Source: Paraburkholderia phytofirmans PsJN
Lineage (GTDB): Bacteria; Pseudomonadota; Gammaproteobacteria; Burkholderiales; Burkholderiaceae
DNA: 64,000 nucleotides
Assembly: GCF_000020125.1 (NCBI RefSeq)
Contig: NC_010681.1
Span: 1,054,001-1,118,000, forward strand
Reading direction: 5' to 3'
The position numbers and the translations under genes were made by a program. The notes below the pieces were generated by a model, which was not told the DNA's origin, ran no database searches, and saw only the letters and a list, made by a program, of their open reading frames with translations. This document shows positions 1-64,000 of the stretch, piece after piece (position 1 is the first letter of the stretch; each line of letters opens with the position of its first letter).

Positions 1-1074
1 CGGCATCTGAGCCGACACGGCGAGGACCAGCGAACTGAAACTGCGAATTTCCGCCGGATCGACCACTGCGTTGCGCATGCCGTATCCCGCGTCGGTAAAC
101 GGAATGCTTTGCGCGCTGCGTACGAGGACCGCGTTGAGCAGCCAGTGTGTGTCGTCGACCACGGGCTTCAGGCACAGATGCGGCTCGATGTGCTGATACG
201 GCGGATGGCTTTCGAGCGGCCGGCGCGTCTGCGGACGCACGTAGGTCGAGAGTTCTCCAGCCATGCTGAGCAGCAGCGCGTAGAGATCGGCGGGGGAGGT
301 GGTCGGAACCCGGCGTAGGTGTTGCAACAGCGGTTCGTAGCGATTGAGCGTTTGCAGCAGCAGATAGTCCGAGACCTCCGCGACCGTGCCGGCCTGGCCG
401 TCGCTCCCGGTCAGCCGTTTGGCGAGCGCATCCGCACGCAGGCGCGTGAGGTCGTGGACCTTCGCCAGCCAGCTCGTGAGCAACGCGTTGGCGCCATAGC
501 CCGACACCGGCGGGACCAGGGTATCGTCGAGTTCGATGCTGCCGTCCGCACGAAGCGTCTTGACTCGCGTCAAGGGTAGACCGATCCACGCGTCGGTCAT
601 CTCCTTCTGCGGCACTAGTCGCAGCCGCAGGTTGGATAGTTGAACGGCTTTCGGACCTTGTCCGACCGAGTTCGTATCGCGCAAGTCCGTGTCGAACACG
701 GCATAGCGGGCGAGCGAATGGGAGGACTCGTCGAAGGTCGTTTCTTCCGCGTTGGGCACGCGAATGGACACGGCAAGATGGATGACCTGGTCCAGATGCT
801 CCGCGCGTACCGTCAGCGGGGCGGGCGGCGGCGTGTTCCCCGGCGAATCGAAGGGCGTGCCGTCGGCGAATACGCCGCTGGCAGACTTCAGGATCACTTT
901 GCCGAGCGCGAGCGCCTCATTGTCGATTGCGTAGTGAGAGAAGCCGAAGAAAAAGGGCGAAAGCGGCGCCGCGCGCTTATGGGCGAAATGTTCGAGGTAG
1001 CGTTCCTGCTGCTGGAAAAGCTGCGGGCGCAGGAACAGACCTTCGCTCCAGGTGACCTTGTTATACCAACTCAT
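1..1074 (-). CDS. tssK: TssK, T6SS baseplate subunit (3' end outside window)
   Basis: Type VI baseplate protein that joins the baseplate to the TssJLM membrane complex. Reading the minus strand from the ATG at 1074 gives an open frame to the window edge, about 358 codons of an expected 440 or so. The N-terminus reads MSWYNKVTWSEGLFLRPQ, the typical TssK opening with the WxEGxFLxPQ pattern. It starts 12 bases after the tssJ stop, so the two are probably co-transcribed. tssL and tssM, not seen here, would be expected further down this strand. The family call rests on the N-terminal pattern and the neighbours. Confidence 0.9.
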   Translation of the reverse strand, partial: MSWYNKVTWSEGLFLRPQLFQQQERYLEHFAHKRAAPLSPFFFGFSHYAIDNEALALGKVILKSASGVFADGTPFDSPGNTPPPAPLTVRAEHLDQVIHLAVSIRVPNAEETTFDESSHSLARYAVFDTDLRDTNSVGQGPKAVQLSNLRLRLVPQKEMTDAWIGLPLTRVKTLRADGSIELDDTLVPPVSGYGANALLTSWLAKVHDLTRLRADALAKRLTGSDGQAGTVAEVSDYLLLQTLNRYEPLLQHLRRVPTTSPADLYALLLSMAGELSTYVRPQTRRPLESHPPYQHIEPHLCLKPVVDDTHWLLNAVLVRSAQSIPFTDAGYGMRNAVVDPAEIRSFSSLVLAVSAQMP

Positions 1075-1086
1075 GCGTGTGGTCCA

Positions 1087-1599
1087 TTACTTGTTTTGTT
1101 TTTGTGCGTCGGTGATCCGGATCGCACTGGTATCGAGATTGATCGTCAGCTTCAGTTTCGGCGCGATCCGGTACCACGCAGCCGGTGGCGATGACGGCAG
1201 TGTCCAGGTGGCGCGCCACACGGAATTCGGCAGATCGCGGTAGGCCGCGATGACACCGAGAGTGGTCGTGGCCTGATCGGCGTTGCGCCGAATAGTCCGG
1301 CTTTCTCCTGGACGAAGCTGATACTGCTCGCGCACGACAAGGTCGTCGGCGAGCACGGTCTTGTCCTTGTCCTGCAGCGAGAAGAAGTCGGCGGCAGTGA
1401 ACGCGTCGGCGTTTTTCAATTCGTAAATGCGCACCACGATCGGCGCGGCGCGTTTCTGGTCGTCGGGATTGACGCTCGATGAGGCGGTTATCGACAGGTC
1501 GAGCCTCACGGGTTCATGAACGGCTTTGGGATCGTTGCTCGCGCATGCGGTAAGTCCGAGTACGCAGATAAGTGCGACGACGTGAGTGGACGGGCGCAT
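1087..1599 (-). CDS. tssJ: TssJ, T6SS outer-membrane lipoprotein
   Basis: Outer-membrane lipoprotein that anchors the TssJLM envelope complex through TssM. The protein is about 170 aa. It has a lipoprotein signal (MRPSTHVVALICVLGLTAC) with lipobox LTAC, then a beta-rich domain containing VVRIYELKN and the FxxAxFFSLQ segment usual in TssJ. I chose the ATG at 1599 because it begins directly at the signal peptide; an upstream in-frame start at 1659 would add 20 residues ahead of it. It lies between hcp and tssK on the same strand, as in many Burkholderia T6SS loci. Confidence 0.92.
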   Translation of the reverse strand: MRPSTHVVALICVLGLTACASNDPKAVHEPVRLDLSITASSSVNPDDQKRAAPIVVRIYELKNADAFTAADFFSLQDKDKTVLADDLVVREQYQLRPGESRTIRRNADQATTTLGVIAAYRDLPNSVWRATWTLPSSPPAAWYRIAPKLKLTINLDTSAIRITDAQKQNK

Positions 1600-1670
1600 C
1601 GGCAGTGAACAGGGGAAGTGGGGCGTTATAAGGTCCGGCGCGCATGCCGGACCTCGCAAGACAGGAGCGC

Positions 1671-2153
1671 TTAAGCTTCCTTGTTGAGCTTGATGTCGTA
1701 GCCTGCCGTCACGGCGCCGCCACTGCCGCCCTGGGCGTTCTGCACGACGTATTCCTGCTTGACCTTCGCGAACGACAGGCGCACCTGTTCACGGATGCCG
1801 TTGTCAGCGTTGCTGCCCGACGGATGAACCTGCGTAACGATGACGTCGTTCATCGTGATCTTCAGGTATTCGAGCGGATTGCCGCCGGCCTTGCGCACGG
1901 TCAGCACGGCCTGATCGATGTGCTTGCCGGTCAGGCAATACTTCATCAGGTTCGGGCTTGCACGATCGACCAGGTGTTCGAACGCCAGGTCTTCGACAGT
2001 TGCCTTACCCGCGCCGCCGCCCGAACCCATGTGCATGTTCGACTGCTGCAGGATTTGCCAGCCCCAGCTCGCCACTTCGATTTCGTTCTTGTGCGCCGAA
2101 TCCTGCGATTCGCCGTCGATCCCGTTGATCTTGATAAAAATGTCCTGTGCCAT
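1671..2153 (-). CDS. hcp: Hcp (TssD), T6SS tube protein
   Basis: Ring-forming protein that stacks into the inner tube of the secretion machine and is itself secreted. The 160-aa protein starts MAQDIFIKINGIDGES and contains the Hcp-typical segments EIEVASWGW, VEDLAFEHLVDRASP and YCLTGKHI. There is no signal peptide, as expected for a cytoplasmic protein exported by the T6SS. An SD-like GGAG precedes the ATG by a suitable distance. A 219-base non-coding gap separates it from the exported-protein gene upstream, leaving room for its own promoter, which fits the high level at which Hcp is usually made. Confidence 0.96.
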   Translation of the reverse strand: MAQDIFIKINGIDGESQDSAHKNEIEVASWGWQILQQSNMHMGSGGGAGKATVEDLAFEHLVDRASPNLMKYCLTGKHIDQAVLTVRKAGGNPLEYLKITMNDVIVTQVHPSGSNADNGIREQVRLSFAKVKQEYVVQNAQGGSGGAVTAGYDIKLNKEA

Positions 2154-2372
2154 TTAAAAACTCCGTGAGTGAAAAAACAGACTGCTCTTTGTTGCGGGAC
2201 TGCCGCGCCGTATCAGCGATGCTCTTTGCCAGTGAATGTCGCCGCGTATTGGCGGTGCTTCGACTGCCGTTCTTTTTTACGCAGACGAGGCGTGTACCGA
2301 GTGCGGACGTACGCGTGCACGCGCGCACTGCGATGGCTGTGGCGTTGGCTACGGCGCGGCGGGCGTATTACT

Positions 2373-2804
2373 TCATTTCGTTGTCCGTTCGGTCTGCGCG
2401 ACGGCGTGGGTCAGCGCCTTGCAGAATGTTTCCATGCCCGCCGGACAGGATGACGTGGAAAGTCCCTTAATTTTGTCGAGGTCGGCCGTATCCAGCGTGC
2501 TGTCGATATGACGCAGCACAAAGCCTTTGAGCGATGGATTGCGCTTGATCGATTGGCCAAGTCGCGGCAATGTATTCCATCGATCCACGAGTAGTCGCGC
2601 AATCGCCTCCGAGTACCCCTCGGCGATGTCGCCGTCATCGCTCTGTTTGTACTTCGTGAACGCGACGATCGCCGCGTTCCAGGTGGTGATCTTGTCGACC
2701 ATCGCATCCGCACCCACCGCGTCACGCTCGGTGCAAGCCTTACCGTAGGCCAATGGCATTGATAGGAAACCGAGCACCGCAACGAGATATGCGACGCAAG
2801 ACAT
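2373..2804 (-). CDS. Small exported protein of unknown function in the T6SS locus
   Basis: A 143-aa protein with a cleavable signal peptide (MSCVAYLVAVLGFLSMPLAYG), so probably periplasmic. The mature part looks helical and includes GDIAEGYSEAIARLL and FVLRHIDSTLD, with cysteines near residues 24, 120 and 128 that could form a disulfide. The start at 2804 is supported by an AGGGAG ribosome site 8 bases upstream; the frame stays open far upstream only as overlap with tssC. I do not recognise a named family. Position between hcp and tssC and periplasmic export would fit a T6SS immunity or accessory protein, but no cognate effector is visible here. Confidence 0.75.
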   Translation of the reverse strand: MSCVAYLVAVLGFLSMPLAYGKACTERDAVGADAMVDKITTWNAAIVAFTKYKQSDDGDIAEGYSEAIARLLVDRWNTLPRLGQSIKRNPSLKGFVLRHIDSTLDTADLDKIKGLSTSSCPAGMETFCKALTHAVAQTERTTK

Positions 2805-2905
2805 CTGAGAGACTCCCTTTTTGTTAATGGCCGATGCATTCGGAATGACATCCGGGACCGCCGGCTGGATTACGCGGTGGCCGTTGGCGTTCTGGCAGCG
2901 ATCGA

Positions 2906-4405
2906 TCAGGCCGCTTCCTTCACGGAAGGCAGCCGCGCAACAAGACGCAGCGACACCGTGAGGCCTTCGAGCTGGAAGTGCGGGCGCAGGAAGAACTTCG
3001 CCTGGTAGTAGCCGGGGTTGCCTTCGACATCCTCGACGACCACTTCGGCTGCCGCCAGCGGGCGGCGTGCTTTGGTTTCCTGCGATGAATTCGCCGGGTC
3101 CGCGTCGACGTAGTTCATGATCCATTCGTTGAGCCAGCGCTGCATATCCTCGCGCTCGCGGAACGTCCCGATCTTGTCGCGCACAATGCACTTCAGGTAG
3201 TGCGCGAATCGCGAGCAGGCGAACAGATACGGTAGACGCGCCGACAGGTTGGCGTTGGCAGTCGCATCCGGATCGTGGTATTCGGCGGGCTTCTGCACCG
3301 ATTGGGCACCGATGAAGGTCGCGTGGTCGGTGTTTTTACGGTGCACGAGCGGAATAAAACCGTTCTTCGACAGTTCGGCTTCGCGACGGTCCGAGATTGC
3401 GATTTCCGTCGGGCACTTCATGTCGATGCCGCCGTCATCGGTCGGGAACGTGTGGCACGGCAAGCTCTCGACCGTGCCGCCCGACTCGACGCCGCGAATC
3501 AGCGAGCACCAGCCATACAGCTTGAACGACCGGTTGATGTTCACGCCCATGGCGTACGCGGCATTGGCCCACGCATAGTTGCGGTGATCTGGACCGTTGG
3601 TGTCTTCCTCGAAATCGAATTCATCGACCGGGTTCGTCTGAGCGCCATACGGCAGACGCGACAGGAAGCGCGGCATTGCGAGCCCGATATAGCGCGCATC
3701 TTCCGTATTGCGCAGGGAATTCCACGGCGCGTACTCGAGATTTTGCGCGAAGATTTTCGTCAGATCGCGCGGGTTGGCGAGTTCCTGCCACGACTCCATC
3801 TGCAGCACCGAGGGCGAGGCCCCCGAGATGAACGGCGTATGCGCGGCTGCGGAGATTTTGGCAATCGAGCCGAGCAGGTCGACGTCGGGCGGTGTGTGGT
3901 CGAAGTAATAGTCAGCAACAAGGCAGCCGTACGGTTCGCCGCCGAGCTGGCCATATTCCTCTTCGTAAATCTGCTTGAAGAGCGGACTCTGATCCCATGC
4001 GAGGCCCTTGTAGCGCTTCATCGTGCGACGCAGTTCCTCCTTCGAAACGTCCATGAAGCGGATCTTCAGCCGCTCGTCCGTTTCGGTGTTCGACACCAGA
4101 TGATGCAGACCGCGCCACGCCGATTCCAGTTTCTGGAAATCGTTGTGGTGGAGGATCAGGTTGATCTGCTCCGACAGCTTGTGATCGATTTGCGCGATGA
4201 TCGCTTCAATGCTCTTGTACGCGTCGTCGCTGATGATGATCGACTGCTGCAGCGCCTGCTCGGCCAGCGTTTGAACCGCATATTCGACGGCGTCCCGAGC
4301 CGCGGCGGTCTTGGGGCGAAATTCCTGCGCGAGCAACTGCGAAAAGTCGGTCTGTGAATGCGCGGCAGTTGCGCTTGCCGTTGCCTTTACCTGCTGTGTT
4401 GTCAT
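2906..4405 (-). CDS. tssC: TssC, large subunit of the T6SS contractile sheath
   Basis: Forms the contractile sheath as a heterodimer with TssB. At 499 aa it has the normal length. Family segments visible include FHKLESAWRGLHHLV-like HNDFQKLESAWRGLHHLV, LFKQIYEEEYGQLGGEPYG, and the C-terminal FFLRPHFQLEGLTVSLRLV. The ATG at 4405 gives the usual TssC N-terminus and no signal peptide is present. It follows tssB by 70 bases on the same strand, the near-universal order, and feeds into the exported-protein gene and hcp. Function is cytoplasmic: polymerisation around the Hcp tube and contraction. Confidence 0.97.
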   Translation of the reverse strand: MTTQQVKATASATAAHSQTDFSQLLAQEFRPKTAAARDAVEYAVQTLAEQALQQSIIISDDAYKSIEAIIAQIDHKLSEQINLILHHNDFQKLESAWRGLHHLVSNTETDERLKIRFMDVSKEELRRTMKRYKGLAWDQSPLFKQIYEEEYGQLGGEPYGCLVADYYFDHTPPDVDLLGSIAKISAAAHTPFISGASPSVLQMESWQELANPRDLTKIFAQNLEYAPWNSLRNTEDARYIGLAMPRFLSRLPYGAQTNPVDEFDFEEDTNGPDHRNYAWANAAYAMGVNINRSFKLYGWCSLIRGVESGGTVESLPCHTFPTDDGGIDMKCPTEIAISDRREAELSKNGFIPLVHRKNTDHATFIGAQSVQKPAEYHDPDATANANLSARLPYLFACSRFAHYLKCIVRDKIGTFREREDMQRWLNEWIMNYVDADPANSSQETKARRPLAAAEVVVEDVEGNPGYYQAKFFLRPHFQLEGLTVSLRLVARLPSVKEAA

Positions 4406-4475
4406 GGTGTGTCTCTGTGGTTCCTTGGTCGTTCTTGAGTCGTTCTTGCCGGTGTGCCTTCGCCAGCAGCGGCGG

Positions 4476-5021
4476 TCAGTTCGACGCCTTGTCGGTATGG
4501 TTGTGTTCTGTCTCGTCGATAACCTTCGGCTTCGGCACGGCGGTGAGCGCCTTCAGCAAGGCTGGATCAGCCAGCAGCTTGTTGACGAGCGCTTCGGCGC
4601 CGGACTTGCCGTCCATATAGGTTTGCAGATTGGCCAGTTGCGTACGCGCGTCGAGCAGGCGATGCAAGGGCTGGACCTTGCTGGCGACGGCGGCCGGCGA
4701 GAAGTCCTCCATGCTTTCGAATGTCATGTCGACCATTAATTGGCCCTCGCCCGTGAGCGTATTGGGCACCGCGAATGCGACGCGTGGCTTGAGCGCTTTC
4801 ATGCGCTCGTCGAAGTTGTCGATATCGATGTCGAGGAAGCGGCGGTCGGCGACAGCCGGCAGCGGTTCGACCGGCTTGCCGGATAGATCGGCAAGCACGC
4901 CCATCACGAATGGCAGTTCTACCTTTTTCTCGGAACCGTAGATCTCGACGTCGTACTCGATCTGGACGCGCGGCGCACGGTTGCGCGCGATGAACTTCTG
5001 CGAACTGTTTGAAACGGACAT
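4476..5021 (-). CDS. tssB: TssB, small subunit of the T6SS contractile sheath
   Basis: Partner of TssC in the sheath and contact point for ClpV recycling. The 181-aa protein begins MSVSNSSQKFIARNRAPRVQ and contains the TssB hallmark VELPFVMGVLADLSG, followed by RRFLDIDIDNFDERMKALKP. It lies 70 bases upstream of tssC and just downstream of tssH. The C-terminus carries a His-rich tail (ETEHNHTDK), a small local oddity. Length and pattern are normal for the family. Confidence 0.96.
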   Translation of the reverse strand: MSVSNSSQKFIARNRAPRVQIEYDVEIYGSEKKVELPFVMGVLADLSGKPVEPLPAVADRRFLDIDIDNFDERMKALKPRVAFAVPNTLTGEGQLMVDMTFESMEDFSPAAVASKVQPLHRLLDARTQLANLQTYMDGKSGAEALVNKLLADPALLKALTAVPKPKVIDETEHNHTDKASN

Positions 5022-5057
5022 GCATGACTCCGTAAGCGTGGGAAATGGCCGGCAGGT

Positions 5058-7778
5058 TTAATGAGTCTCGCCGACTGAAACCGGGGAAATGCTCTCGCTG
5101 AACGCTGGCTTGTTGGCAGATGCAAAGACGAATGCGGCAGCAGGCGTGACGTTGCTGTCGCCGATCTGGATTTCGATGCTCGAGAGGACTCGCTTCGACG
5201 AGAAAGCGTCGAGCCAGAGAGCAGACAGTCTCGGCAGAACGTGTTGCTCGATAAACCCGATCAACACCCGGGCGCCGGTCTCCTGCACGAGGCAGCGGCT
5301 GACGATGTAGTCGATTACCTGTTCGTTGTAATGCAGTGCAATACCATGACTGTCCGCCATGCGCTGCACGACACGGTTCATATGCAGACGCACGATGCTG
5401 GCGAGCGACGCGTGAACCAGCGGGCGATACGGCACGACGGTCACGCGTCCGAGAAAGGCCGCGGGAAATACTTTGAGCAACTCAGGGTTTAACGCTTCAC
5501 GTAGGGCGTCCTGATCGGGTGCGAGTGTGGCGTCCGCGCATAGGCTCGCTGTCAGCTCGGACCCGGCATTGCTGGTCAAAAGGATCGTGGTATTGCGGAA
5601 GTCGATGTAGCGTCCGTCGCCGTCTTCCATGTAGCCCTTGTCGAACACCTGGAAGAACATTTCATGTACGTCGTGATGCGCCTTTTCGATCTCGTCGAGC
5701 AGAACAACTGCATACGGGCGCCGGCGGACGGCTTCTGTCAGCACGCCGCCTTCACCGTAACCGACGTATCCGGGCGGTGCGCCCTTGAGTCCGGAGACCG
5801 TGTGCGCCTCCTGATACTCGCTCATGTTGATCGTGATCAGGTTCTGCTCGCCGCCATACAGAGCTTCGGCCAGTGCGAGCGCCGTTTCCGTCTTGCCGAC
5901 GCCGGACGGCCCCGCCAGCAGAAACACGCCGAGTGGTTTGCGGGGATCGGTAAGACCCGCGCGCGCCGTCTGCACTCGCTCACCGATCTGGCGCAAGGGA
6001 TCACTTTGCCCGATCACGCGGGCGGCGAGTGTTTCGGGCAAGGCGCGCACAGCCGCAACTTCATTCGTTACCATGCGACCGACGGGAATGCCGGTCCAGT
6101 CCGAGACGATTTCCGCGATGACCGTTTCGTCTACTTCCGGGAAAACGAGTGGCGTCTCACCCTGAAGGTCAAGGAGGCTGTGCTCCAGCTGGCCGAGTGT
6201 CGCGAGGGATGGCACAACATCGGCTTGATCCGGGGCGGGCTGGGTAAGGATGGCGTCGCGGGCGCTCGCTAACGCCTGTGCGGCTGCGAGCTGGGCGCGC
6301 CAATGTGCGTCGATTGCGCTTTCCTCCGTGGAGAGCGTACCGATGCGCGCCCTGGCGGCACTCAGCGCCTCCTCCGCATGGAGTCCGATACGCGCCTCCT
6401 GTTCAAGCAGGCCACACTCGACGCGCGCCGCCTGAAGTCGTTGACGCACGCTTTGCAGTTCGCGCGGCGGCGCATGCTGCGAGAGCGCCACGCGTGCGCA
6501 TGCGGTGTCGAGCAGACTGATCGCCTTGTCGGGCAACTGCCGCGAAGGAATATAGCGATGGGACAACGTAACGGCGGCGCGGATCGCTTCGTCTCGGACA
6601 ATCACGCCGTGGTGCTTCGAAAACGTGTCGGCCAGTCCCCGCACCATGTCGATGGCTGCGGCTTCCTGCGGTTCGGGGACCTGCAGTACCTGAAAGCGCC
6701 GGGTGAGAGCGGGATCTTTTTCGATGTGCCGCTTGTACTCCGACCAGGTCGTCGCTCCGATCATGCGCACCGCGCCTCGCGCGAGGGCCGGCTTGAGAAG
6801 ATTGGCGGCGTCGCCGGTGCCGGCCTGACCGCCCGCGCCGACGAGCGTGTGGATTTCGTCGACGAACAGAATGATGGGTGTCTTGGACCGTAACGCGGCT
6901 TCGAGCACGCCTTTGAGCCGCGACTCGAATTCCCCTTTCATACTCGCACCAGCCAGCAATGCGCCGACGTCGAGCGTCATGAGCCGCACGTCGGCCAGCG
7001 CGGGCGGCACGTCGCCGTTAGCGATGGCAAGTGCGAGCCCTTCTACGACAGCGGTCTTGCCGACGCCGGCCTCGCCAGTGAGCAGCGGGTTGTTTTGACG
7101 GCGGCGCAGCAGGATATCGATGATCGTGCGAATCTCCTGCTCGCGTCCCGTCACGATGTCGATTTCACCTGCGCGGGCTCGCGCGCTCAGGTCGCTGCAG
7201 TACTGCTCGATTGGCGAGTTCTTCGAACCTGCGGGCAGTGCCTGCGAAGCCTCGCCCGGCGCTGCGGCGGAGAAGTCCGTGTTGTCGTACGGCGAGTCGG
7301 AAGATTCGGGCGAGCCGTCGATCCACGCAATCAGTTCGTCGCGTGGCGTATCGACCGGGATGCGAGCGAATGCGGGCGAAGCCGAAAGCAGTACCCGACG
7401 CAGTTCCGGCGTGCCAAGCAATGCTGCAAGCAACCACGCGCCGCGTATCCGGCGGTCGCCGAAATCGAGCGTGGCAAGCACCCATGCTCGCTCGACGGCC
7501 AGTTCAATATGGTGCGAGATGTCGCTGATCGAACTGGCGCCTGCGGGCAAGGCGGCGAGCGCCCGTGCGAGATCGCGTTCCAGTGTTGTACGTTCGATTC
7601 CCGCATGCCGGGCAATGCGGTGCATGTCGCTGTCCGGTAATTGCAGCAATTGATGCAGCCAATGGACAAGCTCCACATACGGGTTGCCGCGCAGCTTGCA
7701 AAACGCGGTAGCGGATTCGATGCTGCGGAAGAGTGTGGCCCCGAGCTTGCCAAAGAGTGCCTGGCGGGAAATCGTCAT
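5058..7778 (-). CDS. tssH: TssH/ClpV, AAA+ ATPase that recycles the T6SS sheath
   Basis: Hexameric Clp/Hsp100 ATPase that extracts contracted TssBC sheath subunits. The 906-aa protein has an N-terminal Clp-N-type domain (roughly 1-160), a first AAA domain with Walker A GEAGVGKT at 235-242, a middle region, and a second AAA domain with Walker A GPSGVGKT near residue 640 and LLDEIEKAH as Walker B. The spacing and the N-terminal domain fit ClpV rather than ClpB. It is the first gene of the leftward arm, starting at the AT-rich divergent gap, so a promoter should lie in that gap. tssB follows after 36 bases. Confidence 0.96.
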
Positions 7779-8375
7779 GAACTGGTCGCGTGTGGTTTAT
7801 TAGGATGACTGATTGGAATTGTGCCTGCACAAGTGGAAGTGGAAGCTTTTTTAAGGGAATTGCCTTATACGGTCAAACGCTTCGCTTTCTTTATGTAACT
7901 CGGTACTTTTCGAACCCGCCTCCGTTTAATGGTGTTTTTTGAATTATCGGACTTGAAGTTTGGATCAGTCAATGTATGCGGGTGATTTTTATTTTTCTGT
8001 CATTTGTGAATTTTTTGATCGGAAACAAATTTAGAGTTATCCTGTTCTGTGAGTTGTTGAGGTAAAAATATAAGTTAAATTATTGAAAATTATCGTCTTT
8101 GTGGCGGAGGTTCGGCTTGTTTTAGTGTTGGGAAAATTCCGCACGTTCGATTGAAAATTCCCTCTGTGTAGTATAAATCTGGCTTGTCGGTGCTCGATCT
8201 ATGTCGGATTATCTATATTTTGGATTGTCGTTTAATTTATCTCGAATAAAATCTCTATTTTTTAAACATTGCTGCCGAAATTTACGGTGGACATCAATTG
8301 CGTAGTCATGCGTTAATTCCGTTCTGTTCGGTATAACAGACGCAGGATCGGCATAGACCTGCTTGGCGTCAGGCA
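7779..8375. other. AT-rich divergent control region of the T6SS
   Basis: About 600 bases without a convincing gene between the two divergent T6SS arms. It is strikingly AT-rich compared with both sides; by hand count 16 of 60 bases are G or C in 8041-8100. Such a stretch is a natural site for both arm promoters and for a silencer such as an H-NS/MvaT-type protein; that is inference. I looked for a sigma-54 pattern and found only poor matches (for example TGGC at 8180 with the spacing one base short), so I do not call one. Confidence 0.6.
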
Positions 8376-9080
8376 ATGAGATTTCATACTTACTTACGCA
8401 AAGTTCTTGGCAAGCCGTCGCGCGCAACTGTCGATCGGAGTGCTCTGCATCGTGCTCCGTCCTGGATACACATGGGTTCGCGCGGGCAGGTTCGTGGGCA
8501 ATCACGTGTGGAGCGCCACGGACTGGCTGCGTCGGATCGCGGCGACTGCTCACCGGAGTCGAGCGAGGCTATCTTCGAGTTGCTGGGTTCGTCGACGAAC
8601 GCTGCGTATGACACGTCGGCATACGAGCGGCCGGGCGCGTCGACACATACCGACCGGGACGATCTTCTCGCCACGCTCAATGAACAGTATTACCAGGCAC
8701 TCGAATCGCCGCACTTCCTGCCCAACTCGGAATGGGTCGGATCGTCTGCAACAGGGATAGCCGGATCGGGCAAAGAGGCGATGGGTGAACGAGCCCGCGC
8801 CAACGATGACTCGAGTTCAATTCATAGTCTGCTATCCGACATCGACGTGCTCGAGGAAGCCTTCGATGCGTTGCACGAGGGCGGCGTGACGGATCTGACC
8901 GGGCACGACGCGGTGCCGGAAATCCTTCGCCTGTTCGCGCCAGCCGAATATCACGCGTCGGCGGCACGCCGCGTGGGAATGGCGCCGCCGCACGTCGCGC
9001 GGCGAGATCATCACACGCTCGCGATCGACAGCCCGCTAGCCGCTCTGAACACTCACATTCACCACGAGTCCAACGAATGA
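8376..9080 (+). CDS. TagK-like T6SS-associated protein (tentative)
   Basis: A 234-aa protein with no signal peptide or membrane segment. The first 80 residues are basic and poorly structured. The C-terminal two thirds hold DDLLATLNEQYYQALESP, SIHSLLSDIDVLEEAFDAL and a segment ending EILRLFAPAEYH, which resembles the conserved C-terminal part of Burkholderia TagK proteins; I recall that likeness rather than having tested it. The ATG at 8376 is the only early ATG after an in-frame stop at 8334. Its stop overlaps the tagJ start (ATGA), so it heads the rightward T6SS operon. TagK function is not established. Confidence 0.6.
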   Translation: MRFHTYLRKVLGKPSRATVDRSALHRAPSWIHMGSRGQVRGQSRVERHGLAASDRGDCSPESSEAIFELLGSSTNAAYDTSAYERPGASTHTDRDDLLATLNEQYYQALESPHFLPNSEWVGSSATGIAGSGKEAMGERARANDDSSSIHSLLSDIDVLEEAFDALHEGGVTDLTGHDAVPEILRLFAPAEYHASAARRVGMAPPHVARRDHHTLAIDSPLAALNTHIHHESNE

Positions 9081-9949
9081 CCGCCCAACCGCTACCGAAT
9101 GTCTTCGCGAGCCAGCAACGCCAGTGGTCGCCGGCAGCACAGATCGAAATGGTCGAAGCGAACATTCGTAGTCAACCGACGTTGGCCGCGCATCGCTGGA
9201 CGCTGTTCCAGTGGCTATGTATCACGTACCAGTGGACGCGGGCCATCCAGCAACTTCAGGGTTTTGCCCAACTGGAGCCGTCCCAGGCATCCGTCGCGCA
9301 AGCCTGCCGAGACCTGGTTCGCGCGGAACACTGGCGCGCAAAAGTCATGGCCGGGCAGCAGGAGCCGGGGTGGGTATTCGGCGACGCGCCCGCGTGGATA
9401 CACGGCATGCTCAGTGCGCTCAAACTGTCCGCGCAGGGACAACAGGACGCGTCGGACGACGCCCGGGAGCGCGCGTTGCATCTCGCTCCGCTGGTCGCCG
9501 GGCACACCTCGAATCAGCGCTTTGAATGGATCGGTGACAGCGATTCGCGGCTAGGCCCGGTCTGTGAGCTAATTACCGCCGGGCGGTATCGCTGGCTTTC
9601 GCTGGCGGATATCGCCAGTTGGCGGATCGAAAGGCCGTCGACGCTACTCGACCTCGTGTGGGCGCCGTGCACGCTGTCGCTGATCGACGGCGCGGTGCTG
9701 CGCGGCTTCATGCCGGCACGTTATCCGCTCGCCGCCCACGGGTCACCTGTCCTGCGCGAGACGCTGCAACTCGGGCATGAGACCGTTTGGCATGAGTCGG
9801 GGCGCACGGCCGTCATGGCATCCGGGCGCAAGACCTGGACGACAAGCGCGGCTGATTTCGATCTGTTCGAATTGGCTGACTGTTCGTTTGGTCCCGCCGC
9901 GGTGGACGGCACCGCGCACTCCGGTGCGGCGGCAGGAGTGCAGCAATGA
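9077..9949 (+). CDS. tagJ: TagJ/ImpE-family T6SS accessory protein
   Basis: Accessory protein of the ImpE family; in Pseudomonas HSI-I-type systems TagJ binds the sheath subunit TssB and modulates ClpV action. The 290-aa protein has an N-terminal TPR-like helical part (LAAHRWTLFQWLCITYQW, QGFAQLEPSQ) and the family signature FEWIGDSDSRLGPVCELI followed by GRYRWLSLADI and GFMPARYPL. It overlaps the upstream gene and tssE by ATGA junctions at both ends, implying translational coupling in the rightward operon. Confidence 0.88.
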   Translation: MTAQPLPNVFASQQRQWSPAAQIEMVEANIRSQPTLAAHRWTLFQWLCITYQWTRAIQQLQGFAQLEPSQASVAQACRDLVRAEHWRAKVMAGQQEPGWVFGDAPAWIHGMLSALKLSAQGQQDASDDARERALHLAPLVAGHTSNQRFEWIGDSDSRLGPVCELITAGRYRWLSLADIASWRIERPSTLLDLVWAPCTLSLIDGAVLRGFMPARYPLAAHGSPVLRETLQLGHETVWHESGRTAVMASGRKTWTTSAADFDLFELADCSFGPAAVDGTAHSGAAAGVQQ

Positions 9950-10482
9950 GCCGCAAACGTCATGAACCGGACCGAACGGCGCCTGCGCCGCGCCAGGCCG
10001 ATGCACAGCTGCTGCCCACCTTATTCGATCGGCTGCGCGACGACGCACCGCACCGGCAGACCGAGTCGCCCGGCGACTATGCGGTCAGCCGGGCGCAGAT
10101 GCGCGACATCATCCAGCGCGATCTTGCGTTTCTGCTCAACGCGACCAGCATGGAAGACCTGATCGATCGGAAGCGGCATTCATACGCGGCCGCATCGACC
10201 ATCAACTTTGGCGTGCCGCCGCTCGCAGGGGCGTTCATGGCGTCGCACAAATGGGCAAAGATCGAGGAGGTGATACGGGGCGCCATACGCGACTTCGAGC
10301 CGCGGCTGATTGCACATACGGTGCAGGTCGTGCCCCTCACGGATGTCGATAGCCAGAGTCGCTACAACCACCTCGCGTTCGAGATCCGCGGAATGATCCA
10401 CATGGACCCCTATCCGCTCGAGTTCATGGTGCAAAGCTCGCTCGACCTTGAAACAAGCCGCCTGCACGCAGCGGCTCGTTGA
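9946..10482 (+). CDS. tssE: TssE, gp25-like T6SS baseplate protein
   Basis: Baseplate wedge protein related to phage T4 gp25, needed to start sheath polymerisation. The 178-aa protein has a variable N-terminus and a gp25-like domain from about residue 45: YAVSRAQMRDIIQRDLAFLLNAT, then STINFGVPPLAG and IRDFEPRLIAHTVQV. The ATGA overlap with tagJ fixes the start. tssF follows after 15 bases with its own AGGA ribosome site. Size and pattern are ordinary for the family. Confidence 0.93.
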   Translation: MSRKRHEPDRTAPAPRQADAQLLPTLFDRLRDDAPHRQTESPGDYAVSRAQMRDIIQRDLAFLLNATSMEDLIDRKRHSYAAASTINFGVPPLAGAFMASHKWAKIEEVIRGAIRDFEPRLIAHTVQVVPLTDVDSQSRYNHLAFEIRGMIHMDPYPLEFMVQSSLDLETSRLHAAAR

Positions 10483-10497
10483 CCACAGGACATTGTT

Positions 10498-12387
10498 ATG
10501 GATCCGCGACTGCTCGATTACTACAACCAGGAACTGATGTATGTACGCGAACTGGCTGGCGAGTTCGCGCAACTGCATCCGAAGATCGCGCGGCGGCTCG
10601 GCATGCAGGCCGGCGAGATGACCGATCCGTACGTCGAACGGCTGATCGAGTCGTTCAGCTTCATGGCGGCGCGTATGCAGCTCAAGCTCGACGCGGAATT
10701 CCCGCGCTTCACGGGACGTCTGCTAGAGGTGATCTACCCGAACTATGTGGCACCGACGCCGTCCATGGCGGTCGCGCGCTTCTATCCGAGCCCGAGCGAA
10801 GGCAACCTCGTCGAAGGCTTCCCTGTGCGGCGCGGCAGCATGCTCACGGGCAAGAAGTCGCCGGGGGAGAACACTTTGTGCGAATTCCGCACGGGCCAGG
10901 ACGTCGCGCTCTATCCGCTCGAGATTACCCATGCACAACTGACGGGGATTCCGCCGGACATTCCCATGCTCGACCGCTATGTGCCGCCCCACACGCAAGT
11001 GCGTGGCGCATTGCGGCTGCGATTGCGTTCCACGGGCGATGCCAAAATCGCCGAGCTGCGCGGACTCGACCGACTGCCGGTCTATCTCGCCGGAGATGAG
11101 CAGGTTGCGTCGCATCTGTTCGAACTGCTTCACGCGGCAGGCGTTGCGTCGATCACGGGCGAGCCTGGGCGTTTCGGCGACGCGGCGCGCCCCTTCTGTG
11201 CGGTCACGCATGGCGCGGTCGCACACGAGGGGCTTGGCGTCGATCAGGGTTTGCTGCCGCTCACCTGGTCGAAATTCCATGGGCACAATCTTCTACACGA
11301 ATATTTCGCATGTCCGAGCCGCTTTTATTTTTTCACGCTGACCGGACTGCGCGAAGGGCTCAGCAAGGCGAAAGGCCATGAAGTCGAGATCGTGGTGCTG
11401 CTCGATCAGTCACCGGACCGGCTGATCGGCCTTGTCGACGCCTCGCGTTTCGCGCTGTTTTGCACACCCGTGATCAATCTGTTTCCGCGCAAAGCGCAGC
11501 GCATCGAATTGAATCAGGCCAGCACGGAATTCCATCTGGTTCCGAAGCGCAGCGCGCCGCTCGACTACGAAGTCTATTCGGTCGAAGCACTCACGGCGCA
11601 GGTCGGCAAGAACTCGACGGAATTCGCCTTCCGGCCGTTGTATCAAACGCTGAACAACGACGAAGGCAACCACGGGCGCTATTTTTCGCTTCGCCGCGAA
11701 CGCCGGTTGTTATCTGACTCGGCCCGCCGCTACGGTACGCGCACGCCGTACATTGGAACTGAAGTGTTCGTGTCGCTGGTCGACCAGCAGGAAGCGCCGT
11801 ATCACGAGGGAATGCGCTATCTGTCGATCGACGCCTGGCTGACCAATCGCGACTTGCCGAATCTGTTGCCGCGCAACGGCGTGGACGATCTGGACGCCGT
11901 TGACTCGGTGCCTGCGATCAGCGTCGGCTTGATTCGTGCGCCAAGCGCGCCTCGCGCGCCGTTTGCCGAGCGCGAAACAGCTTGGCGGCTTATCCGGCAA
12001 CTGAACTTCAACTATTTGCCGCTGGAAGATATGGATCACCGCCCTGGCGGCCAGGGTGTGCGCGACATGCTGCGCCTGTTCCTGACCGGCGACGACGTGG
12101 GACCGCGGCGTCAGGTGGAAAGCCTCGTCGGCGTGAAGACGCGGCCGGTCGCGAGGAAGCTGCCCGGTGGCGGCCCGCTGGTGTTCGGTCGCGGCATCGA
12201 ATGTCAGTTGACGGTCGATGAAACCGGCTTTTCCGGTTTGAGCCCCTACCTGTTCGGGGTGATTCTCGAGCACTATCTGGCACGGCACGTATCTATCAAT
12301 TCGTTCACGCAGACCGAGCTTCATTCAATGCAGCGCGGCCAGTTGATGCGCTGGCCCGTGCGCATGGGCACACGTGGAGTGGCTTGA
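10498..12387 (+). CDS. tssF: TssF, T6SS baseplate subunit
   Basis: Core baseplate wedge protein acting with TssG, TssE and TssK. The 629-aa protein starts MDPRLLDYYNQELMYVRELAGEFAQ, the characteristic TssF opening, and continues with RLGMQAGEMTDPYVERLIESF. Later segments include FHLVPKRSAPLDYEVYSV and, near the end, GFSGLSPYLFGVILEHYLA, also typical. The stop overlaps the ATG of tssG by one base (TGATG), which indicates coupled translation. Confidence 0.95.
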   Translation: MDPRLLDYYNQELMYVRELAGEFAQLHPKIARRLGMQAGEMTDPYVERLIESFSFMAARMQLKLDAEFPRFTGRLLEVIYPNYVAPTPSMAVARFYPSPSEGNLVEGFPVRRGSMLTGKKSPGENTLCEFRTGQDVALYPLEITHAQLTGIPPDIPMLDRYVPPHTQVRGALRLRLRSTGDAKIAELRGLDRLPVYLAGDEQVASHLFELLHAAGVASITGEPGRFGDAARPFCAVTHGAVAHEGLGVDQGLLPLTWSKFHGHNLLHEYFACPSRFYFFTLTGLREGLSKAKGHEVEIVVLLDQSPDRLIGLVDASRFALFCTPVINLFPRKAQRIELNQASTEFHLVPKRSAPLDYEVYSVEALTAQVGKNSTEFAFRPLYQTLNNDEGNHGRYFSLRRERRLLSDSARRYGTRTPYIGTEVFVSLVDQQEAPYHEGMRYLSIDAWLTNRDLPNLLPRNGVDDLDAVDSVPAISVGLIRAPSAPRAPFAERETAWRLIRQLNFNYLPLEDMDHRPGGQGVRDMLRLFLTGDDVGPRRQVESLVGVKTRPVARKLPGGGPLVFGRGIECQLTVDETGFSGLSPYLFGVILEHYLARHVSINSFTQTELHSMQRGQLMRWPVRMGTRGVA

Positions 12388-13499
12388 TGGACCGCGCCTC
12401 ATTTACGTCGACGCTGCGCGACACGACGCTATCGGCGGATGCAGTCGAGCGGCTGCAGACGCAGCCGTGGCAATTCGGATTTTTCTCGCTGATGCGCCGC
12501 ATCGGCGCCGATGTGCGTATCGATGCGATCGGCAAGGCGCGGCGTCCGCGTGCGGAGCCATTCCGGCTAGGTCAGAAGCCGAGCCTTGCATTCGCGCCGC
12601 GTGAGATCGCCAGTGTGGGCGAACTCGGCGGGCGCCTGCATATTCGTCTGTTAGCACTCGGCATGCTTGGGCCGAATGGGCCGCTGCCCATCCACATGAC
12701 GGAGATTGCCAGGGAGCGTGAAGAAAGCCGGCGCGATCCTACGCTGGTTCATTTCCTCGATATTTTTCACCATCGCTACCTCACGCTGTTGTACCGCGCA
12801 TGGGCCGACGCACAGGCGACCGCTGGACTCGACCGTGCCGGGCCCGATAGCGAACGATTCTCCTTCTATGTCGCGAGCCTGACCGGCCAGGATACGCGCG
12901 AGATTGGGCAGCGCGCTCTGCCCGCACACGCGCAACTTGCCGCGTCTGCGAATCTCGTGCGTGAAGCCCGCAACCCGGATGGCTTGCGCATGACGCTCGA
13001 GCAGTATTTCGGGGTTCCCGTCGCGATCGAGGAGTTCGTTTTTAACTGGATCGACGTTGCTGCCGACGATCACAGCTATATCGGCAAGCCCGGCGCCGCG
13101 GCGACGATGGGCGACGGCGCGATGCTCGGGGAGCAGGTGCCCGATCGTCAGCACCGTTTCCGGATCATCATCGGGCCGGTCGATATCGACGAATATCTGC
13201 GCTTCACGCCTCGCGGCGCGGATCTGCCGCAACTGGTCGATTGGGTACGGAGTTTCATCGGTCGCGAATTCGAATGGGAGCTGGAGTTGCGCATCCGCGC
13301 ACAAAGCGCGCCGCCTGCCGTGATGGGCGGCCCGCAGCAATTGGGCTGGTCGGGGTGGCTCGGTCGCTCGCCCAGCGGCGAGCCGATTACCGGCATGCGC
13401 TTCGAGCCTGAACGCTACGCCAGCACGTTCGCGAAACAAAGTATCGACGCGGCGGGCAAGCGCCGGGTCACGCCGCAAGTGAAGGGACAAGATGAGTAG
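12387..13499 (+). CDS. tssG: TssG, T6SS baseplate subunit
   Basis: Baseplate wedge subunit that pairs with two TssF copies. The protein is 370 aa from the ATG at 12387; a TTG three bases earlier is also in frame, but the TGATG overlap with tssF favours the ATG. TssG features visible are QPWQFGFFSLMRRI at the N-terminus, LGMLGPNGPLPIHMTE, FLDIFHHRYLTLLYRAW and EFVFNWIDV. Eight bases overlap with tssA at the 3' end. Confidence 0.94.
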   Translation: MDRASFTSTLRDTTLSADAVERLQTQPWQFGFFSLMRRIGADVRIDAIGKARRPRAEPFRLGQKPSLAFAPREIASVGELGGRLHIRLLALGMLGPNGPLPIHMTEIAREREESRRDPTLVHFLDIFHHRYLTLLYRAWADAQATAGLDRAGPDSERFSFYVASLTGQDTREIGQRALPAHAQLAASANLVREARNPDGLRMTLEQYFGVPVAIEEFVFNWIDVAADDHSYIGKPGAAATMGDGAMLGEQVPDRQHRFRIIIGPVDIDEYLRFTPRGADLPQLVDWVRSFIGREFEWELELRIRAQSAPPAVMGGPQQLGWSGWLGRSPSGEPITGMRFEPERYASTFAKQSIDAAGKRRVTPQVKGQDE

Positions 13500-14598
13500 C
13501 AGCAAGAGACAAGCGACGGCGAAGGTGGCGGCGGTCAAGGCCGTCACACCCCTGCCTCACGACTGGATGTCACCGGTCGATGCCGCCGCCCCGTGCGGGG
13601 CCGACCTCGAATACGACCCGGAATTCGTCGTGCTGTCCGCGCAGATGGCGGTGAAAGTGGACGCACAGTACGGCGACTTCGTGGGCATACCGGAACCCGT
13701 GAACTGGAGCGAGGTCGAGCGCGATTGCCGACGCCTGATGATGCGCAGCAAGGACATGCGTCTCGCGGTGTGGTTCACGCGTTGCCGCACGAGGCTCGCG
13801 GCAGGGGCGGGACTGGCGGAAGGGCTGGGGCTGTTGGCCGCATGGCTCGCCGCGTTTCCCGGTGCGCTCCATCCCCAGCCCGGTGTCGACGACGATCAGG
13901 AAGCGGCGCTCGAAATCCGCATGAACGCTTTGCAGGCGTTGACAGATTCGGATGGATTGCTCTCTGACCTGCGGGAGATCGCGTTGACGCGTTCGACCGC
14001 CACGCGGCTTCAGATGCGCGATGTCGAGCGCGCGTTTGCACATCCGCGGCCGAGCGATGCGCTCGCGCCCGAGTCCGTTACGCGGCAACTTGAGGATCTG
14101 CGCATCCAGCAACCGGACATGCTTCGGGGCTTCGATGACGCGCTCGCGAGCCTGGAGTCCATCGACGTTTGGTGCAAGGCGCATCTGGGCGTCTACTTGC
14201 CGGACCTCGCTGCTCTCACGCGGCTGTTGCGGCGCGTAGTGGGAGATCGCTCGCGCGTGACGGTGGCGCCGGTTGACGGATTGACGGAGGTGATGCCGTC
14301 CGACGATGCCGGTGCGGCGGCATCGTCGAACGAGGAGACGCGCGTCGAGCATGACGACATTTCGCCACCGGCCGGTTGCGCTGCGCCGGTTAGCCTCGGC
14401 GTCAGCGTGGCAGCGGCGGGTCGTGAGGGCGCTTTGGAGCGTATTCGGGAAGCTCGATACTGGTTCGAGCAACACGAACCGAGCAGCCCAATCCCCGTGT
14501 TGCTGAAGCGCGCGGAACGGTTTGTGGGGAAACGGTATGTGGATGTCGTCAAGGCCATTCCCACGGAGTTGCTTGAACAATGGGATAGCGAAGAGTAG
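13492..14598 (+). CDS. tssA: TssA, T6SS assembly chaperone/cap protein
   Basis: TssA proteins bind the baseplate and the distal end of the growing sheath. The 368-aa product carries the ImpA N-terminal domain: WMSPVDAAAPCGADLEYDPEF, VNWSEVERDCRRLMMRSKDMRLAVWFTR, and FPGALHPQPGVDDDQEAALEIRMNAL. The C-terminal third has RIREARYWFEQHEPSSPIPVLLKRA, a segment seen in many TssA proteins. It overlaps tssG by 8 bases and is the last recognisable T6SS gene of this arm. Confidence 0.93.
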   Translation: MSSSKRQATAKVAAVKAVTPLPHDWMSPVDAAAPCGADLEYDPEFVVLSAQMAVKVDAQYGDFVGIPEPVNWSEVERDCRRLMMRSKDMRLAVWFTRCRTRLAAGAGLAEGLGLLAAWLAAFPGALHPQPGVDDDQEAALEIRMNALQALTDSDGLLSDLREIALTRSTATRLQMRDVERAFAHPRPSDALAPESVTRQLEDLRIQQPDMLRGFDDALASLESIDVWCKAHLGVYLPDLAALTRLLRRVVGDRSRVTVAPVDGLTEVMPSDDAGAAASSNEETRVEHDDISPPAGCAAPVSLGVSVAAAGREGALERIREARYWFEQHEPSSPIPVLLKRAERFVGKRYVDVVKAIPTELLEQWDSEE

Positions 14599-14610
14599 TC
14601 GTGGTGCGCG

Positions 14611-14730
14611 ATGTTTAGAGCCTTCACTGTGATTGCCATCGGAATAGCGCTTCTCGTCGCGGCGTGTTGTTGTCCGCGCGCCAGTTTTTGCAGGAGTCGA
14701 TTGTTGTGCGAGGAAAGGTCGAGGCCTTGA
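14611..14730 (+). CDS. Very short lipoprotein-like ORF, possibly a remnant
   Basis: Twelve bases after the tssA stop an ATG opens a 39-codon frame beginning MFRAFTVIAIGIALLVAACC, which looks like a lipoprotein signal peptide with a LVAAC lipobox. After the lipobox the frame soon ends in an Arg/Cys-rich tail (EERSRP). No clear ribosome site is seen. It could be a tiny lipoprotein, the 5' remnant of a longer one cut at the T6SS/ureD junction, or chance. The remaining bases to 14875 hold nothing I can identify. Confidence 0.3.
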   Translation: MFRAFTVIAIGIALLVAACCCPRASFCRSRLLCEERSRP

Positions 14731-14875
14731 ACGCGCGAGGAAGCCATCCTCAAATCACCTTCTTGCAAAGAAAGGCGAAGTCATTTCGTACCCGCAAGGG
14801 GACGTGCTCTCCGGCGCTGCCGATAGCAGTCGATTTGTGCCAAGTCGGTCGCAATTTTCCAAAAAAAATGCCCCC

Positions 14876-15757
14876 TCAAGTCGCCCAAATCCGCAACGGC
14901 ACCCCCCCCACCCCATGCACGACCGGCCGCAACTCAATCCAGCATTTCACAAACGCCCGCTGCAGCAATTCCATCGACCTCGAAACCCCCCGCACGACGA
15001 GCACTCGAGAAGTCACACAAGAAGCCGCCATCCGCACCGAATCATCAAACGGCAATTGAGCCGTCAACGCCTCAGCAAGCGCATCATCGCAAGCATCCCC
15101 AACAGCCCAAAGCGTCCCATACGCAGGAAACCCCGCCAGCCCTTGAGCAGCATCGCGTAGCGAATCATCCGCTTCAAAACTCCCACGCTCGAACCACAGC
15201 AACTCGCCATCAGCTCCAACAATCCGCGAAACCGCACGCAAACGCCCATCCGACCACCGCTCACCCGCAGCCTGGCGCCCAAGCTGGGTCGCATCCCAGC
15301 CAATCGCAGTGGCGTCGCGAGCCAGCGTCAACGCAAAATCCAGCTCCGCGTTCGCGTGATCGAAAACGATATTATTCTGCGGCAGCCAATCGAGCTTGGC
15401 CCGTTCGCCGACACGCACCGCAATCTGCTGCTGCGCCTCGCGTCCATTGGACTTGTACCACTTGGTCGCGCCCGGCGTGGTGATAACAGCATGCGCATCC
15501 GCGCCGACATCGACATCAATAGCCAGCCGATCCCCGCCCGCGATTCCACCGGGCGGATGCACGATCACCGCATGACAGATACCCTGTCCTTCAGGATAAA
15601 GCGGCCTTTGAACCCGCAACGGCCCATCATGCAACCGATGCTTGAGCGTAGTCCGCTCGTCATGCTTGACGAACCCGAGTTCAAGGCGCGCGCGCCATAG
15701 CGAATGCGCGCCGTCTTGAGCGGCAGCGAGCGTGACGTGATTTTCGTGAACCGACAT
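14876..15757 (-). CDS. ureD: UreD, urease accessory protein
   Basis: Chaperone that works with UreF and UreG to insert nickel into the urease apoenzyme. The 293-aa protein has UreD segments [22 protein letters not shown]-type [26 protein letters not shown] and [15 protein letters not shown] chose the ATG at 15757 (MSVHENHVT); another ATG at 15808 would add 17 residues, and neither has a clear ribosome site. It follows urtE on the same strand. In Burkholderia ureD is normally followed by ureABC and ureEFG; here the gene ends intact and T6SS DNA follows. Confidence 0.93.
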
Positions 15758-15874
15758 GCGAATGGAATTGCGACCGAACAGAGAAAAACAAAGCGTGCCT
15801 GCGCACATCAGGCAACGCTAAACCGCGTCGCCACAGGATGCGGCGAGAATATCACGCCGGCTTCCGAATGCCGC

Positions 15875-16567
15875 TCACACGGCGATCAACGTCCGCACGC
15901 CATCGCTATCCATATTGGCGCCTTCTCCGCCCGCGATGATCTCGCCACGGCTCATCACCCAATACCGATCAGCGATATCCTTGGCGAAGTCGTAATACTG
16001 CTCGACGAGCAGCACGGTCATGCCCATTTCCTCGACCAGTTGACGCAGCGTGCGGCCGATATCCTGAATGATCGACGGCTGAATGCCTTCGGTAGGTTCG
16101 TCGAGAATCAGCAATTGCGGATCGCTCATCAACGCCCGGCCAATCGCAAGCTGCTGCTGTTGACCGCCCGACAGATCTCCACCGCGCCGGCTGCGCATAT
16201 CCTTCAGCACCGGGAATAACTCGTAGATACGATCCGGGATCTTCTTGGGCGCCTTCTTGCTGGCGGCCCCCACCAGCAGATTCTCTTCGACGGTCAAGCG
16301 CGGAAAGATATCGCGCCCCTGCGGCACATAAGCGAGGCCTTTCTCCACGCGCGAGTAAGTCGGCAGTTTGGTGATCGGCGCGCCGCGCCAGGCGATCGAG
16401 CCGCTCTTCGTTTGCACGACGCCCATCAGACAACGCAGCAGCGTAGTCTTGCCCACGCCGTTACGGCCGAGCAGAACAGTGAGTTTGCCGTCGGGCACGG
16501 TGAGCTTCACATCGCGCAGAATGTGACTTCCGCCGTAGTACTGGTTCAGGTTTTCTACTTCTAGCAT
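15875..16567 (-). CDS. urtE: UrtE, urea ABC transporter ATPase
   Basis: Second ATPase of the high-affinity urea importer, of the branched-chain amino-acid (LivF) type. The 230-aa protein has Walker A GRNGVGKTT near residue 34, Q-loop, signature LSGGQQQQLAIGRALM and Walker B LLILDEPTEGIQPSI. It begins MLEVENLNQYYGGSHILRDV, the usual UrtE opening. It is fifth in urtABCDE and lies 32 bases after urtD; ureD follows after 117 bases. Confidence 0.96.
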   Translation of the reverse strand: MLEVENLNQYYGGSHILRDVKLTVPDGKLTVLLGRNGVGKTTLLRCLMGVVQTKSGSIAWRGAPITKLPTYSRVEKGLAYVPQGRDIFPRLTVEENLLVGAASKKAPKKIPDRIYELFPVLKDMRSRRGGDLSGGQQQQLAIGRALMSDPQLLILDEPTEGIQPSIIQDIGRTLRQLVEEMGMTVLLVEQYYDFAKDIADRYWVMSRGEIIAGGEGANMDSDGVRTLIAV

Positions 16568-16599
16568 GTCGGTTCAACCTTTTATTGCGGCAACCCGTT

Positions 16600-17466
16600 T
16601 CATCGGCCCAGATAAGACTCGATCACCGTCTCGTCGCGTTTCACTTCGTCGAGTGTGCCGTGAGCGAGCACGCGTCCTTCGGCCATCACCGTGACCTTGC
16701 CGGCCGCGCCCGAGAGCGCCGCCACGAACTCCATATCGTGCTCGACGACCATCATCGAACAGGTGCCGCGCAGCTGATTGAGCAACTCGGCGAGTTGCAT
16801 GGTTTCGTCGTCGGTCATGCCGGCAGCCGGTTCGTCGAGCAGCAGCAGTGCCGGCTGCTGCATCAGCAACATGCCGATTTCGAGCCGTTGCTTCTGTCCA
16901 TGCGACAGCTCGCCGGCAAGCCGCCGCGCTTCGCTCTCGAGGCCGATCAGCGCCAGCGTCTCTTCAATGCGCGCTTGCGCCTCGCGATCCAGACGCGCGC
17001 GCAACGAAGCCCACCAACCCTTATCGGCCTTCATCGCGAGTTCGAGGTTTTCCCACACGGGATGCTGCTCGAACACGGTCGGCTTCTGAAACTTGCGGCC
17101 GATACCCGCACGCGCGATGGACGGCTCGTTCATTCGCGTCAGATCGATCGACTGGCCGAGATACACCTTGCCGGAATCCGGCTCCGTCTTGCCGGTGATG
17201 ACGTCCATCATCGTCGTCTTGCCGGCGCCGTTCGGACCGATGATGCAACGCAATTCGCCGGCGTCGATGGTCAGCGTCAGCGCATTCAATGCCCGAAAAC
17301 CGTCGAAGCTCACGGTCACGTCTTCGAGATACAGGATCGTGCCGTGCGATACGTCGATCTCGCCGGGCACGACCGTGCGGCCCATGCTCGCGACGCCGCT
17401 CAACGAGGTTTCTTCAGCGGGTTCTTCCGGCAAAGCGAGATCAGGAACCATCGGATTTTCATTCAT
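16600..17466 (-). CDS. urtD: UrtD, urea ABC transporter ATPase
   Basis: First ATPase of the urea importer (LivG type). The 288-aa protein carries a roughly 45-residue N-terminal extension, Walker A GPNGAGKTTMMDVITG, the LivG-type segment IGRKFQKPTVFEQHPVWENLELA, signature LSHGQKQRLEIGMLL, and LLLDEPAAGMTDDET. The GxxRKFQxPxVF segment is typical of UrtD. Its ATG overlaps the urtC stop (ATGA at 17463-17466), implying coupled translation. Confidence 0.96.
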   Translation of the reverse strand: MNENPMVPDLALPEEPAEETSLSGVASMGRTVVPGEIDVSHGTILYLEDVTVSFDGFRALNALTLTIDAGELRCIIGPNGAGKTTMMDVITGKTEPDSGKVYLGQSIDLTRMNEPSIARAGIGRKFQKPTVFEQHPVWENLELAMKADKGWWASLRARLDREAQARIEETLALIGLESEARRLAGELSHGQKQRLEIGMLLMQQPALLLLDEPAAGMTDDETMQLAELLNQLRGTCSMMVVEHDMEFVAALSGAAGKVTVMAEGRVLAHGTLDEVKRDETVIESYLGR

Positions 17467-18647
17467 GAGCGGTTCCTCTTGCGCGTCACGAGGTCGATCA
17501 GCCCCATGATGCCGTTCGGCAGGAACAGCGGGACCAGCACGAAAATCAGACCGAGAAAGAACAGCCAGTATTCAGGGAAGTTCGCCGTGAAAAAGCTCTT
17601 CGCGCCATTCACCGCGAAAGCGCCGATGATCGGGCCGATCAGCGTGCCGCGTCCACCCACGGCGACCCAGATCGCCATTTCGATCGAGTTGCCCGGCGAC
17701 ATTTCACCGGGATTGATGATGCCGACCTGCGGCACATACAACGCGCCGGCGATGCCGCACAACACGGCCGACACGGTCCACACGAACAGCTTGTACGCAA
17801 GCGGGCTGTAGCCGAGGAACATCAAACGCGTTTCGCCGTCGCGCACCGCGGTCACCACGCGGCCGAGCTTCGAGGTGACGATGGCCCGCGCGCCGAGAAA
17901 TGCGAGAATCAGCACGGCAAACGTGATCAGCAGCAGGGCAGTGCGTGTGCCCGGATGCGTGATCGGAAAGCCGCCGATGCGCTTGAAGTCGGTAAAGCCG
18001 TTATTGCCGCCGAAGCCGGTTTCGTTGCGATAGAACAGCAGCATCGCGGCGAAGGTCATGGCCTGCGTGATGATCGACAGATACACGCCCTTCACCCGCG
18101 AGCGGAACGTGAAGAAGCCGAATACCCACGCGACTACCGCCGGCACCAGTACCACCAGCAGCAGCGCGTAGCCGAGGTGTTGCGTGCCTTGCCAGTACCA
18201 CGGCAGTTGATGCCAGTCGAGGAACACCATGAAGTCGGGCAGGTCGCTGCCGTACTTGCCTTCGTGGCCGATCGAGCGCATCAGATACATGCCGATCGCG
18301 TAGCCGCCGAGCGCGAAGAACAGCGCGTGGCCGAGGCTCAGAATCCCGCAGTAGCCCCACACGAGATCGAGCGCCAGCGCCGCGATCGCGTAGCACATGA
18401 ACTTGCCGGTGATCGTCATCGCGTAGGCGGACAGATGCAGCGCGCTCGTCTCCGGCACGACCAGAGTGCAGAACGGCACGCCCAAACCGAAGACGACGAT
18501 CAGCGCAATCAGCGCAAGCCACGCGCGCCGCGACAATAGCGCGGGACGCGGCGGCAGGCCGAGTGCGAAACCGGATTGCGGCTCGCGTCCGGCGCCGGCG
18601 CCACCGCTAGTTGCACCGACGTGAGCCGATGAAGTTGCCGATGTCAT
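17463..18647 (-). CDS. urtC: UrtC, urea ABC transporter permease
   Basis: Membrane permease of the LivM type, pairing with UrtB. The 394-aa protein has about ten hydrophobic segments and the UrtC signature DLVWGYCGILSLGHALFFALGGYAIGMYL. The N-terminal 50 residues are a polar Gly/Ser/Pro stretch before the first membrane segment. The start at 18647 sits one base beyond the urtB stop, and the stop overlaps urtD. It acts in the inner membrane. Confidence 0.95.
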   Translation of the reverse strand: MTSATSSAHVGATSGGAGAGREPQSGFALGLPPRPALLSRRAWLALIALIVVFGLGVPFCTLVVPETSALHLSAYAMTITGKFMCYAIAALALDLVWGYCGILSLGHALFFALGGYAIGMYLMRSIGHEGKYGSDLPDFMVFLDWHQLPWYWQGTQHLGYALLLVVLVPAVVAWVFGFFTFRSRVKGVYLSIITQAMTFAAMLLFYRNETGFGGNNGFTDFKRIGGFPITHPGTRTALLLITFAVLILAFLGARAIVTSKLGRVVTAVRDGETRLMFLGYSPLAYKLFVWTVSAVLCGIAGALYVPQVGIINPGEMSPGNSIEMAIWVAVGGRGTLIGPIIGAFAVNGAKSFFTANFPEYWLFFLGLIFVLVPLFLPNGIMGLIDLVTRKRNRS

Positions 18648-18648
18648 C

Positions 18649-20298
<1,650 letters not shown>

Positions 20299-20508
20299 GG
20301 TGGCCTTTGAAGAAAATCCGGCAGGGCGGCGCGGCATGTGGGCAAGCGCCGTTGCCGCGCCGTCGAGTTGCTGCGCGCGAGGGTTGTGCCCATCGGACAT
20401 CTGATCAAGGCACGAACGCGGGTGCGGTGGGCGCCCCCGTCGCGGGATTGCAATCGGCAAATCAACGTGCCGCGCCGGCTAGCTTCGCCACCGCGGCACG
20501 CCTTCCTG

Positions 20509-21804
20509 TCAGGCGACGCGCGAGCGCTTCAGGAACGCCGGAATCGAGCTGACCACGTCCGGCTTGCTCGAATTGCCGGCAATGAACGGGCTCCACGGCT
20601 GCGCGCGAATCGCGGTCTTGGTCCGCCACACCACATTGAACTGACCATCGGCGCGCACTTCACCGATCATGACCGGCTTGTGCAGATGGTGGTTGCCGTC
20701 CATTTCGAGCGTGAAGCCCGACGGCGCCGCGAAGGTCTGGCCGACCATCGCCACGCGCACCTTGTCCACTTCCGTGCTCTTGGCCTTCTCGACCGCCTGC
20801 TTCCACATATGGATGCCGACGAAGGTCGCTTCCATCGGGTCGTTGGTCACGCGCTTGGTGCCGCCCGGCAGGTTGTTCTGCGCGACCCATGCAGCCCATT
20901 GCTTCTTGAACTTCTCGTTGGCCGGGTTGCGCAGCGACATGAAGTAGTTCCACGCAGCCAGGTTGCCGACCAGCGGCTTCGTATCGATGCCGCGCAGTTC
21001 TTCCTCGCCGACCGAGAACGCGACGACCGGCACGTCCGACGCCTTCAACCCCTGGTTGCCCAGTTCCTTGTAGAACGGCACGTTCGAGTCGCCGTTCACC
21101 GTCGAGATCACCGCGGTCTTGCCGCCTTGCGAGAAGGTCTTGATGTTCGCGACGATGGTCTGATAGTCGCTGTGGCCGAACGGCGTGTAGACCTCCTGGA
21201 TATCGGCTTCCTGCACGCCCTTCGACTTGAGGAACGCGCGCAGGATCTTATTGGTCGTGCGGGGGTACACATAGTCGGTGCCCAACAGGAAGAAGCGCTT
21301 GGCGCCGCCGCCTTCCGCGCTCATCAGGTATTCGGTCGCCGGAATCGCCTGCTGATTCGGCGCTGCGCCCGTGTAGAACACGTTGCGCGACATTTCCTCG
21401 CCTTCGTACTGGACCGGGTAGAACAGCAGGCCGTTCAGTTCCTCGAACACCGGCAGCACCGATTTGCGCGACACGGAAGTCCAGCAGCCGAACACCACGG
21501 CGCACTTGTCCTGCGTGATCAGCTGACGCGCTTTTTCAGCGAAGAGCGGCCAGTTCGACGCCGGGTCGACCACCACCGGTTCCAGTTGACGGCCCATCAC
21601 GCCGCCGTTCTTGTTGATGTCCGCAATGGTCATCAACGCCGTGTCCTTAAGCGATGTCTCCGAGATCGCCATCGTGCCCGACAGCGAATGCAGGATACCT
21701 ACCTTGATCGGACCACTGGACTGCGCCTGCGCAAACGGAACCTGACCTGCAAGCGCCAACGCGCCCGACATGGAGCCGAACTTCAACAGACTGCGACGTT
21801 TCAT
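20509..21804 (-). CDS. urtA: UrtA, urea-binding periplasmic protein
   Basis: Substrate-binding component of the urea importer. The 431-aa precursor has an N-terminal KRRSLLKFG motif followed by a hydrophobic stretch and AQAQ, which looks like a Tat signal peptide. The mature protein has UrtA segments VGILHSLSGTMAISETSLKD, GCWTSVSRKSVLPVFEE, LLFYPVQYEGEE and TGAAPNQQAIPA. It is the first gene of urtABCDE-ureD. A sigma-54 promoter about 90 bases upstream suggests nitrogen-limitation control. A 210-base gap to urtB could allow partial termination, since binding proteins are often made in excess. Confidence 0.97.
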   Translation of the reverse strand: MKRRSLLKFGSMSGALALAGQVPFAQAQSSGPIKVGILHSLSGTMAISETSLKDTALMTIADINKNGGVMGRQLEPVVVDPASNWPLFAEKARQLITQDKCAVVFGCWTSVSRKSVLPVFEELNGLLFYPVQYEGEEMSRNVFYTGAAPNQQAIPATEYLMSAEGGGAKRFFLLGTDYVYPRTTNKILRAFLKSKGVQEADIQEVYTPFGHSDYQTIVANIKTFSQGGKTAVISTVNGDSNVPFYKELGNQGLKASDVPVVAFSVGEEELRGIDTKPLVGNLAAWNYFMSLRNPANEKFKKQWAAWVAQNNLPGGTKRVTNDPMEATFVGIHMWKQAVEKAKSTEVDKVRVAMVGQTFAAPSGFTLEMDGNHHLHKPVMIGEVRADGQFNVVWRTKTAIRAQPWSPFIAGNSSKPDVVSSIPAFLKRSRVA

Positions 21805-21892
21805 GTATATCCCCTTGCCATTGATGGTGACTGTTTATGGGCGTCGATTTCAGCCAGCAGGGCTTATCCCGCATGACTTGCCGCTTGTGTAC

Positions 21893-21908
21893 TGCAAGGC
21901 ACATGCCA
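21893..21908 (-). promoter_or_regulatory. Sigma-54 (-24/-12) promoter of urtA
   Basis: On the minus strand this reads TGGCATGTGCCTTGCA, matching the RpoN consensus TGGCAC-N5-TTGCA with the GG and GC dinucleotides in the required spacing. Transcription would start near 21882, giving a leader of about 77 bases to the urtA ATG. Urea transport genes are classic nitrogen-regulated targets, so the match makes biological sense. Confidence 0.8.
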
Positions 21909-21983
21909 TGCAGTAAATTCGACTTGGATGGCGTGGAGGCATGCTGCGGCGCGGCCGCGGGATGGCGGCTGTATGCGTGATAT

Positions 21984-22000
21984 GGCGCAGAATTGGTGCA
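21984..22000 (-). promoter_or_regulatory. Possible NtrC-binding site upstream of urtA
   Basis: The 17 bases (GGCGCAGAATTGGTGCA on the plus strand) resemble the NtrC dyad TGCACN5-7GGTGCA with an intact right half and a left half differing at two positions. The centre is about 110 bases upstream of the predicted start, the usual enhancer distance for a sigma-54 promoter. The rest of 21805-22282 shows no gene. Confidence 0.5.
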
Positions 22001-22207
22001 GCATCGCGCGACGCGCCTCGTTCGGGTGCGTGTCGCGCCGCAACGAAGCGCATGCATCCGCCAACGGGCGTCGGCGGTGCATGGCCGCTGCGCGGTTGTG
22101 CATGTGGTGTACGTGCCTACACTGAGGCGCGGATCGATGAGGTCTTTACTTACGACCTCGGGATGTTGACGGAAACGGATTAAGTCGGGTTTGATCGGAG
22201 CACAGAG

Positions 22208-22235
22208 ACGGCCGGCGTGGTGGGGCGCCGGCCGT
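22208..22235. terminator. Strong hairpin, possible terminator after the DUF3443 gene
   Basis: Ten-base perfect inverted repeat ACGGCCGGCG / CGCCGGCCGT with an 8-base loop. It lies about 50 bases past the stop of the leftward DUF3443 gene. No clean T-run follows on either strand (TTGTCTATTT on plus), so termination is likely but not certain. Confidence 0.45.
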
Positions 22236-22282
22236 TGTCTATTTCGATTCTCTAATAAGGCAGTTGCGAAGCGCGCGTTCGA

Positions 22283-23926
22283 TCAGAAGGCGATGAACGG
22301 CCCTGGTTGTTTGCCGACCACCACGTTATTGATCGCGGTGTACACGCTTCGGCCGAAGAAGAACGGCAAGCCCCAGATGAACATGCCGGCCGAGGGCGAA
22401 CCCAGGCTGTCGTAAGCGGCGTATTGATTGGTCAGCAGGGTCCAGCCGTTCGCCAGCGAAAACGGTACGTTGACGGATGCGCCGGCTTTGTCGGCGCCGG
22501 TGAGCAAGGCGGACAGGCTGAGCGTGGTTGCCGGCACGTACCAGTCGCCGGAGTAGGGCACCGTGTAGTCCGCAAAGATGTTCGCATTGGAACCGCTGTC
22601 GATGGCGCTGCTAAACGTGTTGCCCTTGTACGTGGTCGAGAAATATCCGTACTGATCGAGCGCGAGAATGTTCGGCTGCGAGGGCATGGCATTGTTGTTC
22701 TGCGTGCCGATACCGAACACCAATTCACCCGTCACGCTCGCCTGGCCGCCCGCGGGCAGCGCGGGCAGACGGATGATCGTGCCGTTGTTGTCCGAGGTGA
22801 AATCGGCGACTGGATTCATGACCTGCGTGTCGAGAGGAACACGCGTGCTCGTGCATGACGTCGCGGACGTGCAGTAGTAATAAGCCGATGGCAGTACCGT
22901 CTGCGCAGCCGCAGGGAAGTCGCGTTGCGCCGGGCCGATGCCGATCACGCCATTCGCGCCGAGCGCCGTTGGCGAGCCGAGGTTGTAGACGCCGCGCGAC
23001 TGGCAGTCCGAGGGCGTCGCGTACTGGTCGTCGGCAATCACCTGCAGCGGCATGTTGCCCGCTGTCTTGCCGCCGATCGTGACGTCCGCGCGCTTGATGG
23101 ACCCCCACGTATAGCCCGATCCGAACACGGCGCATTCGGCGATCGACGCGTTGCCGGTCGGATCGTCGGTGGCGCCGGATTGCTTCGGCAAGTGGGCGGC
23201 GAGCGCGGACCCCAACGCACTGCCGAGCACGCGCACGCCGACCGAGCCGGTGTCGAGCTGCATGTGATCGACTGTCGCGCATTGATTGCTGCCCTGAACG
23301 CCCGGGATGCAGATCGTCGCGGTCACGTACGGCATGTTCGCGTAGTTGCCCGTCCAGCGCTCGATGGTGATGGGGGCGGTATTGGAGGTGGGGGTTGGGG
23401 TTGGGGTGGGCGTCGGAGTCGGTGTCGGCGTTGGAGTCGGTGTTGGTGTTGGTGTTGGTGTTGGTGTTGGTGTCGGAGTCGGAGTCGGAGTCGGAGTCGG
23501 AGTCGGAGTCGGAGTCGGAGTCGGAGTCGGAGTCGGAGTTGGAGTTGGAGTCGGAGTTGGAGTCGGCTTTGGCGCTGGTGCCGGAGTCGGAGTCGGAGTC
23601 GGCATCGGAGTCGGAGTCGGAGTCGGCATCGGCGTCGGCATCGGCGTCGAAGGCGGCGTTGGCTGTGGAATGGGCGTAGGCGTCGGAACGGGCGCCGCTG
23701 GCGCCGTAGACGCTCCACTCGCGCCCGGCGAAGAAGCCGCCGTCGCTCCCGCAGACCCCGCTGCCGGATTTTCGCTATTCTTGGCCGCACTACTGCTGCC
23801 ATCATCGCCGCTACCGCCGCCTCCACACGCAGACAACGCCACGCTGGCACCCAGCAGCGCACAGCAAAGTGTCTTATTCAATGCCTTCATGTTTAGCGTG
23901 TTGAATGAGTCTGCGCGCCGCTTCAT
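22283..23926 (-). CDS. DUF3443 lipoprotein A, aspartic-protease-like, with Pro-Thr linker
   Basis: A 547-aa predicted lipoprotein of the DUF3443 family. Order: N-terminal region with hydrophobic core and lipobox LSAC at about 31-34; Ser/Ala/Gly-rich stretch; Pro-Thr repeat linker (about 79-181); globular domain to the end. The domain has [10 protein letters not shown] near 227, GVIGIG, and [11 protein letters not shown] near 441, resembling the two active-site Asp motifs of pepsin-like proteases. The ATG at 23926 overlaps the stop of the DUF2844 gene (ATGA) with GGAG 9 bases upstream. Protease activity is inferred, not known. Its paralogue lies at 24520-25851. Confidence 0.85.
23386..23690 (-). 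repeat. Hexanucleotide tandem repeat encoding a Pro-Thr linker
   Basis: Within DUF3443 gene A the plus strand runs through hexamers GGAGTC (about ten uninterrupted copies at 23475-23537), GGTGTT (about five at 23443-23472) and variants GGCATC and GGAGTT. On the coding strand each unit adds Pro-Thr (occasionally Pro-Met, Pro-Ala or Pro-Lys). Because units are six bases, gain or loss changes linker length without a frameshift. The repeat also creates long artefactual open frames on other frames. Confidence 0.95.
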
Positions 23927-24375
23927 TGCAGTTGCTCCAAGCGAACGTTAACGGGAACCAGACGCGGCAGATACGCCTTGCCGAAAAAGCGTCCGGCACG
24001 GCCCGCTGACTCGATATGAAAATCGCCGTTGTGTTCGATCATCGGTCCGGCGCCGCGCGCGCGTTGGGCGGCAGCGTTCGTGAAATTGGGAAAGTAGCTG
24101 CCGAGCAGTGCGCTCATATCCGGGCGCACCGGACCTTGCCAGGTGACGGCAAACACCACGTTGCTGGGCAAGACGTATTCATGAATCGTGACGCCGTCGG
24201 CGCCAGACGTAGCGCGCATCGTGTACGGCGCGGCCACTGCGGACGCGTTCAGAGAAACCGCTGATCGGAGCACCGGCTGCGACGCCGCGCCCGTACCTGG
24301 CGCCCCACCCAATGCCGCATAAGAGGCGAGCGGCAACATGCCCGCGACAGCCAGCGCGAGCTTCAAAAAATTCAT
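23923..24375 (-). CDS. DUF2844 exported protein A
   Basis: A 150-aa protein of the uncharacterised DUF2844 family. It has a signal peptide ([20 protein letters not shown]) followed by ALGGAPGTG. The conserved body has [37 protein letters not shown] and, near the end, [10 protein letters not shown]. The ATG at 24375 is preceded by a GGAG site 9 bases upstream. It overlaps DUF3443 gene A, so the two are translated together. Close paralogue of the protein at 25867-26334. Probably periplasmic; function unknown. Confidence 0.85.
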
Positions 24376-24519
24376 CACATTGCTCCAGAAGACAGGTCGG
24401 AGCATGGTGCCAGCGGGGCGTTATTGGGACTGCTGGAAAAGTCCCAATCGAAAATCGGAAATGGCTTGAGAAGACGCCGCTATCGCGCAGCGCCTCCATC
24501 CCAGCCATGCGGCCGGTCG

Positions 24520-25851
24520 TCAGAACGCGACGAACGGGCCTACCAGCTTGCCGGCCTTAGCATTGCCGATCACGTTATAGACGTCGCGGCCATAAAAGAA
24601 CGGCAGTCCCCATAGGAACATGTTGTCGTCACTATTCGAAAAGTACTGGCCGAGATTGATGAACGCGGCGTTTCCGCTTGCCAGCAAATTGTTGGCGTTG
24701 TCGATCGAAAACGGCATCTGGAGCGGCGCGCTTGATCCGTTATTCGGCTCGATCGTCGCGGTCAGTTCAAGTGTGCTCGTCGGTGTGTATAAGCCGTTGA
24801 CCGAAACCGGAATCGCGTTATCCGGGAACGCGTAACCGAGGGTGCCGCTATCGATTGCGCTCTCGTTGAACACCTGCCCCTTGTACTGCGTTCTGAACGT
24901 ACCGTATTTGTCCAACGCAATGACCGTGGCATTCGCCGGCAACGCGTTGTTCTGCTGCGTGCCGACGCCGAACACCAACTGGCCCAAGACGCTTGCCTGA
25001 CCCGTCGCAGGCACAGCGGGCAGACGGATGACCATGCCGTTGTTGTCCGTGGCGAAGGCGGAGACCGGATTCGTGACTTCTTTGCTCGCCAGCATGCGCG
25101 TGCTCACGCAACTGTTTTGCGTCGGGCAATAGTAGTAAAGACCGGGTACCGCTTTGGTCAGGGCATCCAGGGAGTCGCCGGCGAAGTTGTCGATGCCGAG
25201 AATGCCGCTGACTCCCATCACGTCGAGGGACCTGCCCAGGTCGCCGCCGCCGTGCGCAATACAGTCGTCCGGCGTGGTGAATGCGCCATCGGAAACCACC
25301 TGGATCGGGATATTGCTCGCCGTCTTGCTGCCGATCGTGATATCGGCGCGCTTGACCGACCCCCAGGTGTAGCCCGACGCGAACGGCGCGCACTCGGCAA
25401 TCGGCGCCGAGCCGATCTTGTCGTCCACCGCGCCGGCTTGCGTGAGCAGCACAGGGGCCAGCGTGCGTATCGCGCGGGCTGAAATGCGCACGCCTGTCGA
25501 GCCGGTGTCGACCAGCATGTTGTCGACGGTCACGCACTGGGGCGCGCCCTGTGTGCCGGGCACGCAAACCTTGATCGATGCGAGAAGCCGGTTGACGTTG
25601 CCCGTCGATGTATCGACGCGAACCGGCACCGTGTTGTCGCCGGTGGCAGGCGTGGATGAATTGTTCGAGCTACCCGAACCGCCAGAGCCAGGCGGCGCCG
25701 GGGTCCAGGCGGGCTTGGCGTCCCATCCCATGGGGTTGCTGCCCTGGTTGCCACTCGAGCTTCCGCCGCCGCACGCGCAGAGAGCGAGCCCCGCGAGGGC
25801 CGCGACGACCCGTAGCGTCTTCTTCAGTGTGTTCATGTTTTGTTTTTTCAT
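24520..25851 (-). CDS. DUF3443 lipoprotein B, aspartic-protease-like
   Basis: A 443-aa predicted lipoprotein and paralogue of the protein at 22283-23926. It has a lipoprotein signal (VVAALAGLALCAC) followed by a short Gly/Ser/Asn-rich spacer instead of a Pro-Thr linker. The domain has LVDTGSTGVRI near residue 116, GVSGILGID, and AIDSGTLGYAF near 334, again resembling paired aspartic-protease motifs. Both paralogues end GPFVAF or GPFIAF and share a [13 protein letters not shown] segment near the C-terminus. The gene follows DUF2844 gene B by 15 bases. Confidence 0.85.
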   Translation of the reverse strand: MKKQNMNTLKKTLRVVAALAGLALCACGGGSSSGNQGSNPMGWDAKPAWTPAPPGSGGSGSSNNSSTPATGDNTVPVRVDTSTGNVNRLLASIKVCVPGTQGAPQCVTVDNMLVDTGSTGVRISARAIRTLAPVLLTQAGAVDDKIGSAPIAECAPFASGYTWGSVKRADITIGSKTASNIPIQVVSDGAFTTPDDCIAHGGGDLGRSLDVMGVSGILGIDNFAGDSLDALTKAVPGLYYYCPTQNSCVSTRMLASKEVTNPVSAFATDNNGMVIRLPAVPATGQASVLGQLVFGVGTQQNNALPANATVIALDKYGTFRTQYKGQVFNESAIDSGTLGYAFPDNAIPVSVNGLYTPTSTLELTATIEPNNGSSAPLQMPFSIDNANNLLASGNAAFINLGQYFSNSDDNMFLWGLPFFYGRDVYNVIGNAKAGKLVGPFVAF

Positions 25852-25866
25852 CGCTCGACGTCGTGC

Positions 25867-26334
25867 TTATTTCAGATCGCCCGGACGCAGACCGGCGGGC
25901 ATCAAACGAGGTAGCCAGGCCATGCCGCTGAAGCGCCCCATGCGGCCGGCGGATTCGATACGAAAGTCGTCGTTGCCGTCGATCAGCGGCCCGGTGCCTT
26001 GCGCGCGGTTTTGCCCGGCGTTGACGAAGTTGGGAAAGTAGCTGCCGAGCAGCGCCGTCATGTCCGGACGGATTGGGCCGTTCCACTTGACCGCGAACAC
26101 GATGTTCTCGGGCAGCACGTATTCGCGGATGGTGACGCCGTTGGCGTCGACCGATTGGCGCATCGAGTAGGGCGCCGTGTTCTTCGGCTGAACAGCGGCC
26201 GTCGCGGCGGACTGCGACATAGCGCGCAACGTGGCAGGCGAGGCTTCGCCGGTGCCCGGCGCGCCACCCAAGGCTGCATGCGACGCGAGCGGCAACAAGG
26301 TTGCGGCCAACATCGCGGTCTTCAAAAATCTCAT
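25867..26334 (-). CDS. DUF2844 exported protein B
   Basis: A 155-aa paralogue of DUF2844 protein A. It has a signal peptide (MRFLKTAMLAATLLPLASHA) then ALGGAPGTG. The core [37 protein letters not shown] and C-terminal WLPRLMP match protein A closely. A GAGGAG ribosome site 8 bases upstream supports the ATG at 26334. It is the first gene of the four-gene block, so the promoter should lie in 26335-26759. Confidence 0.85.
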   Translation of the reverse strand: MRFLKTAMLAATLLPLASHAALGGAPGTGEASPATLRAMSQSAATAAVQPKNTAPYSMRQSVDANGVTIREYVLPENIVFAVKWNGPIRPDMTALLGSYFPNFVNAGQNRAQGTGPLIDGNDDFRIESAGRMGRFSGMAWLPRLMPAGLRPGDLK

Positions 26335-26618
26335 CACACGGCTCCTCAAACGGTCGCAAGCATGGTGCCTGTGCGGTGTTCAGGAAACCGTATGAAATTT
26401 CGGAAGCGAGTGAGTGAAGCGGCGCAACGAAAGCCAGCCGTTAGCGTTTGGCAGACGGGGAACGTGATTGAGTCGGAAGAAGACGGCAGGTCGCCGCCGA
26501 AACCGGTGTTCTGAAGCCTCGCGGTGAGCGACGCCGGGGCCTACGCAAGGAGCGTGGCGCGCGCGGCAGTTCTTGCTGTGGGCGACGATGGGCCACGAGC
26601 GAAGCATGCGATTTGCAA

Positions 26619-26642
26619 CAGCGCATCTTTAAAGATGCGCTG
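26619..26642. promoter_or_regulatory. 24-base perfect palindrome in the gap before the DUF2844/DUF3443 block
   Basis: The core GCGCATCTTTAAAGATGCGC is extended by CA on the left and TG on the right, making 24 bases of uninterrupted dyad symmetry without a loop. It lies about 285 bases upstream of DUF2844 gene B and 118 bases past the rhodanese stop. It has no adjacent T-run, so a dimeric regulator site is a better guess than a terminator. I see no gene in the rest of 26335-26759. Confidence 0.6.
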
Positions 26643-26759
26643 CGTCGTAGAAGCGGGGAGAAGCCGACGGCCTAAACGGCTAGTACATGCAGCGCCAGGC
26701 CAGGCGCCAGAGGGACCGTGAGGACCCGCCCCGGCTGGCGCGTCACTGCGGCCGTACGA

Positions 26760-27083
26760 TCAGTAGGTCGGAACGGACGGATCGACCTGACGCGACCACG
26801 CGTCGATCCCGCCTTGCAGATTGAAGACGTTGGTATGGCCGCGCGACTCGAGGAACATCGCGACCTGGGCGCTGCGCGCGCCATGATGGCAGACGCAGAC
26901 GATTTGCGCGTCGTCGTCGAGTTCTTCGCTGCGCGCGGGAATCTCACGCATCGGAATCGACACGGCGCCGGCGATCGACGCCGTCTGGATTTCCCACGGC
27001 TCGCGCACGTCGAGCAGCACGGGCGCGGTACGTGAAGTGTCGGCAAGCCATTCGGCGAGCGCCGGAGCGGTCAGATTTTGCAT
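26760..27083 (-). CDS. Single-domain rhodanese-like protein
   Basis: Small sulfurtransferase-type protein of 107 aa with no signal peptide. It has LLDVREPWE near residue 23, the CH2A-type motif of the fold, and the active-site loop CHHGARS with the likely catalytic Cys at about 65, then GHTNVFNLQGGIDAW. The physiological sulfur acceptor cannot be told from sequence. It follows the methyltransferase gene by 57 bases on the same strand; this pair is common in Burkholderia. Confidence 0.9.
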   Translation of the reverse strand: MQNLTAPALAEWLADTSRTAPVLLDVREPWEIQTASIAGAVSIPMREIPARSEELDDDAQIVCVCHHGARSAQVAMFLESRGHTNVFNLQGGIDAWSRQVDPSVPTY

Positions 27084-27140
27084 CAGCGGAACATCCGGTT
27101 CAGAGGACGGCGGCGCTGCCGGCCGTCCGGAGCTTATGAA

Positions 27141-27794
27141 TCAGAACTTGAAACGCGACGGCTGCACGGCGTTGATGAGCGGCTCGACATACGTTTCGAA
27201 CACGTCGGCAATGCGGTATTGCTTCTCGTCGATACGCGTGATGACCTGCGCCTTCATGACCGGCGCGGTGCCGACGAACGCCGCCAGGCGGCCGCCGATC
27301 TTCAGATGGTCGAGCATTTCCTGGGGCAGCACCGGCAGGCCGCCCGACACGCAGATCACGTCGTACGGCGCCGCGCCGGCCCAGCCGCGCGAGGCGTCGC
27401 CGGTGGCGACTTCGGCGTTCAGCACGCCGTTGGCGATCAGATTGCTCTTTGCCAGTTCCGCCAGTTCCGGTTCGATGTCGACGGTCAGCACGTGCTGCGC
27501 GCGATGCGCGAGCAACGCGGCCATGTAGCCCGAGCCCGCGCCGATTTCAAGCACGCTTTCGTGTTTCTTCACCGCCAGTTCCTGCAGCACGCGTGCTTCG
27601 ACACGCGGCGCCAGCATGTGCTGGCCGGCCGGCAACGGCACTTCGAAGTCGACGAAGGCCAGCTCGCGATACGCGGTCGGGACAAAGTTTTCACGCTTGA
27701 CGATCGAAAGCAGATTCAGCACGTCCTGGTCGAGCACTTCCCAGGGGCGGATCTGCTGTTCGATCATGTTGAAACGCGCTTGCTCGATGTTCAT
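27141..27794 (-). CDS. Protein-L-isoaspartate methyltransferase-family protein
   Basis: SAM-dependent methyltransferase of the PCMT family. The protein is 217 aa from the ATG at 27794 (MNIEQARFNMIEQQIRPW). It has the SAM-binding motif VLEIGAGSGYMAALLA and LTVDIEPELAELAKSNL, then the PCMT-like YDVICVSGG. The catalytic-region sequence differs somewhat from E. coli Pcm, so repair of isoaspartyl residues is probable by family rather than shown. The frame is open further upstream, but only the ATG at 27794 gives the conserved N-terminus. Confidence 0.85.
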   Translation of the reverse strand: MNIEQARFNMIEQQIRPWEVLDQDVLNLLSIVKRENFVPTAYRELAFVDFEVPLPAGQHMLAPRVEARVLQELAVKKHESVLEIGAGSGYMAALLAHRAQHVLTVDIEPELAELAKSNLIANGVLNAEVATGDASRGWAGAAPYDVICVSGGLPVLPQEMLDHLKIGGRLAAFVGTAPVMKAQVITRIDEKQYRIADVFETYVEPLINAVQPSRFKF

Positions 27795-28078
27795 GGTGGG
27801 TTCGGCTGTATGGTTTGGCGAGTTCTGCGGGGTTTGCTGCGGTTGCTGCTTTGCTGCTTTTACGATCAGCCACTGACCGCCGGTCTTGCCCGCGCAACTC
27901 AGCACGCAAGGCCCGTCAGGGTAACTGCGGGATTGTACCAAATGACGGTGACGATCCGCGCCCTCGCGGGCAGGGCGCGGCGCCACCGCGAGACGAAAGG
28001 TGGCGATGCCCGGCCGCGCACGCCCCCGTGTTTATCCCTAGCGATCTTTCCTTGCGCTTCCCGCGTCCATCGCTCAAG

Positions 28079-28096
28079 AATGTAATCGATTACATT
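28079..28096. promoter_or_regulatory. LacI-family operator, 18-base perfect palindrome
   Basis: AATGTAATCGATTACATT is perfectly symmetrical with the central CG typical of LacI/GalR-family operators. It ends 16 bases before the regulator start and overlaps a plausible -10 (AAGAAT at 28077-28082, with TTGCGC 18 bases upstream). It therefore probably gives autoregulation and control of the downstream sugar operon. The rest of 27795-28112 is the divergent promoter gap. Confidence 0.8.
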
Positions 28097-28112
28097 TTCG
28101 AGGCGAATTCAC

Positions 28113-29192
28113 TTGTCCAGATCGTCGTCCAGGAAGGCTTCCGCGGCGGTGTCCGCGGCGCGTCCCCGGCCCGGCGTCGCGCCTTTGCGCGGCGCGGCCG
28201 AGGGCATGTCGATCGCCGGCGTGGCCGAGCAGGCGGGCGTCTCGGTGGCGACGGTGTCGCGCGTGCTGAACGGCCACGAGAACGTGCGGCCCGCCACGCG
28301 CGACAAGGTGCTGGCCGCCGTCGATGCGAGCGGCTACCGCGTCAACGAACTCGCGCGCAACCTGCGCACCGCCGAAAGCCGCCTGCTGCTGACCATGGTG
28401 CCGGACGTCGGCAACCCCTTTTACGCGGAGATCGTGCGCGGCATCGACAGCGTGGCGCGTCAGCATGGCTACTTCATGCTGCTGTGCGACACCGGCGCCG
28501 ATCCGGGCCGCGAGCGCAGCTACTTCGACTTGCTGCGGCGGCGCCGCGCGGACGGCGCGATCTGTCTCGACCCGGCCACCATCCAGCAGGCGCTGGGCGA
28601 AACCTCCAGCGCGCTGCCGTGGGTCGCGTGCTGCGAGTTCGATCCGGCAATGGGCGTGCCGTATGTCGGCATCGACAACTACCGCGCCGCGGGCGACGCC
28701 GTCAGGCATCTGCTCGCGCGCGGCCACCGTCGTATCGGCCTTATCAATTCCGATGTCGATTATCTGTACGCACGGCAGCGTCAGCAGGGCTATCTGGACG
28801 CGTTGAGCGCAGCTGGCATCACGCCGGACGAACGCTGGCGCATGAATCTGAACAGCCTCGACTATGAAGCGGGCGCGTCGGCGGCAGCCACACTGATGAA
28901 TCAGCCGCAAGCGCCGAGCGCGATCTTCGCGGTCTCCGACACGCTCGCGATCGGCGTGATCCACGGCCTGCGCAGCGTCGGCAAGCGCGTGCCGGACGAC
29001 ATCGCGGTGGTCGGCTTCGACGACATCTCGCTCGCCGCGCAGATCGATCCGCCGCTCACCACCATCGCGCAGCCCATGCGCGAGCTGGGCGAAACCGCCG
29101 CGCGTCTGTTGCTGCAGCGGCTCGCCAATCCGTTGGCGAACGTGCCGGGCGTGCTGCTGCCGCATCGGCTCGTGATTCGCGGGAGCGCCTAA
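28113..29192 (+). CDS. LacI-family transcriptional regulator of the sugar operon
   Basis: Repressor with an N-terminal helix-turn-helix (SIAGVAEQAGVSVATVSRVLNG) and a periplasmic-binding-protein-like effector domain (LLLTMVPDVGNPFYAEIVRGID, FAVSDTLAIGVIHGLRSVG). From the TTG at 28113 it is 359 aa with a basic 31-residue lead; GAGG lies 9 bases before the TTG. An ATG at 28206 is the alternative and would start at the helix-turn-helix itself. The operator directly upstream supports autoregulation. The ABC ATPase gene begins 2 bases after the stop. Confidence 0.92.
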   Translation: MSRSSSRKASAAVSAARPRPGVAPLRGAAEGMSIAGVAEQAGVSVATVSRVLNGHENVRPATRDKVLAAVDASGYRVNELARNLRTAESRLLLTMVPDVGNPFYAEIVRGIDSVARQHGYFMLLCDTGADPGRERSYFDLLRRRRADGAICLDPATIQQALGETSSALPWVACCEFDPAMGVPYVGIDNYRAAGDAVRHLLARGHRRIGLINSDVDYLYARQRQQGYLDALSAAGITPDERWRMNLNSLDYEAGASAAATLMNQPQAPSAIFAVSDTLAIGVIHGLRSVGKRVPDDIAVVGFDDISLAAQIDPPLTTIAQPMRELGETAARLLLQRLANPLANVPGVLLPHRLVIRGSA

Positions 29193-29194
29193 CC

Positions 29195-30662
<1,468 letters not shown>

Positions 30663-30682
<20 letters not shown>

Positions 30683-31676
30683 AGCCGTGCAATCCGGCCG
30701 CGCGTTGCGCTTCGCGCATCGACTGTATGCGCTCGGGCCCCTCGTCGGACTCATCGCGCTGTGCGTGATCGGCACGCTGCTCAACCGCGATTTCGCCACC
30801 GTCGACAACCTGATGAACGTGCTCACGCGCACTTCGTTCATCGGCATCATCGCGGTCGGCATGACCTTCGTGATCATTTCGGGCGGCATCGATCTGTCGG
30901 TCGGATCGATGGCGGCGCTGATCGCGGGCAGCATGATCTGGCTGATGAACGGACTCGCGGCGGGCGTCGGCGGACACGCGTTTCCGCCGCTGATGATTCT
31001 CACGCTCGGCATCGTCGGCGCGCTGATGCTTGGCGGCCTGTTCGGCTGCGCGCACGGCTTGCTGATCACCAAAGGGCGCATCGAGCCGTTCATCGTCACG
31101 CTCGGCACGTTGGGCATCTTTCGCGCGGTGCTGACCTGGCTCGCCGACGGCGGCGCGCTGACTTTGGATAACTCGCTGTCCGACTTGTACGGTCCGGTGT
31201 ACTACGCGAGCCTGTTCGGCGTGCCTGTGCCGATCTGGGTGTTCCTCGTGGTCGCGGCCGGCGGCGCGCTGATCCTCAATCGCACGGCGTTCGGCCGTCA
31301 CGTGCAGGCGATCGGCTCGAACGAGCAGGTCGCGCGTTACGCGGCGATTCGCGTCGACACCGTGAAGATCGTCACGTATGTGTTGCTTGGGATTTGCGTG
31401 GGCGTGGCCACGGTGCTGTATGTGCCGAGGCTCGGCTCGACCACGCCGACGACCGGTTTGCTTTGGGAGCTCGAAGCGATCGCCTCGGTGGTGGTCGGCG
31501 GCACCGCGCTCAAGGGCGGCGAAGGGCGCGTGATCGGCACGGTGATCGGCGCGATCCTGCTCTCGGTGATCGCCAACATTCTGAATCTGACCAGCATCAT
31601 CAGCGTGTATCTGAACGCGGCGGTGCAGGGCGTAGTGATTATCTTCGTCGCGTTCGTACAACGTGGACGGCGGTAG
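30663..31676 (+). CDS. Sugar ABC transporter permease (RbsC type)
   Basis: Inner-membrane permease of the CUT2 class, 337 aa with about eight to ten hydrophobic segments. The segment [21 protein letters not shown] is diagnostic of the RbsC/XylH family; [21 protein letters not shown] lies further on. The start overlaps the ATPase gene. It would form a homodimer with the two-domain ATPase. Confidence 0.95.
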
Positions 31677-31766
31677 CGGTGGCGCTTCATATTGCGCCTT
31701 GAATTTTGCAATCACGGCGAGTTGAGAATCGGGGCGCACGAACGCCTCACAAAAGGAGACACAACC

Positions 31767-32729
31767 ATGAAGCAGGTCATTCGAGCGGTCGGCGCCGGCA
31801 TGCTGGCGTTGGGAATACTTGGCACGGCGAACATTGCTCGCGCCGACGAAAAAGTCACATTGGGTGTTGCGATTCCGACGGCCGACCACGGCTTCACGGG
31901 CGGCATCGTCTGGTGGGCAAACAAGGCCAAGACCGATCTGGAGAAGGCGCATCCCGATCTGAAAGTGATCGTTAAGACCGCGGCCGGCGCGCCTGAACAG
32001 GCGAACCAGTTGCAGGATCTGGTGACGGTGAACAAGATCAATGCGCTCGTGATCTTCCCGTTCGAATCGGCTTCGCTCACGCAACCGGTTGCGCAGGTGA
32101 AAAAGAAGGGCGTGTACGTGACGGTGGTGGATCGCGGCCTGACCGACACCAGCGCGCAGGATGCGTACGTGGCGGGCGACAACACCGCGTTCGGCAAGAT
32201 TCCCGCCGAGTTTCTGGCGAAGGAGTTGGGCGGCAAGGGCGATATCGTTGCGCTGCGAGGCATTCCGACGACGCTCGACAACGAACGCTGGACCGCATTT
32301 ACCGGCGTGCTGAAGGCGTATCCGAACATCAAGATTCTCGATGCGAAGTACGCGAACTGGAATCGCGACGACGCCTTCAAGGTCATGCAGGATTACCTGA
32401 CGCGCTTCAAGCACATCGACGCCGTCTGGGCCGCCGACGACGACATGGCCGTCGGCGTGATCAAGGCGATCGAGCAGGCCAAGCGCACCGACATCAAGAT
32501 CGTGTTTGGCGGCGCGGGTTCGAAGGGCATGGTGAAGAACGTGATGGACGGCGCGCCGATGATTAAGGCCGACGTGTCGTACTCGCCGAAGTTTATCTAC
32601 GACGCGATCAAGCTCACCGCCGAAGCGCGTCTGAAGGGCGACAAGCTGCCGGCCACCACGATCATTCCGTCGGTGCTGATCACGAAGGAAAACGCGCAAC
32701 AGTTCTATTTCCCGGACTCGCCGTTCTGA
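31767..32729 (+). CDS. Periplasmic sugar-binding protein of the ABC importer
   Basis: Substrate-binding protein, 320 aa, with a signal peptide ([26 protein letters not shown]). The mature protein begins [20 protein letters not shown], followed by [22 protein letters not shown] and [19 protein letters not shown], typical of ribose-binding-type proteins. AAAGGAG 7 bases before the ATG at 31767 fixes the start. The ligand cannot be read from the sequence; a sugar or polyol is likely. Confidence 0.94.
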
Positions 32730-32819
32730 GCTGAGCATTCGGGGCGCGCCGCCGAAGCCTGAGCCGCACGTTGCGCGGCAGCGGCACGGCGAGCGCGCCC
32801 TCGTTCGAGGAGCCATACG

Positions 32820-33869
32820 ATGAAAACCATCCAAGGGCCGGCAATCTTTCTCGCCCAGTTCATGGGCGACGAAGTGCCGTTCGACAACCTCGCGCATCTT
32901 GCCGAGTGGGCCGCGGGTCTCGGCTTCAAGGGGATTCAGGTGCCGTGCGACAGCCGCCTGATCGATCTCGAACAGGCGGCGGCGAGCCAGACGTATTGCG
33001 ACGAGTTGCGCGAGATCGTGGACAACGCGGGCGTGACGATCACCGAACTCTCGACGCATCTGCAAGGGCAGCTCGTCGCTGTGCATCCGGCGTATGACGC
33101 GTTATTCGACGGCTTTGCCGCGCCGCATGTGCGCGGCGATCCGGCCGCACGCACGCAGTGGGCGATCGAGCAGATGAAGCTCGCGGCGAAGGCGTCGCAG
33201 CGTTTGGGATTGACCACACACGTGTCGTTTTCAGGGGCGCTCGCGTGGCCGTATTTGTACCCGTGGCCGCAGCGTCCCGCAGGTTTGGTCGAAGCGGCGT
33301 TCGACGAACTCGCACGCCGCTGGACGCCGATTCTCGATGCCTTCGACGCAGCAGGCGTGGACGTGTGCTACGAACTGCATCCCGGTGAAGACCTGCACGA
33401 CGGCGTGACCTTCGAGCGGTTTCTCGACGCGGTGAAGCAGCATGCGCGCGCCAACATCCTCTACGATCCAAGCCATTTCGTTTTGCAGCAGCTCGACTAC
33501 CTTGCGTTCATCGACATCTATCACGAGCGCATCAAGGCGTTCCATGTGAAGGACGCGGAGTTTCGTCCGAACGGCAAGCAGGGCGTGTATGGCGGCTATA
33601 GCGGCTGGGTCGAGCGGGCGGGGCGCTTCAGATCGCTCGGCGACGGCCAGATCGATTTCGGCGCGATCTTCTCGAAGATGGCGCAATACGATTTTCCGGG
33701 CTGGGCCGTGCTCGAATGGGAGTGCGCGCTGAAGCATCCGCACGACGGCGCACGCGAAGGCGCCGAGTTTATTCGGCGGCACATCATCCGCGTGGCCGAG
33801 CATGCATTCGACGATTTCGCGGGCAGCGGCGTGGATGCCGCGCAGTTGAAGCGTGTGCTCGGCATTTAA
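32820..33869 (+). CDS. Sugar phosphate isomerase/epimerase-like TIM-barrel protein
   Basis: A 349-aa protein of the xylose isomerase-like/AP endonuclease 2 fold. Metal-site-like segments include VCYELHPGEDLHDG, ILYDPSHFVLQQ, AFHVKDAEF and WAVLEWECA, whose Glu, Asp and His residues usually bind a divalent metal. The gene lies 90 bases after the binding-protein gene and 33 before the dehydrogenase, so it is part of the same operon. It would isomerise or epimerise the imported sugar or its oxidation product; the exact reaction is unknown. Confidence 0.88.
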   Translation: MKTIQGPAIFLAQFMGDEVPFDNLAHLAEWAAGLGFKGIQVPCDSRLIDLEQAAASQTYCDELREIVDNAGVTITELSTHLQGQLVAVHPAYDALFDGFAAPHVRGDPAARTQWAIEQMKLAAKASQRLGLTTHVSFSGALAWPYLYPWPQRPAGLVEAAFDELARRWTPILDAFDAAGVDVCYELHPGEDLHDGVTFERFLDAVKQHARANILYDPSHFVLQQLDYLAFIDIYHERIKAFHVKDAEFRPNGKQGVYGGYSGWVERAGRFRSLGDGQIDFGAIFSKMAQYDFPGWAVLEWECALKHPHDGAREGAEFIRRHIIRVAEHAFDDFAGSGVDAAQLKRVLGI

Positions 33870-33902
33870 GGTGTGCGGCCATAACGCGAAGGAGTAATGG
33901 CG

Positions 33903-35057
33903 ATGCCACAACGAAGGCTCAAACTGGGAATGGTCGGCGGCGGGCAGGGCGCGTTCATCGGCTCGGTGCATCGGATCGCGGCGCGGCTCGACGACCGGTT
34001 CGAACTGGTGGCGGGCGCGTTGTCGTCCGATCCGAAGCGTGCGCAGGCGAGCGCCGATGAGGCGGGAATCGCGCGCAGCTACGCGGACTGGCGCGACATG
34101 GCGCGCGCCGAAGCCGCGCGCGAGGACGGCATCGACGCGGTGGCGATCGTCACGCCGAATCATCTGCACGCGCCGGTCGCGACGGCGTTTCTCGAAGCCG
34201 GCATTCACATCGTGTGCGACAAGCCGCTGGCGATCTCGCTCGCGGAAGGCGAGGCGCTGGCGAAACTGGCTCGTGAGAAGAACAAGCTGTTTGCATTGAC
34301 GCATACGTATTCTGGCTATCCGTTGGTGCGTCATGCCCGCGAGTTGATCGAAAGCGACGAGTTGGGCGAAATACGCGTCGTGCAGGTCGAATACGCGCAG
34401 GACTGGCTGGCGGAGCCGATCGAAACGAGCGGCACGAACAAGCAGGCGGGTTGGCGCACCGATCCGGCGTTAGCGGGGCCGGCGGGATGTCTCGGCGATA
34501 TCGGCACGCATGCTTATCATCTTGCTGCGTTTGTCACGGGTATGACGCCGCATGCACTCGCGGCGGAAGTGCATACCTTCGTGCCGGGGCGCCGGATCGA
34601 CGATCACGTGCAGGCGATGCTGCGTTATCCGAACGGCGCGCGCGGCATGTTGTGGGCGAGCCAGGTGGCGAGCGGCGCGGAAAACGCCTTGCGTTTGCGG
34701 GTGTACGGAACGAAGGCGGGTCTCGCGTTCGATCAGGAACATCCGAATGAATTGTGGTTCACGCCGTTGGGCGGCGCGGCGGAGCGCCTGACACGCGGGC
34801 GCGTGAAGAGCGCGATCGCGGCCCACGCGACGCGCGTGCCCTCGGGACATCCCGAAGGTTATCTGGAAGCGTTCGCGCAGTTGTACAAAGACGCGGCCTT
34901 GCAGATCGAAGCGTTGGCCGCGGGGCGCGCGTTGCCCGCCGAGAGCCTGTTACTGACTACGGTGGAGGATGGCGTGGCGGGGCTGCGGTTTATCGATGCC
35001 ATGCTCGCGAGTAGCGCGGCGGATGGGCAGTGGCGGGAGATCGCGCGCAGCGCTTGA
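33903..35057 (+). CDS. Gfo/Idh/MocA-family NAD(P)-dependent sugar dehydrogenase
   Basis: Oxidoreductase of 384 aa with an N-terminal Rossmann motif (KLGMVGGGQGAFIG), AIVTPNHLHAPVATAFLEAGIHIVCDKPLA containing the family's CDKP motif with the catalytic Lys, and GDIGTHAYHL as the substrate-side motif. I use the second ATG (33903) because the GGAG at 33891 lies 8 bases before it but only 2 before the ATG at 33897. Last gene of the operon; it probably oxidises a sugar or polyol hydroxyl. Confidence 0.92.
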   Translation: MPQRRLKLGMVGGGQGAFIGSVHRIAARLDDRFELVAGALSSDPKRAQASADEAGIARSYADWRDMARAEAAREDGIDAVAIVTPNHLHAPVATAFLEAGIHIVCDKPLAISLAEGEALAKLAREKNKLFALTHTYSGYPLVRHARELIESDELGEIRVVQVEYAQDWLAEPIETSGTNKQAGWRTDPALAGPAGCLGDIGTHAYHLAAFVTGMTPHALAAEVHTFVPGRRIDDHVQAMLRYPNGARGMLWASQVASGAENALRLRVYGTKAGLAFDQEHPNELWFTPLGGAAERLTRGRVKSAIAAHATRVPSGHPEGYLEAFAQLYKDAALQIEALAAGRALPAESLLLTTVEDGVAGLRFIDAMLASSAADGQWREIARSA

Positions 35058-35107
35058 GAGCCGGTTTATCTTGCGGCGTGAACCATGAGCGGGATTGATC
35101 GCCGTAC

Positions 35108-35368
35108 TCAACCGCCCTTGCTCTTTTTGATCTGCTCTTCGAACGCGATATCCAGCTTGCTTGCTTTGCGTGGCTTTGGTGGACCGAACCCGTCGACGAA
35201 TTTGACGAAGTCGTCGAGCGTCAGCGGATCGGAGACTTTCTTGTCCGTGCCGCTCGATTTGTCGACCAGATAGAACAGGCCGCCGGACAGGCTGATCGCG
35301 GCGAACTGCGGATTGCCGCTGCGGGTTTTCAACCGCTCGACGGCGTGGATGGCTCGGGTGGTGCGCAT
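35108..35368 (-). CDS. Small conserved-looking hypothetical protein
   Basis: An 86-aa protein without signal peptide or membrane segment. It has a beta-rich middle (FAAISLSGGLFYLVDKSSG), then a helical part (LTLDDFVKFVDGF) and a Lys-rich C-terminus. I do not recognise a family. It is convergent with the dehydrogenase gene (50 bases apart) and stands alone. The composition looks like a real protein rather than a shadow frame, but no good ribosome site is evident. Confidence 0.6.
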   Translation of the reverse strand: MRTTRAIHAVERLKTRSGNPQFAAISLSGGLFYLVDKSSGTDKKVSDPLTLDDFVKFVDGFGPPKPRKASKLDIAFEEQIKKSKGG

Positions 35369-35592
35369 GATGTGGGAGACGGCTGGCTGAAGGGTTGCAC
35401 TTTAACAGCAGACAGTGGCGTGCCGGATTGTTGATGATTTCTTTGGTGGCTAATCGCCCTGTTCGCCGCGGCTATTCGAGCGTTATACGATTTTTTCAGC
35501 GTGTACGATTTTTCGATACGTTCAATAGAAACCGTACACGCATGCTCTGCCGCACGCCCACTGCACGACCATCAATGCAGTATAGAGCGTGC

Positions 35593-35623
35593 GCACCGCC
35601 CGACTGGCGCGTCCGGGCGGTGC
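35593..35623 (-). terminator. Hairpin after the orphan binding-protein gene
   Basis: Perfect 10-base stem GCACCGCCCG / CGGGCGGTGC with an 11-base loop, 22 bases past the stop of the leftward gene at 35645. No T-run follows, so it may be a terminator aided by Rho or an RNA-protecting hairpin. I see nothing else in 35369-35592. Confidence 0.4.
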
Positions 35624-35644
35624 GGCTACCTGGATGCGGCTATC

Positions 35645-36814
35645 TTACTGACTCAAATAAACAAACTTCCCATTCCTGATCACACCCATCACACTCGCCC
35701 GCTGATCCAACCCCACGTGATCCTTCGGGCTCGTGTTGACCACACCGTTCGGCACGACCAGTTCATGCGCGTGCTCCAGTTCGTCTCTTAGCGCGATGCG
35801 GAACGCCGGCGTGCCCGGCTGCGCCGTCTTCAACGCGCGGGCCACGGCGTCCTGCAAACGCGGAAACACGCCCGCGGCATCGCCCGCGAATTGCGTCACG
35901 CTGCCCGGGCCGTACTTCGCTTCGTATTCGTTCGTGAAAGCGAGCGCCGCCTTCTTCGCCGGATGATCGGCCGGCAGCGTGCGCGCCACCACGACCGGCT
36001 GCGTCGGGAACAGCGTGCCTTCCACGTCCTTGCCGCCCAGCTTGATGAACTCCGGCGTGGCGATGCCGTGCGTCTGATAGATCGGACCTTTGAAGCCGCG
36101 CTCGATCAGCGTGCGCTGCGGCAGCACGGTCGGCGTGCCGGCGCCGGCGATCAGGATCGCGTCCGGCTTGGCGGCCATCAGTTTCAGAATCTGGCCGGTG
36201 ACGCTCGCATCGGTGCGGTTGTAGCGCTCGGTGGCCACCAACTGAATATGACGCAGCGCCGCGAACTTGCTGAACTCGTTAAGCCAGCTTTCGCCGTAGC
36301 CGTCCGCGAAACCGATGAAGCCCACCGTCTTCACATTGTGGTTCGACATGTAGCGCGTCATCACGTCGGCCATCGCGCTGTCGGTTTGCGCCATCTTGTA
36401 GGCCCACACCTTCTTGCCTTCCTGCGGCTCCACGACGCTTGCCGAGCCGATCAGCGTGATCATCGGCGTCTGGCTCTCGGCGACCGGATCGAGCGCGGCC
36501 ATTGCCGCCGGCGTGATGTTCGGGCCGACGATCACGTCCACATGATCCTCGTTGATCAGCTTGCGGATGTTGCGCACGGCGGCGCCTGGGTCGGAGGCGT
36601 CGTCGAGGAAGATGTAGTCGGCTTTCTGGCCGGCGATCGTGGCCGGCCACATCAGCATCGCGTTCTTGCTGGTGATGCCGATCACAGCCGCCGGGCCGGT
36701 GCTCGACAGATCGATGCCGACCTTGATGTCGGCGTGTGCAGCGGTGGCGAGCAACAGCGCGCCAAAACCTAAAGCGGCGGTGAGGCCGCTGAATTTTTTC
36801 TTATACGACGTCAT
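35645..36814 (-). CDS. Branched-chain-amino-acid-type periplasmic binding protein (orphan)
   Basis: Binding protein of the Leu/Ile/Val type, 389 aa, with a signal peptide (LTAALGFGALLLATAAHA). The mature part starts DIKVGIDLSSTGPAAVIG, with VDVIVGPNITPAAMAALDPVAESQTPMI and VGFIGFADGYGESWLNEF, all usual for this family. GGAGA lies 9 bases before the ATG. No permease or ATPase genes adjoin it, so it must use a transporter encoded elsewhere or act as a sensor. It lies 34 bases downstream of cysB on the same strand, which raises a possible link to sulfur-compound uptake; that is inference. Confidence 0.9.
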   Translation of the reverse strand: MTSYKKKFSGLTAALGFGALLLATAAHADIKVGIDLSSTGPAAVIGITSKNAMLMWPATIAGQKADYIFLDDASDPGAAVRNIRKLINEDHVDVIVGPNITPAAMAALDPVAESQTPMITLIGSASVVEPQEGKKVWAYKMAQTDSAMADVMTRYMSNHNVKTVGFIGFADGYGESWLNEFSKFAALRHIQLVATERYNRTDASVTGQILKLMAAKPDAILIAGAGTPTVLPQRTLIERGFKGPIYQTHGIATPEFIKLGGKDVEGTLFPTQPVVVARTLPADHPAKKAALAFTNEYEAKYGPGSVTQFAGDAAGVFPRLQDAVARALKTAQPGTPAFRIALRDELEHAHELVVPNGVVNTSPKDHVGLDQRASVMGVIRNGKFVYLSQ

Positions 36815-36848
36815 CGAAGGGTCTCCGTAGCGAGAAGCGGTGGTGTTA

Positions 36849-37790
36849 TCAAAGTTCGTAGGTTTCGTGTTCGCCCTTGAGCGCCTGCTCGATCAGCTTG
36901 CGGTTCATGCTCGGCGACAACAGCTCGACGAGCGTATACACATAGCTGCGCAAATAGGCGCCCTGTTTCAGCGCGACCCGCGTCACATTGCTGCCAAACA
37001 GGTGGCCAACCGGCATCGCGCGCAAATGGCGGTCGCGCTCGGCGTTGAACGCGATATCCGCCATGATGCCGACGCCGAGGCCCAATTCCACGTAGGTCTT
37101 GATCACGTCGGCGTCGATTGCTTCGAGCACGATATCCGGATGCAGCCCGCGCAGCCGGAACGCCTCGTTGATCTTGGTGCGGCCGGCGAACGCGTTGTCG
37201 TAGGTGATCAGCGGATACTGGGTCAGATCATCCAGCGACAAAAGTTTGCGGTCGAGCAGCGGATGATCCGGTTGCATCACGGCGACGTGGTGCCACTGGA
37301 AGCACGGCAGCGACACCAGTTCCTTATAGTTGGCAATTGCTTCGGTGGCGATGGCGAGATCGGCCTGATCGTGCAGCACCATTTCGGCGACCTGAGTCGG
37401 GCTGCCTTGCAGAATCGAAAGGTGAACTTTGGGAAAGCGCTTCTTGAATTCGGCGATGGCGGCTGGCAGCGAGTAGCGCGCCTGCGTGTGGGTGGCGGCG
37501 ATCACCAGATTGCCCTGATCCTGCGCCGCGTAATCTTTACCGACCCGTTTGAGGCTCTCCACCTCCTGCAGGATCTTCTCGACTGACTGCAAAATGATGC
37601 GTCCCGGCTCGGTCAACGAGCGCACGCGCTTGCCGTGGCGCGTGAAGATTTCCACGCCCAGTTCGTCTTCCAGCTCGATGATTGCCTTGGAAACGCCCGG
37701 CTGGCTGGTAAACAGCGCCTTGGCAGCTTCGGTCAGGTTGAAGTTCTGCCGCACAGCCTCGCGGACGAAGCGGAATTGGTGCAGGTTCAT
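36849..37790 (-). CDS. cysB: CysB-type LysR regulator of sulfur assimilation
   Basis: LysR-family regulator, 313 aa. It begins MNLHQFRFVREAVRQNFNLTEAAKALFTSQPGVSKAI, the CysB/Cbl-type helix-turn-helix, followed by a CysB-type effector domain (AATHTQARYSLPAAIAEFKKRFP, YDNAFAGRTKINEAF). Divergent from cysI with about 170 bases between, the textbook arrangement for control of the sulfate-reduction operon. O-acetylserine or related inducer binding is known for the family. Confidence 0.94.
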   Translation of the reverse strand: MNLHQFRFVREAVRQNFNLTEAAKALFTSQPGVSKAIIELEDELGVEIFTRHGKRVRSLTEPGRIILQSVEKILQEVESLKRVGKDYAAQDQGNLVIAATHTQARYSLPAAIAEFKKRFPKVHLSILQGSPTQVAEMVLHDQADLAIATEAIANYKELVSLPCFQWHHVAVMQPDHPLLDRKLLSLDDLTQYPLITYDNAFAGRTKINEAFRLRGLHPDIVLEAIDADVIKTYVELGLGVGIMADIAFNAERDRHLRAMPVGHLFGSNVTRVALKQGAYLRSYVYTLVELLSPSMNRKLIEQALKGEHETYEL

Positions 37791-37959
37791 ATATAACCTC
37801 TCCGCATATCAAAAGAATTTTTTAGTCGTTTGAAATATAAGGGCAGTTTATTACGATCTGTCCATCTTTTTCAATATGGATATCTGTATTTGTCATAAGC
37901 AAATGAGCGATGGGTCTAAACGTTCATTGGCGAAGACTGACAAAGAGGAGGTCCAGAGC
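37791..37959. promoter_or_regulatory. cysB-cysI divergent promoter region
   Basis: AT-rich gap between the divergent cysB and cysI genes, with T/A runs around 37810-37880 (for example AATTTTTTAG and TTGAAATATAAG). CysB sites are poorly conserved, so I do not mark an individual box. A strong Shine-Dalgarno sequence GAGGAGGT lies at 37946-37952 next to the cysI start. Confidence 0.55.
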
Positions 37960-39690
37960 GTGGCGGAACCGGACCGTCATGCTTCACTTGCAAAAAATTG
38001 GGGTCCCCGAATGTATCAATACGATCAGTACGACCAGACCATCGTCGATGAACGGGTCGCGCAGTACGCAGATCAGGTTCGCCGCCGCTTGTCGGGCGAA
38101 TTGAGCGAAGAGGAGTTCCGTCCGCTGCGCCTGCAGAACGGCCTGTACTACCAGCGTCACGCGTACATGCACCGCATCGCGATTCCGTACGGCAACCTGC
38201 GCAGCGACCAGATGCGCGTGCTCGCGCAGATCGCGCGCGAACACGACCGCGGTTATGGCCATTTCTCGACGCGTTCGAACATCCAGTACAACTGGATCAA
38301 GCTCGAAGAAACGCCGGAAATTCTGCGCAAGCTCGCCGCAGTGCAAATGCATGGCATTCAGACATCGGGCAACTGCATCCGCAACATCACTGCTGACCAG
38401 TTTGCCGGCGTCGCGCCGGATGAAGTCGTCGATCCGCGTCCGTGGGCCGAAATTCTGCGCCAATGGTCGACGTTCCACCCGGAATTCGCATGGCTGCCGC
38501 GCAAGTTCAAGATCGCCGTGTCGGGTTCGAAGGAAGACCGCGCTGCCGTGCAGATTCACGACATGGGCGTGTATCTGCGCAAGAACGAGCAGGGTGAGCT
38601 GGTGGCCGACATCCTGGCCGGCGGCGGCATGGGCCGTACGCCGATCATCGGCGCGATCATCCGGAAAGACCTGCCGTGGCAACATCTGCTGACGTATTGC
38701 GAAGCCGTGCTGCGCGTGTACAACCGCTACGGCCGCCGCGACAACATGTACAAGGCGCGCATCAAGATTCTCGTGAAGGCGTTGAGCCCGGAGAAGTTCT
38801 CGGCGCAAGTCGAAGAAGAATGGCAACACCTGAAGGACGGTCCTTCGACGCTCACGCAAGCCGAAGTGGATCGCGTGTCGCAGTACTTCCAGCCGCCGGT
38901 GTACGAAAAGCTCGCGGATACCGACGCATCGTTCGAAAAGCATCTGCTGGAAAACCGTGCGTTTGCGCGTTGGGTCGAACGTAACGTACGTCCGCACAAA
39001 GTCGAGGGCTACTCGTCGGTGACGCTGTCGCTCAAGCCGACCACGATCGCTCCGGGCGACGCAACCGATGCGCAAATGGAAGCCGTCGCCGATTGGGCCG
39101 ACGAGTACTCGCTCGGCGAAATCCGCGTGTCGCACGAACAGAACCTGATCCTCGCCAACGTGAAGAAGCGTGACCTGTTCGCGCTGTGGGAAAAGGCCAA
39201 GGCGCAAGGTTTCGCGACGCCGAATATCGGCTTGCTGACCGACATCATCGCGTGCCCGGGCGGCGATTTCTGCTCGCTCGCAAATGCGAAGTCGATTCCG
39301 ATCGCGCTGGCCATTCAGGAACGCTTCAACGATCTGGACTACGTGTACGACCTCGGCGACGTGTCGCTGAACATCTCGGGCTGTATCAATGCGTGCGGTC
39401 ACCACCACGTCGGCAACATCGGCATTCTGGGCGTCGATAAGGACGGCTCGGAGTGGTATCAGGTGACGCTCGGCGGCGAGCAGGGCACGGGCGCTACCGG
39501 CGCTCACCTCGGCCGCGTGATCGGCCCGTCGTTCTCGGCGGAAGAAATGCCGGACGTGATGAGCAAGGTGATCGATACGTTCGTGGAAAACCGCCACGAA
39601 GGCGAGCGCTTCATCGAAACGTACAACCGCATCGGCATCACCCCGTTCAAGGAACGTGTGTACGCCTCGCGTCAACCGGCTCACGCGTAA
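37960..39690 (+). CDS. cysI: CysI, assimilatory sulfite reductase (hemoprotein)
   Basis: Reduces sulfite to sulfide using siroheme and a [4Fe-4S] cluster. The two ferredoxin-like halves and the cluster/siroheme cysteines are visible: HGIQTSGNCIRNIT, CPGGDFCSLA and GCINACGHHHVGNIG. A GAGGAGGT ribosome site 7 bases upstream points to the GTG at 37960 (576 aa). The family's usual N-terminus MYQYDQYD begins at the ATG at 38011 (559 aa), which has no good ribosome site, so the start is open. First gene of cysI-DUF934-cysH-cysD-cysN-cobA, divergent from cysB. Confidence 0.95.
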   Translation: MAEPDRHASLAKNWGPRMYQYDQYDQTIVDERVAQYADQVRRRLSGELSEEEFRPLRLQNGLYYQRHAYMHRIAIPYGNLRSDQMRVLAQIAREHDRGYGHFSTRSNIQYNWIKLEETPEILRKLAAVQMHGIQTSGNCIRNITADQFAGVAPDEVVDPRPWAEILRQWSTFHPEFAWLPRKFKIAVSGSKEDRAAVQIHDMGVYLRKNEQGELVADILAGGGMGRTPIIGAIIRKDLPWQHLLTYCEAVLRVYNRYGRRDNMYKARIKILVKALSPEKFSAQVEEEWQHLKDGPSTLTQAEVDRVSQYFQPPVYEKLADTDASFEKHLLENRAFARWVERNVRPHKVEGYSSVTLSLKPTTIAPGDATDAQMEAVADWADEYSLGEIRVSHEQNLILANVKKRDLFALWEKAKAQGFATPNIGLLTDIIACPGGDFCSLANAKSIPIALAIQERFNDLDYVYDLGDVSLNISGCINACGHHHVGNIGILGVDKDGSEWYQVTLGGEQGTGATGAHLGRVIGPSFSAEEMPDVMSKVIDTFVENRHEGERFIETYNRIGITPFKERVYASRQPAHA

Positions 39691-39712
39691 CCGCGAAAAG
39701 GATACTGAACAG

Positions 39713-40252
39713 ATGGCTTCTATCATCAAGAATCGCGCGATCGTCAACGATGACTGGACGGTGGTGCGCGCCGCGGAAGACGGTACGCTGCCCACGGTAA
39801 ACGAATTGCCCGCGGGCAAGGTGCTGGTGCCACTCGCGTTGTGGCAGGCTGAGCGCGATGCGTTGATTGCTTCGCGCAGCGCCGCTGAAATCGGCGTGTG
39901 GCTCGCGCCGGATAGCGAACCGGCGGATATCGTCGCCGACTTCGACAAGATCGCGCTGATCGGCGTGGACTTCCCGGTGTTCCGCGACGGCCGCGGCTAC
40001 AGCATCGGCCGCCTGCTGCGCGAGCGCTATGGCTACAAGGGCGAACTGCGTGCAATCGGCGACGTGCTGCGCGATCAGTTGGCATTCATGTTCCGTTGCG
40101 GTTTCGACGCATACGCATTGCGCGCCGATAAAGACTTCGACGACGCGCTCAAAGCGTTCGACGAATTCAGCTTCAACTATCAGGGCGCGGTGAATTCGTC
40201 GCCGCTATTCCGCCGCCGTGAAGCGGGCGAACTGGCGAAGGCATCGGCATGA
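39713..40252 (+). CDS. DUF934 protein of the sulfate-reduction operon
   Basis: A 179-aa cytoplasmic protein of the DUF934 family, regularly found next to cysI and cysH in proteobacteria. It contains VDFPVFRDGRGYSIGRLLRERYGYKGELRAIGDVLRDQLAFMFRCGFDAY, the strongly conserved family core. The ATG at 39713 has AAAAGGA upstream. It overlaps cysH by four bases (ATGA). No enzymatic role is established; context suggests support of sulfite or APS reduction. Confidence 0.92.
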   Translation: MASIIKNRAIVNDDWTVVRAAEDGTLPTVNELPAGKVLVPLALWQAERDALIASRSAAEIGVWLAPDSEPADIVADFDKIALIGVDFPVFRDGRGYSIGRLLRERYGYKGELRAIGDVLRDQLAFMFRCGFDAYALRADKDFDDALKAFDEFSFNYQGAVNSSPLFRRREAGELAKASA

Positions 40253-40995
40253 GCGAAGATCAAGCCCTCACGCCGGAACTCGCTGCGAAGGTCGAGCGCC
40301 TCGATGCGCTGCTCGACTCGATCGCCGCGCGTCACGAGAACGTGAAACTCGCCAGCAGCCTCGCAGCGGAAGACATGCTGCTCACGCATGCGATTCTGTC
40401 GCGCGGCGTGAAAATCGGCATCTTCTCGCTGAACACCGGCCGTTTGCATGCGGAAACGCTCGGCATGCTCGATCGCGTGAAAGAGCGCTACGGCTACGAC
40501 ATCGAACAGTTTCATCCGCAAGCCGCGGCGGTCGAGGAATACGTCGGCTCGCACGGTCTGAACGCGTTCTACGAAAGCGTCGATCTGCGCAAGCGCTGCT
40601 GCGAAATCCGCAAGGTCGAGCCATTGAACCGCGCGCTGTCTGACGTGAGCGCATGGGTCACGGGCCAACGCCGCGAGCAGTCGGTGACGCGCGCCGAGTT
40701 GCATGCGGAAGAGCACGACGCCGCGCGCAACATCGCCAAGTTCAATCCGTTGACCGACTGGACCGAAGCCGAAGTGTGGGCCTATCTGAAAGCGTTCGAC
40801 GTGCCCGTCAATCCGCTGCATGCACGCGGTTACCCGAGCATCGGCTGCGAACCGTGTACGCGCGCCGTGCGCCCCGGTGAAGATAGCCGGGCAGGGCGCT
40901 GGTGGTGGGAGTCGCGCGATACGAAGGAATGCGGACTGCACATCACGACGATTACGCCGATCGCGGTCGATCGCAGCGCAAACGCCTCGGCCTGA
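40249..40995 (+). CDS. cysH: CysH, APS-type phospho/adenylyl-sulfate reductase
   Basis: Reduces activated sulfate to sulfite with thioredoxin. The 248-aa protein has the PP-loop-type segment LASSLAAEDMLLTHAIL. It also carries the paired cysteines KRCCEIRK and GCEPCTRA that bind a [4Fe-4S] cluster, plus the C-terminal ECGLH catalytic Cys. These cysteines mark the APS-reductase type found in most bacteria, rather than the cluster-free PAPS enzyme of E. coli. That fits the absence of cysC (APS kinase) here. Confidence 0.95.
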   Translation: MSEDQALTPELAAKVERLDALLDSIAARHENVKLASSLAAEDMLLTHAILSRGVKIGIFSLNTGRLHAETLGMLDRVKERYGYDIEQFHPQAAAVEEYVGSHGLNAFYESVDLRKRCCEIRKVEPLNRALSDVSAWVTGQRREQSVTRAELHAEEHDAARNIAKFNPLTDWTEAEVWAYLKAFDVPVNPLHARGYPSIGCEPCTRAVRPGEDSRAGRWWWESRDTKECGLHITTITPIAVDRSANASA

Positions 40996-41105
40996 AGTTT
41001 GAGCGAACGGGCCTTGGTTTTCGGCCCGAACACCGCACATACCGATTTGAATACTTCCGCGACGCGAGCAACCGCTTGCGACGCGAACCAACGAAGGACC
41101 CAGAT

Positions 41106-42068
41106 ATGAGCACCACGCTCGATTCCACTGTGAACGCACCGCTCGCCAACACGGCAAACCGTATGGATCACCTCGACTGGCTCGAAGCCGAGTCGATTCA
41201 CATCCTGCGCGAACTGGTCGCTGAATGCAGCAAGCCCGCGCTGCTGTTTTCGGGCGGCAAGGATTCGGTCGTGGTGCTGCACCTCGCGCTGAAGGCCTTC
41301 GGCATTGGCGCTAATCGCAAGACTGTGCTGCCGTTCCCGCTCGTGCATATCGACACCGGTCACAACTACGACGAAGTGATCGATTTCCGCGATCGTCGCG
41401 CGAAAGAGATCGGCGCTGAGCTCGTGGTGGGTCATGTGGAAGATTCGATCAAGCGCGGCACGGTGCGCCTGCGCCGTGAACTGGATTCGCGCAACGCGGC
41501 GCAAGCCGTGACGCTGCTCGAAACCATCGAAGAATATGGCTACACCGCGCTGATCGGCGGCGCGCGCCGCGACGAAGAAAAGGCCCGTGCGAAAGAACGG
41601 ATTTTCTCCTTCCGCGACGAATTCGGCCAATGGGATCCGAAGGCACAGCGCCCGGAACTGTGGAGCCTGTATAACGCGCGTCTGCATAGCGGCGAACATC
41701 TGCGCGTGTTTCCGATTTCGAACTGGACCGAACTCGACGTGTGGCAGTACATCGCTCGCGAACAGCTCGAACTGCCGTCGATCTACTACGCGCATCAGCG
41801 TGAGATCGTGCGCCGCAATGGCCTGCTTGTTCCGGTTACGCCGCTCACGCCGATGCGTGAAGGCGAAGTCAGCGAAACGGCGCTGGTGCGCTTCCGTACC
41901 GTCGGCGACATTAGCTGCACGTGCCCGGTGGAAAGCGATGCGGACGATCTCGAGAAGATCATCGCCGAAACGGCCGTGACCGAAATCACGGAGCGCGGCG
42001 CGACGCGGATGGACGATCAGGTCTCCGAAGCCGCGATGGAACAGCGTAAGAAGCAAGGTTATTTCTAA
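41106..42068 (+). CDS. cysD: CysD, sulfate adenylyltransferase subunit 2
   Basis: Catalytic subunit that forms APS from sulfate and ATP. The protein is 320 aa from the ATG at 41106, preceded by AAGGA at suitable spacing. PP-loop ATP pyrophosphatase motif LLFSGGKDSVVVLHLALKAF; further segments VHIDTGHNYDEVIDFRD and FRTVGDISCTCPVES. The frame is open upstream to 40902, but the conserved protein begins near MDHLDWLEAESIHILRE. cysN follows after 25 bases and encodes its GTPase partner. Confidence 0.96.
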   Translation: MSTTLDSTVNAPLANTANRMDHLDWLEAESIHILRELVAECSKPALLFSGGKDSVVVLHLALKAFGIGANRKTVLPFPLVHIDTGHNYDEVIDFRDRRAKEIGAELVVGHVEDSIKRGTVRLRRELDSRNAAQAVTLLETIEEYGYTALIGGARRDEEKARAKERIFSFRDEFGQWDPKAQRPELWSLYNARLHSGEHLRVFPISNWTELDVWQYIAREQLELPSIYYAHQREIVRRNGLLVPVTPLTPMREGEVSETALVRFRTVGDISCTCPVESDADDLEKIIAETAVTEITERGATRMDDQVSEAAMEQRKKQGYF

Positions 42069-42093
42069 GCACACGAACGAGGGTAAAGCAATC

Positions 42094-43410
42094 ATGAGCG
42101 GTATTCACCAACCAGAAGACCTCGGCGTGCTGCGTTTCATTACCGCGGGCAGCGTCGACGATGGCAAGAGCACGTTGATCGGCCGCCTGCTGTACGACAG
42201 CAAGGCTGTGCTTTCAGACCAGCTCTCGGCACTGTCGCGCGCGAAGAATAAGCGTACCGTCGGCGACGAAATCGATCTGTCGCTGCTGACCGATGGCCTC
42301 GAAGCCGAGCGTGAGCAAGGCATCACGATCGACGTCGCGTACCGTTACTTCGCGACCGCGAAGCGCAAGTTCATCATCGCCGATACGCCGGGCCACGAGC
42401 AGTACACGCGCAACATGGTGACGGGCGCGTCGACCGCGCACGCGGCGATCATTCTCGTCGACGCGACGCGTGTGACGTTTGTGGATGGCGTGGCGCAATT
42501 GCTGCCGCAAACCAAGCGTCATAGCGCGATCGTCAAGCTGCTCGGTTTGCAGCACGCGATTGTCGCGATCAACAAGATGGATCTCGTCGATTACAGCGAG
42601 CAGCGCTTCAACGAGATTCGCGACGCGTATGTCGAACTCGCGCGTCAATTGGGTTTGAACGATGTGCGCTTCGTGCCGGTGTCGGCGCTCAAGGGCGACA
42701 ACATCGTGACGGCGAGCGAAAGCATGCCGTGGTACGCGGGCGAACCGCTGCTGGACCTGCTCGAAGCGTTGCCGGTCGAAGTGCCGACAGGTCAGGCGCT
42801 GCGTTTCCCGGTGCAGTGGGTGGCGCGTCAGGATGGCAGCCAGGCCGACGATTTCCGCGGCTACATGGGCCGTGTCGAAGCCGGCGAAGTCAAGCTCGGC
42901 GATACGATCGTCGTGCTGCCGGCCAATCGTGAAGCAACGGTCGCCGAGATCATTGCGCCGGTGCCTGGCGGCACGGCGGCGGTGGACCGCGCGTTCGCGG
43001 GTCAAACGGTGACGATCCGTCTCGCGGAAGATGTGGACGTCTCGCGTGGCGACACCTTCGTGCTGCGTGAAGCGGCGCCGGAGCCGGCGAAGAAGCTGGA
43101 AGCCGACTTGTGCTGGTTCGACGACACGCCGCTGTCGACGCAACGCAAGTATCTGTTGAAGCAGACCACCAATACGGTGTTCGCGCGGATCGGTGCGATC
43201 AAGGAGGTGCTCGACGTGCATACGCTGTCGCAAGCGACCGATCGCAAGGAACTGGCGATGAACGACATCGGCCGCGTGGCGCTGACGTTGCAGAAGCCGC
43301 TGGTGTGCGATGTGTATGACTCGCATCAGGGCACGGGCGCGTTTGTGCTGATCGATGAGGCGACGCATCACACCGTTGCGGCTGGGATGATTCGGGCGTT
43401 TTCTGCGTAA
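42094..43410 (+). CDS. cysN: CysN, sulfate adenylyltransferase GTPase subunit
   Basis: EF-Tu-like GTPase subunit that drives APS formation by CysD. The 438-aa protein has P-loop AGSVDDGKSTLIGRLLYD, switch II DTPGHEQYTRNM, and NKMDLV for guanine recognition. There is no C-terminal CysC kinase domain, so it is not the bifunctional NodQ-type protein. The gene lies between cysD and cobA in the same operon. Confidence 0.96.
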   Translation: MSGIHQPEDLGVLRFITAGSVDDGKSTLIGRLLYDSKAVLSDQLSALSRAKNKRTVGDEIDLSLLTDGLEAEREQGITIDVAYRYFATAKRKFIIADTPGHEQYTRNMVTGASTAHAAIILVDATRVTFVDGVAQLLPQTKRHSAIVKLLGLQHAIVAINKMDLVDYSEQRFNEIRDAYVELARQLGLNDVRFVPVSALKGDNIVTASESMPWYAGEPLLDLLEALPVEVPTGQALRFPVQWVARQDGSQADDFRGYMGRVEAGEVKLGDTIVVLPANREATVAEIIAPVPGGTAAVDRAFAGQTVTIRLAEDVDVSRGDTFVLREAAPEPAKKLEADLCWFDDTPLSTQRKYLLKQTTNTVFARIGAIKEVLDVHTLSQATDRKELAMNDIGRVALTLQKPLVCDVYDSHQGTGAFVLIDEATHHTVAAGMIRAFSA

Positions 43411-43475
43411 GCGGGCGAGGGCGCATGGCGACGCAATACTGCGTGGCTCGCGCCCCAACCAACAGGTTGATTCAA

Positions 43476-44231
43476 ATGGGTAAGGTTTATCTGATCGGCG
43501 CGGGGCCCGGCGCTGCGGACCTGATTACGGTACGTGGCGCGCGCCTGCTCGGCACCGCCGACGTGGTATTGCACGACGCGCTGGTCGAAGCGGCCATGCT
43601 CGATTACGCGCCAGCGCGTGCGCGGCGGATTGCGGTGGGTAAGCGTTGCGGGCAATTGTCGACAGCCCAGCAGTTCATCAACAAGCAGATCGTCGACGCC
43701 GCTTTGGAGCACGACGTGGTGGTACGCCTGAAAGGCGGCGACCCGATGCTGTTCGGCCGCGCCGATGAGGAGATGCGGGCGCTGGAAGCGGCCGGTATCG
43801 ACTATGAAGTGGTGCCTGGAATCACCGCTGCGCTGGCGAGCGCGGCGTCGTTGAAGCGCTCGCTGACGCTGCGGGGTGTATCGCGCAGTGTCGCGCTGGC
43901 CACGTTCAGCCGTGCGCCGGGTTCCGATGAGATTCGTGAACAGGTGAATGCGGACTCGCTCGTGTTTTACATGGGCCGCGATAGCGGCGTCGAGATCGCG
44001 CAGCAGTTGATCGATGCCGGCAAGCCTGCTGCCACGCCGGTGGCGATTGTCGAAGCTTGCAGCACCGAGCGCGAGCGCATGCTGACGCTGACACTCGAAG
44101 AACTCGCAGCCGGCGACGCGCAGCGCTGGGTCGATGCATCGCAGCCGAGCCTGCTGATGATCGGCGACGCGTTCGCCGAGCGGCGGCTCGACGTGGTGCG
44201 TGCGGCTGACGGAATGCGGGTCGCCGCGTAA
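43476..44231 (+). CDS. cobA: Uroporphyrinogen-III C-methyltransferase (SUMT)
   Basis: Makes precorrin-2 from uroporphyrinogen III, the first step towards siroheme (and cobalamin). The 251-aa protein starts MGKVYLIGAGPGAADLITVRGARLL and has RLKGGDPMLFGRADEEM and VVPGITAALASAA, all SUMT signatures. It lacks the CysG precorrin-2 dehydrogenase/chelatase domain. Its position at the end of the cys operon supplies siroheme for CysI. The ATG at 43476 gives the family start; an upstream in-frame start adds 17 non-conserved residues. Confidence 0.95.
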   Translation: MGKVYLIGAGPGAADLITVRGARLLGTADVVLHDALVEAAMLDYAPARARRIAVGKRCGQLSTAQQFINKQIVDAALEHDVVVRLKGGDPMLFGRADEEMRALEAAGIDYEVVPGITAALASAASLKRSLTLRGVSRSVALATFSRAPGSDEIREQVNADSLVFYMGRDSGVEIAQQLIDAGKPAATPVAIVEACSTERERMLTLTLEELAAGDAQRWVDASQPSLLMIGDAFAERRLDVVRAADGMRVAA

Positions 44232-44245
44232 CCATCGCCCCGTAA

Positions 44246-45271
44246 TCAGCCCCGCAACTCTCCCGGCCCTTTCCCTGTCCAGCGCTTGAGTGCCCGCCGG
44301 AAATTCGCGGGGTCGCTGAAGCCGAGCAGCATCGCGATATCGTCGGTGCTCATCTTCGTGGTCTTCAGATATTCAGTGGCAAGCGAACAGCGCACGTCGT
44401 CGACGATTGCGACGAACGACGTGCCTTCGCTCTCCAGCCGCCGTCGTAACGTGCGGCTCGTCATCTTCAATGCTTGCGCGGCTTCTTCCATCCCCGGAAA
44501 TTCGCCGGGCTTGCGCATCAGCATCTGATACACCTCCCCCGATACGCCGACCGATGTCTTTGCCTGCCCGATCAACCGATCGCAGGTTTCCTGCAATAAC
44601 GTGGCGGTGAGCTGGTGCGCGAGCTGCGGCTTCTGCTCGAGAATGCTGCTGTCGTAATGAAGCTCGCACTGCGGCTGATCGAAATAGCACGGACAACCAA
44701 GGTACTCGCTGTAGACGTCCGCATGTGCGGGCGCCGGATACGAAAAGCAGGCTTTGGTCGGCGGACAGCTTCGCCCTGCAACGTCCTGAAGATGCGTGAC
44801 GTGCTGCATGAACTGCTGTTCGAGCAGGAACTGGCGCAGTTCGGGCGACGGACCGGAGATGAAAGCGTCCGGAAATGTCCAGATGCCTTCGTCCGGATAT
44901 TCGGTCCATTCGATCGTGAGCGTCGGCGTTGCGAGCTGGTGATACTTCACGCCCAGCCGGAAGTAATCGCGCAACGACAGGCAAGACATCAGCGCATAGC
45001 CGTACATCCCGTATGCGGACAGATGCAGCCGCGAGCCGGTGATGAACGGCGTCGCCGGACTGCATGACAGCAGGATCGCATTGCGGCACACGGCCATGTA
45101 TTGCCGCACCGAAGTCAGCGCCGCTGCATCGTTGATCCGCTCGGCGTCCACACCGCTGCCCTTCAGGCAGTCCTCGGGCGCAATGCCCTGTTCGCCGAGC
45201 ACTTCGACCAGGGCTGCGATCTTGTACGGCGCGTAAATGCGCTCGTTCTGCAACGGCAACTTCGACGGCAT
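44246..45271 (-). CDS. AraC-family regulator (arabinose-binding-type N-domain)
   Basis: Transcriptional regulator of 341 aa, with an N-terminal ligand-binding domain of the type found in OruR-like regulators and a C-terminal AraC helix-turn-helix region (MEEAAQALKMTSRTLRRRLESEGTSF, DDIAMLLGFSDPANFRRALKRWTGKGPGELR). It is divergent from the beta-keto acid cleavage gene, 133 bases away, and so is the likely regulator of the catabolic cassette. It ends 14 bases from cobA, converging with it. Confidence 0.9.
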   Translation of the reverse strand: MPSKLPLQNERIYAPYKIAALVEVLGEQGIAPEDCLKGSGVDAERINDAAALTSVRQYMAVCRNAILLSCSPATPFITGSRLHLSAYGMYGYALMSCLSLRDYFRLGVKYHQLATPTLTIEWTEYPDEGIWTFPDAFISGPSPELRQFLLEQQFMQHVTHLQDVAGRSCPPTKACFSYPAPAHADVYSEYLGCPCYFDQPQCELHYDSSILEQKPQLAHQLTATLLQETCDRLIGQAKTSVGVSGEVYQMLMRKPGEFPGMEEAAQALKMTSRTLRRRLESEGTSFVAIVDDVRCSLATEYLKTTKMSTDDIAMLLGFSDPANFRRALKRWTGKGPGELRG

Positions 45272-45404
45272 GGCTTCACCTCAGATTGTCCCGGAACAAC
45301 ATCCGCGTGTCCGAAAATGACCTTACGGACGGCATCGTATCCCACTAATATCGGTATCACAACAGGCAGTCCATTCGTGGATCGCCGCCGATAAGGAGAC
45401 ACCC

Positions 45405-46337
45405 TTGCTCAACCGCAAAGTCATTATTTCCTGCGCAGTGACCGGCGCGACGCATACGCCGTCGATGTCCGAATATCTCCCTGTGACGCCCGCGCAGATC
45501 GCCGCCCAGTCGATCGAAGCGGCCGAAGCCGGTGCCGCGATCCTGCATCTGCACGCACGTAATCCCGCCGACGGCAAACCCACGCCTTCGCCCGAAGTGT
45601 TCCGGCAATTCGTGCCCGCGATCGTCGAGGCCACCGACGCGGTCATCAACGTCACGACTGGCGGCAGTACGCGCATGACGCTTGCCGACCGGCTCGCCTA
45701 CCCGCGCCTCGCGAAGCCGGAAATGTGCTCGCTGAACATGGGCTCGATGAACTTCTCGATTCACCCGATCGCCGCGCGCATGCAGTCGTGGCGCTATGAC
45801 TGGGAGAAGGACTACATCGAGGGGATGGAAGACACGATCTTCCGCAATACCTTCAAGGACATCAAAAGCATCCTGCTCGAACTGGGCGAGGCCGGCACAC
45901 GCTTCGAGTTCGAATGCTACGACGTCGGGCATCTGTACAACCTTGCGCATTTCGTCGACCAGGGTTTGATCAAGCCGCCGTTCTTCATTCAATCGGTATT
46001 CGGCATTCTCGGCGGACTCGGCGCGGACCCCGAGAACATGACGGTGATGCGTTCGACCGCCGACCGGCTGTTCGGCCGCGAAAACTACCAGTTCTCGATT
46101 CTTGGCGCGGGCCGTCATCAGATGGCGTTCGTGACGATGGGCGCGATCATGGGCGGCAACGTGCGCGTGGGCCTCGAAGACAGCGTGTATCTGTCTAAGG
46201 GCGTGAAAGCCGAAAGCAACGCTCAGCAGGTGCGCAAGATTCGCCGCATTCTCGAAGAGCTGTCGTTCGAGATCGCGACACCGGCCGAAGCGCGACAGAT
46301 GCTCGGCCTTAAAGGTGCGGACAAGGTCAGCTTCTGA
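45405..46337 (+). CDS. Beta-keto acid cleavage enzyme (BKACE/DUF849 family)
   Basis: Zinc enzyme that condenses a beta-keto acid with acetyl-CoA to give acetoacetate and a CoA ester. The 310-aa protein has the metal motif LHLHARNP, INVTTGGS, and VRVGLEDSVYL with the conserved Arg, Glu and Asp. Family members act on 3-keto-5-aminohexanoate, dehydrocarnitine and other keto acids, so the substrate is open. It starts with TTG at 45405: AAGGAG lies 7 bases before it and no ATG gives the conserved start. Confidence 0.92.
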   Translation: MLNRKVIISCAVTGATHTPSMSEYLPVTPAQIAAQSIEAAEAGAAILHLHARNPADGKPTPSPEVFRQFVPAIVEATDAVINVTTGGSTRMTLADRLAYPRLAKPEMCSLNMGSMNFSIHPIAARMQSWRYDWEKDYIEGMEDTIFRNTFKDIKSILLELGEAGTRFEFECYDVGHLYNLAHFVDQGLIKPPFFIQSVFGILGGLGADPENMTVMRSTADRLFGRENYQFSILGAGRHQMAFVTMGAIMGGNVRVGLEDSVYLSKGVKAESNAQQVRKIRRILEELSFEIATPAEARQMLGLKGADKVSF

Positions 46338-46432
46338 GCCGGTGCCCGCGCAAGCCGCCGACCCGCTGAACCGGCGAGCCGGTCAAACCCAATCGATAAA
46401 AACAACAACACGCCTTCTTAGGTGGAGACATC

Positions 46433-47776
46433 ATGACAACCCAAAGCGCCGGCCCTGCCGGCAACGCGCTGCATCGCATCGCGACGCATAAGGCGATGCT
46501 TAGACTGATCCCGCTGATGTGCGTGATCTATTTCATGTCGTACCTCGACCGCACCAACGTGTCGCTCGCGAAGGCGCGGCTCGCCACCGATCTCGGCATC
46601 AGCGCGGCCGCGTACGGTCTCGGTGCGGGCATCTTCTTCATCGGCTACGCGCTGCTCGAAGTGCCGAGCAATCTGGTCGCGCACCGGGTCGGGCCGCGTC
46701 GCTGGATCGCGCGGATCGCGATCACGTGGGGCGCGCTCTCGGCGTCGATGATGTTCGTGCAGGGCGAGTGGTCGTTCTATGCGATCCGCGTGCTGCTCGG
46801 CATCGCCGAAGCGGGTCTTTTCCCGGCGCTGATGTATATGGTGACGATGTGGTTCGCGCCGCAGGATCGCTCGGTGGCGGTGGGCTGGATTTACACCGCG
46901 CCGGCGCTTGCGCTCGTGATCGGCAATCCGCTGGGCGGCGCGTTCATGCAGATGGACGGCTTGGGCGGCCTGCACGGCTGGCAGTGGCTGTTCCTGCTCG
47001 AAGGCTTGCCGACCATCTTCGTGGGCGTGCTTCTGTGGTTCAAGCTGCCGGAAAAGCCGTCCGACGCACGCTGGCTGTCTGCCGACGAAGCGCGCGCACT
47101 CGAAGCGCGCGCCGTGCCGGATGCCGCGCATCCGGGAATGTTCTCGCAGGACTGGGTCGCCGCGTTGAAGCGTCCGGCCACGGTGCTGATCGGCCTGATC
47201 TACTTTCTGAACCAGGTCGCGTTCGTCGGGCTCGTGTTCTTCACGCCCGCGATGATCCAGCAGATGCATGTGAAATCGCCGCTGATGATCGGCGTGTTGT
47301 CGAGCAGTGTCGGGATCGGCTTTCTGCTCGGCGTGCTGGTGCTGCCGCGCATTCATCGCCGGGTGACGAACGACTGTCTCTATCTGGGCGTGCTGACCTT
47401 GGGGCTGGTGACCAGCGCGATCCTGTTCATGTCGACGAGCGTGCTGTCGACACAACTCCTGCTGTTCGTCGCGACCGCGTTCTTCGCGGGCGGCGTGTTG
47501 CCGCTCTACTGGGCAATCGCGATGAAGCGGCTGCACGGCATCCAGGCCGCGGCGGGACTCGCGTTCATCAACACGATCGGCCTGATCGGCGGATTCGTCG
47601 GGCCGTATCTGTTCGGCCTCGCGGAAAGTGCGTCAGGTCATAGCGCGTCCGGCTTTTCGGTGGTCGTGGGCGCGTCGGTTCTCGGCCTGGTCCTCGTGCC
47701 TTTGCTCGCGAAGGCGATTCAGTCAGAGGGACGCGCGGCGAGCCTCGCCGAACCGCTGTTGAACACCGAGTCATAA
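46433..47776 (+). CDS. MFS transporter, anion:cation symporter type
   Basis: Twelve-helix major facilitator, 447 aa, probably importing an organic anion. The N-terminal [25 protein letters not shown] and [28 protein letters not shown] are typical of the ACS family (tartrate, phthalate, hydroxyphenylacetate and related carriers). GGTGGAG lies 5 bases before the ATG. It is second in the cassette after the cleavage enzyme, so the substrate is likely the keto acid or its hydroxy precursor. Confidence 0.92.
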
Positions 47777-47817
47777 CTGCAGCGCCATTGCGGCGCTTCC
47801 GACTACGAGAACAAACA

Positions 47818-48558
47818 ATGAGATTGAACGGAAAGGTCACCATCGTGACGGGCGCGGGGCAGGGCATCGGCGCTGCGACCGCACTCAAATTCGCGAAAGA
47901 AGGTGCGCGCGTCGCGGTGTGCGACGTGAATCACGACGCGGTGTCCCGAGTCGTGGCCGCGTGCCACGCGGCGGGTGCGCAAGCGCTCGGCTTCACGCTC
48001 GACGTGACGAACCGCGCTGCGGTGGACGGCATGGTCGCCGACGTGCGCGAGCGGTTCCGGCAGATCGACGTGCTGGTGAACAACGCAGGCATCACGCGCG
48101 ACGCGCGCCTGCAAAAGATGACGCTCCAGCAATTCGACGATGTGATCGACGTGAACCTGCGCGGCGTGTTCCATGCGGCGCAGGCGGTCGTCGACACGAT
48201 GATCGCTCAAGGCTCGGGCGTGATCCTGAATGCAAGTTCCGTGGTCGGCCTCTACGGCAACTACGGCCAGACCAACTATGCGGCGGCGAAGTTCGGCGTG
48301 ATCGGCTTTACGAAAACATGGAGCCGCGAACTGGGACCGAAGGGCATTCGCGTCAACGCGATTGCGCCGGGCTTCATCGACACGCCGATTCTCTCGACCG
48401 TGCCGCAGGAAGTGCTCGCGAAAATGCGCGAGCAGGTGCCGCTGCGCCGGCTCGGCACGCCCGAGGAGATCGCCAATATCTACGCCTTTCTCGCGAGCGA
48501 CGAAGCGAGCTATATCAACGGCGCCGTGATCGAAGCATCCGGCGGTATGACGCTTTAA
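47818..48558 (+). CDS. Short-chain dehydrogenase, FabG-like
   Basis: Classical SDR of 246 aa. It has the cofactor motif [20 protein letters not shown] at the centre, the catalytic Ser in [17 protein letters not shown], then YxxxK as YAAAK, and PGFIDTP. It resembles beta-ketoacyl or acetoacetyl reductases but lies in a catabolic operon, so oxidation of a 3-hydroxy acid is as likely. ATG at 47818; upstream in-frame codons are not conserved. Confidence 0.9.
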
Positions 48559-48574
48559 ACATTCGAGGATCTGC

Positions 48575-49366
48575 GTGAAAACCATCGACCTTCTCAGACC
48601 CACTCCCGGACTGCGCGTACTGATTTCAGGCGCTGCGGCGGGCATCGGCGCAGCGATCGCGCAGGCGTTTCTGGATGTCGGCGCGAACGTCTATATCTGC
48701 GACGTCGATCCCGCCGCGATCGACCGCGCCAGAACCGCGCATCCGCAACTGCACGCCGGCGTCGCGGACGTGTCGGATTGCGCGCAGGTAGACCGCATCA
48801 TCGACGACGCGCGCTCGAAGCTCGGCGGCCTCGATCTGCTGATCAACAACGCGGGCATTGCCGGACCCACCGGCGCGGTCGAGGACCTCGATCCGGCGGA
48901 GTGGGAACGCACGATCGGGACGAACCTGAACAGCCAGTTCTATTTTCTGCGCAAGGCCGTGCCGCTGCTGAAGGAAACGTCGGCCAACCCGGGCATCATT
49001 GCGATGGCGTCGGTCGCGGGACGCCTCGGTTACGCGTTCCGCACGCCGTACGCGGCGAGCAAATGGGCGATTGTCGGGATGGTCAAGTCGCTGGCGATCG
49101 AGCTTGGACCGAACAATGTGCGCGTGAACGCAATCTTGCCGGGCGTCGTGGAAGGCGAACGGATGGACCGCGTGATTTCCGCGCGCGCCGAATCACTCGG
49201 AATCGGCTTCGATCAGATGAAGGGCGAATATCTGCAGAAAATTTCGCTGCGACGGATGGTGACCGTGCACGACGTCGCCGCAATGGCGCTGTTCCTCGCT
49301 TCGCCGGCGGGGCAAAACATTTCGGGGCAGGCAATCAGCGTCGACGGGAATGTCGAATATCTTTGA
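48575..49366 (+). CDS. Short-chain dehydrogenase, second of the cassette
   Basis: Classical SDR of 263 aa. It has SGAAAGIGAAIAQAFLD, NNAGIAGPTG, an Ser/YAASK catalytic pair and a C-terminal VDGNVEYL. It starts with GTG at 48575, backed by GAGGAT 4-9 bases upstream; the gene lies 16 bases after the first SDR. Similarity to the first SDR is only general, so the two probably act on different intermediates. Last gene of the cassette, converging with cbiX. Confidence 0.9.
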   Translation: MKTIDLLRPTPGLRVLISGAAAGIGAAIAQAFLDVGANVYICDVDPAAIDRARTAHPQLHAGVADVSDCAQVDRIIDDARSKLGGLDLLINNAGIAGPTGAVEDLDPAEWERTIGTNLNSQFYFLRKAVPLLKETSANPGIIAMASVAGRLGYAFRTPYAASKWAIVGMVKSLAIELGPNNVRVNAILPGVVEGERMDRVISARAESLGIGFDQMKGEYLQKISLRRMVTVHDVAAMALFLASPAGQNISGQAISVDGNVEYL

Positions 49367-49443
49367 GCGATGAAGCCGCGCCGCTGGGGGGGGAAGTGTC
49401 TGCAGGAGTAGGGGCGCTTTTCTTCAGCAGCGGTTTGCAGGCG

Positions 49444-49827
49444 TCATCCAGCCTGGCGCTGGCAATACTGCGCGACCGCATCGAGAACCGCTTCGTCCTC
49501 GCCGACCGCCACCGCGCAGTCGATCCGCACGTCCGGCTGCGCCTCACGGCAGCGCTCGATCAATTCGGGCAAATCCTTCCTGATATGTCCGCCTTGCCCG
49601 AAGAACACGGGCACCACGGTAATCACATCGCAACCCTGAGCCACGATTTGAGCCACCGCCGTTGGCAGGCTCGGTTCCATCAACTCGAGAAATGCCAGCG
49701 AGACCGGGCCGGCCGTTTCGTCCGTTGCACGCAACGCGCGCAGCTTTTCAGCGAGCCTCTCAAACGGCTCGCGCCAGCGCGGGTCCCTTGCGCCATGACC
49801 AAAGAGAACCAGCCCTTGCGTAGCCAT
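49444..49827 (-). CDS. cbiX: CbiX/SirB-type sirohydrochlorin chelatase
   Basis: Small single-domain (127 aa) chelatase that inserts iron (siroheme) or cobalt into sirohydrochlorin. The metal-binding histidines appear in LFGHGARDPRW and in FFGQGGHIRKDLPEL. The length fits the half-size CbiXS form, which works as a dimer. It starts 11 bases after the lptG stop, so it is the third gene of the lptF-lptG-cbiX operon, converging with the second SDR. It pairs functionally with the SUMT at 43476-44231. Confidence 0.92.
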   Translation of the reverse strand: MATQGLVLFGHGARDPRWREPFERLAEKLRALRATDETAGPVSLAFLELMEPSLPTAVAQIVAQGCDVITVVPVFFGQGGHIRKDLPELIERCREAQPDVRIDCAVAVGEDEAVLDAVAQYCQRQAG

Positions 49828-49838
49828 TTCATCAGCTC

Positions 49839-50987
49839 CTAATGCCGATCAACCCACTTCAACCCAACCAACCCGAGCACCAGATAAACCAACCCAGGCG
49901 TAGCCGCAGTCAAAGGAGCAGGCCAGGTATTCAACGTGCCAATATGCGAGAACAGCGTATTGAACAACTGAAAACTCATCCCCAGCATGATCCCGCCGAA
50001 AACCTTCATCCCGACGACACCAGCCCGCGTATGCAAATACGCAAACGGTAACGACAACACCAGCATCACGAAAACCGCAAACGGATAAAGCAGCTTGCGC
50101 CACAGCGCAATTTCATACCGCTGCGTATCCTGATGGTTCTCGGTCAAATGCTGGATATACCGGAACAGATTGAACATCGACATCCGATCCGGCGACACCA
50201 GCAGCACCGACAGAATCTGCGGCGTCAATTCCGAGCGCAGCGAATACTCCGGCACCGCGACTTCCTTCGCCCGATACACCGGATTCAGCGCATCCGCGGG
50301 CGTGCCCGGAGGAGGGGGCACGTCGATCAATTGCGTATCGGTCACGCCGGTCAATTGCCAATGGCCCGGCGGCTGATATTTGCCGCTCTTCGCAGTCCGC
50401 ACGTTAGAAAGACGGAATTTCGAATCGAACTCGTAGATGCGCACATTGCTGATGGTCGCGTCGGGCTTCAATTCGCCGACGTTCACGAAGCGCGTCACCT
50501 GTTCGCCATCCGCGCGCGCCGTGAGCGTATCTTTCACCCACACGCCCGACTCGAAATTACTCGACACCGAAGACCCCAGCGCCTCGAGCCGCACGCGCTC
50601 CGACAATTGATCCGTATAAGGCCCGACCACTTCGCCGATCAGATACGTCAGCAAAACAAGCGGAATGCCGATCTTCAACAACGAACGCAGCGCCTGATTC
50701 GTAGCAAGCCCGGACACGCGGAAAATCGTGTACTCCGAGTTCGCGGCCATTTGCGCGAACACATAAATCGCGCTGATCAACGCGGCGACCGGAATGATTT
50801 CGTAGAAGCGCGACGGCGTTTGCAACGCAACTCGCAATACCGCGTACTGGAATTTGTAGTTGCCGTGGCCAACCGAATTCAATTCGTTGATCAGGTCGAA
50901 GAAGAAGAACAGACCCGAAAACGCAAACAGAATAAAGATGAACGTGAGATAAATCTGACGCGCGAAGTACCTTTCATAGATGCGCAT
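49839..50987 (-). CDS. lptG: LptG, LPS export ABC transporter permease
   Basis: Inner-membrane permease of the LptBFGC complex that extracts lipopolysaccharide. The 382-aa protein has the Lpt permease layout: three helices near the N-terminus (MRIYERYFARQIYLTFIFILFAFSG), a large periplasmic jellyroll and three helices near the C-terminus. Starts 3 bases after the lptF stop. The chain ends in VLGLVGLKWVDRH. Essential in most Gram-negative bacteria. Confidence 0.95.
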   Translation of the reverse strand: MRIYERYFARQIYLTFIFILFAFSGLFFFFDLINELNSVGHGNYKFQYAVLRVALQTPSRFYEIIPVAALISAIYVFAQMAANSEYTIFRVSGLATNQALRSLLKIGIPLVLLTYLIGEVVGPYTDQLSERVRLEALGSSVSSNFESGVWVKDTLTARADGEQVTRFVNVGELKPDATISNVRIYEFDSKFRLSNVRTAKSGKYQPPGHWQLTGVTDTQLIDVPPPPGTPADALNPVYRAKEVAVPEYSLRSELTPQILSVLLVSPDRMSMFNLFRYIQHLTENHQDTQRYEIALWRKLLYPFAVFVMLVLSLPFAYLHTRAGVVGMKVFGGIMLGMSFQLFNTLFSHIGTLNTWPAPLTAATPGLVYLVLGLVGLKWVDRH

Positions 50988-50990
50988 CGG

Positions 50991-52088
50991 TCAGGCTCCT
51001 TGCGAACGGCTGAACATTGCCCGCGTGAAGAGCGGCCGGTTGCGCACGCGCAGCCAGAAAATGAACGCGACAATCGCCGCGACGATCACGTGCAGACCCA
51101 CCAGCCCGACCGGGAACGACATCTTGCCCTGCTCGATCCACGACTGCACCACGTTCAACAGATTCGAATACGTCAGATAGATCAGCACCGCCATGACGAG
51201 ATTGATGGTGCGGCTGCGCCGCGGATTCTGGTGCGCGAGCGGAATGGCCAACAGCATCAGATTGATCGCGATGAGCGGCAGCCCCGCACGCCACGCGAAT
51301 TCGGCGAGATTGTCGTTGGTCGGGTTGCGCAGCAGCGTGAGGGTGGGCGTGCCGGTGGTACTGGGCGTATTGACAACCGGCTGGCTCTGGATCTTCACGC
51401 CGTAGCGTTCGAACTCCATGATGCGAAAATCGGGCTGGCCCGGCTGGCCGTCGTAACGGCGGCCGTTTTCCAGCACCACGAAGCGATCGCCGTTCTTACG
51501 CGTTTCCGTATGGCCGGTCTTCGACACGACCACGTTGACCTTGCCGTTTTCCGTGCTGGTCACGAACACGTTTTCCACACGCGCCTGGTCAGCCGACATC
51601 TTCTCGATGAAGAACACGCGGTGACTGGTGGCCGATTCGCGGAACTGACCCGGCGCGAGCAGCGAGACCTCGTCGCGCTGCTGGAAGCGCGCGCGGATCA
51701 GCTTGCTTTGCTGGTTCGACCACGGCCAGCCGACGAACACGAAGAACATGATGAGGATGATGATCGGCGTGGCGAAAATACCGATCGGCTTGATGAATTG
51801 GGTCAGACTGACACCCGAGGAGAGCCACACGACCATCTCGGAGTCTTTGTACCAACGGGTCAGGACGAACAGGATCGACACGAACAGGGTCGCGACGAGC
51901 ATGATCGCCAGGTAGCCGATCACGGTCAGGCCGATCAGGACCAGCACGTCGCGCGGGTCGATCTCGCCCGAGGCTGCGAAGCCGACGATGCGGATCATCA
52001 TCGTCGTCAGCACGAGCGTGAGGAGAACCATGAACACGGCACCAGCCGTATACGCGAGTTCGCGCTGGAGGGAGCGTTCGAAGATCAT
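50991..52088 (-). CDS. lptF: LptF, LPS export ABC transporter permease
   Basis: Partner of LptG in lipopolysaccharide export. The 365-aa protein opens [36 protein letters not shown], typical of LptF, with a periplasmic domain of about 150 residues and a C-terminal helical bundle including [23 protein letters not shown]. It is the first gene of lptF-lptG-cbiX and divergent from pepA with a 137-base promoter gap, the usual Burkholderia order. Confidence 0.95.
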
Positions 52089-52225
52089 TATTGATGATGA
52101 GAGGGGGCGCTCTCAGTGGCGCACGGGTTGCTTCCCGTCACACCTCCGGTGCAGCCGCCGCAGGAAAAATAGCGGATAATTGCGGCTTTCATCCTAAGCC
52201 CAGATTTTATCCGAGGACAAGCGCG

Positions 52226-53752
52226 ATGGACTTTAGCATAAAAGCCTGTGATTGGACCAAAGGCTCGTCAAACGGTTTCCTGACTGGGAAATCCGATTGC
52301 ATCGTAATCGGCGTGTTCGAGTCGCAAACCCTGTCGGGCGCGGCTCTCGAGATCGACGAGGCCACCCGCGGCCTGCTGACCCGCATCATCAAGGCCGGCG
52401 ACATGGACGGCAAGGCCGGCACCACGCTGTTCCTGCATGAAGTGTCGGGCATCGGCGCTTCCCGCGTGCTGCTGGTCGGCCTCGGCAAGCAGGACGCTTT
52501 CAACCAGAAAGCCTACGGCGACGCCGTGCGGGCCGCCTGGCGCGCGCTGCTCGGCACCAAGATCGTCCAGGTCACCTTTACGCTGGCGCAAGCGCCGATC
52601 CTCGAACGCACGGCCGACTGGGGCGTGCGCGCCGCGATCCTCGCGCTGCGCGAACTGACCTACAAGTTCACGCAGATGAAGAGCAAGCCGGAGAATGCGG
52701 CGCGCGCGTTGAAGCGCATCGTCTTCAGCGTCAACACGGGCGACGAGAAGGCTGCCAAGCTGGCCGCGAAGCAGGGCGCCGCGCTCGCCAACGGCATGGA
52801 CCTGACGCGCGACCTCGGCAATCTGCCGAGCAATGTCTGCACGCCGACCTACCTCGCCAACACCGCCAAGAAGCTCGCCAAAGACTGGAAGCTGAAGGTC
52901 GAAGTGCTGGGCGAGAAGCAGTGCGAAGCGCTCAAGATGGGCTCGTTCCTGTCGGTCACGGCCGGCTCGGTCGAACCGGCGCAATTCATCGTGCTGCAGT
53001 ATCAGGGCGGCGCCGCGAAAGCCGCGCCGGTGGTGCTGGTCGGCAAGGGCGTGACGTTCGACACGGGCGGCATCTCGCTGAAACCGGGTGAAGGCATGGA
53101 CGAGATGAAGTACGACATGTGCGGCGCCGGTTCGGTGCTGGGCACGTTGCGCGCCGTCGCCGAAATGGGGCTAAAGCTCAATGTGGTCGGCATCATCCCG
53201 GCTGTCGAGAACATGCCGTCGGCCACGGCCACCAAGCCGGGCGACATCGTCACCAGCATGAAGGGCTTGACGATCGAAGTGCTCAATACGGACGCCGAAG
53301 GCCGCCTGATCCTGTGCGACGCGCTCACCTACGCCGAGCGCTTCAAGCCGGCCGCGGTGATCGACATCGCCACGCTCACGGGCGCCTGCATTATCGCGCT
53401 GGGTCACCACAACAGCGGCCTGTTCTCGAAAGACGACGCGCTGGCGGGCGAGCTGCTCGACGCATCGCGTGAAGCGTCCGACCCGGCCTGGCGTCTGCCG
53501 CTCGACGACGAGTATCAGGATCAGCTCAAGTCGAATTTCGCGGATCTGGCCAACATCGGCGGCCGTCCGGCGGGCAGCGTGACGGCGGCGTGTTTCCTGT
53601 CGCGCTTCACCGACGCCTATCCGTGGGCGCACCTGGACATCGCGGGCACGGCATGGAAGAGCGGTGCGGCGAAGGGCGCTACCGGCCGTCCGGTGCCGTT
53701 GCTCGCGCAGTTCCTGATCGACAGGGCCGCGGACGGTCGCGCCACGCAATGA
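52226..53752 (+). CDS. pepA: PepA, leucyl aminopeptidase (M17)
   Basis: Cytosolic di-metal aminopeptidase, 508 aa. Metal and catalytic residues lie in [31 protein letters not shown] and [14 protein letters not shown], the M17 signature. The ATG at 52226 gives [10 protein letters not shown] and has GAGGA upstream; the frame stays open to 52091 without conservation. PepA in several bacteria also binds DNA, which cannot be judged here. holC follows 58 bases later, as in E. coli. Confidence 0.96.
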
Positions 53753-53810
53753 CGCAATGCAGTAGAGAAGCAGGCGCGGCAGCGAACGCCGCCGCCACGC
53801 GGAGCCGCCG

Positions 53811-54227
53811 ATGACGAGAATCGACTTTCACTCGAACGTCGGCGATTCGCTGCTGTATGCGTGCCGCCTGATCCGCAAGGCGTATCAGGCGGGCCAGCCG
53901 ACCATCGTGCTGGCCGAGCCGGCGCGCCTGAAGGCCTTCGACGAACAGTTGTGGACCTTCGCGCCGCTCGACTTCGTGCCGCATTGCATGGCAGGCACGC
54001 CACTCGCCGCGCAAACGCCGATCGTGCTGGCTTCCAGCCTCGACGATGTGCCGCATCATCAGGTGCTGCTCAATCTGGGCGCCACGGTGCCGGCGCAATT
54101 CGCGCGCTTCGAAAGATTGCTGGAAGTGGTCGGTAACGCACACGAGGAGCTCGCGGCGGGCCGCGAACGCTATCGCTTCTATCGCGATCGCGGCTATGCT
54201 CTGAACAACTACAAGCAAGGCAGCTAG
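53811..54227 (+). CDS. holC: HolC, DNA polymerase III chi subunit
   Basis: Clamp-loader accessory subunit that links the polymerase III holoenzyme to single-stranded DNA-binding protein. The 138-aa protein has TRIDFHSNVGDSLLYACRLIRKAY, LLWTF-like LWTFAPLDFVPH and RYRFYRDRGYALNNY, typical for beta-proteobacterial chi. It sits directly after pepA, its usual neighbour. Confidence 0.94.
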   Translation: MTRIDFHSNVGDSLLYACRLIRKAYQAGQPTIVLAEPARLKAFDEQLWTFAPLDFVPHCMAGTPLAAQTPIVLASSLDDVPHHQVLLNLGATVPAQFARFERLLEVVGNAHEELAAGRERYRFYRDRGYALNNYKQGS

Positions 54228-54324
54228 GTCCCATTCGGTCCGCGTCGCGCGCGTCGTGTCTGGTCTCAGGCATTCGGCGTGCACGCGGGCTGCTTCAGCT
54301 TCGACTCAAACACGGAGAGCGCAC

Positions 54325-55029
54325 GTGTCCGATCCCAACGACGATTCGATCCCGACCTTGCACGAGGTTCTCGTGCGAGGTCATTCTGTGCAGCCGCGCC
54401 AAACGTCGGGCGATGCGGCCGAACTCGACGGCCCGCGCGAACCCAGTTTCAAGGCGGAGCCCGTGCTCGCGCCGCAGCCGGTGCTGACGCCGGAGCAGAT
54501 GAGTTCGGCGGAGCCGGTGCTCGCGGCGCAGCCGTTGCATGCACAGGAACCCACCCTCGCAGCGCAACCGGCGATTGCGCCGCAGCCTGCGCATCCGGCC
54601 GATCATCATCATCATCCGAAGAAGCGTTCGCGGGCGCACCAGGCCGCCGAACCACGGCATGCGCATGACAATGCATTCGCGACTTCGGCGGGCGTGTTCG
54701 ATCGGGCCGAGCCGATTACGCCGCTCGAAGCGGGCTCGACCGTACCGCCGGATATCGCGCGCGAAGGCGCCGTCGAGCCGGCTCCGGATCTCGATCTGGA
54801 TGCCGACGTCATCGCCGAACGTCTGCGCAGACGCGTCGCCGGTTTTCTGGCGGGCGACGGGCGCAGCGTGATCGAGGAACGTTGTCGCGAGACCTTGCAT
54901 GCGCACACGGGGTGGCTCATCGACCAGATCACGCGCGAAGTGGCGCTGGCGCTGGAGGACGAGATGACCGCCTGGGTGCGCGAAGCGGTGGTGGAAGAGA
55001 TCGCGCGGCGCGCTTCGGGCAGTGCGTGA
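54325..55029 (+). CDS. DUF2486-family protein
   Basis: A 234-aa protein of the uncharacterised DUF2486 family, restricted to Burkholderia and relatives as far as I know. Three parts: a short conserved head (SDPNDDSIPTLHEVLVRG), a low-complexity middle of repeated EPVLAPQP/AAQP units with a HHHH stretch, and a C-terminal helical part (ERLRRRVAGFLAGDGRSVIEERC). It starts with GTG at 54325, since GGAGAG lies 6 bases upstream and the head is conserved. Follows holC by 97 bases. Function unknown. Confidence 0.85.
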   Translation: MSDPNDDSIPTLHEVLVRGHSVQPRQTSGDAAELDGPREPSFKAEPVLAPQPVLTPEQMSSAEPVLAAQPLHAQEPTLAAQPAIAPQPAHPADHHHHPKKRSRAHQAAEPRHAHDNAFATSAGVFDRAEPITPLEAGSTVPPDIAREGAVEPAPDLDLDADVIAERLRRRVAGFLAGDGRSVIEERCRETLHAHTGWLIDQITREVALALEDEMTAWVREAVVEEIARRASGSA

Positions 55030-55085
55030 TCCCGTAGAGAGCAGCGGGCGCGCCGCGCGCCGCTCGCGCTCCTTGCGTGACCAGC

Positions 55086-55424
55086 TTATTTGAGCGTGAG
55101 CACCCAGTTCGCGAGCGTAGCCGCCTGATCGGGCGTGAGTTGCGTATTCGCGGGCATCGGCACCTCGCCCCACACGCCCGTGCTGCCATCCAGAATCTTG
55201 TGCTTGAGATACGCGGCGGCATCTTCGCGACCGGCATATTTGGCCGCGACATCGTGCAGTGCCGGTCCCATGAACGACCGTATGACCGAGTGACAACTCA
55301 TGCAGTTCTGCTGTTGGGCCAGCGCGAGGCCCGCGGCCTCGGCCTGCGCCGCCGGACTGCCGGCACTCAACGCGGCGCCCAGCACGACGGCGGCTGCAAG
55401 CGCTGTGTGCGACTTTGATTTCAT
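55086..55424 (-). CDS. Small c-type cytochrome
   Basis: Class I cytochrome c of 112 aa with a signal peptide (ALAAAVVLGAALSAGSPAAQAEA). The heme motif CMSCH is at residues 41-45 and the likely axial Met lies in EVPMPAN, followed by LTPDQAATLANWVLTL. It is exported to the periplasm as an electron carrier. The partner cannot be named. ATG at 55424; the frame remains open upstream without conservation. A TATAAT hexamer at 55467-55472 may be its -10. Confidence 0.92.
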   Translation of the reverse strand: MKSKSHTALAAAVVLGAALSAGSPAAQAEAAGLALAQQQNCMSCHSVIRSFMGPALHDVAAKYAGREDAAAYLKHKILDGSTGVWGEVPMPANTQLTPDQAATLANWVLTLK

Positions 55425-55466
55425 TCTGGTCTCCGTCGGTGCGAGTGCCCGACTTGTGGTGCCAGC

Positions 55467-55472
55467 ATTATA
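55467..55472 (-). promoter_or_regulatory. Perfect -10 hexamer before the cytochrome c gene
   Basis: The minus strand carries TATAAT about 43 bases before the cytochrome c ATG. No good TTGACA-like box lies 16-18 bases upstream, so only the -10 is supported. Confidence 0.35.
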
Positions 55473-55603
55473 AAAGGAAAGGGGCGCACGGTTTCCCATG
55501 CGTCCCTTTCGCTTTTACGTAGCTTCAGGCGTGCGCGCAAGCTGTCGTAGCGATACCAGGCCGTGCATGTGCTCGCCCGGCCAGCCGTCGCCGCAACTGC
55601 CGC

Positions 55604-57277
55604 TTAGCCCGTTATCGCCCCTTTGTTGGCCGGTTGCGCCAAGGCAAAGTATTTCGCCATCACGCCACGCGTGTAACGCGGCTTCGGCTGTTGCCATGCG
55701 GCGCGGCGGCGCTCCAGTTCGGCATTGTCGATATTCAGTTGCAGCAGCAGCTTGTGCGCGTCGATGGTGATCGAGTCGCCTTCCTGCACGAACGCGATCG
55801 TGCCACCCACGAAGGCCTCCGGCGCGACGTGACCGACCACCATGCCCCACGTGCCGCCCGAGAAGCGCCCGTCGGTGATCAGGCCGACGCTTTCGCCAAG
55901 ACCCTTGCCGATGATCGCCGAAGTCGGCGCGAGCATCTCCGGCATGCCGGGGCCGCCCTTCGGGCCGAGGTAGCGCAGCACCACCACGTCGCCGGCCACG
56001 ATCTTGTCGGCCAGAATCGCTTCAAGCGCGCTTTGCTCGTCGTCGAACACGCGGGCTGGGCCGGTGATGACCGGGTTCTTCAGACCGGTGATCTTGGCGA
56101 CCGCGCCATCGACGGCCAGATTGCCCTTCAGGATCGCCAGGTGGCCTTCCTTGTAGAGCGCCTGGTCGATCGGGAAAATCACTTGCTGATCGGCGCGCGG
56201 CTTGCCCGGCACGTCCTTCAGTTCTTCGGCGATGGTCCTGCCGGTGATCGTGATGCAATCGCCATGCAGCAGGCCGGCGTCGAGCAGGATCTTCATGACT
56301 TGCGGAATACCGCCGGCCTTGTGCAGATCGGTCGCCACGAACTGGCCCGACGGCTTCAGGTTGCAGATCACCGGCACCTTCTTGCGCATACGCTCGAAGT
56401 CGTCGATGCTCCATTCCACTTCGGCCGCGTGCGCGATCGCGAGGAAGTGCAGCACGGCATTGGTCGAGCCGCCGGTGGCCATGATCACGGCCACGGCGTT
56501 TTCGATCGACTTCTTCGTGACGATGTCGCGCGGCTTCAGATCCTTCTTGACCGATTCGACCAGCACGCGGGCCGATTCGGCCGCCGAGTCGACCTTTTCC
56601 TGATCCGGATTGGCCATCGTCGACGAATACAGCAGCGACATGCCGAGCGCCTCGAACGACGAACTCATGGTGTTGGCGGTGTACATGCCGCCGCACGAAC
56701 CCGTCGAGGGGCACGCGTTCTGTTCGATCCCGTCGAAATCCTCCTGCGACATGCGGCCGGCCGTGAACTCGCCGACAGCTTCGAACGACGACACAATGGT
56801 CAGGTCGGTGCCCTTCCAGTTGCCCGGACGGATCGTGCCGCCGTACACGTAGATGCTCGGCACATTGGTGCGCAGCATGCCGATCATGCCGCCTGGCATG
56901 TTCTTGTCGCAGCCGCCGATCACGACCACGCCGTCCATCCACTGGCCTTGCACGCAGGTCTCGATGCAGTCGGAGATGACTTCGCGCGATACCAGCGAGT
57001 ACTTCATGCCTTCGGTGCCCATCGACATGCCGTCCGAGATGGTCGGCGTGCCGAAGATCTGCGGATTCGCGTCGGCGCCCTTGATCGCGGCGACGGCGGC
57101 ATCGGCCAGACGCTGCAGGCCGGCGTTGCACGGCGTGATGGTCGAGTGGCCGTTGGCGATGCCGATCATCGGCTTGTCGAAGTCGGCTTTTTCGTAGCCG
57201 AGCGCGTAGTACATCGATCGATTCGGCGAGCGCGCCACGCCCTGCGTGATGTTCTTCGAACGACGGTTGTATGCCAT
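55604..57277 (-). CDS. ilvD: IlvD, dihydroxy-acid dehydratase
   Basis: Iron-sulfur dehydratase of valine and isoleucine biosynthesis. The 557-aa protein has the cluster cysteines in [17 protein letters not shown] and [16 protein letters not shown]. Starts at the ATG at 57277 ([13 protein letters not shown]) with GGAGC upstream; the open frame upstream to 57385 is not conserved. Divergent from a LysR regulator, which may or may not control it. Confidence 0.96.
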
Positions 57278-57455
57278 GGGAAAGCTCCTGTCTGTTTTGT
57301 TTTGATCCGCGCCGCTGCGGGTTTCGGTCGCGCCGGCATGGGCTGCCGGCGGCATCCGTCCAGTGTAGACCGGCATGCCGCGCAACGACGCAGTTTTGCG
57401 ATGCGCGTGTCCAATGTATTATTCGTGGCTCATTAGGTCGTAAAATGTATCACCC

Positions 57456-58421
57456 ATGCTGCCTGCCATTCCTGATTTGCGCCAGTTGCGCTATTTCGTG
57501 ACCGTCGCCGAAGAGAAGCACTTCGGGCGCGCGGCCGTGCGCCTCTCGATGACGCAGCCGCCTTTGTCGCAAGCCATCCGCGCGCTCGAAGAGACGCTCG
57601 GCGTCGAATTGTTCGCGCGCACCAAGCGTTCCGTCGAACTGACGTCGGTGGGCGCCGATCTGCTGCCCGAGGTGCAACGCCTGCTCGCAAGCGCGGAGGG
57701 GCTGCGGCCGCTCGCGCAGAGCCTGGCGCGCGGCGAGGCCGGCGTGTTGTCGCTGGCGTTCGTGTCCACCGCGGACTATGGCCTGCTGCCGCTGCTGCTG
57801 CGCGATTTCGGTGCGCGTCATCCGCGCGTGCGGCTGGAATTGACCGAAGCCACCAGCGACATACAAGTCGACGAACTGGTGGCCGGGCGCATCGACGCGG
57901 GTCTCGTGATCGCACCGCTGCCGTCGCGCCACGCCACCGAACTCTCGTGGCTGCCGATCGCGCGCGAGCCGCTGGTGATCGCCATGTCGACGGAGATGGC
58001 GGCGCGCCTGGCGAGCGCCAGTGGCGACCATGCCGACCCGCGCGCCGAATGGCTTGACACGCCGATCAGCCTGCGCGATGTTGCCGACGCACCGCTCGTG
58101 GTGTTCCCAAGACGTTTGGCGCCAGGCTTTTATGACATCATTATGGATTGCTACGGCGTGGCGGGCCTTGCGCCCCGGGTCGGCCAGGAAGCGATCCAGA
58201 TGCAAACGATCGTGAGCCTCGTGTCAGCCGGCATGGGTGTCGCACTGGTACCGCAATCGTTACGTAATCTGCGCCGCACCGGCGTCGTGTATCGTCCGCT
58301 TTGCGAGTCGGTGCCCGCGATCGAGACAGGCCTCGTCTGGCGGACCGCCGAGGTGAGCCCGGTGCTGGCGGGTTTCATCGACATCGTGCGGGCGCATGCG
58401 GCGACCGTCGAGGCGCAATAA
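57456..58421 (+). CDS. LysR-family transcriptional regulator
   Basis: A 321-aa LysR regulator with helix-turn-helix LRYFVTVAEEKHFGRAAVRLSMTQPPLSQAIRALEE and an effector domain (LAFVSTADYGLLPLLLRDFGARHP). It is divergent from ilvD with 178 bases between, which fits the common LysR habit of controlling the neighbouring divergent gene. No specific ligand can be inferred. lgt follows 141 bases later and is probably independent. Confidence 0.92.
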   Translation: MLPAIPDLRQLRYFVTVAEEKHFGRAAVRLSMTQPPLSQAIRALEETLGVELFARTKRSVELTSVGADLLPEVQRLLASAEGLRPLAQSLARGEAGVLSLAFVSTADYGLLPLLLRDFGARHPRVRLELTEATSDIQVDELVAGRIDAGLVIAPLPSRHATELSWLPIAREPLVIAMSTEMAARLASASGDHADPRAEWLDTPISLRDVADAPLVVFPRRLAPGFYDIIMDCYGVAGLAPRVGQEAIQMQTIVSLVSAGMGVALVPQSLRNLRRTGVVYRPLCESVPAIETGLVWRTAEVSPVLAGFIDIVRAHAATVEAQ

Positions 58422-58562
58422 TCCGCCGCGCCGCGCACATGTAGACGCGTCTTCGCGAACGCATTGGCGGCCGGACCGTCCAATGCATGCGCCGCAAGCT
58501 GCGAGCAGCGCCGCCCGTTACCCGATATTCGCTTTTGAACCTGAACTGCCCATAACAACACG

Positions 58563-59468
58563 ATGCTCATTCACCCCAATTTCGACCCCATTGCCATTCA
58601 TCTGGGGCCGCTCGCCGTGCGCTGGTATGGACTCATGTATCTCGTCGCGTTCATCGCGGCGATCGTGGTCGGCCGGTTGCGGCTGCGTTTGCCGTATGTC
58701 GCCGCGCAAGGATGGACCGTCAAGGATATCGACGACATGCTGTTTTACGGCGTGTTGGGCACGATTCTCGGCGGCCGGCTCGGCTACGTGCTGTTCTATA
58801 AAGCGAGCTTTTATTTCGCGCATCCGCTCGACATCTTCAAGGTGTGGGAAGGCGGCATGTCGTTTCACGGCGGCTTTCTCGGCGTGACGCTGGCCATGGT
58901 GCTGTTCGCGTATCAGCGCAAACGCTCATGGCTGCAGGTCACCGATTTCGTCGCGCCGATGGTGCCGACCGGCCTCGCGGCGGGGCGTCTCGGCAATTTC
59001 ATCAACGGCGAGTTGTGGGGCCGCGTGACCGATCCGTCGTCGCCGTGGGCCATGCTGTTTCCAGGCGCCGCGCCCGACGACGCCGCGTGGCTCACCGCGC
59101 ATCCGCAACTGGCCGCGCAATGGCACCTGAACGAAGTATTCGCGCAATATCACATGCTGCCGCGCCATCCGTCGGAGCTGTATGAAATCGCGCTGGAAGG
59201 CGTCGCGCTGTTCTTCGTGCTGATCTTCTTCTCGCGCAAGCCGAAGCCGATGGGCGCGATTTCCGCTGTGTTTCTGATCGGCTACGGCCTCGCGCGCTTC
59301 ACGGTCGAATTCGCGCGCGAGCCGGACGACTTCCTCGGCCTGCTAGCCATGGGCCTGTCCATGGGCCAATGGTTGTCGTTGCCGATGATCCTGGTCGGTA
59401 TCGGCTTGCTCGTGTGGTCGTATCGCCGTGCTCGTCATGAACCGGCTCAGGCGGTCAGCGTGAACTGA
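58563..59468 (+). CDS. lgt: Lgt, prolipoprotein diacylglyceryl transferase
   Basis: Inner-membrane enzyme that attaches diacylglycerol to the lipobox cysteine of lipoproteins, thus acting on TssJ and the DUF3443 proteins of this window. The 301-aa protein has about seven membrane segments and the Lgt signature [14 protein letters not shown], with [11 protein letters not shown] near the start and [11 protein letters not shown] in the middle. A 32-base bidirectional terminator follows the stop. Confidence 0.96.
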
Positions 59469-59500
59469 GTGCTGCGGTTTATCGTAGCGAGGGCTCGAAT

Positions 59501-59532
59501 GAAAAAAGCCACGGCATGCCGTGGCTTTTTTC
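59501..59532. terminator. Bidirectional rho-independent terminator between lgt and the SIMPL gene
   Basis: A 32-base perfect palindrome whose left half is GAAAAAAGCCACGGCA. The GC stem GCCACGGCATGCCGTGGC is flanked by six A before and six T after, so it reads as an intrinsic terminator on both strands for the convergent genes. Confidence 0.92.
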
Positions 59533-59570
59533 TGGCTGCTGCGACGCAGTCCTTCTCACGCAACAACGCG

Positions 59571-60302
59571 TTACTTCATCTGCACCGAGCCCGACACGTT
59601 GACGGTCACCGTCGACGTGCCGCCTTCGATCGGCACCGGCGCCGCGGACTTTGCGTCGGCGCCCATGGCGCGCGCGCTCATCATCATCACCGGACGCGGC
59701 ATCACGCCGTTGTGCCCGACGTTGACCTCGCGAATCGAATAACCGCTGTAGCCGAACGCCTGCGCGGACGAAGCGGCCTGCTCGCGGAACGACCTGATCG
59801 CTTCGCTGGTGAGCTTCTGCTCGGCCGCGCGCTGCGCTTCTGGCGAGAGCGAGAACTGCACGTTGCCGACCTGCATGATCGATGCCATTTGACCCGCGAG
59901 CTTCGACACTGCGGCGAAGTCGTGCGATTCGAGCACGATCTCCGTGCGGCCGCGCCATGCGGAAATGCGCCCGTCGCGATCGGTGGACGGATAGATCGAG
60001 AACGAGCCCGTGCGCGCCGTCACGCCGTTCACACCCTTGGCTTTTTGCAGCGCCGAATCGGCGCGCTGGTTCAGCGTTGACGTGAGCGCCGACGGATCGC
60101 TCGCTTCCTGCTCGTAGAACAGCGTGATATCGACGACGTCTTGCGGCACTTCCGCGCTGGCCTGCGCGTTCAGCGACAGCACGCCGGCCGGCTGATATTG
60201 GCCGGTGCTTTGCGCGCGTGCCATGGCCGGCGTGAGTGCGAGCGCGGCGGGCGCGGCGCAGACGAGAGCGAAAGCGAGTGCACGTGCGGTGTTTTTCGTC
60301 AT
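59571..60302 (-). CDS. SIMPL-domain (DUF541) periplasmic protein
   Basis: A 243-aa exported protein with a signal peptide (LAFALVCAAPAALALTPAMARA). It has the SIMPL/DUF541 domain: GVLSLNAQASAEVPQDVVDITLFYEQ, GRTEIVLESHDFAAVSKLAGQMASIM, and SIREVNVGHNG. Such proteins are often upregulated in oxidative or envelope stress, but the molecular role is unclear. I use the ATG at 60302 (MTKNTARAL) next to the signal peptide. Confidence 0.9.
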   Translation of the reverse strand: MTKNTARALAFALVCAAPAALALTPAMARAQSTGQYQPAGVLSLNAQASAEVPQDVVDITLFYEQEASDPSALTSTLNQRADSALQKAKGVNGVTARTGSFSIYPSTDRDGRISAWRGRTEIVLESHDFAAVSKLAGQMASIMQVGNVQFSLSPEAQRAAEQKLTSEAIRSFREQAASSAQAFGYSGYSIREVNVGHNGVMPRPVMMMSARAMGADAKSAAPVPIEGGTSTVTVNVSGSVQMK

Positions 60303-60475
60303 TGTTGGACTCCTTGCTAGAACAGGTTGTGCACGATTGGGCAAACGCCGCGCGGTGGCATGGCGTTTGCGACATCGTTAGGCGCCTGTAACCTGAGCTT
60401 GGTTCCCCGCTTTGATGTTGCTTTAACGTTTGCGTGTGCATGGATCCGCGCCGCGCATCCAAAAAGCGAGCACGA

Positions 60476-60934
60476 TCAAGCGAGCCGCTTGGTGATGAAA
60501 CGCCATTCGGCTTCGGTCACCGGTGTGATCGACAGGCGGTTGCCCTTGGCAAGCACGCGCATGTCGGCGAGTTCGTCATGCTCGCGTAGTGCGGCGAGCG
60601 GAATCAGCGGGATCTTCTTCTTGAACACCACGTCGACGAGCACCCAGCGCGGTGTTTCCTGCGACGACTTCGCGTCGTAGTAGGGGCTCTTCTTATCGAA
60701 CTGCGTCGGATCGGGATACGCAGTGGACGATACCTCCGCAATGCCGGCGATGCCGGGCTCCGGACAACTCGAGTGATAGAACAGCACACCGTCGCCGACC
60801 TGCATCATGTCGCGCATGAAGTTGCGCGCCTGATAGTTACGCACGCCAGTCCAGGGCAACGTGCGATGCGGTGCGTTGGCGAGATGGTCGATGCTTGCTT
60901 CGTCTGGTTCGGACTTCATTAGCCAGTAGCGCAT
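60476..60934 (-). CDS. EVE-domain protein
   Basis: A 152-aa cytoplasmic protein of the EVE family (PUA-like fold, thought to bind modified nucleobases). It begins RYWLMKSEPDEASIDHL and has WTGVRNYQARNFMRDM and VLFYHSSCPEPGIAGIAEV, the core of the fold. It lies beside 6S RNA and zapA, an order seen across beta-proteobacteria. The biological ligand is not known. Confidence 0.92.
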   Translation of the reverse strand: MRYWLMKSEPDEASIDHLANAPHRTLPWTGVRNYQARNFMRDMMQVGDGVLFYHSSCPEPGIAGIAEVSSTAYPDPTQFDKKSPYYDAKSSQETPRWVLVDVVFKKKIPLIPLAALREHDELADMRVLAKGNRLSITPVTEAEWRFITKRLA

Positions 60935-61002
60935 GAATCGAATTGAACGTTAAGAGGTTGAAGATGCGGAAGAAATCGGCGAACAAAAACACAGCGCCCA
61001 AA

Positions 61003-61036
61003 GAAAAACGGCACCGAACCGAAGTCCGATGCCGTT
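61003..61036 (-). terminator. Intrinsic terminator of 6S RNA
   Basis: On the minus strand AACGGCA and TGCCGTT flank an inner pairing stem (CGGACTTCGGTTCGG), followed directly by a T-run (TTTTTC). It lies just past the 6S RNA 3' end. Confidence 0.8.
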
Positions 61037-61037
61037 C

Positions 61038-61210
61038 TAAATAAGGTCCCCGCCTTAGCCGCTAGGCCGGCATCCTGAACCGGGGGTTCAGAATTGGTCG
61101 CAGTTAGCAACACTTCGGGTACATCAGACAGAGTGACGCGCACACCCGTGCTACAAATTTCCGCAACCGTGCACATGGCATTGGTTCAAGGAATATATGA
61201 CCTTGGCGAA
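61038..61210 (-). ncRNA. ssrS: 6S RNA
   Basis: The minus-strand transcript between zapA and the EVE gene has 6S hallmarks. The terminal stem pairs AAGGTC (61204-61199) with GACCTT (61048-61043). The conserved 3' segment GCCGGCCTAGCGGCTAAGGC and GGGGACCTTAT follow, with TTCTGAACCC before them on the open central bubble side. 6S RNA mimics an open promoter and holds the housekeeping RNA polymerase in stationary phase. The ends are approximate. Location between zapA and a 5' neighbour is the standard genomic context. Confidence 0.88.
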
Positions 61211-61368
61211 CCAGGCAGGGAAGCTAAACCGATGAAGCTAAAACCGACTACCGATTGAACTCAAACGTTTGCTGAATCTTGCACACCTTGTGCTCACACA
61301 TTCCGTTTGAATCCGCCGCCGATCTCAGGACCGGCAGCACGATAACACATGAGGCTTATTGCATGGAC

Positions 61369-61683
61369 TCACTGCATGCTGTACTGCTCAATCACAGTAC
61401 CTAGTTGTTCGTTCATTTGATGCATTGTACGCCGGATTTCCTCAGCGGGAAATGCTTCTCCGTGTCTCACGCTCGATTGCAAGCGAAGCAGTTCCGATGC
61501 CAGCGAAAGCGCAGCCATGACAGCAATGCGATCCGTGCCGCGCACGTTGCTGTTATTGCGGATCTTCGACATTTCGGCGTCGACGCGTGCGACCGCTTCG
61601 AGCAGCGCCGCTTCCGTTTCCGGCGAGCAGGCGAGGCGATAGGGCACGCCGAGAATCGATACTTCGATCTGCTTGGTGGTCAT
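61369..61683 (-). CDS. zapA: ZapA, Z-ring-associated protein
   Basis: Cell-division protein that bundles FtsZ filaments. The 104-aa protein begins TTKQIEVSILGVPYRLACSPE and has EALLEAVARVDAEM and DRIAVMAALSLASELL, then a C-terminal helical tail for dimerisation. Its ATG overlaps the stop of the upstream zapB-like gene (ATGA), so they are co-translated. 6S RNA follows on the same strand. Confidence 0.94.
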   Translation of the reverse strand: MTTKQIEVSILGVPYRLACSPETEAALLEAVARVDAEMSKIRNNSNVRGTDRIAVMAALSLASELLRLQSSVRHGEAFPAEEIRRTMHQMNEQLGTVIEQYSMQ

Positions 61684-62036
61684 GCATTTTCTCCGTGGCG
61701 GGTCACGTCGCTCTCGGCTTCGGCTACTTGCTGAGCGGGCTCGAGCAGATCGAGCTGGTTGTCCGGCTCACTGTGCGCGCGGGCACGCGGCAGCTTCTCG
61801 AGGATCGCATTCAGGCGCACTTGTGCGTCGTCGATCTTGGCCGAAAGCGCGTCGCGTTCCGCCTGCAGCGCGTTACGTTCCTCGCGCAGCATTGCAAGTT
61901 CCGTGCGCGTGGCTTCGGCATCGGCGCGCGATTGCGCGAGTTGCTCTTCGAGCGCGAGTCGCGCTTCATTGTGGCGCTGGCTGATCGCGATCAGCTTGCC
62001 GATATTTTGTGAAAGTGTTTCGAGTTCGGTGAGCAT
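61680..62036 (-). CDS. ZapB-like coiled-coil protein
   Basis: A 118-aa protein, mostly coiled coil (LTELETLSQNIGKLIAI, RTELAMLREERNALQAERDALSAKIDDAQVRLNAILEKLP) with a disordered acidic tail. Its size, coiled coil and overlap with zapA fit the ZapB-like TIGR02449 group found beside zapA in beta-proteobacteria; I have not tested similarity to E. coli ZapB. Probably part of the division machinery. Confidence 0.85.
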   Translation of the reverse strand: MLTELETLSQNIGKLIAISQRHNEARLALEEQLAQSRADAEATRTELAMLREERNALQAERDALSAKIDDAQVRLNAILEKLPRARAHSEPDNQLDLLEPAQQVAEAESDVTRHGENA

Positions 62037-62260
62037 CTGCTGCGTCCTCTAAAGACATCGCATTTTAGCGCGGAATGTCGCAGGTTCCGACAATTGTCTC
62101 GTTTCGAGACGTAACAACATCGCTTTATGCAGGCTTTTTATCGACCATATGATGAAAAAGTACTCACGCGTCGGACAAATGCCTGCACTTAACAGAACGC
62201 ATGGCCCGCGGTTTCACCCTTCTTGACGGACTCCGAGGCCGCTCCTAAACTGCCCGCACT

Positions 62261-62490
62261 CTGGTGCCCGCGTGCGCTTTTCAAACGGCGCACGCAGTTA
62301 AACGGGAAGCAGGGCGCGCGATTCAACCGAACGCGCCAACCTGCGCTGCCCCCGCAACGGTAAGCGACCGCATTCGTCATGCAAGTCGATTCTGATCGCG
62401 TGTTGAAAGTTCAACTCGCGAGTGTGCCACTGCGCGTCTCGCGTGGGAAGGCGGGATCGATGTGTCGCCAGCCCGGATACCGGCCAGAGG
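62261..62490 (+). ncRNA. Cobalamin riboswitch
   Basis: Between the zapB-like gene and the TonB receptor the plus strand has the conserved B12-riboswitch order: GGTGCCCGC; TTAAACGGGAAGCAGG; GCTGCCCCCGCAACGGTAAGCGACC; a variable arm; GCCACTG with GGGAAGGC; and the B12-box GCCAGCCCGGATACCGGCC. It ends about 100 bases before the receptor start, so high cobalamin should shut off uptake, as in btuB leaders. The 62037-62260 stretch holds the promoters and no gene I can see. Confidence 0.95.
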
Positions 62491-62593
62491 GAGAGGCACG
62501 TCACGCGCGAAAATGTTAAATACGCGGGCGCCTCGTTACGCATCGGCCTGCGGGGAAGCGGGCCGCGCACGCTATCCACAGGACTTTCATCCC

Positions 62594-64000
62594 ATGCTGT
62601 CCCCCATCGCCCGCGCGGCGCTGCTCGCCTTTGCGAGCCTGCCGATCGTCGTGCACGCGCAAGCTGCGTCTTCAAGTGCATCTTCTTCCGCGCAGGATTC
62701 ATCGGCTGCGGAGCCGTCTGCGGCGGTGCTGTCGCCCGTGGTGGTGACCGCGGATCGCGCGCCGCAAGCACTTGTCGACACGATCCCGCAGACGTCTCTA
62801 TTCGATCAGCAGGATATCGCCGACACCACCGCGACCGATTTGCCCGGCCTCCTGCAACTCGCACCCGGCGCGCAAATCTCGCGCACAGGTGGTCCCGGTT
62901 CGACAGCCAGTCTCTCTTTACGCGGCGCGTCGTCGACGCAATCGCTGCTGCTGATCGACGGCGTGCGCGTCGATTCGGTGAGTCTCGGTGCCCCGCAACT
63001 CGCGCAGATTCCGCTCGACCAGATCGATCACGTCGAGGTAGTGAACGGCAACGTGTCGGCGTTATACGGCTCGGGCGCGATCGGCGGCGTGGTGCAGGTG
63101 TTCACGAAAGACGGCGGCGACCATCCGCCCCGTTTCAATTTTTCGCTCGGCTACGGCAGCTATCACACGCAGACGCAGCAGGCGGGCGTGAACGGCGCAT
63201 TGGACAAAGACGGCAAGACGACCTTCAGCATTTCGCTCGCGCGTTCGAAGGACGACGGCTTTTCGTCGCTGAACACGAAGGAGGCGCCCAACGCCAATCC
63301 GAATGCGAACGGCTATCTTAACGAGAGCATCTCGGCCTCGCTGCGTCACAAGTTCAACGACAGATGGGACGCCGGCGTCAGCTACTTCCAGTCGAACGGC
63401 AACAACAGCTACGACAATGCGTACGGTGTGCCGACCGATCTGAACAACCTGTATAGCAAGGTGCGCCAGGTCTCGGCGTTCGCGAACGGCAAGCTGGCGG
63501 ACTGGTGGACCACGCACTTCATCGTCGCCGAGGGCGACGACCGCAGCGTGTCAAACACCAACGGCGTGTACAACGGCCGCTTCGATACCGACAATCGCCA
63601 GTACACATGGCAGAACGATTTCGCGCTGGCCGCACAGCAGAAGTTGCAGGTCGGCTATGAGCATCTCGACCAGAGCCTCGACTCGGACACGTTCGCGGCG
63701 CCGGATCGTCATGTGGATTCGGGCTTCGCCGGCTATACGGGGCGCTTTGGACGCAACCAGATTCAGGCCAACGTGCGGCGCGACCAGTATTCCGATTTCG
63801 GCGGAGCGAACAGTTACTATCTCGGCTACGGCTTCGACATCACCGGCCATTGGAAGGTGAGCGCAAGCTATTCGGATTCGTTTCGCGCGCCGAGCTTCGA
63901 CGATCTGTACTATCCGTTCAGCGGCAATCCGTCTATCCAGCCGGAGCGCAGCCATTCGATCGAAGCCGCGCTGCAGTACGCATCGAATGCGCTCGGCGTG
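62594..64000 (+). CDS. btuB: BtuB-type TonB-dependent cobalamin receptor (3' end outside window)
   Basis: Outer-membrane receptor, open to the window edge (469 codons of an expected 600 or so). The signal peptide LLAFASLPIVVHAQA is followed by a Ser/Ala-rich stretch and the TonB box region (LSPVVVTADR). The plug domain has LPGLLQLAPGAQIS, SLSLRGASSTQSLLLIDGVRV and ALYGSGAIGGVVQVFT. Beta-barrel strands follow with SASYSDSFRAPSFDDLYYPF. Control by the riboswitch directly upstream strongly supports cobalamin as ligand. Confidence 0.93.
   Translation, partial: MLSPIARAALLAFASLPIVVHAQAASSSASSSAQDSSAAEPSAAVLSPVVVTADRAPQALVDTIPQTSLFDQQDIADTTATDLPGLLQLAPGAQISRTGGPGSTASLSLRGASSTQSLLLIDGVRVDSVSLGAPQLAQIPLDQIDHVEVVNGNVSALYGSGAIGGVVQVFTKDGGDHPPRFNFSLGYGSYHTQTQQAGVNGALDKDGKTTFSISLARSKDDGFSSLNTKEAPNANPNANGYLNESISASLRHKFNDRWDAGVSYFQSNGNNSYDNAYGVPTDLNNLYSKVRQVSAFANGKLADWWTTHFIVAEGDDRSVSNTNGVYNGRFDTDNRQYTWQNDFALAAQQKLQVGYEHLDQSLDSDTFAAPDRHVDSGFAGYTGRFGRNQIQANVRRDQYSDFGGANSYYLGYGFDITGHWKVSASYSDSFRAPSFDDLYYPFSGNPSIQPERSHSIEAALQYASNALGV

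Follow-up and report, generated by a model that had tools for sequence, protein, structure and literature searches.

Two successive copies of one gene pair lie on the minus strand of the window, meaning here the whole stretch of 64,000 nucleotides analysed from Paraburkholderia phytofirmans PsJN, and each copy encodes a DUF2844 protein and a DUF3443 protein with a predicted pepsin-type fold. The computation supports the two families, their pairing, the predicted fold and the conservation of the catalytic aspartates of DUF3443. In the reading preferred here, to which we give an even chance, DUF3443 would be a tethered envelope protease and DUF2844 its dedicated regulator near the cleft, acting in trans as a prosegment or inhibitor.

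Organization, pairing and duplication of the genes

The four alternating genes described by a first-pass annotation are real, as Pfam matches both families in alternation, with 382.2 and 354.1 bits for DUF3443 (curated cut-off 25) and 117.8 and 118.9 bits for DUF2844 (curated cut-off 22.4). They are transcribed in the order DUF2844_A, DUF3443_A, DUF2844_B and DUF3443_B within window positions 22283-26334 (Table 1), and both copies keep the same order and the tight spacing noted earlier, with 15 bases between the genes of the A pair and an ATGA overlap joining those of the B pair at 23923-23926. The core GPxRPDM(S/T)[10 protein letters not shown] of the DUF2844 proteins and the paired Asp motifs of the DUF3443 proteins (DTGS...DSGT/S) are likewise present. 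Regarding the starts of DUF2844, the reading frame of the A copy opens with TTG at 26349 and has an ATG at 26334 with GGAG just upstream, and that of the B copy opens with ATG at 24405 and has an ATG at 24375 preceded by GGAG; the ATG codons at 26334 and 24375 are probably the true starts. The hexanucleotide array in DUF3443_B codes for most of a Pro-Thr-rich tether of about 100 residues, running from the lipid anchor to the protease domain.

Table 1. Positions of the genes, catalytic motifs and repeat array in the window.
Feature	Coordinates	Strand	Evidence and remarks
DUF2844_A (PF11005)	25867..26334	-	Pfam E 1.8e-34; secreted partner protein
DUF3443_A (PF11925)	24520..25851	-	Pfam E 1.1e-105; lipoprotein, predicted pepsin-fold protease domain; Foldseek and VIA-align to A1 proteases
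DUF2844_B (PF11005)	23923..24375	-	Pfam E 3.9e-34; second partner copy
DUF3443_B (PF11925)	22283..23926	-	Pfam E 3e-114; second predicted protease lipoprotein
DTGS, first catalytic motif (D115) of DUF3443_A	25498..25509	-	Sequence; D in 152/152 paired homologues
DSGT, second catalytic motif (D334) of DUF3443_A	24841..24852	-	Sequence; D in 152/152 paired homologues
DTGS, first catalytic motif (D225) of DUF3443_B	23243..23254	-	Sequence and alignment
DSGS, second catalytic motif (D443) of DUF3443_B	22589..22600	-	Sequence and alignment
Hexanucleotide repeat array in DUF3443_B	23412..23649	-	Tandem Repeats Finder, period 6, 39.7 copies

The co-occurrence of the families had been set beforehand as a refutation test of their partnership, and they are found together rather than apart. 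In the family sample (60 genomes), both occur in the same 25 genomes, with 58 of 58 DUF2844 and 58 of 61 full-length DUF3443 copies paired, after the exclusion of three of 64 DUF3443 matches as not full-length (G150:C129, covering profile positions 163-367 only; G131:C80, 34 positions; and G118:C5, 22.6 bits and below the cut-off). The genome of the window itself has six DUF3443 and six DUF2844 genes, all twelve standing in six pairs, which makes the association more than chance. In the order sample (100 genomes), 16 DUF3443 copies were found in 11 genomes, 15 of them adjoined by an above-cut-off DUF2844; the remaining copy (G086, L022) is followed directly by a diverged DUF2844, recognized by reading and then by a custom profile, and its lineage (L021/L022) keeps the pair in reversed order. 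Among the 200 genomes of the phylum sample, the five with an above-cut-off DUF3443 are the five with DUF2844 (G289, below the cut-off, was left out), and in G216 the two matches lie 1.1 kb apart.

In named genomes, scanning yielded 78 loci, with DUF2844 upstream in 71 and absent in two (L077 and L092), the other five being cut by a contig end (L048, L049, L050, L053 and L094). Some of these loci come from records titled Acidobacteria or Myxococcales, which are MAGs, so contamination is possible. Once duplicates, short fragments and pairs misassigned in cut loci had been discarded, 152 of the 176 raw pairings were left, in 150 of which the DUF2844 gene comes first; the second DUF2844 of L047, frameshifted at its end, was retained in A3. 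Clustering of the open reading frames of the 78 loci revealed no third gene common to the lineages among the 30 largest clusters, a rough negative since the clusters include shadow frames. The next cluster in size to those of the pair itself covers 17 of the 78 loci, mostly Paraburkholderia, and corresponds to the side of the window with what we take to be urea-transporter-like genes. No natural fusion of the two families was found among the best 120 of 223 matches, all of which carry PF11925 alone.

The tandem duplication of the pair, also proposed at first pass, is confirmed by both families. In each family, the A and B copies, 48% identical in DUF3443 and 61% in DUF2844, are closer to each other than to any of the other four paralogues of the genome, with protein distances of 0.52 for DUF3443 (0.59-0.63 to the other four) and 0.37 for DUF2844 (0.64-0.71). 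Two complete window-like pairs occur in 13 of the 78 fetched loci, and in 11 of these 13 an A-like and a B-like pair are distinguished by both trees, which makes duplication of the whole pair, followed by retention of both copies, probable. The trees disagree in L044 and L045, where the A-side DUF2844 is nearer to B (narrowly in L045). A distant tandem in three loci of another genus (L113, L114 and L165) looks like a separate duplication event. Moreover, the mirror-tree correlation reaches 0.77 over the 152 pairs, the maximum of 999 permutations being 0.07, and is also 0.77 among the six pairs of the genome itself, a co-divergence that owes part to shared descent.

Predicted fold of DUF3443 and copies lacking the partner

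As seen by Foldseek and VIA-align with the predicted structure, a single DUF3443 chain has the two-lobed pepsin fold, with model residues 211-585 aligning to two-lobed proteases, and its structural relatives belong to pepsin family A1 (porcine pepsin, endothiapepsin and the Irpex lacteus aspartic proteinase, 1wkr). In this model, the paired Asp motifs are part of a two-lobed fold of the pepsin type, and the earlier choice between chaperone, inhibitor and substrate becomes a more precise question. The relationship comes from structure comparison only, as the sequence routes failed: no aspartic-protease family was found in Pfam for 15 DUF3443 members at E values up to 10 within the filters of HMMER, no pepsin appeared in PDB sequence searches with DUF3443, and NCBIfam offered no sequence route to pepsin. 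DUF3443 is pepsin-like by its predicted fold and motif and, having no A1 sequence match, is kept outside A1.

Each lobe carries the Asp of a D-[ST]-G-[ST] motif, and Asp stands at both sites in all 152 paired copies. The residues that follow it vary, with DTES, DTSS or DTAS in 4 and DSGG in 2 of the 114 domains, three of the 117 alignment rows having been excluded as low-complexity fragments. In the psi-loop of the first lobe, position 217 is I, V or L in 152/152 copies, and in that of the second lobe position 414 is W, L, F, I or Y in 151/152 (one gap). The candidate flap residue Y161 is Tyr or Phe in 137/152, its equivalence to Tyr75 being by motif order only.

Pseudo-enzymes exist among pepsin-like proteins, which lends something to the improbable reading that DUF3443 is a pepsin-fold protein no longer cutting and that the pair is an envelope module for binding or adhesion. 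It is also favored by the residue preceding position 414, which is Asp in 100 of 152 copies, unlike the hydrophobic-hydrophobic-Gly motif that PMC2761423 describes for the psi-loop of the pepsin type. However, the invariant aspartates of the paired copies and the first psi-loop residue argue for a working enzyme, and among the copies examined an Asp is lost only where the partner is missing too.

Five such copies lack DUF2844: L110, L111 and L112 from the family sample and L077 and L092 from the named-genome scan. The second catalytic Asp is lost in L112 and the first in L092, and L077, L110 and L111 keep both, so that Asp is lost in 2 of 5 lone copies versus none of 152 paired ones (Fisher p 0.0008, kinship not corrected). 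Considering the 103 positions at which at least 90% of the paired DUF3443 copies keep the same residue group, the lone copies keep 90% on average, and only Y161, 354 and 389 are lost in three or more of the five. The putative flap aromatic Y161 is changed in 3 of 5 (p 0.011, uncorrected for the 103 positions), which hints at the flap. In this small sample of five copies, the pattern of partner loss links DUF2844 to the active enzyme.

Predicted complex and proposed role of DUF2844

DUF2844 has a signal peptide, a mature N-terminus (A-L-G-G in DUF2844_A), a variable linker and, according to the fold model, a beta3-alpha-beta3 domain, for which the structure search found no clear relative. The mature N-terminus is conserved among the 152 copies, with Ala at -1 in 91%, Leu2 in 89% and Gly3 in 88%. 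Modelled alone, the protein reaches a pTM of 0.67 and its residues 1-10 are poorly ordered (mean pLDDT 57). When DUF2844 is read through into DUF3443 in a fusion-style AlphaFold model (585 residues), the two dock with a pTM of 0.85; the mean pLDDT of residues 1-10 rises to 84, with increases from 74 to 92 for residues 81-90 and from 67 to 88 for residues 91-100, and that of the linker (residues about 11-30) goes from 38-40 to 51-53.

The predicted complex anticipated at first pass is thus obtained from the linked chain only, and the model supports a complex and is not proof of it, because the linker forces proximity and the alignments of the two models differ. It is very improbable that the two proteins share a pathway without binding and that the docked model is a fusion artefact; the covalent linker does raise the effective concentration, but the pTM exceeds the value calculated for a DUF2844 misplaced by an error of 20 A or worse (about 0.67-0.73), and the 1:1 pairing holds across paralogues and in reversed gene order. 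When the 152 pairs were concatenated (effective number 116), mean-field DCA revealed no credible interface; its top inter-protein couplings reuse a few variable columns (e.g., DUF2844 16, 17 and 44) and look like phylogeny or noise.

In the preferred reading, each pair would form a two-gene module. DUF3443 would be an exported lipoprotein, probably of the outer membrane, whose flexible tether holds an aspartic protease of the two-lobed pepsin type, and DUF2844 a small signal-peptide protein usually made just ahead of it. In the envelope, the globular domain of DUF2844 and its free mature N-terminus (x-L-G) would both bind the protease, probably on the flap side of the active-site cleft. DUF2844 would act as a prosegment or inhibitor in trans, aiding maturation of the enzyme and keeping it latent up to its release by a trigger, for instance low pH or a substrate displacing the partner. 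The complex is predicted, and docking at the cleft, latency or inhibition, activity in acid and an outer-membrane or surface location are inferred. The pair would duplicate as a unit because each duplicated protease keeps its own partner.

The nearest rival, unlikely in our estimate, is that DUF2844 serves assembly or substrate choice rather than inhibition, as a dedicated export or folding chaperone (a steric foldase) or as a permanent second subunit. It would produce the same pairing, predicted complex and co-divergence, and agrees with the leading position of the DUF2844 gene and with L077, L110 and L111, whose two retained Asp residues without a partner suggest that control of latency is not always needed. 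Nevertheless, two indirect signs point more to the cleft than to a distant scaffold: the conserved mature N-terminus gains order when modelled with the protease, and lone copies have changed the putative flap residue in 3 of 5 cases. A further possibility, that DUF2844 is the main substrate of DUF3443, its cleavage releasing a signal or maturing DUF2844 itself, appears highly improbable: a protease and a dedicated substrate can share one operon and the variable linker could be cut, but this linker is not conserved, the folded domain is included in the predicted complex, and a substrate would have no need of 1:1 duplication with every paralogue of the protease. The suggestion that DUF2844 works with the adjoining DUF3443 is partly supported: the pairing is clear and a docked model exists, and among the candidate roles a prosegment or inhibitor in trans is the best-fitting proposal.

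More broadly, and tentatively, DUF3443 might be a large unrecognized family of bacterial pepsins that are exported and receive their prosegment as a secreted protein of its own, DUF2844, with a conserved free N-terminus plugging the cleft; such a two-gene zymogen would have multiplied and diversified to as many as six copies per genome among those searched, leaving pseudo-proteases where the partner was lost.

Relation to known aspartic proteases and inhibitors

No paper on DUF3443 or DUF2844 was found in the open-access literature searched by family names and accessions, so the description as an undescribed envelope system fits. If DUF3443 is a pepsin, 25 of the 60 family genomes carry one to six exported, lipid-anchored pepsins. 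Two DUF families would then have a testable function, a large bacterial outgroup would become available for the origin of two-lobed pepsins, and control by a prosegment in trans would be unusual for this protease class.

Compared to pepsin family A1, DUF3443 differs in having no sequence link in the Pfam and PDB searches, in being a bacterial lipoprotein on a tether and in having no prosegment apparent in its chain, the partner being on a separate gene. Bacterial A1 proteases were described in 2016 as known from only seven species, those studied being cytoplasmic (PMC4814920). Among the bacterial proteins of pepsin type, shewasins are described as proteins of the cytoplasm that lack both signal peptide and prosegment (PMC4814920, PMC2761423), whereas DUF3443 is exported, lipidated, has conserved Cys, occurs also in Acidobacteria-titled records and is accompanied by DUF2844. 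PecA is an exception to the cytoplasmic bacterial homologues: PecA and PE_PGRS16 are mycobacterial surface aspartic proteases, PE_PGRS proteins of type VII secretion (PMC6819658). Compared by description, they resemble DUF3443 in being bacterial and surface-located, as would be DUF3443, with DTG and DSG in one chain, and differ in their type VII carriage, in the self-cleavage of PecA and in that the available text of PMC6819658 mentions no co-encoded partner; PE_PGRS16 (4EHC) was absent among the structure matches listed for DUF3443.

Nematode aspins, such as Ascaris PI-3, are small secreted pepsin-binding proteins, as proposed for DUF2844. The account in PMC3916234 discusses the role of the N-terminal residues of PI-3 in its crystal complex with pepsin and stresses the C-terminal domain instead for Bm-Aspin. 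DUF2844 differs in being encoded beside its own cognate protease, and the structure search found no clear fold match for it. Finally, clan AA peptidases are presented as widespread in bacteria and hardly characterized (PMC12239564, 2025), including the retropepsin-like RimB and RloA, of which RloA is exported and one lies in an operon. They share clan AA chemistry with DUF3443; however, retropepsins are described as homodimers with one Asp per chain. A single-lobe, homodimeric retropepsin (A2) does not fit DUF3443, as both Asp motifs lie in one chain whose model aligns to two-lobed proteases.

Reversed pairs and apparently disrupted partner genes

In two of the homologous loci (L021 and L022), both from one family of the order, the protease gene precedes its partner, forming a reversed pair in which DUF2844 is retained. 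Two other DUF2844 copies appear disrupted, one having a frameshifted C-terminus (L047) and the other a TAG within its profile match (L023, genome G023).

DUF3443 copies lacking DUF2844

At L110, the lone DUF3443 immediately adjoins a protein that, judging from its sequence, resembles trimeric autotransporter adhesins. A further lipoprotein is encoded on the upstream side, and the downstream neighbor is OmpA-like; this arrangement is a possible substrate context. At L112, the catalytic motifs are degenerate, reading DTHS and ALGL, and the gene is flanked on both sides by what we take to be selenocysteine-type genes, selD-like and selB-like. In the Myxococcales MAG (L092), no DUF2844 was found near the DUF3443 gene, whose product carries Gly instead of Asp at the first catalytic position.

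Coordinates of the features discussed
Feature	Location	Position
DUF2844, frameshifted	L047	6858-7256
Lone DUF3443 and adjoining adhesin-like protein	L110	3800-5059 and 5216-7498
Lone DUF3443	L112	3320-5122
Lone DUF3443	L092	5138-6382
GC-rich hairpin, 12 pairs	window	22207-22236
Hexanucleotide repeat	window	23412-23649

Hairpin and tether of the second DUF3443 copy

Downstream of DUF3443_B, the predicted protease gene of copy B, the hairpin follows after 47 bases, and seven terminator-like sites, some overlapping, were found around it against 4.1 expected, which is little above chance. Within the gene, about 40 copies of the hexanucleotide encode the Pro-Thr repeats of the tether between lipid anchor and protease domain; as this unit preserves the reading frame, repeat slippage could alter the tether length.
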